Positions 1 to 40,828 of a stretch of DNA of 40,828 bases are shown piece by piece. Numbering within the stretch: position 1 is the stretch's first letter; each line of letters starts with the position of its first letter. Position numbers and translations under genes: made by a program. The stretch is taken from assembly GCA_018971945.1 (NCBI GenBank), contig JAGWZH010000018.1:1-40828 (forward strand), written 5' to 3'. Source of the DNA: Alphaproteobacteria bacterium (lineage in GTDB: Bacteria > Pseudomonadota > Alphaproteobacteria > Caulobacterales > Aquidulcibacteraceae). The notes under the pieces were generated by a model. The model was given only the letters and a program-made list of their open reading frames with translations, was not told the origin of the DNA and made no database searches.

Positions 1-804
1 GGCGGCGAAGCAATCCTCCGCATCGAGCCAGAGCCCGTCGACATCCAATCGACGATAACGCCGCAGTCCGAGATGCACCCCCGCAAGGCTCGTCACCGCG
101 CCGGAGGTCCCAATCACCTGACCTGCGCCCCGCGCAAAAACGCCTTCCAACGCCTTGGGCAGCCCCGCTGACCGGAGACTGTCCAGGACATCTTCGACCA
201 TCCCTTCATACCAGCGAGAATCGGGCGCAGCGGGTTCGGGCCATTTTTCGGTCAGTCCCACAACCCCGACGGGCGCCGAGGCCCAAGCCAGCAACTTGGG
301 TTCGCCGCCTCGGGGTGTGGCGGGGATGTCGATAAAAGAGATCTCGGTGGAACCGCCGCCGATATCCACCACAAGCGCGCATTCGGCGTCGGCGTCCACC
401 AGTTCGGCGCAGCCCAAGGCCGCCAGCCGCGCTTCCTCCTCCGCCGATATGACAGACAGGCTGAGCCCCGTTTCACGCCTGACGCGGTCCAGAAATTCCG
501 CGCCGTTGGATGCAAGGCGACACGCCTGGGTCGCCACGCCTGCCAGTTCCGTGGCGCTATGCTCGGCGATGCGCGCGGCACATTCTTTCAGGGCGTCCAA
601 GGCGCGCGCCATCGCGGCGGAAGCGAGCCGTCCAGTCCCGCCCAACCCCTCTCCCAAACGCACGATCCGGGAATAGCCGCCCAGCACGCGGTAGCCGCCC
701 CGCGAGGGAGCGGCCAACAAAAGACGACAATTATTCGTGCCAAGGTCAAGCGCTGCGAACCGGGCCGCAGCCCTCTCTTGGAAGGAAATGGGTCGTTGAT
801 GCAT
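1..804 (-). CDS. Ppx/GppA family phosphatase (3' end beyond window)
   Basis: Reading from the ATG at 804 gives 268 codons that run off the left edge, so the C-terminus is missing. The N-terminal part carries the two phosphate-binding signatures of the ASKHA-fold exopolyphosphatase/guanosine pentaphosphatase family: DLGTNNCRLLLA near residue 20 and VVDIGGGSTE near residue 145. Family members hydrolyse polyphosphate or pppGpp in the cytoplasm. The visible part corresponds to the catalytic domain; whether a C-terminal HD-like domain follows cannot be seen. Exopolyphosphatase and GppA cannot be told apart from this fragment. The gene is divergent from hspQ, and the 160 bases between them must hold both promoters. 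Confidence 0.85.
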   Translation of the reverse strand, partial: MHQRPISFQERAAARFAALDLGTNNCRLLLAAPSRGGYRVLGGYSRIVRLGEGLGGTGRLASAAMARALDALKECAARIAEHSATELAGVATQACRLASNGAEFLDRVRRETGLSLSVISAEEEARLAALGCAELVDADAECALVVDIGGGSTEISFIDIPATPRGGEPKLLAWASAPVGVVGLTEKWPEPAAPDSRWYEGMVEDVLDSLRSAGLPKALEGVFARGAGQVIGTSGAVTSLAGVHLGLRRYRRLDVDGLWLDAEDCFAA

Positions 805-965
805 CGGCTGCTGAAAATCGATCGCTGAGCGCCCTCTGAACGGACGCGGCGACACCCTATGTGGGGGCGCGGCGCTCGACAATGAAGCCCACGCCTTGCG
901 GGCGCCGATCCTGGGACCTACCTCTTCCATCACGCTGCCGTTCGCCCAAACCAAAGGAGGGAGCA

Positions 966-1289
966 ATGCGCGAAGCGAGGTTCTCGATCGGGCAAGTGGT
1001 CAAGCATCGCTTGTTCCCCTTCAGGGGGGTTGTGTTCGACGTCGATGAGACGTTCTCCAACACTGAAGAATGGTACGAGGCGATCCCTGCCGCCATCCGC
1101 CCGAAACGGGATCAGCCCTTCTACCACCTCTTGGCGGAGAATGCAGAGAGCGCCTATGTGGCCTATGTCTCCGAGCAGAATCTCCTGCCCGATGACAGCG
1201 GCGATCCGATCAATCATCCCCAGGTGGCGGAATTGTTCGCCGCCAAGGAGGGAGATCGGTACAAGCTGCGGGATCAACGCCTCAATTAG
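966..1289 (+). CDS. hspQ: Heat shock protein HspQ
   Basis: This 107-residue protein matches HspQ in length (about 105 in E. coli) and pattern: an N-terminal F-IGQVVKHRLFPFRGVVFDVD segment, a central FYHLLAE block and a YVSEQNL block. HspQ is a small hemimethylated-DNA-binding YccV-like protein. In E. coli it acts as a specificity-enhancing factor or adaptor for Lon and affects DnaA stability. A longer in-frame reading starts at 861, but ATG 966 is preceded by an excellent ribosome binding site (AAAGGAGG, 953-960), which fixes this start. The gene converges on astB with only three bases between the stops. No sigma-32-like promoter was convincing upstream. Confidence 0.92.
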   Translation: MREARFSIGQVVKHRLFPFRGVVFDVDETFSNTEEWYEAIPAAIRPKRDQPFYHLLAENAESAYVAYVSEQNLLPDDSGDPINHPQVAELFAAKEGDRYKLRDQRLN

Positions 1290-1292
1290 CGC

Positions 1293-2636
1293 TCACCGTT
1301 GGAAGCTGTAAAAGTCCTCGCCAAGCGGCAAAATCCTGGTGAGTGCGTCCATCGCGGCGCGGGCCTCCGTCAGCAGATGCGGATCGGCGAGGTCTTCCGG
1401 GGCAAGCGTCTCCCGGTAGTGAGCCCGCACCCAGACCTCCAGGGCGGCGCCCAACACCTCGGTCCATAAAAACCCGCCACGCATCGCGGCCTGTTCCTCA
1501 GGGGTCGCCTCCACACGCAGCCGCAAGCACGCAGGGCCTCCTCCATTGCGCATGCTCTCGCGCACGTCGACGATCTCGACCCCCCCGATGGGACCGCCGT
1601 CCGCGATCAAGGCCTGCAGCGCGTCCCAGACGAGAGGCGATTCCTGCGTCTCCGCAGGGGCGATCAGCGTTTTGCGGTCGGCCCCCGGCAGCGTGACCAA
1701 TTGGCTGTTGAAGAGATAGGTCTTGATCGCATCAGACAGGCCGACAGCCGACCTGGGGATGATCGCCCAGCGGGGCGCGAACAGACCGTCTGCGGCCCGG
1801 GCCAGCGCCTCCCGCGCCCCCGCGAGGTCGGCGAAGGCCTGCTCGTGGCAGAACAGCGTATCGCCATGGGCCACTGCGACCACATCATTGTGAAAGGCGC
1901 CTGCGTCGATCGCCTCCACACCCTGCAGCCAAAAAAGCGTCGCCCCCTGCCGCAAACCATGCCGGCGCGCGATGGCCTCGCAAGCCTCCCGCGTCTGGCG
2001 GGCGGGAAATTGACCGCTCTCGCGCTCGAACCCGCCGCGGCCATAGACAAACACCTCCACCCCAGGAGCCCCAGGGGCTGCGGCCAAGCGCATGTGATTG
2101 GCCGCGCCCTCGTCGGCGAACACGGCTTGCGCCGGCAATGCTTCGTGAACTGCGAACCGGGACGGGTCGAAGAATATCCGCCGCAATAGTCTCTGGGTAT
2201 GGGCCGGCTCCTGGGCCCGATGCGCCATGGTCACGAGATTGGCGACGCTGAAATGGAGCCGACCATCGATGGCGTCCGCGCTGGGTGAAACCGTGGCGGC
2301 GTTCGCCGCCCACATCGAAGAGGCGGCCAGCGCATTCCTGGCCAAGCGCGGATCGGCGCGCATGGCGGCCTCCCAAACCGCAGCGTCGGCGCCCGCAAAC
2401 CCAAGCGTCCTTAACCAGCCGATGTTCGGTCGCTCCATGGGCGCCAACACGCCCTGCCTGAGCCCAAGACCCGCAAGCCGCCGCATCTTCGCCAAGCCTT
2501 GCAGGGCGGCGTCACGAGGCCTCGCAATCGCGTCCTTGTGGCGGGCGGAGGCGAGATTGCCTTCCGAGAGCCCAGCATAATTATGTGTCGGCCCCACCAG
2601 GCCGTCGAAATTGATCTCGTCACTCACGGGGCTCAC
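1293..2636 (-). CDS. astB: N-succinylarginine dihydrolase AstB
   Basis: AstB hydrolyses N2-succinylarginine to N2-succinylornithine, ammonia and CO2, the second step of the arginine succinyltransferase (AST) pathway. The protein opens with the family signature NFDGLVGPTHNYAGLS and contains SSMWAANAATVSPS, YPARQTRE-like FPARQTREA, FHNDVVAV (catalytic His region) and ESMRNGGGPACLRLR (nucleophilic Cys). Length (447 residues) equals that of E. coli AstB. The start is taken as GTG 2636, which overlaps the astD stop as GTGA; a second GTG at 2627 is nearly as good. It is the last gene of the minus-strand M20-astA-astD-astB operon and looks intact. Confidence 0.95.
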   Translation of the reverse strand: MSPVSDEINFDGLVGPTHNYAGLSEGNLASARHKDAIARPRDAALQGLAKMRRLAGLGLRQGVLAPMERPNIGWLRTLGFAGADAAVWEAAMRADPRLARNALAASSMWAANAATVSPSADAIDGRLHFSVANLVTMAHRAQEPAHTQRLLRRIFFDPSRFAVHEALPAQAVFADEGAANHMRLAAAPGAPGVEVFVYGRGGFERESGQFPARQTREACEAIARRHGLRQGATLFWLQGVEAIDAGAFHNDVVAVAHGDTLFCHEQAFADLAGAREALARAADGLFAPRWAIIPRSAVGLSDAIKTYLFNSQLVTLPGADRKTLIAPAETQESPLVWDALQALIADGGPIGGVEIVDVRESMRNGGGPACLRLRVEATPEEQAAMRGGFLWTEVLGAALEVWVRAHYRETLAPEDLADPHLLTEARAAMDALTRILPLGEDFYSFQR

Positions 2637-4075
2637 CAAGCCAGTCCCGGCGCAGGCAAGGCTTTGGCCTTGGGTGCGGTTTGCTGGGACACAGGATAGG
2701 CGCAATAGTCCGCCGCATAGGCCGCCGACGGGCGCAGATTGCCCGATGCCCCCTGACCGCCGAAAGGCAGCGCGCCCGAAGCTCCGGTCGTCGGCCGGTT
2801 CCAGTTCAGAACCCCAACGCGAAGCCGGTCGCGCGCGGTCTCCCATACAGCCGGATCATCGCAGATGACCCCCGCCGCAAGCCCAAACCGCGTCGCATTG
2901 GCGAGGCTGATCGCGGCTTTGAGATCCGTCACCCGATAGACCTGCAACAAGGGGCCGAAGGCTTCCTCATCCGGCGCCTGAACCCCTGTCATCTCAATCA
3001 GACCCGGGGTGAGAAATGCGCCGGTTCGCATCATGGGCCGCAACGCCCGACCGCCAGCGGCGAGGAGCTCGGCCTGAAACGCCATCAATCGGTCGGCGGC
3101 CTTCTCAGACACCACTGGCCCAAGGAACGGCTCTTCGCCCGCCGGGCCGACCTTAAGTCTCGCCATAAGGCTCAGCAGCGCAGCGATGACCCCATCGCCG
3201 AAGCCCCCCTCGGGCAGAATAAGCCGCCGGGCGCAGGTGCAGCGCTGACCGCTCGTCATGAAGGCGGAGTGGACAATCAGGTTGGCCGCAGCCGCAGCGT
3301 CCGCCGGGGGCCACACAATCAGGGGCGCGTTACCCCCCATCTCAAGCGCCAACAGGACTTCAGGCCGCCCCGCGAAGTGGCGGTGGATCGCAGCGCCGGC
3401 CTCCGCGGAGCCGGTGAACAGAACGCCCGCGATCCCATCGGCCTGAACCAACGCCCGGCCCACGCCGCCTCCGCCCTGCACCAGGTTGACCACGCCTTTC
3501 GGCAGCCCAGCCTTCTCCCACAACGCCGCCATCATGACCCCAACGCCCGGGGTGAACTCGCTCGGCTTAAACACCACCGTATTGCCTGCAAGCAGCGCGG
3601 GCATGATGTGACCATTGGGCAGATGCGCGGGAAAATTGAACGGGCCAAGCACAGCCAAAACCCCATGCGGCCTATGCTCCAGCCGCGTTTCGCCAAAAGG
3701 CGTCTGAGACGCCTTCTCCCCGGCCCGCTCTCTTTGCGCCGCGATCGAGAGCCCCGCCTTGCCGACCACGCTTTCGACCTCGCCGCGGGCGTCCCACAGC
3801 GCTTTGCCCATTTCCAGCGCGATGCGCGCGGCGAAAGAGTCTGCTTCCGCCTTCACCAGAGCGGCGAAGGCCTCCACAAGCGCGATCCGACGCTCCAACG
3901 GCGTCGCGGCCCAATCCGGGAAGGCCGCCTTCGCGGCCGCGACTGCAGCCTGGACGTCGTCCCCGCTCGCCCCTGCGCCCCGCCACAAGACCGCGCCGGT
4001 CGCCGGATCCCGCGCCGCCAATTCCTCGCCTCCGCCCGGCCGCCATATGCCGTCGATGAAGAGCTCAGTCCGCAT
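2633..4075 (-). CDS. astD: Succinylglutamate-semialdehyde dehydrogenase AstD
   Basis: This NAD-dependent aldehyde dehydrogenase oxidises N-succinylglutamate 5-semialdehyde to N-succinylglutamate in arginine catabolism. The 480-residue protein has the ALDH landmarks in order: GPFNFPAHLPNGH (near 144), VVFKPSEFTP (near 167), LEMGGNAP with the general-base Glu near 245, and GQRCTCARR with the catalytic Cys near 279. The ATG at 4075 lies inside the 3' end of astA (11-base overlap), and the stop overlaps the astB GTG start, so translation is likely coupled along the operon. A longer reading to 4102 lies further inside astA and is less likely. No damage is seen. Confidence 0.95.
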   Translation of the reverse strand: MRTELFIDGIWRPGGGEELAARDPATGAVLWRGAGASGDDVQAAVAAAKAAFPDWAATPLERRIALVEAFAALVKAEADSFAARIALEMGKALWDARGEVESVVGKAGLSIAAQRERAGEKASQTPFGETRLEHRPHGVLAVLGPFNFPAHLPNGHIMPALLAGNTVVFKPSEFTPGVGVMMAALWEKAGLPKGVVNLVQGGGGVGRALVQADGIAGVLFTGSAEAGAAIHRHFAGRPEVLLALEMGGNAPLIVWPPADAAAAANLIVHSAFMTSGQRCTCARRLILPEGGFGDGVIAALLSLMARLKVGPAGEEPFLGPVVSEKAADRLMAFQAELLAAGGRALRPMMRTGAFLTPGLIEMTGVQAPDEEAFGPLLQVYRVTDLKAAISLANATRFGLAAGVICDDPAVWETARDRLRVGVLNWNRPTTGASGALPFGGQGASGNLRPSAAYAADYCAYPVSQQTAPKAKALPAPGLAW

Positions 4076-5105
4076 CGCCGACCCATATCCTTGCCGTTTC
4101 ACCCGCCTTCAAGCCTAGCGCCTCAAGCGCGGCCGGCGAGGCGCAAACGGCGTCCTGGGCAAGCAAGGTCACGCGCACCTGGGCGCAGGAGAAGTCCTTC
4201 AAAGCCGCCCGCGCCAGGAGCGCCCGTCGGCCCTTCTCCACCCTCCCCGCTTCCACCCTTACAAGGCGCGACTCGCGGTGGGTCCGGATCTGGTCGCGCG
4301 GCGCGCTCAATAAAGGCCCGCCGTCGAAAATGTCGATGACATGATCGAACCGAAAGCCCTCCCACTCCAAGAGCCGCATGGCCCCCTGTCCTTCAACATG
4401 GCACTTGCCAATGACCGCTTGCGCCTCAAGCGGCAGGAGATCCACGTAAATCGGCGAGCGCGGCATGAGGTCGAGGATGAACTGGTTGTCGGTCGTCGCC
4501 GAAATCGCGTCCGCTTCGGAAAAATCCATGCGGAAGAAATGCCGGCCCAGGGCCTCCCAGAAAGGCGACCGACCCGCGGCGTCCACAACGCCGCGCAGCT
4601 CAGAGACGACCTCTTTGTGGAACCGGTGCGGCGCTGCGGCGATCAGCAGATAGCGCGCCTGCGCCAGCGCTCTCCCCGCGCCCGCGGCGCGATGATCGGG
4701 ATGCACAAAAAGCGATCCAACCTCGGAAGAACCATGGTGCTCGTTGACAAGCACCAAGAGGTTCATGTCGAAGCGACGCTTGGCCGCGAGGCTCGCCTGC
4801 GCCACCGTCACGACCCGGAAATTAAAGAAGGGCGGCATCATGCCAATGGTCGCCTTCACCGCGGCGGTGCCGACGATCGCGCCCGTCGGAAGATGCTCCA
4901 TCATGAGCAGGTAGCGTTCCGGACCCGGTTCGGTGAGATCAGCGGCATAGGCTGCGACGCTTTTGGCGAGGCGCTTTTCCAGAGCCGCCTCTTCCGCCAT
5001 CAGGCTCGTGAAGCCAGGGCCCGCCAGCTCTCGCAAGCTCAGGAGATAAGGAAGATCGTCCGCCCGGGCCGCGCGGATCACATAGAGCGGGTCGGCGGCG
5101 TTCAT
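4065..5105 (-). CDS. astA: Arginine N-succinyltransferase AstA
   Basis: AstA transfers succinyl from succinyl-CoA to the alpha-amino group of arginine, the committing step of the AST pathway. The 346-residue protein matches the single-chain family length. Recognisable blocks are IRAARADDLPYLLSL at the N-terminus, the FNFRVVTVAQAS and LLVLVNEHHGSSEVGSLFV regions, VVSELRG, and FWEALGRHFFRMDFSEAD. The fold is GNAT-like. Its ATG overlaps the stop of the upstream M20 gene (ATGA, 5102-5105), and its own end overlaps astD. The gene order astA-astD-astB is typical. An astC-type transaminase and a canonical AstE are not in this window. Confidence 0.95.
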   Translation of the reverse strand: MNAADPLYVIRAARADDLPYLLSLRELAGPGFTSLMAEEAALEKRLAKSVAAYAADLTEPGPERYLLMMEHLPTGAIVGTAAVKATIGMMPPFFNFRVVTVAQASLAAKRRFDMNLLVLVNEHHGSSEVGSLFVHPDHRAAGAGRALAQARYLLIAAAPHRFHKEVVSELRGVVDAAGRSPFWEALGRHFFRMDFSEADAISATTDNQFILDLMPRSPIYVDLLPLEAQAVIGKCHVEGQGAMRLLEWEGFRFDHVIDIFDGGPLLSAPRDQIRTHRESRLVRVEAGRVEKGRRALLARAALKDFSCAQVRVTLLAQDAVCASPAALEALGLKAGETARIWVGDAD

Positions 5106-6367
5106 GAACGCAGCTCCCGCACATCATGCAGGCCGCTGGCGAAAGCCGCGAGCATCAGAAAAGAAAGCTGCGCCCGCGGCGCAAAACTCGCCGCGATCGC
5201 GAACTCGTCTTCGGAGTGCAACGCGCCGCCGCAGGGCCCGAGCGTATCGATATTGGGACACCCGGCGGCAGCAAGATTGTTGCCTTCGCACACCCCGCCC
5301 GAGGGGGCGAAGCGTACGACTTGGCCCAGGCCTCGCGCAAGATTTCCGGTCCAATCGACCAAACGCTTTTGGGCTGGGGTCAAAGGCTTCGGCGGCCGGG
5401 TGAAGCCCCCGTTCAACGCCGCAGCGATGCCGTCAAGGGCGGCCATGTCGGCTACGATCTTGTTCACCTCGGCCAGCGACCACGCGGCGGCCTCCTCATC
5501 GGGCGCCCTCACATTGAAACGCACGACAGCGATATCCGGCACCACGTTGACAGGGCCTCCGCCTTCAATGGCGCCAATATTGACCGTCACCCCGTCGCGC
5601 TGGCCGTTCAGAGCACTCAACGCCAAGGCGGCTTGGGCGCCGGCGAGCACCGCATTGCGTCCCTCGTCAAAGGCGCGGCCGACATGCGCGGAACGACCCT
5701 TCAGGATCAGGGCGAAGATGGCGCTGCCCTTGCGGGCGTCGACAAGGCCCCCGTCAGGCAGGCCCGGTTCGTAAGTCATCCCCACATGGGCGCGATGACC
5801 CAGTTCGGCGAGAAAGGGAGCGGAGGCGGGAGACCCGATCTCCTCGTCAGGGCTCAAAAGAACCTCAAAGCCAAGCCGATCCTTGAACGGCAGCGTTTCA
5901 AACATCTCCAACGCCGCCTGCATCACCACCAACCCGCCCTTCATGTCGGCAACCCCTGGGCCATGGAGCACGCCGTCAGGACGCAAAATCGGGTTCTGAA
6001 ACGGGTGAGAGGCGGGAAAAACCGTATCGAAATGGCCCGTCAGCGCCACTTGAACCGGGGCGTCGGGCCTTTGTCTGACCCTCAGAGCCGGTGGGTGGAA
6101 CACTTCCTCCATCGCGCCAGCGGCGGTGACGCGTCGGGAGGCGCCGAGTGAGACTGTCTCCACAGGACCGAGACTGCTGAAGGCGGCCTTGAGGCCCTCG
6201 GCCATGCGGGCGAGCCCTCCATTCTCTCTCGAGCCCGAATTGATGCGCGACCAAGCCAGGGTTGTTTCAATCATCTCATCGGCCCGGTCGTCGAGACGCG
6301 CCAAACCTTCGCTCACGGCAGGATCGGCCAGGAGGTCCTCGATGGAGGCGAAAAGGGCTCTGTGCAT
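5102..6367 (-). CDS. M20-family metallohydrolase leading the ast operon
   Basis: The 421-residue protein is an M20 zinc peptidase/deacylase (ArgE/DapE/CPG2 type). Metal-ligand motifs are GHFDTVF (His near 112), GVADMKGG (Asp near 141), SPDEEIGS (catalytic Glu near 175), a YEPG motif, and ALHSEDE near the C-terminus; a dimerisation domain sits between them. It is the first gene of the operon and its stop overlaps the astA start (ATGA). The AST pathway needs a desuccinylase to release glutamate from N-succinylglutamate, normally AstE of the M14-like family. None is seen here, so this M20 enzyme may supply that step; this is inference from position. A general N-acyl amino acid hydrolase or carboxypeptidase is the alternative. 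Confidence 0.85.
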   Translation of the reverse strand: MHRALFASIEDLLADPAVSEGLARLDDRADEMIETTLAWSRINSGSRENGGLARMAEGLKAAFSSLGPVETVSLGASRRVTAAGAMEEVFHPPALRVRQRPDAPVQVALTGHFDTVFPASHPFQNPILRPDGVLHGPGVADMKGGLVVMQAALEMFETLPFKDRLGFEVLLSPDEEIGSPASAPFLAELGHRAHVGMTYEPGLPDGGLVDARKGSAIFALILKGRSAHVGRAFDEGRNAVLAGAQAALALSALNGQRDGVTVNIGAIEGGGPVNVVPDIAVVRFNVRAPDEEAAAWSLAEVNKIVADMAALDGIAAALNGGFTRPPKPLTPAQKRLVDWTGNLARGLGQVVRFAPSGGVCEGNNLAAAGCPNIDTLGPCGGALHSEDEFAIAASFAPRAQLSFLMLAAFASGLHDVRELRS

Positions 6368-6923
6368 GCTCAGGTGTTGCCCGCTCCCCGCTTGGCTGTC
6401 AAAGGGCTGTCGCCCTTTTCAGAGCTCCCAGGGGATTCACCTCTGCGACCAAGGCTGGCCGCGGACATGCCAGAACGCAAAGGCTCAATCGGCGTGCAAG
6501 GCCACGCGTGGCGTCGTTTCTCCCCTGCAGCGCCCTGCATGCGGATCCGCAGCGACGACACGCGGCGATCACAGCCCTCGGGCTTCGCCCGCCATGAGCG
6601 CACATGATCTCCCGCCCCTCCCCGAAAAAGTCCAGACAGCCTTGTCGCACAGCCAGGCGAAGTCGATACGCGCCATCACCCCCCGGGCCGTTGCGTCGGC
6701 CGATGCGTCCTCCTGAAGTCCCCTCGCAGATCATGGCGCGGCTCGAGCATCGCCGCCGCTCTTCCCCCGCGGCGACGCCTCATGGGGTTGAGGCCATCAG
6801 CCCTCATTTGCACGCGACGCCTGCCCCATGCGTCGCGCGCCTTTTCCCAGAGCGGCTGCGCTTGGCTCGCCATGCCGTGATCCCGCGATGGGCCCTTGGC
6901 GCGCGATCGCGCCCATGCCGAAC
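6368..6923. other. Intergenic gap between the M20 gene and the OmpA terminator
   Basis: No convincing gene was found in these 556 bases; the open frames are shadowy, Cys/Arg-rich and lack ribosome binding sites. The right part of the gap drives nothing obvious, while the left part must hold the promoter and leader of the ast operon. A compact hairpin (AAAGGGC, loop TGTC, GCCCTTTT; 6401-6419) lies about 34 bases upstream of the M20 start codon. It could be an attenuator-like or transcript-end structure. Confidence 0.5.
6401..6419. promoter_or_regulatory. Short hairpin in the ast operon leader
   Basis: A seven-base-pair stem (AAAGGGC / GCCCTTT) closes a four-base loop and ends in a short T run on the plus strand. 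It sits between the likely ast promoter region and the M20 start codon. On the minus strand it is followed by bases without a long U tract, so it is more likely a plus-strand transcript end or a leader structure than an efficient terminator of ast transcription. Confidence 0.3.
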
Positions 6924-6955
6924 AAAAAAACGGGCCCGGCCAAAGCCGAGCCCGT
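6924..6955 (-). terminator. Rho-independent terminator of the OmpA-family gene
   Basis: On the minus strand a GC-rich hairpin (ACGGGCTCGGC, loop TTTG, GCCGGGCCCGT with one mismatch) is followed directly by a run of seven T residues. It lies 33 bases after the stop of the OmpA-family gene. Stem strength, short loop and U tract fit an intrinsic terminator. Confidence 0.88.
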
Positions 6956-6988
6956 TCCTTCGAGGTCTTGGAAGATCCCCTGCCGGGT

Positions 6989-8065
6989 TTAACGGAAGGT
7001 GATCGTAAAGGTGGACCGACGGTTTTCCGGGTTCCGTTCGTTGGCGCCCGTGCGAACCGCAAGGAATTGCGGGTCTTCACCCACGCCGCGCTCGGTGATG
7101 ATGTTGGCCGGAACACCACGCGCCACCATCGCTTCCCGAACCACCGCGGCGCGGCGCTCGGACAGGCGCTGGTTGTAGGCCGGCGAACCAGAGGTGTCGG
7201 TGTGGCCAACCACCTCCACAGCGCGCAGATTACAGTTCCGCGCGGCGGCCACAGCCGCGTCGATGTCGCGGATCGCCGTGGGGGTGAGGTTCGACCGATC
7301 CCACTCAAAGTACACCACATAGCCAGCCGTCGGGCACGCGGCCGGAGGCGGCGGCGGCGGAGGCGGAGGCGGAGGTGGCGGAGGTGGCGGAGGTGGCGGA
7401 GGAGGCGGAGGTGGCGGAGGTGGCGGAGGAGGCGCCGCAGGCGCCGCAAACTGCCAGCGCAAGCCGACGGTCACACCCTGATGCTCATAGTCATAAGACC
7501 GCGTGCCCGACAGAGAGCCGCTGCCCACGAACTCCAGATCAGGCGCCGCGAGGTAGCGGTAGCCGATGTCAAGCGTGGCGCGCTCGCTCAATCCAAAAGC
7601 AATGCCGGCGAGCGCTTGATAGGCAAAACCGGTGTCGCTGTCGTTGGAGAACCCAACCGGAGCCACATTGTCGGCAATCAAGGCATCAACCCGGGCCAGA
7701 CCCACGCCAGCGCCGATATAAGGACGAACTTGCCCAGCACTGTTGAAATCGAAGAAGCCGTTCAACATGGCTGTCCAGGCATGCGCGTCCGACGTGGCGG
7801 AGAAGCCTTTGATGTCCACATTATTGAAGCGGTGGCCGACTTCGCCCTCCAGGCGAAAACCGTCCGCGAACCCGTAACCAAGGCCGACGTGCTGGCTCCA
7901 GTCGGCGTCGAACTCGAGCGACGTCCCAGCGGTCTCGCCTTCCAGCGTGCCGTCGAGACCATACCCAGCGTCGGCGCGGCCATACCAACCTTCTTCAGCG
8001 AAGGCCGGCGCAGCGACCACCGTGATCGCAGCCAGAGCGGTGGCGCCCTGCAGAATCTTCTTCAT
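6989..8065 (-). CDS. OmpA-family outer membrane protein with polyproline linker
   Basis: The 358-residue protein has a signal peptide (MKKILQGATALAAITVVAAP, cleavage probably after AFA at 23). A beta-barrel domain rich in alternating aromatic strands follows (about 24-220), then a linker of 30 consecutive prolines, then a C-terminal OmpA-like peptidoglycan-binding domain (VVYFEWDRSNLTP, VEVVGHTDTSGSPAYNQRLSERRA). It should sit in the outer membrane and tether it to peptidoglycan. Two ATGs lie in tandem at 8068 and 8065; the second has better spacing from the GAGGGG ribosome binding site. The gene is monocistronic, ending in a strong terminator, as expected for an abundant porin-like protein. 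Confidence 0.93.
   Translation of the reverse strand: MKKILQGATALAAITVVAAPAFAEEGWYGRADAGYGLDGTLEGETAGTSLEFDADWSQHVGLGYGFADGFRLEGEVGHRFNNVDIKGFSATSDAHAWTAMLNGFFDFNSAGQVRPYIGAGVGLARVDALIADNVAPVGFSNDSDTGFAYQALAGIAFGLSERATLDIGYRYLAAPDLEFVGSGSLSGTRSYDYEHQGVTVGLRWQFAAPAAPPPPPPPPPPPPPPPPPPPPPPPPPPPPPPAACPTAGYVVYFEWDRSNLTPTAIRDIDAAVAAARNCNLRAVEVVGHTDTSGSPAYNQRLSERRAAVVREAMVARGVPANIITERGVGEDPQFLAVRTGANERNPENRRSTFTITFR
7343..7432 (-). repeat. Proline-codon microsatellite (30 consecutive Pro codons)
   Basis: Thirty uninterrupted CCN proline codons, seen on the plus strand as GGC/GGA/GGT triplets, encode the linker of the OmpA-family protein. The array includes near-perfect repeats of a nine-base unit (GGAGGTGGC). 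Such arrays change length readily by slippage, always in steps of three, so the frame is kept while the linker length varies. Confidence 0.9.
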
Positions 8066-8364
8066 CATTATCCCCTCAGTTAGGACACAGACACGAAGAC
8101 AACCGACGGACCACAAGTCGGGTGTCCACAAGCCGGATCGACACGGACCGCGCCGTTCTCGAAGTCGCCTTACACCAAACTACAGCCCAAGGCGATACCG
8201 ATGTCGAGGCGTCTACGAATGTTTCTCCAGTCCGCAGCCTCAAAGCCACGCTGTTGTGACCTTTGCGCCGCACCTGTCGCCATGGCGTTAACATCCTCAC
8301 GATCCGCATCACTCAAGAAATGTTAGGCGTTAACCCTTGTGAGACTAATGTAACTCTCCAATCC
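8066..8364. other. Promoter region of the OmpA-family gene
   Basis: These 299 bases separate two minus-strand genes and contain no supported gene. They must hold the OmpA-family promoter and leader. The stretch 8285-8350 is AT-richer, with two GCGTTAAC boxes (near 8285 and 8329) that could be regulator or promoter elements; no -35/-10 pair can be assigned with confidence. Confidence 0.4.
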
Positions 8365-9519
8365 CTAGAGGATTGACCAGTCTCCTTCGCCTAGAAGAAG
8401 AGCCCGGCCGCCCAACTCGAACACTCCTGGGGCGACCATGATGTGCTGCGTGGCGACGTGGGCGTCGCGAAATCTGCGCTGCAATGGACAGCTTTCATAA
8501 ACGCTGGAGCCCCCGCCAAGGTCATAAAGCCTCCGACAGGCGTCCGCCGCGCTCCTTGCCAAATGCGCGCAGGCGAGACGCAGATTGGCCCGACGAATAA
8601 GCGACAAACTCTCTCCGCGTTCGGCGTCGGCGAAGGCCTCCTCGACGGTCTGGCGGACGAGGGCGCGGGCGGCGAAAAGGGCCGTCCTCGCCTCGGCGAA
8701 CTGGCTCTGGGCGGCGCCGCGTTGCGCCAGAGACCGGCTCGACCCCTGCGGCCTCTTTGCGCCGGCGAGGTCCTCGAACGCATCAAGGGCCCCAAGGGCG
8801 TTGCCGCTGGCGACGCCGGCGACCCCCAATGCCAGGAGGCCAAAGACCGGAAAGGCGTACACCGCCCCCCCTTCCAAGGGTCGGTCATGGGTGAGGCTGA
8901 CGCTGCGGGCAAGCGGAACCGAGACGTTCTCCATCGCCATATCGCCGCTGCCGGTGCCCTTGAGCCCGGTGGCGAACCAAGTGTCGATCAGCGTCACCTC
9001 AGACCGGGGGGCTATGAACATGCGTGTCTCAACCCCGCCATCGGCATGCTTTCGAGGGCCGTCAGCGTCACAGACGACGCACCCGCCCATAAGCCATGCG
9101 CAATGCGCGCTGCCCGACGCCCAAGACCACCTTCCGGCGACAGTCGCACGGTCGCCGTCCACCATCGCGCGACCCAGAGGCGCGAAGACCCCTCCCGTGA
9201 CCGCGAGAGGGTCGCCGAAAACGATCCTGGCCTGCGCTGCGGGTAGATAGGCCGCCGTCACCCCTGTCGTGGCTGCGATCATGAGACACCAGGCCACTGC
9301 GGCGTCGGCTCTGGCCACCGTCTCCACACTCTCAAAGACGTCCAAGGGATGGGCCTCGGCGCCGCCATAGGCCTTGGGCACAAGAAGCCGGAACAGTCCC
9401 GCCTCGACCATCGCCTTGACGATGTCGTCGGGCAGACGACGCAGCGCTTCGATGTCGGCGCTGCGGTCGGATAGGCCCTCAGCGAGCTTTGCGGCGGCGG
9501 AAACGGCGGAGCTAGGCAT
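8365..9519 (-). CDS. Acyl-CoA dehydrogenase-fold flavoenzyme (HsaA-like group)
   Basis: This 384-residue protein has the acyl-CoA dehydrogenase fold. An N-terminal helical part (LAEGLSDRSADIEALRRLPDDIV, in two pieces) is followed by a beta domain with WSWASGSAHCAWLMGG and DTWFATGLKGTGSGDM, and a C-terminal helical domain. The G(L)KGTGS segment and the GGSSVY-type ending resemble the two-component flavin-dependent monooxygenase branch (HsaA, IacA-type, Acyl-CoA_dh_2) more than beta-oxidation dehydrogenases, so a hydroxylase or desaturase role is inferred. ATG 9519 is chosen over an upstream TTG (9567). It is divergent from the crotonase gene and no reductase partner is adjacent. Confidence 0.75.
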   Translation of the reverse strand: MPSSAVSAAAKLAEGLSDRSADIEALRRLPDDIVKAMVEAGLFRLLVPKAYGGAEAHPLDVFESVETVARADAAVAWCLMIAATTGVTAAYLPAAQARIVFGDPLAVTGGVFAPLGRAMVDGDRATVAGRWSWASGSAHCAWLMGGCVVCDADGPRKHADGGVETRMFIAPRSEVTLIDTWFATGLKGTGSGDMAMENVSVPLARSVSLTHDRPLEGGAVYAFPVFGLLALGVAGVASGNALGALDAFEDLAGAKRPQGSSRSLAQRGAAQSQFAEARTALFAARALVRQTVEEAFADAERGESLSLIRRANLRLACAHLARSAADACRRLYDLGGGSSVYESCPLQRRFRDAHVATQHIMVAPGVFELGGRALLLGEGDWSIL

Positions 9520-9637
9520 GGCTGCGACTGTGCCACGCTCGCGGCTTAAAGAAAGAGGCTGCTGCAATTCGTTTGGGGAGAGGACGGCGGCCCGCTAAAC
9601 TGGGGACCCTCCTCACCTCGCGCCGGAACCTCTTCCC

Positions 9638-10423
9638 ATGACCGACTACACCCGCATGACCCTGACCCGGGCCGACCGGATCCTCACCATCCGTTTAGCC
9701 AATGGCGCGGTCAATGCTGTGGACCAAGCGATGCACGATGAACTCGCGCGCGTCTTCATCGAGGCGCAGGATGATCCTGAGAGCGATCTTGTGATCCTGA
9801 CGGGGGAAGGCCGCGCCTTCTGCGCCGGAGGCGATACGGCGTGGTTTCAGGAAACCATCGAGGATCCGCGCCGGTTTCGCGCCATCGCCCCGCACGCCAA
9901 GCGAATCGTTTCATCCCTTCTCGACATCGAAAAGCCGGTGATTTGCCGGCTCAACGGTCCAGCCGCGGGACTCGGCGCCACCATCGCGCTCCTCTGCGAT
10001 GTGATCGTTGCAGCCGACACCGCCATCATCGGCGATCCCCACGTGAAGGTGGGGCTGGTGGCCGGCGACGGCGGGGCTGTGATCTGGCCACAGCTGATCG
10101 GTTTCGCACGAGCGAAAGAGTTTCTGATGACCGGCGATCTGATCGCCGCCCCCAAAGCGGCCGAGATGGGCCTGATCAACCACTGCGTGCCCGCCGCGGA
10201 GCTCGACGCCAAAGTGGCGGAGGTGTGCGCGAAAATCCTCGGCAATCCCAAATGGGCGGTGCGCTGGACCAAGACGGTCGCCAATATCCCCCTGAAAAAG
10301 CTGGCCGCCGAGTTGTCGGACGCGGCGATCGCCTATGAGTTGCTCTCCAACATGACGGCGGATCGCAAAGAGGCCGTGGCGGCGTTTGTCGAGAAGCGGA
10401 AGGCGCTGTTTGAGGGGGAGTGA
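9638..10423 (+). CDS. Enoyl-CoA hydratase/isomerase (crotonase) family protein
   Basis: The 261-residue protein has the crotonase fold with both oxyanion-hole segments (FCAGGD near 61-66 and GPAAGLGATIALLCD near 107-121). The two catalytic glutamates of classical enoyl-CoA hydratase are replaced: Thr115 and His135 stand at the positions of rat Glu144 and Glu164. An aspartate occurs in AGDGG (Asp144), as in some crotonases that act by other chemistries, such as 6-oxocamphor hydrolase. The substrate is unknown; a CoA thioester or diketone is plausible. The gene lies upstream of vapBC and an acyl-CoA dehydrogenase on the same strand. The stop codon falls inside the first copy of a 36-base direct repeat. 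Confidence 0.85.
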   Translation: MTDYTRMTLTRADRILTIRLANGAVNAVDQAMHDELARVFIEAQDDPESDLVILTGEGRAFCAGGDTAWFQETIEDPRRFRAIAPHAKRIVSSLLDIEKPVICRLNGPAAGLGATIALLCDVIVAADTAIIGDPHVKVGLVAGDGGAVIWPQLIGFARAKEFLMTGDLIAAPKAAEMGLINHCVPAAELDAKVAEVCAKILGNPKWAVRWTKTVANIPLKKLAAELSDAAIAYELLSNMTADRKEAVAAFVEKRKALFEGE

Positions 10424-10523
10424 GTGTGAAGCCTGGCGCTGTCTTTGCGCGCAGGTGTTACGCGGCCCCCACCGAATTCTGTTCGCGGTGAGTGTGAAGC
10501 CTGGCGCTGTCTTTGCGCGCAGG
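10420..10523 (+). repeat. 36-base direct repeat after the crotonase gene
   Basis: Two identical 36-base copies (10420-10455 and 10488-10523) beginning GTGAGTGTGAAGCC and ending TTTGCGCGCAGG are spaced 68 bases apart. The first copy includes the crotonase stop codon. This looks like a partial tandem duplication of the gene end. The segment between and after the copies (to 10678) contains no supported gene. Confidence 0.88.
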
Positions 10524-10678
10524 CCCCGCGTGTCCGTGGCAGCCACTCCTGTGATCGGCCTCTGAGTGGGATGGCGTATGCGACAATTCCTCTATGTCGA
10601 TCATTGCCTTGATCGCGGAGGCTCCACGGATCGCGGCGTGGGCGTCAGCGTGAGGGGCCGTTGATTTCAATTCCATTT

Positions 10679-10708
10679 GGTATTACGTTTTCTTGCTGGA
10701 GTAATACC
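10679..10708. promoter_or_regulatory. Inverted-repeat operator of vapBC
   Basis: The perfect inverted repeat GGTATTAC - 14 bases - GTAATACC ends directly at the vapB start codon and contains its ribosome binding site (GGAG, 10698-10701). AbrB/MazE-type antitoxins bind such palindromes with the toxin as corepressor. Position and symmetry suggest autoregulation of the module. Confidence 0.72.
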
Positions 10709-10942
10709 ATGCCGCTGCTTCTCACGCAAAAGAGCCAAGTCACCATCCCCAAATCCGTGCGGGAGCGGCTTGGGATCGGCCCCGGCGATCCGATCGACAT
10801 CGTCTTCAACGACAGAGGCGAGGCGGTCATCGTCCCGCTCACGCCCCAACCGGGGCAAAGCCGCTTCGCTTGGGCCCGCGGCATCGCTGGACCTGGAATG
10901 ACGACGGAAGAAGTCATGCGCCTCACACGGGGCGAGGAGTGA
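10709..10942 (+). CDS. vapB: VapB-type antitoxin (AbrB/MazE swapped-hairpin)
   Basis: This 77-residue protein has an N-terminal SpoVT/AbrB DNA-binding hairpin (LTQKSQVTIPKSVRERLGIG, PGDPIDIVF) and a charged C-terminal tail that would wrap around the toxin. ATG 10709 is supported by GGAG at good spacing. Its TGA overlaps the GTG start of the PIN-domain gene (GTGA), the usual arrangement of a toxin-antitoxin operon. It probably neutralises VapC and represses the operon through the palindrome just upstream. Confidence 0.9.
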   Translation: MPLLLTQKSQVTIPKSVRERLGIGPGDPIDIVFNDRGEAVIVPLTPQPGQSRFAWARGIAGPGMTTEEVMRLTRGEE

Positions 10943-11352
10943 CGACATTTGTCGATTCCAACGTCCTGATTGATCTGGTGAGCGACAACCCGGCCTTCTA
11001 CGCTTGGTCTGATCGCCGGTTGAACCTGGCAGCGGAGGCGGGCGCCCTCGCGGTGGACCCGATTGTCTTTGCAGAGATCAGCGTTCGTATGCCGGACCTG
11101 GACAGCACCATCAGCTACTTCCGACGTAGCCGCATCGCGATCGTGCCGACGCCGGAGGAAGCGTTTTTCCTTGCCGGGCGGGCCTTCCTGGCTTACCGGC
11201 GCGGCGGCGGGACGAAAACCGGCGTTCTCCCGGACTTTCTGATTGGCGCGCACGCCGCGCATCTGGGCAGGCCGCTTCTCACCCGTGATGCTACGCGCTA
11301 CCGCACCTATTTCCCCACCTTGGCGCTCATCGCCCCGGACACGCATCCATGA
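10939..11352 (+). CDS. vapC: VapC-type PIN-domain ribonuclease toxin
   Basis: The 137-residue PIN domain keeps the acidic metal-binding set: Asp6 (FVDSNVLIDL), Glu46 (FAEIS), Asp99 (LPDFLIGAHA) and Asp117 (LLTRDATRY). VapC toxins are Mg-dependent endoribonucleases that usually cut tRNAs or the sarcin-ricin loop of 23S rRNA. The start is the GTG overlapping the vapB stop, preceded by GGCGAGGAG. The gene's own stop overlaps the ATG of an acyl-CoA dehydrogenase (ATGA), so the toxin-antitoxin pair is wired into a metabolic transcript. All four acidic residues are present, so it should be active. Confidence 0.9.
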   Translation: MTTFVDSNVLIDLVSDNPAFYAWSDRRLNLAAEAGALAVDPIVFAEISVRMPDLDSTISYFRRSRIAIVPTPEEAFFLAGRAFLAYRRGGGTKTGVLPDFLIGAHAAHLGRPLLTRDATRYRTYFPTLALIAPDTHP

Positions 11353-12509
11353 CCGCCTTCACCGACGAGCCCGACCATATCCGCGCCCTGCGCGATCAGC
11401 TGAAGCGCTTCGTGGCGGAAAAAGCCCCCCGAGAGAAGCGCCGCGCCTGGGACAAGGCCCATGCCTGGCCTCGCGACCTCTATCAAGAGCTCGCCGCCAT
11501 GGGCCTGATGGGCCTGACGGTGCCTGAAGAGTACGGCGGCGCGGGCCAAGACATTGTCGCCGCGGTCGCGGTGATCGAAGAGCTTGCCCGCGCGGGCCCC
11601 GCGCTCGCAGGCCCCTATATCCATTGCGCCTTCTATGGCGGCATGAACCTGAGCGAAAACGGCAGCCCAGAGCAAAAGGAGGCCTTCCTCCCCAAGCTCG
11701 CCAAGGGGGAATTGCTCCTCGCCTATGGCCTTTCCGAGCCGGACGTCGGCGGCGATCTCGCCAGCGTAAAAACCCGCGCCTGGAGGGAAGGCGATGAGAT
11801 CGTGGTCCGCGGCGCCAAACGCTGGTGCACCGGGGCGGACTTCGCCGATTATCTTTATTGCCTCGTCAATTCCGACATCGAGGCCGGGCGTTACAAGAAC
11901 CTCTCTTTCCTGCTCGTCCCGCGGGAAACGCCGGGCGTGACTATCACCCCCATCAACCATGTGAACCTGCGCTATACGCTGAGTTCGGACGTTCATTTTG
12001 ACGATGTCCGCCTGCCCCTCTCGGCTATTGTTGGCGGCGAGGCGATGTGGAACCGTGGGTGGACGCTGCTCGCGGGCCGGGCGCTTGACGTCGAAAAGCT
12101 CGAAGTCGCCGCCGTCACTTTCGGGATCGCCGCCGCGGCTGTCGACGAGGCCTGGACCTATGCTCAAGAGCGCGAGCAATTCGGCAAACCCATCGCTCAG
12201 CATCAAGCCATCCGACACAAGCTTGTCACCGCCCGCACCAAGCTCGCCGCCTGTCGGCATATGCTTTACCACGCCGCCCACTTGGCCAACACGGGCGCGC
12301 CCTGCGCGATCGAAACCTCCATGGCGAAGCTCTTCCTGGCCGACACCGGCGTTGAGATCGCCCTGGCTTGCCAGCAAGTGATGGGCGCCTACGCCCTTTC
12401 GGACGCTTACGATATCGAGCGCAATGTCAGAGACCTTTTGGGCATGCCGATCGTCGGCGGGTCCTCCGATATGCAGCGCAACAACCTCGCGAGCCTGTTG
12501 CGGCTGTAG
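11349..12509 (+). CDS. Acyl-CoA dehydrogenase
   Basis: The 386-residue flavoprotein has the three-domain acyl-CoA dehydrogenase layout: N-terminal helices with GLTVPEEYGGAG (near 55), a beta domain (LLAYGLSEPDVGGDLASVKT), and a C-terminal helical domain (EREQFGKPIAQHQAIRH, ending IVGGSSDMQRN). It should pass electrons from an acyl-CoA to ETF. The position of the catalytic Glu in medium-chain enzymes reads Gly here, as in isovaleryl-type enzymes, which carry the base elsewhere. The ATG overlaps the vapC stop; a weak ribosome binding site suggests coupling. Together with the crotonase upstream it suggests an acyl-CoA or aromatic-acid degradation set; the substrate is not identifiable. Confidence 0.88.
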   Translation: MTAFTDEPDHIRALRDQLKRFVAEKAPREKRRAWDKAHAWPRDLYQELAAMGLMGLTVPEEYGGAGQDIVAAVAVIEELARAGPALAGPYIHCAFYGGMNLSENGSPEQKEAFLPKLAKGELLLAYGLSEPDVGGDLASVKTRAWREGDEIVVRGAKRWCTGADFADYLYCLVNSDIEAGRYKNLSFLLVPRETPGVTITPINHVNLRYTLSSDVHFDDVRLPLSAIVGGEAMWNRGWTLLAGRALDVEKLEVAAVTFGIAAAAVDEAWTYAQEREQFGKPIAQHQAIRHKLVTARTKLAACRHMLYHAAHLANTGAPCAIETSMAKLFLADTGVEIALACQQVMGAYALSDAYDIERNVRDLLGMPIVGGSSDMQRNNLASLLRL

Positions 12510-12624
12510 CCAAGTTTCATCGCCGGTGTGATCACTTGCCCGACGTATTGGCTTATCCAAGTTGTTACCGAAGATTGTCCGCCGATAGGTGTGGCGGCGT
12601 GAGCGAATCAGATCGCTGGTGCGG

Positions 12625-13200
12625 ATGACGGACGGGATCAGCATGGGTGCGCGGCGCGGGCTCATAGCGGCGGTGGCGGCGCGGTGTGCTCTGGCGGGCC
12701 GACGCGAGAAAGAACGTTTTCTCGACGAGCTGACTGCGGTGACGGGGTGGCATCGCAAGCATGCCGTCCGGGCACTGTCTGCATGTTGGTTGTCGCGCCT
12801 GGAGGTGGCGGTGGCCTCAGGCCACGCACCGGCCGGCCTTTAAAGCGCCTGCTGTCACAGCTCGATCCAGCAAATGTCAGCGTAAGTATGACACCATCCA
12901 TGATGCCCTGACTGCTTTGTGGGAAGCGTCGGATCGCATTTGCGGCAAGCGCCTAACGGTGATGATCGCGTCATTGCTGCCGGCGCTGGAGCCAAACGGT
13001 CGCCTGGCGCTGAGCGACGCGCTTCGCGCGCTAATCAAATCTGTGAGCGCCGCGACGATCGACCGGATGAGGGTTGACGTCAGGGTCGCGGCAGCCGGCA
13101 TCGACGGGTGGGGTTCTATTCGGCGATCCGTCGTGAAGCGCCAATCCGCACTTTCAACGATTGGCATGATCCGCCGCCGGGATTTTGTGAGACCGACATG
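12625..13200 (+). pseudogene. Broken integrase-core (rve) transposase
   Basis: The remnant reads as one transposase only if two frame changes are allowed. The first frame gives the N-terminal helix-turn-helix part (RREKERFLDELTAVTGWHRK). The second, from about 12785, gives the conserved block LTALWEASDRICGKRL and LSDALRALIKSVSAATIDRM. The third, from about 13110, gives IRTFNDWHDPPPGF before the match stops near 13200. These are landmarks of a common alphaproteobacterial IS transposase; the DDE catalytic core is lost. The sequence joins directly to an IS21-type remnant on the opposite strand. Confidence 0.8.
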
Positions 13201-13461
13201 GCGCCGAAACCGATCCGAAAGCCAATCCTCCAATCCGTCCAGCGACTTGCTCCGTGAGACCGGGCTCATCGACCGCCAGCCGCCTTCCGAAAGCCAGCGC
13301 TTCACCGTGTTGCGGGAACAACCAAGCTCGCTCGCTATCCGCTTCGTGCCCCAGCCTCGTGCCTGCAGCGCCAGCATCGCTGACACTTCCTCCGGCGTCC
13401 GCATCTCGATCCTCCGCGATACCCCTGTCCGCGAACGATCCTGCAATGACTGATTATCCAT
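13200..13461 (-). pseudogene. istA: Truncated IS21-type transposase IstA (N-terminus)
   Basis: The ATG at 13461 has a perfect AGGAGG ribosome binding site. The reading MRTPEEVSAMLAL, then WGTKRIASELGCSRNTVKRWL, then SLDGLEDWLSDRFRRH matches the helix-turn-helix N-terminus of IS21-family IstA. Similarity ends near 13200, where the sequence becomes the antisense of the neighbouring rve transposase remnant. The catalytic domain and istB are absent, so this is a dead fragment. Confidence 0.78.
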
Positions 13462-13536
13462 GTGACCTCCTGTCTAACGAAAAGGGGTCAGTTCTTCCTG
13501 TCGTCAGGGGGGGGCAGTTTGTCGTGTCGCCTGACA
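13200..13536 (-). mobile_element. IS21-family element remnant (one terminus plus istA start)
   Basis: The outer end at 13536 reads TGTCAGGCGACACGAC on the minus strand. It is followed by two imperfect direct copies (GCGACACGACAAACTG and ACGACAGGAAGAACTG, each running into C-rich sequence), then istA. TGT ends and multiple terminal repeats are typical of the IS21 family. The other terminus is not found. Confidence 0.65.
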
Positions 13537-13589
13537 CACCACGATACGCCACTTTACCGCTGAAGGCCGTCACCAACTTTTGGGCATAG

Positions 13590-13701
13590 CTCTCCGCAGG
13601 CTTATCTGACCGACATTCTGACGCGCCTCATCAATCTCTGGCCAAACAGCCGGATCGACGAACCTCTTCCCTTCAACTGGCGGCCAGACGCGGCCCAGTA
13701 G
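13590..13701 (+). pseudogene. C-terminal tail of an IS66-family transposase
   Basis: The plus-strand frame ending at TAG 13699-13701 reads AYLTDILTRLINLWPNSRID and continues LPFNWRP. This closely follows the conserved C-terminal motif of IS66 TnpC proteins (YLxDVLTRI...IDELLPWNW). Only this tail is recognisable; upstream of it lies the IS21-type terminus. It is a leftover of an older insertion. Confidence 0.65.
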
Positions 13702-14064
13702 ACCGGATCCCGCTGTCAAGCCCCACCTACTGTGGTGCGGGAACACCGCTCACCCTCCAGCCGGGCTGCGCCCGCCTCCCGCGTCGTCTCCGCCCGTAAC
13801 GCCGCGAGCACATGGCCGTTCACCGCGTGACTATGCCGATCCGCAAAAGTAACAATTCTCCCAGAGGCAATACGCGGGGTCATTTTTGTACGCCGATCCA
13901 CAACCGACGACGCCAAGGGGCTCGCCCTCATCTTGGATGCAGCATGAAGCGACGGATCCCTCCGCCTCTTCTTCACGGCAGACCGACACCTTCCCCGCCA
14001 GACAGGGGCGCCGCACAACGCCCATATTCCGCAAACCAACCCGCCAAAGGGTACCGCTTAAGCG
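13702..14064. other. Gene-free gap after the IS remnants
   Basis: No convincing gene was found in these 363 bases. A minus-strand frame (13716-14039) of about 107 codons lacks a good start, a ribosome binding site and any recognisable domain. The stretch is probably degraded mobile or island DNA. Confidence 0.4.
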
Positions 14065-15081
14065 TCAAACCACAACGATACGCCGCCCGAAGCTCTCACC
14101 GTTAAACAAACCGCAAAACGCCGGTGGCAGCGTTTCCAGTCCGGCAAAACGCTCTTCTCGATACACCAAAGACCCGGCTCCGATCTTCTCACTGAGCTCT
14201 GCTTGGGCTGAAGCGAATTGCTTCAGATCATCAAACACGACGATCCCCTCCATCCGCAGGCGCGCGGCAATAAAGTGGCGCGTGCCTTTCAGTCCGGGCG
14301 GATCTATCGTGTTGTAATCGCCAACCTGGCCAGAAATCACGATCCGCCCGCCGGGTCGCATCAGCGGGAGCACGGCATCGATCATGGCGTTACCGACGTT
14401 GTCGAAGAAAACATCGTAGCCCTCAGGGGAAGACGCGCTCAGCACACCTGTCAAATCACCTTGAGCCTTGTAGTCCACACAAGCGTCAAAACCCGCCGGA
14501 CCGCTGACCCAGCCGCACTTTGCTGGGCCGCCGGCAATCCCAACAACCTTGGACGCTCCCCACGCCTTCGCCAATTGACCCGCTGTCGCGCCCACAGGGC
14601 CAGCAGCACTCGACACAAGCACCCGGTCCCCCGCCTGCAGCCCAGCGACGCGCCGCAAACCGAAATAGGCCGTCATGCCAGGGACGCCGAGCACGCCGAT
14701 CCAAAGGGATAACGGGTGGGGCTGCTCTGGCACGGGCTGAAAGAAACCGCGTCCGTTGGTCAAGCAGTGACTTGCCCACCCACCCCCCTAGGCCCAATGC
14801 GGTCCCACATCGAATTTCGGGTGGCGGCTTTCGATCACCTCGCCAACGCAAAACCCGTCAACCGTTTCCCCACTCAGCAAGGGTCGCGCATAACTGGCCC
14901 CAGCCGAAAGCCGCGACCGTGTGCCTGGATCCACGCTGATGTACTTTGCTTTCAACAACACCTGACCATCCACCAAAGATGGGATCGTCTCATCAAGCAC
15001 TTCAAAGTCATCAGGGCGGGGCTGGCCGACGATAGGCTTCTTCAACGCCACACGACGCAAGCTGTGTTCTTTTTCAGGCAT
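14065..15081 (-). pseudogene. MDR-family NAD(P)H-dependent oxidoreductase, interrupted by TAG
   Basis: The two halves are in the same frame and together cover a CurA/YncB-like medium-chain reductase. The first half has PRPDDFEVLDETIP and GQVLLKAKYISVDPGTRSR; the second has LGVPGMTAYFGLRRV, VSSAAGPVGATAGQLAK (Rossmann), GYDVFFDNVG and LFNGESFGRRIV at the end. A TAG at 14788-14790 falls between HPKFDVGPHWA and GGGWASH. The spacing to the expected GxxxxxxxGW block is unchanged, so either a point mutation or two compensating frame changes made the stop. ATG 15081 is the likely start; TTG 15102 is possible. The gene is probably inactive, consistent with adjoining IS debris. Confidence 0.8.
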
Positions 15082-15102
15082 GAGGCCTATCCACTTTTGC
15101 AA

Positions 15103-16548
15103 TCAGCGCGTTGCCAGGGCTCGGGCTAACGCCACGCCACTATCAAGCGCCCCCTCCATGTATCCTGGAAACCCCGACGAAAGATGCTCTCCGGCAAACA
15201 CTAAATGCTGGTAGCCGCGTTTCAGTCGATCCCGCAAGGTCGTGATCTGGCCAGGGGCCGGGAAACTATAGCCGGTCTGGGTGAACGGATCGCGGGGCCA
15301 GTTGGCAGTGTAGCGCCGAACGCTGTGCGCCCTGACACTGGGATACAACCAGTCATAGGTCTCAGCGATTTGCGAATTCCGTTCCTGACTGGGCATCGCG
15401 CTCGCCAAAGCCGCCGGTTCCGCTCCCGCAAATCCTACCAGAACCGCATCTGATCGACCTTGGCCATCCAAACCGTCCCAACACATCGTGGGGAGCTGAT
15501 CGCTAAACGCATACTGGGTGGTTGTGACGAACTCGCCTGGACGCGGGTCTAGAACGGTGAAGTGCTTAAGAGCGGCGCCAGTCTGAAGCGTCGGGGGGCG
15601 AGGCGTTATGTCGATCCCACCCCAAAGGCTGGGAGGAATTGCGAGGACTGCGAGGTCACAATCAAAAACGCCCCCAGCGCGTGTCGTGACCCGAGCGCCA
15701 CTCGCCAACGGCGCAATCGACGCCACTGGCGTTTCCAGAAGGATGCGCTCATCGCCAAGAGTTTGCGCAAATCGCATGGCCAATTGTTGATTTCCGCCCC
15801 TGCACCGATGGGTTTCGCTCAGGGTCCAAAAATCACCGCCACCGTGGGCCTTGATCATCGTCAGATTGGCTAAAAGGCTCTGTTTGCTGGTCGCCACGGC
15901 ATTGTCGCACGCCAAACTCAAATGCAGGGCCCTCGCAGCCTCGGGGGCCAACGCAAGGCCGTCGATGAATTGCCCTAGGGACCGGGCGTCGAGTTCATCG
16001 GCGCGAGGCGACAACCACGGCGCCTCCACATCCATGTTTTGCGCCGCCCGCGTCAGGGCATCTTCCCCCGTGCTCATGGCCGCATAGAGCGCATCAGCCT
16101 CTGCGGCGGCGAGCATCCGCCCCCCCAACAGCACCCGAGCATCCTTATCTTCGTCGCTACTTATTTCCATCAGCGGGAGGTCGAAATGGGAAGCGTAAGC
16201 TTGCCAATGGGGGTGATTGGCCCCGATCAGTTCACCACCGAACTCCACATTGCCATCGCCTGAAGCAATGTCGCTTCGTGAAAAAACGCGCCCGCCAACC
16301 CGGTCCCGCGCCTCAAGCACGGTCACATCAAATCCACAGGCCAAAAGTTCATAGGCGCATGACAACCCGGCCAAGCCGGCCCCCACGACAACCACACGCC
16401 CCGCACGGTTATGGGGTCTTGCAGCTGTGCAACTGGACAAGCCAGCTGCCAAGACAAGGGCAGCTTGGCGTAAGACTTCCCGACGATCGAGGAAGTGGTC
16501 GCGGCCAAACCGCCCCTGACGTTTGGCCCGAAGCCAAGGTCCAATCAT
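15103..16548 (-). CDS. FAD-dependent amine oxidase with Tat/lipoprotein-like signal
   Basis: The 481-residue protein starts with a long charged n-region, a twin-arginine-like DRREVL (21-26), a hydrophobic core and a possible lipobox Cys at 40 (GLSSC). The Rossmann dinucleotide motif VVVGAGLAGLSCAYEL (near 53), the GG-type RDRVGGRVFS and the C-terminal FAD motif FAGEHLSSGFPGYMEGAL follow. This is the flavin monoamine oxidase / amino-acid oxidase family. The folded, cofactor-loaded enzyme would be exported by Tat to the periplasm or the outer face of the membrane. It is followed directly by the broken MDR gene, suggesting a former two-gene unit. The substrate cannot be assigned. Confidence 0.82.
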   Translation of the reverse strand: MIGPWLRAKRQGRFGRDHFLDRREVLRQAALVLAAGLSSCTAARPHNRAGRVVVVGAGLAGLSCAYELLACGFDVTVLEARDRVGGRVFSRSDIASGDGNVEFGGELIGANHPHWQAYASHFDLPLMEISSDEDKDARVLLGGRMLAAAEADALYAAMSTGEDALTRAAQNMDVEAPWLSPRADELDARSLGQFIDGLALAPEAARALHLSLACDNAVATSKQSLLANLTMIKAHGGGDFWTLSETHRCRGGNQQLAMRFAQTLGDERILLETPVASIAPLASGARVTTRAGGVFDCDLAVLAIPPSLWGGIDITPRPPTLQTGAALKHFTVLDPRPGEFVTTTQYAFSDQLPTMCWDGLDGQGRSDAVLVGFAGAEPAALASAMPSQERNSQIAETYDWLYPSVRAHSVRRYTANWPRDPFTQTGYSFPAPGQITTLRDRLKRGYQHLVFAGEHLSSGFPGYMEGALDSGVALARALATR

Positions 16549-16770
16549 CGCCCCAATCCCTCGATTGTTTCCATTGTCCCGCCCGCGGCAGGCGATAAGC
16601 TCATATCGAAGCCCCGCCCAAAGACCGTGCCATTGAAATCCCCCGCCGGAAAGCGGCTCATCGCCTCACTCCGCTGCCGTGCGGGCCCGACCAATGCAGA
16701 CACCGAAGACGAGATTGCAATCAGCAGGTCATCCAGTCATCTTCGAGCCAACATGAAATGGGAGCCACCG

Positions 16771-17463
16771 ATGGATGCGTTGTCTGAAACATTCCTGGGC
16801 ACTCTCCAAAACACCAGCACTGCCGACTGGTTGCAAATGGCCTCCATCGCCACTGCATTGGGGGTCTTTTTCTATCAGCAGAACAAGTCCGTTGAGGCCC
16901 AACAGACTGAAATCTATCAAAGACTAGAAATTGAATCGAGCAATGTTTTTCGATTTGAAGCCGAGCACAGCGTGACAATTCGTTTCTATAAGAAGCAGAT
17001 CAGGCCAACGGACTTCACTGCTGAAAAAATCGATGAAACGAGGCACATCGCCCGGAAATACTATGAAACGACATGCAACATGTTTGAGGTTGCGTGCCGC
17101 CTGCGCCATCGCAGAATCATGCCTCCTGAAGTGTTTGGCAGCTGGGTTGCATGGTACTTTGACACGCTGTGCGAGTGGGGTTTCAGAGCCGCGTGGGCAG
17201 ATCTGCGCGACAACTATATCGATGAACTTCGCACGATATTCGATCCGTTCATGGACGATCTTGTCCAGCGATGGGATCAGGCGGCAGCGAGCACTCTGAC
17301 CTCGCAGAACGCACCAGCTGATCCAGAAGCTGACGTGCAGGTTCTGAGAGGAGAGTTTTATCGCCATCTAGCGAAGTTGTATAACTGCCCGCTTATCCTG
17401 AACTGGCTGCGCGAATGCAAAAGGAACGCTCCAGAGATCGTTCACCCCTATGCGTATTCCTGA
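16771..17463 (+). CDS. Hypothetical protein with N-terminal membrane anchor
   Basis: This 230-residue protein has no family I can name. Residues about 20-36 (WLQMASIATALGVFFYQ) form one membrane segment, followed by a charged helical region (QQNKSVEAQQTEIYQRLEIE). A longer Trp/Arg-rich helical domain follows, facing the cytoplasm. The layout resembles the small DUF4760-like membrane proteins, but this is only resemblance. ATG 16771 is preferred because of GGGAG at correct spacing; ATG 16753 is in frame upstream. The gene is AT-richer than its surroundings, consistent with acquisition, and lies six bases before the GNAT gene, so the two are probably cotranscribed. Confidence 0.6.
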   Translation: MDALSETFLGTLQNTSTADWLQMASIATALGVFFYQQNKSVEAQQTEIYQRLEIESSNVFRFEAEHSVTIRFYKKQIRPTDFTAEKIDETRHIARKYYETTCNMFEVACRLRHRRIMPPEVFGSWVAWYFDTLCEWGFRAAWADLRDNYIDELRTIFDPFMDDLVQRWDQAAASTLTSQNAPADPEADVQVLRGEFYRHLAKLYNCPLILNWLRECKRNAPEIVHPYAYS

Positions 17464-17469
17464 TCCGCC

Positions 17470-18000
17470 ATGCCTCGTGACCGCAAAACCAATTTTGGAA
17501 ACGAATTGATGATCTCATTCGCTTGGATCGATCCACACAGCGACACCTCAGAAATTGCCACTTTCCTCGCAGACGTCATCGCCGCAGACGCCGGCTACAT
17601 CAGCCACGGCGAAATTCAAACTGGCCTGTCGGTCGATGGTGTCAGCTGGTCCCCCGCGCTTCGCGCCCTGATGACCGAAGACTTCTCAGATCTTGACGAC
17701 GAACGCAGCATTGTGATCGCACGGAATGCTGAAAACGCCCTCATCGGCGCTGCGGTCGTTGCTTGGACAGTCACACCAAGAGTGAGCTTCGCAACGCTTG
17801 AAGATCTTGCTGTGTCACCAGAGTGGCGCAAGCACGGTGTCGGCGCAAAGCTTGTCGACACGGTTGAAAAACGCGCTCTTGAAAACGGCGCGCGCTGGCT
17901 GTTCCTGGAAAGCGGTTTGAACAACCAGAATGCTCACGCTTTTTTTGAACGCGGCGGCTTTGAAGCCATTTCTAAGGTGTTCGTCAAACAGCTGAAGTGA
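17470..18000 (+). CDS. GNAT-family N-acetyltransferase
   Basis: The 176-residue protein shows the GNAT acetyl-CoA motif: LEDLAVSPEWRKHGVGAKLV with the R/Q-x-x-G-x-G loop, followed by ARWLFLESGLNNQNAHAFFERGGF typical of the C-terminal beta-alpha unit. The acyl acceptor is unknown. ATG 17470 is assigned; ATG 17509 is an alternative that removes 13 residues without touching the domain. It follows the membrane-anchored protein by six bases and converges on the RND permease gene. Base composition is like its upstream partner and unlike the RND genes. Confidence 0.82.
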   Translation: MPRDRKTNFGNELMISFAWIDPHSDTSEIATFLADVIAADAGYISHGEIQTGLSVDGVSWSPALRALMTEDFSDLDDERSIVIARNAENALIGAAVVAWTVTPRVSFATLEDLAVSPEWRKHGVGAKLVDTVEKRALENGARWLFLESGLNNQNAHAFFERGGFEAISKVFVKQLK

Positions 18001-18023
18001 CCCGCACGCAAGGCGCTACCACG

Positions 18024-21000
18024 TCACTCCGCCGCACCCCGTTGCGTTTGGCCAATCTCATCAATCAGGCGCCCCGTCGCCTCGGGCGAGCGTGTGAACC
18101 GCGCCAGCAGATCATAGAAGGCCGGCACGATATAAAGCGTCAGAAGCGTCGAGATCAGAAGCCCGAACACGATGACGACGCCGATCGTCTGCCGGCTCTC
18201 CGCGCCCGCGCCATCCGCAAGCATCAAGGGCATGGCCCCGATAATGGTGGCGATCGATGTCATCAACACCGGCCGCAGCCGGAGATCGCAGGCCTCTAGA
18301 ATCGCCTCCCGGATCGTGCGGCCCTCGTCGCGGAGCTGGTTGGCGAACTCCACGATCAGAATGCCGTTTTTCGCCGCCAGCGCGATCAAAATGATGAGAC
18401 CGATCTGGCTATAGATATTGAGCGAGCTGCCGACGAGATACAGCCCCAAGAGCCCGCCAGCGACCGCCAACGGCACCGACAGCATGATGATGAAGGGGTT
18501 CACAAAGCTCTCGAATTGCGCGGCGAGCACCAGAAACACGATCACCAGGGCGAACAAGAAGGCGAACAAGATCTGCCCGCGGGCTTCGCGAAACTCGCGG
18601 GCCTCGCCGGTGAAGTCGACGCGGACATTCTGGCCCTGGGTCGCGTCGCCAGCCAGCCGGGCGAGTTCACTGATCGCTGTCCCAATAGGCACGCCAGGCG
18701 GCAAGCTTACCGACACCGTCACCGCAGCCAGACGATCAAAACGCCGGCGAGACGAGGTGTCGCCCACGGTCTCGGCCGTCACCACCGACGCCAAAGCGAC
18801 GAGCTCCCCTGTGCGGTCGGAGCGGACATACATGTGGGCCAGATCGTCAATCTCGGAACGCTGGTCGCGCTCGGCCTGAATATAAATATTATATTCTTCG
18901 CCGTCTCGTTCGAAGGTATTGAGCCGCCTTTGGCCCATCGTGGCTTCAAGCGCACGCGCCACGGATTGAACCGTCACCCCCAGGGCCGCCGCCCGCTCCC
19001 GGTCAACATGGACAAGGACGCGCGCTGCGTTTGGTTCGAAATCCATCCTTGGCCGGATGAATATCGGGTTCTGGCGAGCGGATGCAACCACGCGGTCGCC
19101 GGCAGCGGCGAGTTCGTCGTAATTTGAGCCCAAAAGCACAATCGAGGCCCCCGCTCCGCCGCCCCGGGCGGCAAAGGGATTCTGCATGATGACGCGGACG
19201 GTCGCCCCAGGCAGCTCGCCAAAGCGACGGTTCAGTTCGCCGACAATCTCATCGCCGTGCCTGCGAGCGCCCCAGTCTGCAAGAAAGACCCTGGCGAAAC
19301 CGCTCGAGAACCGCGATGTGCCAGAATCGCCGAAAGAGGGGGCGATGATCAAAACGCGACGCACCTCTCCAGTGTCGACATAGGTGAGAAACACGTCCTC
19401 CACCTGCTCGAGAACCCGGCTGGTATAGGCGAAGCCCGCCCCCTCCGGACCATCAATCACCACGAACAGATTGCCCCGGTCCTCGGGCGGCGTGAGCTCT
19501 GAAGGCAGCCGCAAGAAGGCGAAGGCCCCAACCCCTATGACAGCGGCGAGGAGGACAAAAACCCATATCTTTGACTCCAGGGCCCCCGCCAGGGTGACCC
19601 TGTATCCCGCGCGGACCGCGCCCAAGACCCGATCCATCACGCCGCTGAGGCCGCGCCCAGGTTCGACCGGCCTGAGCATTTTTGACGCCATCATTGGCGA
19701 AAGCGTCAACGCCACGAAAGTTGAGATCAGGATGGCGGCGGCCACGGTCACCGCCAATTCTACGAAGAGCTTGCCGACATAGCCGCCCAGGAAAAAGAAT
19801 GGGGTAAAAACCGCAATGACCACCGCGGAGGTGGCGAGAACGGCGAAAAACACCTGACGCGTGCCGCGTAGGGCCGCCACAGCCCTGGCCTCGTCTAAGG
19901 TGTCGATCCGACGCTGAGCGTTCTCCAACACCACGATGGAATCGTCGACCACGAGGCCGATGGCGAGCACAAGGCCCAGCAGCGTCAGAAGATTGATCGA
20001 AAAGCCCAACGCCGAGAGGACCGCAAAGGCGCCGATCAGGCTGACCGGGATCACAGCGGCCGGAATCAGGGCCGCCCGGAAGCTGCCCAGAAACAAGAAG
20101 ATCACGATGATAACGAGCACCGTCGCCTCGGCCAGCGTCTTCCAGACAGCCTCGATGGCGGCCTCGATGAAAACCGTCGAGTCGAAGGACACCACCACAT
20201 TGGTCCCTTCCGGCAGGCTCGGGCGCAAGCGCTCCAACTCGGCCTTCACAGCATTGCCGACGTCTAGGGCGTTGGAACGGGACTGCCGCACGATCCCTAG
20301 GCCGATCTGATCAACCCCGTTGCCGCGGAAGAGCCTGCGGCTTTCCTCAGGCGCGATCTCAACCCGCGCCACATCGCCAAGGCGTACAACCGCTCCCGTC
20401 GACTGGCCGGGGCGGGTCACTGGAAGGCGAGCGAACTCTTCAGGAGTTTGATAGAGCCGGGCGGTGCGGATCTGGTAATCGCGCTCCTGCGCCTCGACGG
20501 CCCCAGCGGGAAGTTCGACGTTCTGCGCCCGCAAAGCGCGCTCGATATCATCAACGGTCAGGCTCCGGGCGGCAAGCTGATTTGGGTCGAGCCAAATGCG
20601 AAGGGCGGGTCGCAAGCCGCCGCCAACCCGCACGCTCGCCACCCCGTCGATGACCGAAAGCTGGTCGACGATCTGGCGTTCGGCAAAGTCGGTGAGCGCG
20701 ACCCGGTCAAGGGTGCTGCTTTCCAGACTAAACCAGATGAAAGGGTCAGCGTCCGCGTCGGTCTTTGTGATGACAGGGTCGTCGACGTCCGAGGGGAGGG
20801 CGGCCCGGATCCGATCCACGGCCGCGCGAACGTCGTTGGCGGCGGCGTCGAGATCGCGACCAAGATCGAACTCAATATTGACCGAGGCGCGCCCGTCCCG
20901 GCTATTGGACGAGATCGTGTCGATCCCCTCGATACCCGACAGCGCGTCTTCTATCTGGCGCGTGACCTGGGTCTCCATCACTTGAGCGCTTGCGCCGCGA

Positions 21001-21149
21001 TAGCCCACATCAACCGACACAATCGGTCGGTCGACGTCGGGCAATTCCCGCAGCGGCAGCGTACGGAACGCGATGAGGCCCGCCACGATCACCAGCAGTG
21101 ACAAGACAGTCGCCAGAACCGGGCGACGGATGGACAGGTCGGAGAGCAT
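18024..21149 (-). CDS. RND efflux pump inner membrane permease (HAE1 type)
   Basis: This 1041-residue protein has the length and layout of AcrB/MexB-like proton-driven drug exporters. It starts MLSDLSIRRPVLATVLS (TM1), has a large periplasmic loop, the TM4 proton relay GLVLAIGLVVDDSIVVLEN with both Asp residues, a second large loop, and C-terminal TM helices (IGLIILIALAAKNGILIVEF). It exports substrates with the adaptor encoded just upstream and an outer membrane channel encoded elsewhere. ATG 21149 follows AAAGGAGG at a long spacing of 12; an upstream TTG (21182) is less likely. Conserved residues are in place and the gene looks functional. Substrate cannot be predicted. Confidence 0.93.
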   Translation of the reverse strand: MLSDLSIRRPVLATVLSLLVIVAGLIAFRTLPLRELPDVDRPIVSVDVGYRGASAQVMETQVTRQIEDALSGIEGIDTISSNSRDGRASVNIEFDLGRDLDAAANDVRAAVDRIRAALPSDVDDPVITKTDADADPFIWFSLESSTLDRVALTDFAERQIVDQLSVIDGVASVRVGGGLRPALRIWLDPNQLAARSLTVDDIERALRAQNVELPAGAVEAQERDYQIRTARLYQTPEEFARLPVTRPGQSTGAVVRLGDVARVEIAPEESRRLFRGNGVDQIGLGIVRQSRSNALDVGNAVKAELERLRPSLPEGTNVVVSFDSTVFIEAAIEAVWKTLAEATVLVIIVIFLFLGSFRAALIPAAVIPVSLIGAFAVLSALGFSINLLTLLGLVLAIGLVVDDSIVVLENAQRRIDTLDEARAVAALRGTRQVFFAVLATSAVVIAVFTPFFFLGGYVGKLFVELAVTVAAAILISTFVALTLSPMMASKMLRPVEPGRGLSGVMDRVLGAVRAGYRVTLAGALESKIWVFVLLAAVIGVGAFAFLRLPSELTPPEDRGNLFVVIDGPEGAGFAYTSRVLEQVEDVFLTYVDTGEVRRVLIIAPSFGDSGTSRFSSGFARVFLADWGARRHGDEIVGELNRRFGELPGATVRVIMQNPFAARGGGAGASIVLLGSNYDELAAAGDRVVASARQNPIFIRPRMDFEPNAARVLVHVDRERAAALGVTVQSVARALEATMGQRRLNTFERDGEEYNIYIQAERDQRSEIDDLAHMYVRSDRTGELVALASVVTAETVGDTSSRRRFDRLAAVTVSVSLPPGVPIGTAISELARLAGDATQGQNVRVDFTGEAREFREARGQILFAFLFALVIVFLVLAAQFESFVNPFIIMLSVPLAVAGGLLGLYLVGSSLNIYSQIGLIILIALAAKNGILIVEFANQLRDEGRTIREAILEACDLRLRPVLMTSIATIIGAMPLMLADGAGAESRQTIGVVIVFGLLISTLLTLYIVPAFYDLLARFTRSPEATGRLIDEIGQTQRGAAE

Positions 21150-21178
21150 AGAGCCCGATCGCCTCCTTTGGCGTCCCG

Positions 21179-22315
21179 TCAAGACCGCGCCGGAACAGCG
21201 CCTGCGGCTTCAGCGCCAGGCAAACGAACCGGCTGCCCCGGCCGCACCCGGTTGATACCCTCCACCACCACCGCGTCCCCCTCGGCCAATCCCTCAAGGA
21301 TTTCAGCCATGCCATCGGCGCGACGGCCAATGCGGACCGGCGCAGCCTCAGCGACAGTCCCCTGCTCGCCCTGCGCCACGCGCAATACCAGCGCCCCCTC
21401 CGGCCGGTCCAACACCGCAATCTCAGGGACAGCCAGGGCCTCGCGCGGATTGGACTGAATGGTCACCGTCACCGTCATGCCGGTGCGCAAGATCCCCTCG
21501 GGATTCGGCAAGACCGCCCGAACCCGAACGGTCCTGGTCTGGATGTTCACCCGGCTGTCCACACTCTCGATCGAACCCTCCAAGGACTGTCCAGCGGCGG
21601 CGGCGAGGATCGCCACTCCCGGCGTCAAGGCTGCGATGTCCGTTTCGCTCACGTCGAAATCGATCTTGACGCGAGAAAGATCGTCCAAGGTGACAATGAC
21701 GTCCCCCGGCCGCACCAGCGCGCCAGGACTAACCTGTCGCAAACCGATCACCCCGGAGAACGGGGCGCGTATGACGCGGTCAGCCAAACGGGCTTGGGCC
21801 GTCTCGACCCGGGCCGCGGCCTGGTCATAACCCGCCTGGGCCGCCTCCAGGCGCGCCAAAGGCACAAAGCCGCGCTCCTGCAAGGCCTGGAAACGCGCCA
21901 GCTCTCGTTCGGCTTCGGCCAAGCTCGCCTGGGCTTCAGACAATCCGGCGCTTTCCTCCGCCGCCGCCAGCTCCACCAGCACAGCGCCTCGGCGCACGCG
22001 CTGGCCGCTGTCGAACCGAAGCGCTGCGATCGTATCAGTAACGCTCGAAGTGATCGTCACGCTCTCATAGGCCTGGACCGAACCAATGGCCTGGATGCCG
22101 TCTGAAAAGCGATGCACACCCGCCGAGACGACCACAACCGGCGTGGCCATGCCAGCGCCGCCTGGAACGCTCTGACCACGGGACCCGACGGCGGCCGGAG
22201 CCCCCCCCGCCATCTGCGGCGTCATCCATTCGCGGCCGGCGATCAAGGCGGCGAGAAGCCCCACGGTCCCCAAGACCCCCGCCGCAAATCCGATGCGCCC
22301 GATCGGCGTGGCCAT
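21179..22315 (-). CDS. RND efflux pump periplasmic adaptor (membrane fusion protein)
   Basis: The 378-residue protein has an N-terminal membrane anchor (residues about 8-26), a barrel-sandwich lipoyl-like half (QAIGSVQAYESVTITSSVTD), a coiled coil (about 110-165, LSEAQASLAEAERELARFQ), the second lipoyl half (VIRAPFSGVIGLRQVSPGAL) and a C-terminal beta-barrel with FDVSETDI and VNIQTRTVRVRA. It bridges the permease and an outer membrane channel. ATG 22315 follows AGGA at good spacing; a GTG two codons earlier is possible. The permease gene starts 29 bases downstream, so the two form an operon. No TetR or MarR regulator and no TolC-like gene are adjacent. Confidence 0.92.
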   Translation of the reverse strand: MATPIGRIGFAAGVLGTVGLLAALIAGREWMTPQMAGGAPAAVGSRGQSVPGGAGMATPVVVVSAGVHRFSDGIQAIGSVQAYESVTITSSVTDTIAALRFDSGQRVRRGAVLVELAAAEESAGLSEAQASLAEAERELARFQALQERGFVPLARLEAAQAGYDQAAARVETAQARLADRVIRAPFSGVIGLRQVSPGALVRPGDVIVTLDDLSRVKIDFDVSETDIAALTPGVAILAAAAGQSLEGSIESVDSRVNIQTRTVRVRAVLPNPEGILRTGMTVTVTIQSNPREALAVPEIAVLDRPEGALVLRVAQGEQGTVAEAAPVRIGRRADGMAEILEGLAEGDAVVVEGINRVRPGQPVRLPGAEAAGAVPARS

Positions 22316-22392
22316 ACTCACATCCTAACGCTCAAAGCCCCGCCATCGATATGGCGTCCCCGCGGGTTCTGTCCAGGGACGCTCCCCGCTCC

Positions 22393-22433
22393 AAAAAGCC
22401 GGCCTCGCCCAGATTAGCGTGGGAAGGGCCGGC
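22393..22433 (-). terminator. Strong intrinsic terminator upstream of the RND operon
   Basis: On the minus strand GCCGGCC and GGCCGGC form a seven-pair stem that is extended by CTTCCCA/TGGGCGAG-type pairing, and the hairpin is followed by TTTTT. It terminates minus-strand transcription entering from the right and insulates the RND operon from it. The nearest certain minus-strand gene, the class II aldolase, ends about 660 bases upstream. Confidence 0.7.
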
Positions 22434-23092
22434 GCTAAAGCACGATGGTGAACGCGCGCTCTGTAAAGCCAAAGCCGCGCGCGCCCTCATCCTTCACACT
22501 GCATGACCATCGGCAAATCTGCAGAGCGACCGCTTCAATCTCCCCCCTCACCATGGGCGCGACTGCGCCCGCGCCGCAAGCCGAGGCGGTGCAAAATGGG
22601 CGCTTCGGGCGCTGCGGCCCAAGGTCGCTGACCGGGAGCCCCAAACCACCTCTGTTGCTTAAGCGCGGCGACGTCAGCGAAGAGCGGCGAACGGCCGACG
22701 CCTGAGGCCGGCAAGACCCAAGGCCGGCGCACGCAAAGGGCGGCGTTATTCCCACTCACCGGCGCAATTTCCCGCCGCTTTGGCGAAACCACCCTCCTCC
22801 ATGGCCGCGACAGGCGCACAGACGCCGGCGCAACCACAATTGGAAGACGATGGTTTCAGGATCGACGCGTCGCCTGGCCCTCCATCGCCTACAGCCCCTG
22901 TGGCTTGCGCCCCGAAGACCTCGGCCAAGACCCAAGGAGCGCGCAAGTCTCTGAAGAGCGAAAGGGAGGGTCAGGGTCGCGGCGCCGTCGGGCTCCAGCC
23001 AAAACCCGATGATCTGCGCCTCCCCCGCGCAAGCTTCCCTCGCTCAGCGCCCGACCCCTTCGCGATCGCGGGTGTGGCTATCAGCCGCCCAC
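22434..23092. other. Gap between the class II aldolase gene and the terminator
   Basis: No gene is clearly supported in these 659 bases. A minus-strand frame ends with TAG at 22435-22437, right at the terminator; its last 39 codons from an ATG near 22554 (MVRGEIEAVALQICRW and onward) could be a small protein, but the upstream part is low quality. A plus-strand frame at 22780 is Pro/Ala-rich with no domain. The well-placed terminator suggests that something is transcribed leftward here: the aldolase 3' region, a small gene or an RNA. Confidence 0.4.
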
Positions 23093-23863
23093 TCAGACCG
23101 CGTAGCCAGGCGCCAGACGGTCAAGCTTCCGGAGCAACGCCGGCCACGCAAGCGGCCCAGTCATGCCTGGTCCGCCCTTCACCTGGCTCATCACCTCGTC
23201 CTGCGCCGCCTGGGGCGCCATCAGGATATTGTCTCGCCCCGCCGTAAGGGCGTAGACTTGCTGCTGGCAGGCTCTTTCTAGGAAGAATATCCCAAGAAAC
23301 GCCTGCGCGGCATCGCGTCCTACCGATAACGTCCCATGATTGCGCAAAATCATGAGTGTCTTTTCGCCAAGGTCGTTCACGAGGCGCGCGCGCTCGTCAA
23401 GATGAAGGGCTATGCCTTCATAGTCATGATAAGCCACATTCGGCAGCGCAATCAGCGCATGCTGGGTCAAAGGCAGCAATCCTTGCTTGTGGGCTGAAAC
23501 CGCTACGCCTGCATCGGTGTGGAGATGGATCACAGCCTTGGCGTCTTCCCGAGCGGCATGGATCGCTGAGTGAATCGTGAAGCCCGCCGGATTGATGAAA
23601 TGCGGCGTCGGAGCCACGATCTGGCCATCCAAATCGACTTTCACAAGGCTCGAGGCGGTGATCTCCTCAAACAAAAACCCATAGGGATTGATCAGAAAAT
23701 GGTGCTCAGGTCCTGGAACGCGGATCGAGATATGGGTGAAAATGAGATCATCCCAGCCATGCAACGCTACCAGACGATAAAGGGCGGCCAAATCCACCCG
23801 GGCCTGCCATTCCTCAGCGCTGACCTGACCTCTCAGACTGAGCGCCTCCGCACCGTCGGCCAT
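23093..23863 (-). CDS. Class II aldolase/adducin family protein
   Basis: The 256-residue protein has the class II aldolase/adducin fold: LYRLVALHGWDDLIFTHISI near the N-terminus, then AVIHLHTDAGVAVSA with two metal-binding histidines, and MILRNHGTLSVG with a third. Bacterial relatives are zinc-dependent sugar-phosphate aldolases or epimerases (FucA, AraD), while proteins with this THIS and HLHTD layout are mostly uncharacterised adducin-like enzymes. ATG 23863 has GGAGGAGG at ideal spacing; ATG 23878 lies upstream but overlaps that site. It is divergent from the NAD kinase gene with about 100 bases between. Confidence 0.85.
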   Translation of the reverse strand: MADGAEALSLRGQVSAEEWQARVDLAALYRLVALHGWDDLIFTHISIRVPGPEHHFLINPYGFLFEEITASSLVKVDLDGQIVAPTPHFINPAGFTIHSAIHAAREDAKAVIHLHTDAGVAVSAHKQGLLPLTQHALIALPNVAYHDYEGIALHLDERARLVNDLGEKTLMILRNHGTLSVGRDAAQAFLGIFFLERACQQQVYALTAGRDNILMAPQAAQDEVMSQVKGGPGMTGPLAWPALLRKLDRLAPGYAV

Positions 23864-23964
23864 CGACGCCTCCTCCATTCACAAAGCTCCGGCCCGGGCT
23901 CGCGCCCAGAGCGGCGCAATGCTAGCCTCAATTCTGTCCAAACTCAAAGAGATCCGCCTCCGCC

Positions 23965-24723
23965 ATGAAGCTCTCCTTCTGCGCCAGCGCCCGCCCGGAG
24001 GCCCAGGCCGCCCTGCACAAGCTTCGGCGCGTCTATGGCGAGGCCGGGGAAGAGGACGCCGAGGTCATCGTCTGTCTGGGCGGGGACGGGCAGATGCTGG
24101 AAACGCTGCGGCGGCGCATGACCGACCGGAAACCGGTCTATGGCATGAACCGGGGCACTTTGGGCTTCCTGATGAACGATTTTGCGGAAACCGAACTCAT
24201 CGATCGGCTGCAGAGGGCCGAGCCCGTGCGCTTGCATCCCCTCATCGCCCGATGTGAGCAAATGGGCGGTCTTGTGTTGGAGGAACGGGCCATCAACGAG
24301 GTCTCTCTCTTTCGCGAAACGGCCCAAACCGCTCATATCCGGGTGCTTGTGGACGGCTCCGAACGGATGGGGGAGCTCGTCTGCGATGGGGTAATCGTCG
24401 CCACGCCGGCCGGCTCCACGGCCTATAACCTCTCCGCCCACGGACCGATCCTGCCAATCGGCTCCCGACTTTTGGCGCTGACCCCCATCAGCCCTTTCAG
24501 ACCGCGGCGTTGGCGCGGGGCGCTTTTGCCGCATGGAGCCGCCGTTCGGTTCGAGGTTCTTGAACCCGATCGGCGTCCGGTTAGCGCGGCGGCCGATAAT
24601 CTCGAGACCCGCCATGTCAGCGCCGTCGATATACGCGAAGACGCCCACGTCACTCTGACCTTGCTGTTTGACGAGGGCCACGCCCTGGACGAGCGCATCC
24701 TGCGGGAGCAGTTCGCCGTCTGA
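23965..24723 (+). CDS. nadK: NAD kinase
   Basis: NAD kinase phosphorylates NAD to NADP in the cytoplasm and is normally essential. The 252-residue protein has the signature VIVCLGGDGQMLETL (GGDG at 39-42, catalytic Asp41), YGMNRGTLGFLMND, the AINEVSLFRE block and the conserved glycine-rich region DGVIVATPAGSTAYNLSAHG. Length fits the short alphaproteobacterial form. It is followed by the Hpt-domain gene on the same strand with a 95-base gap. No unusual features. Confidence 0.94.
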   Translation: MKLSFCASARPEAQAALHKLRRVYGEAGEEDAEVIVCLGGDGQMLETLRRRMTDRKPVYGMNRGTLGFLMNDFAETELIDRLQRAEPVRLHPLIARCEQMGGLVLEERAINEVSLFRETAQTAHIRVLVDGSERMGELVCDGVIVATPAGSTAYNLSAHGPILPIGSRLLALTPISPFRPRRWRGALLPHGAAVRFEVLEPDRRPVSAAADNLETRHVSAVDIREDAHVTLTLLFDEGHALDERILREQFAV

Positions 24724-24818
24724 TCCGCCACGCGCGCCGCCAGCCTCCTCCCCTCGGCAACTGTTTTTTGAGATCCTGCCGTTAGCGTGCCGCTTCACCC
24801 TGAACCGTGGGGCCATGG

Positions 24819-25307
24819 ATGAGCAACTCGCACGTGACCAAACCGCGCAACCTCTTGAAAGAGAAGCTCGGCGGCGTTGCACCCATGTTTGATGAAGCGG
24901 CCCTTCAGCGCGCCGAGGCGGCGCTCGCGGCGCTCTCGGGCGAGTTTCAGAATTGGATGGAAGAGGAGGTCGTGCGGATGCTGGAGGCCCGCGACGCCGC
25001 ACGCGCCGCGCACTACGACAACGCAAGCCTTGAACGCCTCTTCGGCTGCAGCCATGACGCCAAAGGGCTCGGCTCAACCTATGAGTTCCCGCTTGTGACG
25101 CGTTTGGCCGCCTCGCTTTGCCGGCTGATTGAAACCCCCGAGGGCAAAGACGCCGCTCGCCAGAAACCGCAGCTGGTCGACGCTCATGTCGACGCGATCC
25201 GGGCTGTGGTGCGAGATGGGATCAAACACGCCGAACATCCCGTGGCCAGGGTGCTTTTGGACGAATTGGAAACACAAGTGGCGGCCCTCGGCGTGGCCCC
25301 GCGCTGA
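24819..25307 (+). CDS. Hpt-domain (histidine phosphotransfer) protein
   Basis: This 162-residue, mostly helical protein resembles stand-alone alphaproteobacterial Hpt proteins. The candidate phosphorylated residue is His79 in SHDAKGLGSTYEFP (the HxxKG motif), followed by LVTRLAASLCRLIE and a C-terminal helix ending in LLDELETQVAAL. Such proteins pass phosphoryl groups between response-regulator receivers. No kinase or regulator gene is nearby. ATG 24819 is chosen over GTG 24807 because the upstream codons add nothing recognisable. The partner kinase and output cannot be told from this window. Confidence 0.72.
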   Translation: MSNSHVTKPRNLLKEKLGGVAPMFDEAALQRAEAALAALSGEFQNWMEEEVVRMLEARDAARAAHYDNASLERLFGCSHDAKGLGSTYEFPLVTRLAASLCRLIETPEGKDAARQKPQLVDAHVDAIRAVVRDGIKHAEHPVARVLLDELETQVAALGVAPR

Positions 25308-25321
25308 GCGAGGCGAAGGCC

Positions 25322-26110
25322 TTAAGCGACCTCGTCAAGACGGGCCGCCACCTCCCCATAACCGGCATCGGCCGGAATCCTCAGCCACATCACACCCCCT
25401 GCGTCAGGGGCGATCGTCGGCTCCACAGTCACCAGACGACGCGCCCGCGCGGCTGCAAGGGCCGCCTCCGCGCTCTCGCTTTGCGCCAGCAATTCCAGGT
25501 TGAGCCGGGTCGGAAAGATGATTTTGCGGCGGCCTTCGCGGGCGGCGGCAAGGGCGGCGGCCGGCTCCAGCCAAACAGCGTCCACCGCTTCATGCCCATC
25601 ATGGGCCGCGTCCTGGTCGGCCGGGGTCTTGGCGATAAAGAAATGGGTGTCGAATCGTTTGGGCATGCCTTTCGGCGTGATCCAGTGGGCGAAGGGCGCC
25701 AGAGCGTCGATGGCAAGCTCGAAGCCGCCTTCCTGCATCAGCCCCAAAAAGGAAATGTCGCCGGCGGCCACCTGATCGCGCACCGCAATCAAGGGCGGCA
25801 AACGACAAGGCGAAGCCAGCGCCCCGCCGATCCCAGCTCCACGGTTCCGGGCCAAAAGCAGCCCACTTTCTTCAAACGCCTCTCTTATCGCCGCCACCCG
25901 CAAAGCCAGCTCCAGAGGGGAGAGACCGTGATCGGCAAGAAGCGCCTCCGCCCAGGCGGGATCAGCGTCCTCGCGGGCGATCTTGCCCCCAGGAAACACC
26001 AGGGCCCCAGCGGCGAAATCGATTTGATAGGCGCGCTCCACCATCAAGACTTCAAGGCGAGGCGCGTCACGCACCAGCAGCACGGTCGCAGCAGGGATCA
26101 GGGCGGTCAT
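25322..26110 (-). CDS. NUDIX hydrolase, NUDT19-like
   Basis: The 262-residue protein starts IPAATVLLVRDAPRLEVLMV and carries a split NUDIX box: VFPGGKI, an insertion of about 30 residues, then AIREAFEESGLLL with the metal-binding glutamates (RExxEE). An insertion at this place is typical of the NUDT19/RP2p-like branch, some members of which hydrolyse CoA or acyl-CoA, so a CoA-ester diphosphatase role is possible but inferred. ATG 26110 is preferred over a TTG start at 26182. It converges on the Hpt gene and is divergent from the EAL-like gene. Confidence 0.85.
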   Translation of the reverse strand: MTALIPAATVLLVRDAPRLEVLMVERAYQIDFAAGALVFPGGKIAREDADPAWAEALLADHGLSPLELALRVAAIREAFEESGLLLARNRGAGIGGALASPCRLPPLIAVRDQVAAGDISFLGLMQEGGFELAIDALAPFAHWITPKGMPKRFDTHFFIAKTPADQDAAHDGHEAVDAVWLEPAAALAAAREGRRKIIFPTRLNLELLAQSESAEAALAAARARRLVTVEPTIAPDAGGVMWLRIPADAGYGEVAARLDEVA

Positions 26111-26246
26111 CAGCCCATTTGCAGGAAGCCGAACGGCTCTGGCAAGGGCGCAGGGCGAGGGCGCTGGGCAAGGATTGGCCAACCATGGCGCCAGCCTGAT
26201 TTCTTAAGCTCGACGCGCTAGGATCGAGAGGATTGGAATAGGGATC

Positions 26247-26966
26247 ATGACCGAAGACGCCGTTTCCCCATCTGAGCGCCGCTCTGGCGTGACCGCGCTC
26301 ATCAATCTTCGCCCCCGCACGGATCTCCGGACCGGCTTGATCGTCAGCGGTCGGATCGACGCGCCCCCGCCGCAGACGCCCGAGCGGCTTGCCGACGTCG
26401 CTTTCAGGGCCCAGCGACAATGGCGAGCGCAAGGGCGTGCCGCGCCTTTGGCCATTTCCCTTCATGAACGCTTGAGCGAACCGAAATCGGCTGAGCCCCT
26501 GCACAAGGCCCTGATCAAGGCGGGCTTCTCTCCGGGCGCTTTGACCTTCGAGATCGCGGAGAAAGCGCTCATCGCGCGGGCCCTGCCGCTTGCGGAGGCG
26601 CTCCGCGCCTTTGGTTGGCGCCTGGCGCTGCGGGCTGACAACGCCTGCCCTCTCCCCTTCGGCGAACGCGTCCGAAGCCTCTATCAGGAAGTCGTCGTGA
26701 CCGGCATGACGCCGCCAGCGCCGTTCAACCCCGCAGCGCTGAACAACCAAGACCCGTTCGCCCGGCGGCTCTTGGCGGCGCAGCAAGCGGGCCTGCGGCT
26801 GACGGTGGAAGGCGTGCAAGGGGCAGCGGAGGCCAAGACCTGGCTGCTCGCCGGTTTTGATTGTGCAGAAGGCAACATCAAAGACGCCGCGACAGGCGCT
26901 GCTCACATACTGAGGCTTGACCGCTCCGAGCGGACGCCGACGGCGTTGAGCTTCTCCAAAAGATAA
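26247..26966 (+). CDS. Degenerate EAL-domain protein (probably inactive)
   Basis: The 239-residue protein follows the EAL phosphodiesterase fold from about residue 50: LAISLHERL for the LxVNxS strand, GALTFEIAEKAL for LxxEITES (Glu102 kept), FGWRLALRADNACPLPFG for the LALDDFGTG loop, and LRLTVEGVQ for the AEGVE motif (Glu188 kept), then GFDCAEGNIKD. The EAL motif itself, the DDFGTG loop and the catalytic lysine strand (LKIDRS) are lost, so c-di-GMP hydrolysis is unlikely; a binding or regulatory role is inferred. The gene ends inside the antisense 3' end of the DUF2336 gene (64-base overlap). Confidence 0.7.
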   Translation: MTEDAVSPSERRSGVTALINLRPRTDLRTGLIVSGRIDAPPPQTPERLADVAFRAQRQWRAQGRAAPLAISLHERLSEPKSAEPLHKALIKAGFSPGALTFEIAEKALIARALPLAEALRAFGWRLALRADNACPLPFGERVRSLYQEVVVTGMTPPAPFNPAALNNQDPFARRLLAAQQAGLRLTVEGVQGAAEAKTWLLAGFDCAEGNIKDAATGAAHILRLDRSERTPTALSFSKR

Positions 26967-28048
26967 TCTAGATCGTCTTTTGGCACGTGTTGGAACAGGG
27001 TCAGGACACGCTCCACCATGCGCGTCCGAAATGTGGCCGCGTCCCTGTCCGCCCCGTCGCGGCTCATCTCGTGGTAGACATCCACCGCGGCCCGGAACGG
27101 CCCTAGAAGCCTGCGCGGCAGGCCTGCGCGCTCAAACAAAGTCTCAAGACCCAAGGGGCCGCTGTCATGCACCATGACCCACACCCGATGGTGGGCCAGG
27201 CCTGAGAGCTCTGCCAATGCATGCTCGACAAAGGACATCTGCCCAATGCACATGCCTCTCATCAGGAGCGAAGGCGAAAGCCGTCCATGCAGATTGATCT
27301 GTTGGACAAAGCGCGGCAGGTCCGCCTGACGGGCCGCCTGCTCAATGAGATCGACGGTCGCCCGCTCGCGGGCGCCGACGGCCAGGTCGATGGCCATCTG
27401 CGGCGGCAAGGCATGGTTATTGACCAAATGATCAAACAATTCGCCCGATACGAGCGAGACCAGCTTTTCAGTGATCGAGAGGGGCAACGCCGCCCGCCGC
27501 ACCATGGCGCTTTTGACCCCGCCATGGTCAGGAAACCTGCCAAGAGCCGTGTTGAGACCCGCTTCGTCGAACGCCGCGCCCCAATTGGACAGGGCCTGCT
27601 CAACCGCCGCGGCCACCCCAACCTCAGCGATCACGCGCGTGATCTCCTGCGACACCGTCCCGCGGCTCGCCACCGCCACCTGCTTGGACGGCGGACACGA
27701 CCGCAGGATCTCGATCAGGTCGCGGTCAGACAGCTGCGGGGAGTTCATAAGAACCGGCAAGGCCACGGCCTCGACGTCGTTGGCGAGCTTGATGGCGACG
27801 TCAGAGGGCAATTTCGTAGAATTCTGCAGCGTCACGGAAAGCGATCGGCGCACCATCTCGGACGCGTCCGCGGCCATAATCCGCAAAACCTCTTCAGCAA
27901 AGGCGCGCTCGTCGGTGGAGAGCGCCGCCCGATCGATCGCCAAGCAGATCTTGCTCGCCGCCGCCGACCGATCCTCGTCGGTCAAGCCTTTCACCAGGGT
28001 CCGAACGTCTTCGTCCGACAGACGGGAACGCATGGTCACGATCGTCAT
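26903..28048 (-). CDS. DUF2336 domain-containing protein
   Basis: This 381-residue all-helical protein matches alphaproteobacterial DUF2336 proteins: repeated helical pairs (LIEILRSCPPSKQVAVASRG, AALPLSITEKLVSLVSGEL) resembling HEAT-like units, no signal peptide and no membrane segment. The function of the family is not established. ATG 28048 is taken; an ATG five codons later is possible, and neither has a strong ribosome binding site. It overlaps the EAL-like gene tail to tail by 64 bases, so the C-terminal 20 codons of both proteins are written on opposite strands of the same DNA. Confidence 0.75.
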   Translation of the reverse strand: MTIVTMRSRLSDEDVRTLVKGLTDEDRSAAASKICLAIDRAALSTDERAFAEEVLRIMAADASEMVRRSLSVTLQNSTKLPSDVAIKLANDVEAVALPVLMNSPQLSDRDLIEILRSCPPSKQVAVASRGTVSQEITRVIAEVGVAAAVEQALSNWGAAFDEAGLNTALGRFPDHGGVKSAMVRRAALPLSITEKLVSLVSGELFDHLVNNHALPPQMAIDLAVGARERATVDLIEQAARQADLPRFVQQINLHGRLSPSLLMRGMCIGQMSFVEHALAELSGLAHHRVWVMVHDSGPLGLETLFERAGLPRRLLGPFRAAVDVYHEMSRDGADRDAATFRTRMVERVLTLFQHVPKDDLDYLLEKLNAVGVRSERSSLSM

Positions 28049-28184
28049 GGGCTGGCCAGCCTTCGTGCGACAGAATAAAGGGCGTGTTCATGCGCCTTGC
28101 GCGCATCTTAACGTCTATCCTCGGCTGATTGTCTTAACGTTCGGTTGCCCCAGCCGCGACAAGAACCTCAAAAATGGAGACTCC

Positions 28185-29390
28185 ATGCTGCTCAAAGGCC
28201 TCAAGGTGCTGGAACACGCCACCTATATCGCCGCGCCAGGCGCGGGCGGCATCATGGCTGATTGGGGAGCCGACGTTGTCAAAATCGAGCCTCCCGGCGG
28301 CGATCCGATCCGGCAGTTCTTTGAATCGATCGGCGCGGACGCCAGCGTCAATCCCGTGTTCGATCTCGATAATCGCGGCAAGCGTTCGATCATTCTAGAC
28401 GCCTCCAAGCCCTCCGGCCGAGATCTGGTCCGCCGGTTGGCGACCGACATTGATGTGTTCCTCACCAATGTTCGCCCCGGAGGACTGAAGCGCGCTGGCC
28501 TGGATTATGAGAGCCTGGCCGCGATCAACCCGCGTCTCGTTTATGCAAGCGTGACAGGGTACGGCCTGAACGGTCCTGACGCCGACAAGCCGGGCTTTGA
28601 CATCGCCGCTTTCTGGGCGCGTTCCGGGATGGCGGCGATGACCGCTCCCAGAGGGATGGAGCCCTTCCCGCTCCGCACCGCCATGGGCGATCATGTGACC
28701 TCCATGGCCACTGTCGGGGGGATCATGGCCGCGCTCTATGAGCGCGAGAAAACCGGAAAAGGCCGCTTGGTGGAAGCCTCCCTGCTCAGGGCAGCCACCT
28801 ATGCTTTGGGCTCGGACATGGCGATCCAGCACGCTTTCGGACGCCTTGCCTCCAACAGGTCGCGGCCGGACGCCATCAACCCCATCGCGAATTTCTTCCA
28901 AACCCAAGATGGACAATGGGTGTGCATCACGCCGCGCCAGGGCAGCGCCGATTGGGCCCCGCTCTGCCGTGCGGCGAAAGCCGAGCACCTCATCCAAGAC
29001 CCACGCTTCTCCTCCTCCAAGCTGCGCCGGGAAAACGGGCCGGCGCTGGTGGCGGCCCTCGACAACGCTTTCGCCGCCTTGTCCTTCGCGCAACTCGCCG
29101 CCGCCCTCGACGACGCCGACATTGTCTGGTCCCCGGTGCAGTCCGCGGCCCAGGCCGCCGCTGATCCGCAGCTTCTCGCCGCAGGCGGCGTGGTCGAGAC
29201 GCCTCTCCCCGGCGGGGGAACCGCGAAAGCGCCTGGCGGACCGTTGCGCTTCCCCGGCCTTGATGATGGGCCAAAGGGCCCCGCCCCCGGACCGGGGGCG
29301 CACACGCGCGCGGTGCTCCAGGCGGCGGGGTTGTCAGCAGCGGACATCGAGGCGCTCTTGGCCGCAGGCGTCGCCAAAGAAAGCCCCTAG
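28185..29390 (+). CDS. Class III (CaiB/BaiF family) acyl-CoA transferase
   Basis: The 401-residue protein begins LLKGLKVLEHATYIAAPGAG, with the family motif GADVVKIEPPGGDP, then the KRSIILD strand, FLTNVRPG, and YASVTGYGLNGP. The catalytic aspartate is probably the one in AMGDHVTS (near 168), matching the Frc/CaiB position. The C-terminal domain reads GRLVEASLL and GQWVCITPRQGS. Such enzymes move CoA between carboxylic acids; the donor and acceptor are unknown. GGAGA precedes ATG 28185. The gene converges on the transglycosylase gene, and the two stop codons share the palindrome CTAG (29387-29390). Confidence 0.9.
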   Translation: MLLKGLKVLEHATYIAAPGAGGIMADWGADVVKIEPPGGDPIRQFFESIGADASVNPVFDLDNRGKRSIILDASKPSGRDLVRRLATDIDVFLTNVRPGGLKRAGLDYESLAAINPRLVYASVTGYGLNGPDADKPGFDIAAFWARSGMAAMTAPRGMEPFPLRTAMGDHVTSMATVGGIMAALYEREKTGKGRLVEASLLRAATYALGSDMAIQHAFGRLASNRSRPDAINPIANFFQTQDGQWVCITPRQGSADWAPLCRAAKAEHLIQDPRFSSSKLRRENGPALVAALDNAFAALSFAQLAAALDDADIVWSPVQSAAQAAADPQLLAAGGVVETPLPGGGTAKAPGGPLRFPGLDDGPKGPAPGPGAHTRAVLQAAGLSAADIEALLAAGVAKESP

Positions 29391-30190
29391 GCCTCTTCCG
29401 CCTCCGGATCGCGGAGGATTCGAGAGGGGTCAGGCCAATCAGCCAGCGCCAAGCTCAGCAGCGCGCGGGCCGTCTCAGGGGCGATTAAGGTCCGGTTGGG
29501 CGCGGGCGCGGCGCGCTCGGGGGCGGGGGAGATGTCCTCTATGGCTGCGACCAAGACTGGCGGCCCCGCCGCCACCGACGCCCCGGCGACGCCGTTGAGC
29601 TCGAGCCGCGCCAACAACTGGGCGGCCGAGCGCGCCTCTCCGTCACGATTGTAAAACAACCAGCGATTGGCGCCGGCTTCACGGGGAAACAGCGCCGCCG
29701 CATTCGGCGCCCCGTCCGCCGCCGCCGCGATCAAACGCGCCGCCCCCGCAGGCCCCATGACATGGGCGGCGTATATCTCTCCCGTCCTGGGCGACCGGCC
29801 CAAACGCCCCTCCAGATAAACCGCGTTCTCCCGCGCCAACTCACCCGCCATGCGGGCGGACAGTTCCGGGTCGTAGCGTAAGTTCAGGATCTCCCGCCGA
29901 AGGCCCGCATCAGCCACATGGGGGCGGCCGTTGCGGGTTGAGATCGCCTCGGCATAATTCTGCAAGCCATGGGCCGCGCCGTGGCGCTGGACCATGGCGA
30001 GCCAGGTCGACTCGATGAACTGGAACAACCCCGTGGCGGACGAGGTCGGGGCCCGGGCCGCGGCGTTGAGGCTTGATTCCCGCTGCGCAGTGGCGAGCAA
30101 GAGCTCAAAGGAAACCCCGCTCGCCTCCGCGCCTCGCTGCACGGCGGCGACGACCGGGTTGAGGCGGGGGCCGGACACAGCGTCGGACAT
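29387..30190 (-). CDS. Lytic transglycosylase (SLT domain) protein
   Basis: The 267-residue protein has an N-terminal SLT-type lysozyme-like domain: LLLATAQRESSLNAAARA with the catalytic Glu, SATGLFQFIESTWLAMV, the NYAEAIS region and a late YAAHVMGPAGAARL motif. It should cleave peptidoglycan to 1,6-anhydromuropeptides. No signal peptide is visible, as in some alphaproteobacterial SLT proteins associated with flagella or secretion, but nothing nearby supports that link. ATG 30190 follows AGGAG; an earlier in-frame start at 30223 is weaker. The C-terminal 60 residues are Ala/Pro-rich and probably flexible. Confidence 0.83.
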   Translation of the reverse strand: MSDAVSGPRLNPVVAAVQRGAEASGVSFELLLATAQRESSLNAAARAPTSSATGLFQFIESTWLAMVQRHGAAHGLQNYAEAISTRNGRPHVADAGLRREILNLRYDPELSARMAGELARENAVYLEGRLGRSPRTGEIYAAHVMGPAGAARLIAAAADGAPNAAALFPREAGANRWLFYNRDGEARSAAQLLARLELNGVAGASVAAGPPVLVAAIEDISPAPERAAPAPNRTLIAPETARALLSLALADWPDPSRILRDPEAEEA

Positions 30191-30234
30191 GCGCCAAACT
30201 CCTGCCCGGATTCGGAGCCCCAAAAGTTAAAGCC

Positions 30235-30690
30235 TCACTCACCCGCCAGAATACGCTCGGGCTGCCCCGCCACATGAACGCGGAAGACGACGGCGCGCGC
30301 GCCAGTCGGTCCGCCGACTGGGCTGTGGCGCGCTTCGGGCCTGATGACATAGGAGTCGCCTGAGGTGAGCACGATGTCGGGCTGGTTCTCTTCACGATGG
30401 ATCGCCGAGCCTTCGATCACGTAAACGAATTCTTCTCCCGGATGATAATGCCACGGCACAGACGCATGAGGCGGGATCACGACATCGGAGATGATCACCT
30501 CCAGGCCTGGCGCCGCCTGGATCGGCGCCCGCATCATCTCGTTGGAACCTGGCGGCGGCGCGTGGCCATGCGGATGGGCGTGGCCGAACGCTAAGGGAGC
30601 GGCCGTCTCTCCCGGCGCATCATGGTCGATGGCGATGGCGCATCCCGCCAAAGCCAGAGCCGCCGCAGCAGCGACATATCCAAAACGCAT
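30235..30690 (-). CDS. Cupin-domain lipoprotein with His-rich stretch
   Basis: The 151-residue protein has a lipoprotein signal (ALALAGC, Cys17), a histidine-rich linker (GHAHPHGHAPPPG) and one cupin domain: VPWHYHPGEEFVYVIEGSA (motif 1 with three metal-ligand candidates) and DSYVIRPEARHSPVGG (motif 2). It should be an exported, metal-binding cupin anchored to a membrane. The His stretch could bind nickel, zinc or copper. Its function is not assigned. The gene lies 45 bases upstream of the transglycosylase gene on the same strand, and 132 bases separate it from the acyl-CoA dehydrogenase gene. Confidence 0.82.
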   Translation of the reverse strand: MRFGYVAAAAALALAGCAIAIDHDAPGETAAPLAFGHAHPHGHAPPPGSNEMMRAPIQAAPGLEVIISDVVIPPHASVPWHYHPGEEFVYVIEGSAIHREENQPDIVLTSGDSYVIRPEARHSPVGGPTGARAVVFRVHVAGQPERILAGE

Positions 30691-30822
30691 AAGACCTTCC
30701 CCGCGTGATCAGGCCATCATTTATCACGGACACGGCCCCGGCGCAGCCGTGCGCACGCCGGCTGGCGCAGAGGGGGATGAAGCGGCCGCTCTAGGCCGCG
30801 CCAATGGCGTGGCGCTAAGCCC

Positions 30823-31995
30823 TCAATAGCTCTTTGGTAGACCCAGAACCCGTTCGGCGATAAAATTCAGGATCATCTCGCGGCTCACCGGAGCGATGCG
30901 AGCGATCATGGCCTCCCTGAAATAACGCTCCACGAAATATTCCTTCGCGTACCCCATGCCGCCATGGGCGAGAAGCGAAGCCTCGCAAGCGTTGAAGCCC
31001 GCTTCGGCCCCCAGAAACTTCGCAGCGTTGGCTTCCGCGCCGCAATCCTTGCCCGCGTCGTAGAGCGCAGCAGCCTTGAACGCGAGTAGATTGGCGGCTT
31101 CCAACTCAGCCCAAGCCTTCGCCAGAGGATGGGAGACCCCTTGGTTCTGTCCGATCGGCCGGCCGAACACAATCCGCTCCTTGGCGTATTGCGCCGCCCT
31201 CGCCAAAGCGGCCCGGCCAAGGCCTACCGCCTCGACGGCGAACAAAACCCTCTCGGGATTAAGCCCAGTCAAAAGGATCTTGAACCCATCGCCCTCTTCG
31301 CCAATCAGCCGGTCTTCCTCGACCTCAAGATCCTCGATGAACAGCGTGTTGCATTCGACCGCCTTTCGACCCATTTTCGGGATCGGGTTCGCTTCGATGC
31401 GTTTGCGGTCAAAGTCCGCGTAGAACAACGACAGGCCTTCTGTGGCCTTCCGGCACTCTTGCTTCGGCTTCGTGCGCGCAATGATCATGATCGTGTTCGC
31501 GCGCTGCGCACTGGTCGTCCAGATCTTGCGGCCATTGATGCGCCAGCCCGACGACGTCCTCACCGCCCGCGTTTCAAGGCTTGCCGTGTCCAGGCCCGAA
31601 TTCGGTTCGGTAACCGCAAAACAGCTTTTCGCCTCGCCAGAAATCAAAGGCGGCAGAAAGCGCCGCTTCTGCGCCTCGGCGCCGAACTTCACGATCGGCA
31701 TGGGGCCGAAAATATTCAAATGCACTGCGGACGCGCCGGAAAATCCCGCTCCGCTCTCTGTGATGGCCTGCATCACAATGGAGGCCTCAGTCAGCCCAAG
31801 TCCAGCCCCGCCATAGGCCTCAGGCATCGCGACACCGAGCCAGCCCCCGTCGGCCAGATCCTTAACGAAGGGCTCGGGGAAGACGCCGGTCTCATCCGTC
31901 TTCGCCCAGAAATGATCATCATAGCGGGCGCAGATCTTCCGAACGCTATCCCTGATCGCGGCCTGTTCTTCGCTGAGCTCAATAGAAAGGGTCAT
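30823..31995 (-). CDS. Acyl-CoA dehydrogenase
   Basis: The 390-residue flavoprotein has the complete acyl-CoA dehydrogenase layout: LSEEQAAIRDSVRKICARYD, AMPEAYGGAGLGL, SCFAVTEPNSGLDTASLETR in the beta domain, ERIVFGRPIGQNQGV, and an ending AHGGMGYAKEYFVERYFREA followed by IAPVSREMI. The family passes electrons to ETF. The C-terminal segment lacks the usual EGTSEIQ pattern, so the position of the catalytic base is uncertain. Its ATG overlaps the stop of the glycine-oxidase-like gene (ATGA), so it is translated as the last member of the run starting at tRNA-His. Substrate unknown. Confidence 0.88.
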   Translation of the reverse strand: MTLSIELSEEQAAIRDSVRKICARYDDHFWAKTDETGVFPEPFVKDLADGGWLGVAMPEAYGGAGLGLTEASIVMQAITESGAGFSGASAVHLNIFGPMPIVKFGAEAQKRRFLPPLISGEAKSCFAVTEPNSGLDTASLETRAVRTSSGWRINGRKIWTTSAQRANTIMIIARTKPKQECRKATEGLSLFYADFDRKRIEANPIPKMGRKAVECNTLFIEDLEVEEDRLIGEEGDGFKILLTGLNPERVLFAVEAVGLGRAALARAAQYAKERIVFGRPIGQNQGVSHPLAKAWAELEAANLLAFKAAALYDAGKDCGAEANAAKFLGAEAGFNACEASLLAHGGMGYAKEYFVERYFREAMIARIAPVSREMILNFIAERVLGLPKSY

Positions 31996-33176
31996 GCGGC
32001 TTTCTTTTCAAATCGATCCGGCGTGAACGCCGCCCATAGATCTTCAATGGGCTCTCCTAACACTTGCGCCGCCAAAATCTGTCCGGTCAAGGGCCCTAAC
32101 AGCCAGCCGTTACGGGAGTGGCCGCAAGCGACATAGCAGCCATCAGGGCCGGACGGACCGATCATGGGCGCCCAATCGGGGGACATGGGCCGCACCCCAG
32201 CGGCGTGAAAGCGCGGCGGACCCTCAAAGCGCGCGCCCGGCAGAGCCCGGCGCAATTGCTGAAAGAGCTGCTTCAGGCCCGCCTCGTCAGGATCGAAATC
32301 GATGCGGCCGGTTTCCATGGTCGACCCAAACAGAATGTCTCCGCCCGCCAGAGGCGCTGCATACACCGAAAGGGTTCGGATCGTTTCCTCGATTGCGCAC
32401 CCGGGAGCAGCCGGACGGACCCGTCCCAAAATACCTTTCGCTGGGGTCAGAAGCCGCAACGCCGGAGCGGCTTCAACAAGGCCCGGCGGAGCAAGCGCCC
32501 CCGGCGACAGCACCACCGCGTCCGCCACGAGCCCCGAGCCGTCCTCAAACGCCACGCCGCGGGCCCGGCCGCCTCGCACGGCAAGACGCGCAGCCTCTCG
32601 CTCCAACAGAAGCGAAACTCCCGCCTCAATGCAAAGTTCGGTCAAAAGCTCAAGCATCGGCCAGACATCGACGAGCCGCTCGTCCGGCAAACGAAGGGCG
32701 CCTGCGACCCTCAGGCTATAAAGGCGCGGATCGAGGTCGTCGGGCAGCCCATCAGTCCATTCCATAACGGCTCCCGCCTGTCGGGCCCGGTCGCGCACCC
32801 GCATCACCCGGGCGAGGTCCGCGTCGCTATGCGCCAAGAGCAGCGCGCCTGTGTCCCGAACGCCCGACTCTAGAAGCGGATAGGACAGCAGAAGCCGCTC
32901 CCAGGCGGCGTGGCCGGCCGCGCACAAACGGAAAAACAGGCGATGCGTGTTGGATCCTTCATAAAGGGCCTCAGAATAAGGCCCCAACATGCCCGCTGCG
33001 TTGGCTGAAGCCGCCCTGCGCCGCTCCGGGGCCCGCACCCCGCGCCCCTGCGCCTCGACCAGGGTGACCGAGGCCCCGCCCTTCGCCAGAAACAGCGCCG
33101 CACACAATCCCACAGCGCCGGCTCCCACGACGATAACGCGAAGGCCGGCGCTTTTGGATGTGATTGGGGACGACAT
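31992..33176 (-). CDS. Glycine oxidase-like FAD oxidoreductase (DAO family)
   Basis: The protein (about 394 residues) starts with a Rossmann FAD motif (VIVVGAGAVGLCAALFLAKG) followed by VTLVEA and SANAAGMLGPYSEAL. It ends with the DAO-family C-terminal motif RPMSPDWAPMIGPSGPDGCYVACGH, given here in part. Relatives include glycine/D-amino-acid oxidase ThiO and dehydrogenases that oxidise N-substituted amino acids. ATG 33176 and ATG 33188 are both possible starts, neither with a clear ribosome binding site. No thiamine genes are adjacent, so a ThiO role is not supported. It follows the SLOG gene by about 48 bases and overlaps the acyl-CoA dehydrogenase downstream, suggesting one operon. Confidence 0.8.
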   Translation of the reverse strand: MSSPITSKSAGLRVIVVGAGAVGLCAALFLAKGGASVTLVEAQGRGVRAPERRRAASANAAGMLGPYSEALYEGSNTHRLFFRLCAAGHAAWERLLLSYPLLESGVRDTGALLLAHSDADLARVMRVRDRARQAGAVMEWTDGLPDDLDPRLYSLRVAGALRLPDERLVDVWPMLELLTELCIEAGVSLLLEREAARLAVRGGRARGVAFEDGSGLVADAVVLSPGALAPPGLVEAAPALRLLTPAKGILGRVRPAAPGCAIEETIRTLSVYAAPLAGGDILFGSTMETGRIDFDPDEAGLKQLFQQLRRALPGARFEGPPRFHAAGVRPMSPDWAPMIGPSGPDGCYVACGHSRNGWLLGPLTGQILAAQVLGEPIEDLWAAFTPDRFEKKAA

Positions 33177-33224
33177 GGACAAGACCATAGCAAAGCCGAA
33201 AGAGGGCTCAAGGAAAGCCCGCGA

Positions 33225-33914
33225 TCATGACGCTACGGCAGGACGCATGGCTTCAGGTTTGGGGATGGCGTCATAACGCAGAGCCAAAGCCTCGCCGAGC
33301 TTGGCTTTCAAAGAACCGCGCTTGGGCTTCGCCGCCTGGATGAGCCGCGGCGCGTGGTGCTCCTGCGTCGGCGTCCAAAGCACCGGCGCGCCCGCGGCAT
33401 GGGCGAAAGCGGCCACCTCTGCGGTGCCCCCAGGACCCGCTGGCGGTTTTCCGCTCCAGACCGCGATCACAATATCCGCCATCGCGGCGAGTTCGTGGGC
33501 CAACGCCGCATAGGGAGCGGCTGAACCGCCGCCGGCGGCGGCCACCTGCGCAGGGGTCATCGACCAGACCTTGTCGGCCCGCTTGAGATAGCCCTGAAAA
33601 GCCTCAATCGAGGCTTGGTCGGCGAAGTCCTGCTCATACCGGTCGATCGGAAACGGCAACGGCGTCCATAATCGCCATCCCAAGGCCAAAGCCGCATCGG
33701 CGGCGTATCGGTCCGCACCCTCCGCCACGCCCGAGGCCAAGACCAGCGGCCGCGCGCCCACGGCCTCCTCGACCGCCTCACCGATCTGCACGACCGCGCG
33801 CCCAACGTCCCGGGCGATCCGTGGGCGCTCGCCCTCCGGCAATTGGTTCAACCGGTGGCCGGTCACGACGACGATGACGGGTTTAGCAGCCACACAACTC
33901 TCCCTTGCCTTCAT
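33225..33914 (-). CDS. SLOG-superfamily nucleotide-binding-fold protein
   Basis: The 229-residue protein has the pattern of SLOG (SMF/DprA-LOG) Rossmann-like proteins: VIVVVTGHRLNQLP at the first strand, VLASGVAEGADRYAADAAL (the SGxAxGAD loop, 61-71) and WTPLPFPIDRYEQDF, then DIVIAVWSGKPPAGPGGTAE. SLOG domains bind or process nucleotide-derived ligands, and LOG-type members release cytokinin bases from nucleotides. This subtype is uncharacterised. No membrane segment or SLATT partner is present. Its ATG overlaps the stop of the FolC-like ligase gene (ATGA), so it is tied to that ligase in expression. Confidence 0.7.
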   Translation of the reverse strand: MKARESCVAAKPVIVVVTGHRLNQLPEGERPRIARDVGRAVVQIGEAVEEAVGARPLVLASGVAEGADRYAADAALALGWRLWTPLPFPIDRYEQDFADQASIEAFQGYLKRADKVWSMTPAQVAAAGGGSAAPYAALAHELAAMADIVIAVWSGKPPAGPGGTAEVAAFAHAAGAPVLWTPTQEHHAPRLIQAAKPKRGSLKAKLGEALALRYDAIPKPEAMRPAVAS

Positions 33915-35125
33915 CTCGCATCCAAAAACCCCAAGGCGGCGGGATCAAGGCCCATGGCCAAAGCCTTCGCCTCGGCCGCTACATACAATGAACCAGCGAC
34001 AAGGATCGGCTGACCGCCAGCGCGCAAGGCGCTCCAAGCCTCCCCAACGCCAGCATAAGCACGGATCGCCGCCGCCGGAGCGGCTCGGCGCGCGAGGGTT
34101 TCGATCTCCTCGGCAGGTCGGCCGCTGAAGCGGCTCCTGACGCAGGCGATCGTGGAAAAATGCGGGGCCAGCGCGTCCAGAATTTCGGCGGCGTTTTTCT
34201 GTGGCGAGACCCCGATCATAAGACCGCCCCCGCCCCCCGCCGCTTTTTGGAAACCCTCGAGAGCATGGCGCGCCGCCTCAGGGGTGTGGCCAATATCAAT
34301 GATTGTGAGGGGGGCGCGGTCCACGGTTTCCAACCGGCCAGGCAGGCGTGTTCCAGCGATAGCGGCGCAGGCCTCCGGGCGTTCCCCAATCAAGCGACGG
34401 GTCAGCGCCCATGCGAGGCTCGCGTCGATCCTCAGAAACGCCGCCTCAAGACCCATGAAGGGCGCCTGCTCCGACGCTGTGGGGGCGACCAGGGTCTTGT
34501 CAGTCAGGGCGGCGAAGGCGGCGAGATCGGCCCAGACCGGCGTCGCAGAGGGGCCGACCACCACCTCCGCCCCGGACGCGAAGCCGTCGAGCTTATCCTG
34601 GCCGATGGCGGTGAGCGTGTCGCCCAGCAAGTCGGTGTGCTCAAGATCCAACGAGGTCAGCGCCCCTCTTCGGGCGCGGACGAGGCGCGTGGGATCAAAG
34701 CGTCCGCCAATGCCCGCCTCCCAAACGATCCAGGCGCATTCAGCCCTCTGAAAGGCCAGAGCGGCCATCAGAAAGAGGTGTTCAAACGCCCCCATGGACT
34801 GGTCAGGCACGCCAGCGCCCGCCCTCGCCTCGGCGACCTCGCCGCTCAAGGCGTTCATCCTCTCATCGGCGATTGACGCGCCGTCGATCGCGATGCGCTC
34901 CCCTATCCGCAACAGATGCGGCGAGGTGAAAAGACCGGTTCGACCTCCTGTCGCCAAGGCGGCGGCGGTCATCGCGGCGGTTGTGCCCTTGCCGTTTGAC
35001 CCAACAATGAGAACAGAGCGCGGCGCCAGCGCCGCCAAATCCACACCCAAGGCGTCCGCCGTCGCGCGCACCCGAGCAAAGCAGGGCCCTTTGCCGAACT
35101 TCGAAGCCGGAAGGCCGCTCAGCAT
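33911..35125 (-). CDS. FolC/Mur-type amide ligase
   Basis: The 404-residue protein belongs to the Mur ligase superfamily in its FolC-like branch. It has a P-loop GSNGKGTT (42-49), LFTSPHLLRIGERI, WEAGIGGRFDPTR, LTSLDLEHTDLLG, then LPGRLETV and DIGHTPEAA in the C-terminal domain. Such ligases form amide bonds using ATP and an acyl phosphate. FolC (folylpolyglutamate/dihydrofolate synthase) is the default name, but the coupling to a cyanophycin-synthetase-like ATP-grasp gene suggests another product. ATG 35125 overlaps the ATP-grasp stop by seven bases (ATGCTGA); an upstream ATG at 35155 is also open. A second, housekeeping folC elsewhere would support a separate role. Confidence 0.85.
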   Translation of the reverse strand: MLSGLPASKFGKGPCFARVRATADALGVDLAALAPRSVLIVGSNGKGTTAAMTAAALATGGRTGLFTSPHLLRIGERIAIDGASIADERMNALSGEVAEARAGAGVPDQSMGAFEHLFLMAALAFQRAECAWIVWEAGIGGRFDPTRLVRARRGALTSLDLEHTDLLGDTLTAIGQDKLDGFASGAEVVVGPSATPVWADLAAFAALTDKTLVAPTASEQAPFMGLEAAFLRIDASLAWALTRRLIGERPEACAAIAGTRLPGRLETVDRAPLTIIDIGHTPEAARHALEGFQKAAGGGGGLMIGVSPQKNAAEILDALAPHFSTIACVRSRFSGRPAEEIETLARRAAPAAAIRAYAGVGEAWSALRAGGQPILVAGSLYVAAEAKALAMGLDPAALGFLDAR

Positions 35126-36063
35126 CCCAGGCCCGCCTTGAGATTGGCGGTCCATATCCGATCAATCAGGTCCAGCCGCGCGTGGGCCTCAAGGGTCTGG
35201 AGCGCCGGGCTCGCATTGGCTTCAATCACCATGAGCGCGCTCGCATCCCCGCAAGCGGAGATATCGAAGACGTCCACCCCCGCAAAAGAGAGACCAAGCG
35301 CACGGGCGGCTTGCACCCCGAGCCTCGCCAAAGCCTCAGGCGGGGGCGTCAGCACTTCTTTGGCGTCGCCGCCTGCGCTGCGGTTTTGCGGGCCGAACAC
35401 CATAAGGCGGACGCCTTGGGGCGGCGCTTCTCGCGCGCTCCAAATCCGTCCGGCCTCATCAACAGCCTCCGCCAAAGACGGCGGTGCAAGAGCAGCGGTG
35501 GTCGGGCCGATTCGCCTCCGGGCCGCCGCCACAAGTTCGGCCAGGACCGCGCGGCCATCGCCCGTCACAGTGAGCGGGGTCTTCTCATAACTGCAAAGAG
35601 CCACGCCCTGCAGAACGATGACCCGATGCTCGACCCCGCGGATCAAGGGCTGCACAAGAATGGCGTCGTGCCGCGCCCCCACCCGACTTAGATAATCAGC
35701 AAAGCCGGCTGCGTCCGCGATCGGTTCGGCGAAATCGCCCTTCGACCCCGAAACAGGTTTGCAGAAGACAGGATAGACAAACTCCAGGGCGGCCTCGAGC
35801 GCATCCGCGGGCTCCCGCCCAGGCTTTCGGAAGACGGCGTGGCGGTCGTTGGCGAAAAAAAGCCGCCCTGGCACGTGAGGGACGCCCGAAGCCCCGAACG
35901 CCTCCGCTGCGAACCCCTTGTCACGGGCAAGGCTCATCGCGGCGGCGGAATTCAAGAAATACGGGCTGGCCGACCCTGTGCCGAAAATGCGCTCACCACC
36001 CGGCGATTCCGCGACCGCAAACAGGTAGCCGTCTTCGTCCAAACACCGAAAACTGAGCCCCAA
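35119..36063 (-). CDS. ATP-grasp ligase, cyanophycin-synthetase-like
   Basis: The reading has an ATP-grasp core resembling that of cyanophycin synthetase: FVYPVFCKPVSGSKGDFAEP (ATP-binding lysine and glycine loop), ILVQPLIRGVEHRVIVLQG, LTVTGDGRAVLAELVAAARR, and GVDVFDIS with MVIEANASPALQT holding the metal-binding Glu and Asn. It should ligate an amino or carboxylic acid with ATP. The start is uncertain. Similar-looking codons extend back to the tRNA-His end at 36129, but no ATG, GTG or TTG lies between there and TTG 36063. The true start could be a rare ATT/ATC codon or this TTG. It is the first gene of a tightly packed minus-strand run. Confidence 0.75.
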   Translation of the reverse strand: MGLSFRCLDEDGYLFAVAESPGGERIFGTGSASPYFLNSAAAMSLARDKGFAAEAFGASGVPHVPGRLFFANDRHAVFRKPGREPADALEAALEFVYPVFCKPVSGSKGDFAEPIADAAGFADYLSRVGARHDAILVQPLIRGVEHRVIVLQGVALCSYEKTPLTVTGDGRAVLAELVAAARRRIGPTTAALAPPSLAEAVDEAGRIWSAREAPPQGVRLMVFGPQNRSAGGDAKEVLTPPPEALARLGVQAARALGLSFAGVDVFDISACGDASALMVIEANASPALQTLEAHARLDLIDRIWTANLKAGLGC

Positions 36064-36128
36064 GGCGTCCGCGGCCCGCGCGGCGAACCGCGCATGGGCG
36101 TTGATCGGGCGCCAAGATAGAGAAGAAA

Positions 36129-36205
36129 TGGTACCGCCTCCAGGGCTCGAACCAGGGACCTCTGGATCCACAATCCAGCGCTCTAACCAACTGAGCTAAG
36201 GCGGC
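36129..36205 (-). tRNA. tRNA-His (GTG anticodon)
   Basis: The 77-base cloverleaf reads from GCCGCCTTAGCTCAG to an encoded CCA. The anticodon stem CTGGA/TCCAG encloses loop TTGTGGA with anticodon GTG, and the T arm has GGTTCGAGCC. The acceptor stem pairs GCCGCCT with AGGCGGT, with a terminal G-U pair. The base before G1 is C, so no G-1 is encoded, and the discriminator is A73. Both traits match the deviant tRNA-His reported for many alphaproteobacteria. Confidence 0.95.
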
Positions 36206-36650
36206 GCTCTTGAACAGCTTCCCCAGGCTACAGAAACCGGCTGCAGGAGGCAAGGGCGGAAGCCGGACTGTCAACGCAACATCAGAGTGTCCCCTCTGAC
36301 GGCAACATGAGAAAGCCCCTTGTTCCGCCAATGTGAGGATGTCCCCTTTTGCAGGGTCGCGGTTGAAGGAACCGTTATCCATGCCCTTCCTCGCCGCTGG
36401 CGCGATCTTAGCGGCGGATGCGCTTGGCTGCGATGCTGAAATCGGTCATGGACGCAACGCGCCGATCCATCGGGCGTCTTTCGATGGCGCCAAGCCTGCC
36501 CATGATTGGCTGAGGAGCGCGCGCGTCGCGACGCTGCGCAGCCGCGACAAGATCATGGACGACCTGTCTCGTCGCTGAAGGCCCCAAAGACCGCGCAAGG
36601 AAACCGATCTGACCGTTCCAGCGCCGCCGACATGGCCGCCGCGGTCGCGT
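36206..36650. other. Gap holding an IS21-type terminus
   Basis: No intact gene lies in these 445 bases. The tRNA-His promoter must lie at the left side. A terminus with IS21-like repeats occupies 36269-36346. Beyond it a plus-strand frame (about 36381-36578; MPFLAAGAILAADALGCD and onward) has no recognisable domain and may be island debris or chance. Confidence 0.5.
36269..36346 (+). mobile_element. IS21-family terminal repeats (element remnant)
   Basis: Starting TGTCAACGCAAC at 36269, three imperfect direct copies follow: GCAACATCAGAGTGTCCCC (36276-36294), GCAACATGAGAAAGCCCC (36302-36319) and CCAATGTGAGGATGTCCCC (36328-36346). A TGT end with multiple terminal repeats is typical of the IS21 family. 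No istA or istB follows, so only the terminus survives. Its sequence differs from the IS21-type end near 13536, so the two come from different elements. Confidence 0.65.
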
Positions 36651-37436
36651 TTAGGCGGCCGCCGCCAAAGCCCGCAGGCGTTCAAGGCGTTCGTCGCTCG
36701 CAGGATGGGTGGACAGGAGGGCGGCCAGCTGGCCGTCGCCGCCGCCCGTCGCCTCAATCATCCGCTCCCAGAATGTCACTGCAGCGGAAGGAGCGTATGC
36801 GGCCCCAGCCATGAAGTCGACGCCCAAGGCGTCAGCTTCAAACTCGTGCTGACGGGAATATGGCAGGATCACGCCATAGATCGCTCCCATGCCCAGGGCG
36901 CCCGCGATGGCGGAGGCGTTCTGACCATACTCTTCGGACAGAGCCAAAGCCGCGAGCTGTACTCCAAGTTGAACGGCAAGCTCCTGCGACATGCGCTCCG
37001 CAGCGTGGCGGGCCTGAACATGACCCACCTCATGACCCATGACAGCAGCCAGCTCATCATCGGACTGGGCCAAATCCATCAGGCCCTTGAAAAACCCCAC
37101 CTTGCCGCCTGGCAGAACAAAGGCGTTCACCTCAGGGCTGTCGAAGACCTTGAACTCCCACGCAAGATCAGTGCGGCCAGAGGCCTGGGCCACACGCGTT
37201 CCAATGCGTTCGAGCCGGGCGACGGCGTCCGCGTCGCGGCTTAAAGGGGTTTGCGCCTGCAGGTCCACCCAGGCCTGGGCGCCAAGCGCCGCCAATTGGG
37301 CGTCAGACACCAGCAGAAACTGCCGACGGCCAGTGGCGGGGTTTTCAGAACAAGCCGCCATTGCGACGCCAGCGGTCAAGCCTGCGAGCAAGGTGCGGCG
37401 GGATAAGCGACGAAGCGACACATCCGGCGACGACAT
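36651..37436 (-). CDS. M48-family zinc metalloprotease lipoprotein (copy 1)
   Basis: The 261-residue protein has a twin-arginine-like n-region (RRTLLAGL) and a lipobox ending at Cys29 (VAMAAC), followed by the ENPATGRRQF segment common to this group. The metalloprotease domain contains MGHEVGHVQARH (HExxH, 135-139) and a later HEFEADALGVDFM supplying the glutamate ligand. Relatives such as BepA/YfgC-like and LoiP-like proteases work in the periplasm on outer membrane protein quality control. The second M48 gene lies about 180 bases upstream on the same strand, and the two share the same architecture. All catalytic residues are present. Confidence 0.88.
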   Translation of the reverse strand: MSSPDVSLRRLSRRTLLAGLTAGVAMAACSENPATGRRQFLLVSDAQLAALGAQAWVDLQAQTPLSRDADAVARLERIGTRVAQASGRTDLAWEFKVFDSPEVNAFVLPGGKVGFFKGLMDLAQSDDELAAVMGHEVGHVQARHAAERMSQELAVQLGVQLAALALSEEYGQNASAIAGALGMGAIYGVILPYSRQHEFEADALGVDFMAGAAYAPSAAVTFWERMIEATGGGDGQLAALLSTHPASDERLERLRALAAAA

Positions 37437-37618
37437 TCAAGCAGCACCCTCACGCCTTGATCCACGCTGCAGGTAGGAAACGCTGGCGGAAGAACAAGAC
37501 GCTGGTCTGCGCACGCGACTGGCCTCGCTCGAAAGGCGTCCGCCTATTTGACAAGACCCCAGCAGGCACGGCCCCGGGCAGGACGCGCCTCGGCGACATC
37601 GTCCCCTCGGTTGGCGAT

Positions 37619-38488
37619 TTAGACCAAGGCGTAGCCGCGGGTATTGATATAATTACGCAGGTCTTGCACCCGCTGGCTTGGATCGGGGTGGGTCGACAAT
37701 AAGGACGGCGGACGCGGGCCATCATTAAGTTCATTCATGCGCCGCCAGAAACTGATGGTCTCCCGCACATCGTAGCCCGCCCGGTACATGTAATCGACGC
37801 CCAGTCGATCCGCCTCGGCCTCCTGCAAGCGCGAGAAGGGCAACAGCAATCCCACTGTGGCCCCGAGGCCAAGGGCGCCAAGCGCGATGCTACGGGTCTG
37901 CGGATCCATGTCTCGGCTGCCGAGCTGGGCGCCGATCATCAGTCCTTGGGCCGCCATCGCCTGGCTGAACCGCTCCGCAGCGTGACGGCCTGTCACGTGG
38001 CCAACCTCATGGCCGACAACAGTGGCGATGTGGTCGTCCCGCTCTGCAATCTCCATCAAACCGCGATAAAAGCCCACTTTGCCGCCCGGCAGGACGAAGG
38101 CGTTCAACTCATCGCTGTCGAAAACGACGAACTCCCAAGGGTCAGCGGGGCGGTTGGCGGCCAGCGCGATCTGCTGACCGACATTGGCGAGACGCGCCTG
38201 CGCCCGCGGGTTGCGCCATGCCGGGGTCGTCTGGCGAAGCTCCTCCCAGGATTGCAGCGCCATCGCGGCCATCATTTGTTCAGAAGCGAGGCCCGTGAAC
38301 TGGGAACGGCCAGTTTCAGGGTTGGTGGCGCAGGAAGAAGCCAAGACCACGAGGCTGCCCGTCGCCAGCGCGCGGATCAACGCGCGCCGATCAAGTTTAT
38401 CGATATTGACGAGCGCGCCTTGCGGAAGCTGGCCTAACACCGCGTCCCCATCAGCGCTTTCAGGTCTCATCGCATGATGTTCGCACAT
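37619..38488 (-). CDS. M48-family zinc metalloprotease lipoprotein (copy 2)
   Basis: The 289-residue protein is a paralogue of the downstream M48 gene: SCATNPETGRSQF after a lipobox Cys (about 53), FVLPGGKVGFYRGLMEIAER, VVGHEVGHVTGRHA (HExxH, 160-164) and a LQEAEADRLGVDYM glutamate motif. ATG 38488 has AAGGAG at good spacing, but it leaves about 30 residues before the twin-arginine-like signal (KLDRRALIRA), which is unusually long. A later start is possible. It likely resides in the periplasm, lipid-anchored, degrading misfolded envelope proteins. Tandem duplication is the simplest origin of the pair. Confidence 0.87.
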   Translation of the reverse strand: MCEHHAMRPESADGDAVLGQLPQGALVNIDKLDRRALIRALATGSLVVLASSCATNPETGRSQFTGLASEQMMAAMALQSWEELRQTTPAWRNPRAQARLANVGQQIALAANRPADPWEFVVFDSDELNAFVLPGGKVGFYRGLMEIAERDDHIATVVGHEVGHVTGRHAAERFSQAMAAQGLMIGAQLGSRDMDPQTRSIALGALGLGATVGLLLPFSRLQEAEADRLGVDYMYRAGYDVRETISFWRRMNELNDGPRPPSLLSTHPDPSQRVQDLRNYINTRGYALV

Positions 38489-38718
38489 AAGTGGCGCTCC
38501 TTCGGTCCGGGCCAACCGCTCCTGATAGCGGTCAAGCTTATCAGCCAAAGGAAGCCACCGCCAAGTCCAGCGGCCGGTCCTGCGGCAATGCGGCCGACTT
38601 GCTCACGCGCAAGGAAACGACCCCACCCCTGAAGGCAGAGTGAACGGCGCGTTTTTTCCCCGTTCAGCCGCCTCGCGGCACACGCACAGGCTCCGCCAAT
38701 GCTTGTAGGAGTTTCGTC

Positions 38719-39645
38719 ATGGCGACCGCCGCCGACCGCAACGCCGTCTCCTTCGGAACGAAGGTCTGTCGCCTTGGCCTCGCGGCCTTCGCTCTGTCGC
38801 TCCTGCTGACGAACCCCGTTAGCGCCCAGAATTTTGGCCCCGGCCCGGCCCTCGAGTTGTTTGAGGGCCCCCGTTACACTGGTCGGAGCGTGGTCTTTAC
38901 CGCCGATGACCACAATCTCATGAATCAACGCTTCAACGACGCGGCCATGAGCGCACGCCTGATCGGAGGGGACGCTTGGGAGGTGTGCGTTGACGCGGAG
39001 TATCGCGGCGGCTGCGTTCGGCTTGACCGGGACGAACCCGATTTGGGCCGCATCGGCATAAGCCGCGCGATCAGCTCGGTGCGCCTTGCAGGATGGCGCG
39101 ACGCTCCCGGGTGGGAAGCTCCGCCATTCGGCCGCCATCCCAGCCTCATCTTGTTCAGCCACACTCATCTTCATGGACAGCGGTTTGAACTGACCGCCCC
39201 CACGCCCAATTTCAGCCCGCTGGGATTCAATGATCAGGCCCAATCCCTGGTCGCCCGAGGGCGGTGGCTTGTGTGCGTGGACGCAAACTATGCTGGCTGG
39301 TGTGAAGAGGTTGAAGACGAGGTCTGGGACTTGAACGCGCTGGGCCTCTCGCGGCGGATCAGCTCGGCGCGTCCCTTAGAGGTCGGGTGGCGGCCAAGCC
39401 CCCGGCCGCCCTATGGCGGGGGTCTGGGACAAAGCCTGCGCGGCCGGTCGAGCGCGTTCTATCCCGCCCCCTTGTTTGATGGACGCCCAGCCCCTGCTTG
39501 CCTGAGCGGTCCTGTAACCAACGCCTGCGCCCAGCGCGCCGCAGACGCTTTCTGTCGCAGCGAAGGCTATGGGGGCGCGCGCTATTTCATAACGGATGGG
39601 CGTGGGCGCAACGCAGCTCTTCTGGATGTGCTCTGCGTCCAATAG
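38719..39645 (+). CDS. Exported beta/gamma-crystallin family protein
   Basis: The 308-residue protein has a signal peptide (cleavage near NPVSA/QN, residue 36) and two Greek-key beta/gamma-crystallin-like domains. The first is LELFEGPRYTGRSVVF to ISSVRL (about 44-122); the second is LILFSHTHLHGQRFEL to ISSARPL (about 141-214). Each holds the Cys-containing EVCVDAEYRGGC or LVCVDANYAGWC repeat. A Pro/Gly linker leads to a Cys-rich tail (CLSGPVTNACAQRAADAFC) that may form disulphides. Microbial crystallins often bind calcium, but the canonical N/D-N/D-x-x-S/T-S site is not evident here. TAGGAG precedes ATG 38719. The function is unknown. Confidence 0.8.
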   Translation: MATAADRNAVSFGTKVCRLGLAAFALSLLLTNPVSAQNFGPGPALELFEGPRYTGRSVVFTADDHNLMNQRFNDAAMSARLIGGDAWEVCVDAEYRGGCVRLDRDEPDLGRIGISRAISSVRLAGWRDAPGWEAPPFGRHPSLILFSHTHLHGQRFELTAPTPNFSPLGFNDQAQSLVARGRWLVCVDANYAGWCEEVEDEVWDLNALGLSRRISSARPLEVGWRPSPRPPYGGGLGQSLRGRSSAFYPAPLFDGRPAPACLSGPVTNACAQRAADAFCRSEGYGGARYFITDGRGRNAALLDVLCVQ

Positions 39646-39818
39646 GGCGTCACGCCTGCAAGATCCTCCTGCTTGGCCGGCCCGAAGATCCTTTGACTGA
39701 TCTGGCGCACCGGTCCGGCCGAGCGCTCGGGCGGTCCGATCTGGCGGTGGTGCGATCTGGTGGACAGGAGCGCGGCAGGGGGCTATACACGCGCCCGCGC
39801 AGTCTGAGGGTTAAGAAC

Positions 39819-39894
<76 letters not shown>

Positions 39895-40215
39895 TGACCT
39901 CCTACAAAGTCTTCCGCTGTCATTGAAATATCATGGATTTTCAACGGCGTGACGTCCAGCGCCGTCCGGCTCCTCTCGTTCACAGCCGCGGCATTTAACA
40001 GCACATTGACGGTATCGTCGCAGGCGCGGAGGACGCCTTGCCGTCACATCTCACTGAAGTCCTTGTGCGCCAAGCGAAGGCGCGATTGGTTGTGCAACTT
40101 GAGGTCCGGACATTTGCCCTTGGCTTGGGGCGTGAAGCCCATGCTGGGCATGCCTCAGCACTTCTGCCCATCCTGGTATTCCATGGAGTCGCGAGACAAC
40201 CCTGGAGGACAGCAA
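39895..40215. other. Gene-free stretch downstream of tRNA-Phe
   Basis: No gene is supported in these 321 bases. Short frames here include a spurious one antisense to the tRNA. The right end is probably the left flank of the IS256-type remnant; its terminal inverted repeat could not be recognised. Confidence 0.4.
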
Positions 40216-40585
40216 ATGGACAGAGACGACGCTTGAGGCGGTTTTGGAACAGCTGATCGAGCACGGCCCTGACGGGATCGCCTCGGTTTTCGCCCGGGCC
40301 TTCGAGCTTGCGATGCAGATCGAGCGCGAGCGATTTCTCGGCGCCGGGTTCTACGAGCGCACGCCCGACCGCCGGGGCTATGCCAACGGCTACCAGCCCA
40401 AGCGGATCGACACCCCCGCAGGCACAGTGTCCGCGCAGACGCCGAAGACGGCCGGGCATGACGGCGAACCCTTCGATATCAGCAGTCGCTGGAGCGCGGG
40501 CGCCGTTCTGTGCGCGCGGTCATGCTGGCGGTGGCGGAAATGGACATCAAGGGCGTTTCCACCCGCCAGGCCGAGGCCGTGACAG
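40216..40585 (+). pseudogene. Broken IS256-family transposase (N-terminal part)
   Basis: From EQLIEHGPDGIASVFARAFE through IERERFLGAGFYERTPDRRG and DTPAGTVSAQTPKTAGHDGE, the reading matches the N-terminus of IS256-type (Mutator-like) transposases. The frame then shifts near 40480, and the next frame gives LERGRRSVRAVMLAVAEMD and KGVSTRQAEAV. The initial ATG at 40216 is also one frame off. Similarity stops abruptly at about 40585, where antisense parB-like sequence begins. The catalytic DDE region is missing. Confidence 0.8.
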
Positions 40586-40766
40586 TGAGGTTTTGGAGAA
40601 GACCCAGCGACTTACTCGACGCCGCCAGCGCGTCGAGATCAACCTTGCGATCGGTGCGGCGGATGCTGCGCTCGGAAATCGCGAGTTTGTTGAGGGGAAT
40701 GAGAACGAAGCCCGCCTGTGGGGCTTTGGCCTCAGCGGTTTCGATCGGGGTGGGCTGGGCGGTCAT
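40582..40766 (-). pseudogene. Truncated ParB-like partition protein (N-terminus)
   Basis: The ATG at 40766 has AGGAG at ideal spacing. The reading VLIPLNKLAISERSIRRTDR, LDALAASSKSLGLLQNLTV matches the ParB N-terminal domain of plasmid-type ParB/RepB proteins. After about 61 codons it runs into the antisense of the IS256-type remnant, which truncates it. The long ORF beyond this point is antisense transposase. This indicates a plasmid or integrative element formerly present. Confidence 0.7.
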
Positions 40767-40828
40767 GGAAAGCTCCTGTGAGCGTCCCGACGGCGAGATG
40801 CGCGCCGGGGTCGCCACCTGCGGCGACC

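Follow-up and report, generated by a model that had tools for sequence, protein, structure and literature searches.

An overlapping pair of FolC-like and ATP-grasp ligase genes conserved among Alphaproteobacteria

Do two overlapping ligase genes in an Aquidulcibacteraceae genome represent a cyanophycin synthetase split into two chains, as an earlier note on the sequence proposed, or a ligase system of another kind? The window, by which we mean the whole 40,828-nucleotide stretch of DNA analyzed, carries both open reading frames intact and adjacent on the minus strand. The first encodes an ATP-grasp ligase of the GshF/CphA/RimK type (35119..36129, with a putative start codon), about 330-337 amino acids long, and the second a FolC-like ligase of the Mur superfamily (33911..35125; 404 amino acids from ATG 35125). 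The GDGRAVLAEL and IEANASPAL motifs on which the earlier proposal was based are both found in the ATP-grasp translation, and so is the seven-base overlap, in which the FolC-like start (ATG 35125) and the end of the ATP-grasp stop codon (35119) enclose ATGCTGA on the minus strand (35119..35125). An alternative FolC-like start at ATG 35155 would give a 37-base overlap, and in relatives the FolC-like start is mostly at -4, in an ATGA-type arrangement. The seven-base overlap suggests that the two genes are translationally coupled.

Relatives in genome contigs were found by an alignment-based scan, as a single-sequence scan gave no match. Among 37 same-family genomes, both genes occur in the same 14 and neither occurs in the other 23; one gene without the other was seen in none of the 37. 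The pair is adjacent in all 13 further genomes of the family in which either gene is present, and comparison of neighborhoods across Alphaproteobacteria, as the earlier note had suggested, extended this adjacency to Hyphomonadaceae metagenome-assembled genomes, Bradyrhizobium, Rhodopseudomonas, and three more distant alphaproteobacterial genomes (G100, G182, and G285). Because 12 aligned relatives of the pair share 41-54% identity over the full length and the genes adjoin in every same-family carrier genome, the pairing far exceeds what chance would give. Across 29 loci, the distances of one partner correlate with those of the other at r = 0.95, a value that common vertical inheritance largely explains (partial r 0.43-0.45). 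No adjoining FolC-like gene was seen for four distant ATP-grasp homologues (G064, G126, at a contig end, G165, and G305), so that the ATP-grasp enzyme can perhaps function by itself or beside a different partner. The G126 genome is estimated to be complete and has the ATP-grasp gene; there, the FolC-like profile gave a weak Mur-type match and no clear FolC. Outside Alphaproteobacteria, most matches in the phylum sample had, to go by the length of their frames, the size of CphA (about 860-900 amino acids) or of N-acetylglutaminylglutamine (NAGGN) synthetase (about 590-650 amino acids). There was no sign of a plasmid origin, as tblastn at E ≤ 1e-15 gave no match in 72,556 plasmids. The pair is thus a real, conserved two-ligase module, of which we found no description in the open-licence literature searched.

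The family membership of the Mur-type partner bears directly on the cyanophycin synthetase proposal. Its NCBIfam score for the TIGR01499 folC subfamily was 201.2 bits, above the cutoff of 162.65, and no CphA or CapB family match was obtained in NCBIfam. The family profile matched solved FolC with an E value of 7.9e-62 and CphA with 6.9e-8, the latter over the C-terminal part only. In structure searches with the AlphaFold model (pLDDT 86.9), the closest solved structure was E. coli FolC (1w78; Z 39.4 over 371 residues, 2.6 Å), and CphA1 followed at Z 26.2. The PRK10846 model (cutoff 360 bits) does not discriminate here, since the housekeeping FolC of the same genome, at 155.8 bits, also falls below the cutoff, as does the window protein at 124.2. 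The Mur-type partner does not correspond to the Mur domain of cyanophycin synthetase; it is paralogous to FolC, the folate enzyme. For the Mur half of CphA, by contrast, a relationship to MurE and MurF has been described (PMC11915815), and the pair is therefore not CphA cut in two.

A housekeeping folC beside accD, which the earlier note had thought might lie elsewhere in the genome, was found at C122, where it adjoins accD, trpA, trpB, and trxA and scores 304.8 bits. The FolC-like gene of the window is neither syntenic with accD nor the sole folC of the genome. The earlier note had been prepared to give up its reading if this gene were the only folC and its adjacency unconserved; that case does not apply, because a separate folC adjoins accD and the pair is conserved in relatives. 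Its broader claim, that two dedicated ligases act together outside housekeeping folate synthesis, is borne out to the extent that the housekeeping folC is separate and the pair conserved. In a FastTree phylogeny, 32 pair FolCs and 25 housekeeping FolCs split into two sets with a bipartition support of 1.000, and the window copy sits on a long branch.

The Mur-type catalytic positions (E. coli numbering: the Gly56-Gly61 P-loop, Glu146, His173, Lys188, and Asp302) are kept in 30 of 30 pair members. In the window, all on the minus strand, the P-loop is GSNGKG (34985..35002), and Lys178 (34592..34594) is equivalent to E. coli Lys188, which we take to be the carbamylated lysine. Positions that are near-invariant in housekeeping FolC, being kept in nearly all of 24 such proteins, are altered in nearly all of the 30: Thr122 to Gly, Thr128 to Phe, Ala155 to Pro or Val, Asn157 to Arg or Lys, Asp172 to Glu, and AHN to GHT. 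Two of these changes fall in the omega-loop GAFE motif (34781..34792), where the Thr/Ser of FolC is Gly in 28 of 30 pair members, and in the DIGHTP motif (34280..34297), which corresponds to DxAHNP in FolC with Asn replaced by Thr. Thr122 and Asp154-Asn157 presumably line the pterin pocket of FolC, and we take Ser150 of Mycobacterium tuberculosis FolC as the equivalent of E. coli Thr122. This serine is among the positions changed in folC of drug-resistant isolates (PMC8765232); work cited in that article, its reference 33, is said to call such folC changes binding-pocket alterations. The changed residues in the pair proteins argue for an acceptor other than ordinary dihydropteroate or tetrahydrofolate.

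The ATP-grasp partner belongs to the CphA/GshF/RimK branch of its superfamily. Its best NCBIfam scores, all far below the respective cutoffs, were to cyanophycin synthetase models over the ATP-grasp part only (62.5 bits, against a cutoff of 850 for TIGR02068) and to the N-acetylglutaminylglutamine synthetase model (58.3 bits); the score for the rimK_fam model TIGR00768 was 47.4 bits against a cutoff of 143.4. The Pfam RimK domain scored above its own cutoff (25.1 versus 21), and the MptN model gave a weak match (E 8.6e-7). Domain searches of the kind the earlier note had recommended thus place the FolC-like protein above its subfamily cutoff and the ATP-grasp protein below those for CphA and rimK_fam. 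By family profile, the best solved relative was CphA1 (E 5.5e-36), with GshAB at 1.6e-32; by structure (AlphaFold model, pLDDT 87.6), LysX (Z 21.2), CphA1 (about 21), ArgX (19.9), GshF, and RimK (19.2) were near-tied at Z 19-21. The ATP-grasp fold and the ATP and Mg ligands are present, and K115, R160, E294, and N296 are conserved; the IEANASP motif (35206..35226, minus strand) contains the Mg/ATP-binding Glu and Asn.

The large loop of CphA1 recognizes the incoming amino acid. Its Asn394 has an invariant equivalent (39 of 39) in the NRSAGG motif (35368..35385, minus strand), as do CphA1 Lys261 and Arg309 at their positions. The CphA1 residue set mapped onto the 39 ATP-grasp members was taken from PMC9427784. 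The Arg323 position is Lys in 35 of 39 and the Ser396 position is Ser in 25 of 39. Equivalents of Glu215 and His267 occur in none of the 39, and that of Arg458 occurs in 8; the window protein has Ser, Lys, and Gln at these three sites. The description of this enzyme as CphA-like accordingly stands for its branch and not for the three CphA1-specific residues, whose replacement, together with the FolC-like partner, led us to reject a split CphA. In L081-L084, the ATP-grasp proteins of genus g10, most of the large-loop region has been naturally lost.

We next consider the genes around the pair. The order in Hyphomonadaceae is M48 peptidase, tRNA-His, ATP-grasp, FolC-like, patatin, a SLOG- or RyR-type protein, FAD oxidase, and acyl-CoA dehydrogenase. 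In relatives without the pair, tRNA-His is followed directly by the patatin or FAD oxidase gene. Since pairless relatives keep the downstream genes right behind tRNA-His, the pair is a self-contained unit of gain and loss at this tRNA gene, with no obligatory partner among the downstream genes. A functional link to the patatin, SLOG/RyR, FAD oxidase (DAO), and acyl-CoA dehydrogenase genes is not supported, on these grounds and also because the pair in Nitrobacteraceae, including Bradyrhizobium, lacks all four beside it. The window lacks the patatin-like gene that most relatives have, and a small SLOG/Rossmann-like protein with no Pfam match is encoded at 33225-33914 (minus strand); in L076, L077, and L078, the downstream slot holds a SLOG/Rossmann-like protein or one with a weak RyR domain, as if interchangeable. 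Farther along the window, 38719-39645 (plus strand) encodes a secreted-looking protein with repeats that, judged by eye from the sequence, resemble a beta/gamma-crystallin-type domain; a relative of this protein lies near the pair locus in a few of the related genomes. At the contig end (40244-40826), a truncated transposase-like frame beside a ParB-like one, both likewise judged by eye, possibly marks an insertion or an assembly edge.

FolC/Mur and ATP-grasp ligases both couple a carboxylic acid to an amine at the expense of ATP, passing through an acyl phosphate on the way to the amide. We consider it probable that the two enzymes form a dedicated amide-ligase module that places an amino-acid conjugate, probably of glutamyl type, on a carboxylate acceptor. 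The FolC duplicate, having lost the housekeeping signature residues, would convert the carboxylate of a different acceptor to an acyl phosphate and then link it to an amino acid; glutamate or a similar residue seems most likely because of the FolC descent. The translationally coupled ATP-grasp enzyme would then use the same chemistry to add a second amide bond to the same molecule, a shared substrate and an order of steps that we infer from the strict co-occurrence and the overlap. As the pair is accompanied by no further biosynthetic gene, the acceptor would come from primary metabolism and would be turned into a short conjugate of amino-acid or oligoglutamyl type. It is conceivable, at somewhat below even chances, that a neofunctionalized FolC and an always-paired GshF/CphA-like ATP-grasp enzyme make an undescribed alphaproteobacterial natural product or cofactor form, in which a pterin or other carboxylate bears a mixed, differently linked amino-acid tail.

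A folate- or pterin-related acceptor is the leading single candidate, although we regard it as possible rather than probable. In this special case of the proposed module, the FolC-like enzyme would make or extend the glutamyl tail of folate in an altered manner, and the RimK/GshF-like ATP-grasp enzyme would attach a residue through another linkage, in the way that MptN acts on tetrahydromethanopterin. Such tail editing is consistent with the FolC descent of the Mur-type partner by family score, profile, and structure, with the weak MptN match of the ATP-grasp enzyme, and with two genomic contexts: in G182, the pair lies between the housekeeping folC (downstream of accD) and trxA, and in G064, a related ATP-grasp gene overlaps thyA, with folA close by. 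These contexts are a lead and suggestive only. They are two of several, the accD-folC-trxA position could be chance, and the G064 gene has no adjacent FolC-like gene. The replacement of the Thr122, Ala155, and Asn157 equivalents in nearly all members also speaks against tail editing.

A two-protein amide polymerase resembling cyanophycin synthetase and making a storage or capsule-like polymer appears unlikely. In its favor, CphA likewise joins an ATP-grasp to a Mur-type ligase and works without further biosynthetic genes, CphA1 ranks first by profile among solved relatives of the ATP-grasp enzyme (tied with LysX and ArgX by structure), and CapB, a polymerase, has been placed nearer to folylpolyglutamate synthase (FPGS) than other Mur ligases are (PMC11915815). 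Against this, the Glu215 and His267 equivalents are missing in 39 of 39 members and that of Arg458 in 31 of 39, an N domain is absent, the Mur half is FolC-like, the large-loop region is mostly gone in one clade (L081-L084), and no conserved product hydrolase was recognized among the genes next to the pair.

It is also quite unlikely that the FolC-like gene encodes a redundant enzyme of folate synthesis and adjoins an unrelated neighbor for historical reasons. Its folC subfamily score and FolC structure would fit a spare copy, but a housekeeping folC is present in all 14 pair-carrying same-family genomes, the signature residues are consistently different, and the two genes co-occur all-or-none with a conserved overlap.

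The start of the ATP-grasp gene requires separate consideration. The earlier note placed it at TTG 36063, which is too short, since the conserved N-terminal helix NAHARFAARAADALG lies upstream in the same frame and the frame stays open to and into the gene for tRNA-His(GTG) (36129..36205, minus strand), where it reaches GTG 36171. No ATG, GTG, or TTG occurs between the end of tRNA-His and the conserved N-terminus in the window, and the same holds for L089. As the best start candidate, we propose ATT 36129-36127, whose A is also the last base of the CCA end of tRNA-His; GGAGG in the acceptor stem (36137..36141, minus strand), 7 nucleotides before it, is a candidate Shine-Dalgarno sequence. In the window, L072-L082, L089, L090, L092, and L099, the ATP-grasp frame begins at the tRNA-His 3' end, with ATT/ATC or TTG there in many of these loci. 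Several have an in-frame ATT or ATC that uses the A of CCA, most of them with the acceptor-stem GGAGG 7 nucleotides upstream, and in four relatives TTG stands exactly at CCA+1. A TT after CCA may be frequent in any case, so the ATT match by itself is weak support; better evidence for the start is the agreement in frame across spacers of many lengths. Initiation at GTG 36171, inside the tRNA, is an alternative that we do not prefer. In L082, two additional in-frame copies of a 3' part of tRNA-His lie ahead of the ATP-grasp gene.

The lack of a conventional start codon and the long branch of the FolC-like copy could mean that the window copy is decaying, its ATP-grasp start lost and the gene no longer translated, which we judge very unlikely given a frame and examined catalytic residues that are intact over 327 codons, the same arrangement in at least one other locus (L089), and the TTG at the tRNA end in the four relatives.

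Because the standard subfamily model scores genes of this type as folC, a second, non-housekeeping ligase could be going unnoticed in Bradyrhizobium, Rhodopseudomonas, and Hyphomonadaceae. An unusual folate as the product of the pair would matter for one-carbon metabolism; with a separate conjugate as the product, an unknown metabolite would arise from just two enzymes and could be reconstituted in vitro.

Compared with known systems, the FolC-like protein shares with FolC the whole fold, the P-loop, the metal and carbamylated-lysine positions, and the FE of the omega-loop, and differs from it at Thr122, Ala155, Asn157, Asp172, and AHNP (GHTP here), in lying beside an ATP-grasp gene at every locus seen, and in being additional to the housekeeping folC. 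CapB/PgsB, the poly-gamma-glutamate synthetase, is also a Mur-type amide ligase and, as cited above, is reported nearer to FPGS than MurC-F, whereas the FolC-like protein has no CapB match and CapC/CapA-type neighbors were not noticed among the called genes. RimK, LysX, ArgX, and MptN have in common with the ATP-grasp partner the ligation of an amino acid to a carboxylate, and their structures tie with CphA1; the pair enzyme scores under the RimK family cutoff and has a different partner gene. The ATP-grasp domain of GshF (GshAB) and N-acetylglutaminylglutamine synthetase belong to the same subgroup, and GshF likewise lacks CphA1 His267 and Glu215 (PMC9427784), whereas the pair enzyme is a stand-alone chain with no GshA or GNAT domain and a FolC-like partner. 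CphA is one chain (N domain, ATP-grasp, and MurE-like), whereas the pair consists of two chains with no N domain and a FolC-like Mur half, and CphA1 Glu215, His267, and Arg458 are not kept in the window protein; what the two have in common is the ATP-grasp branch, Arg309 and the large-loop Asn394, and the combination of one ATP-grasp with one Mur-type ligase.
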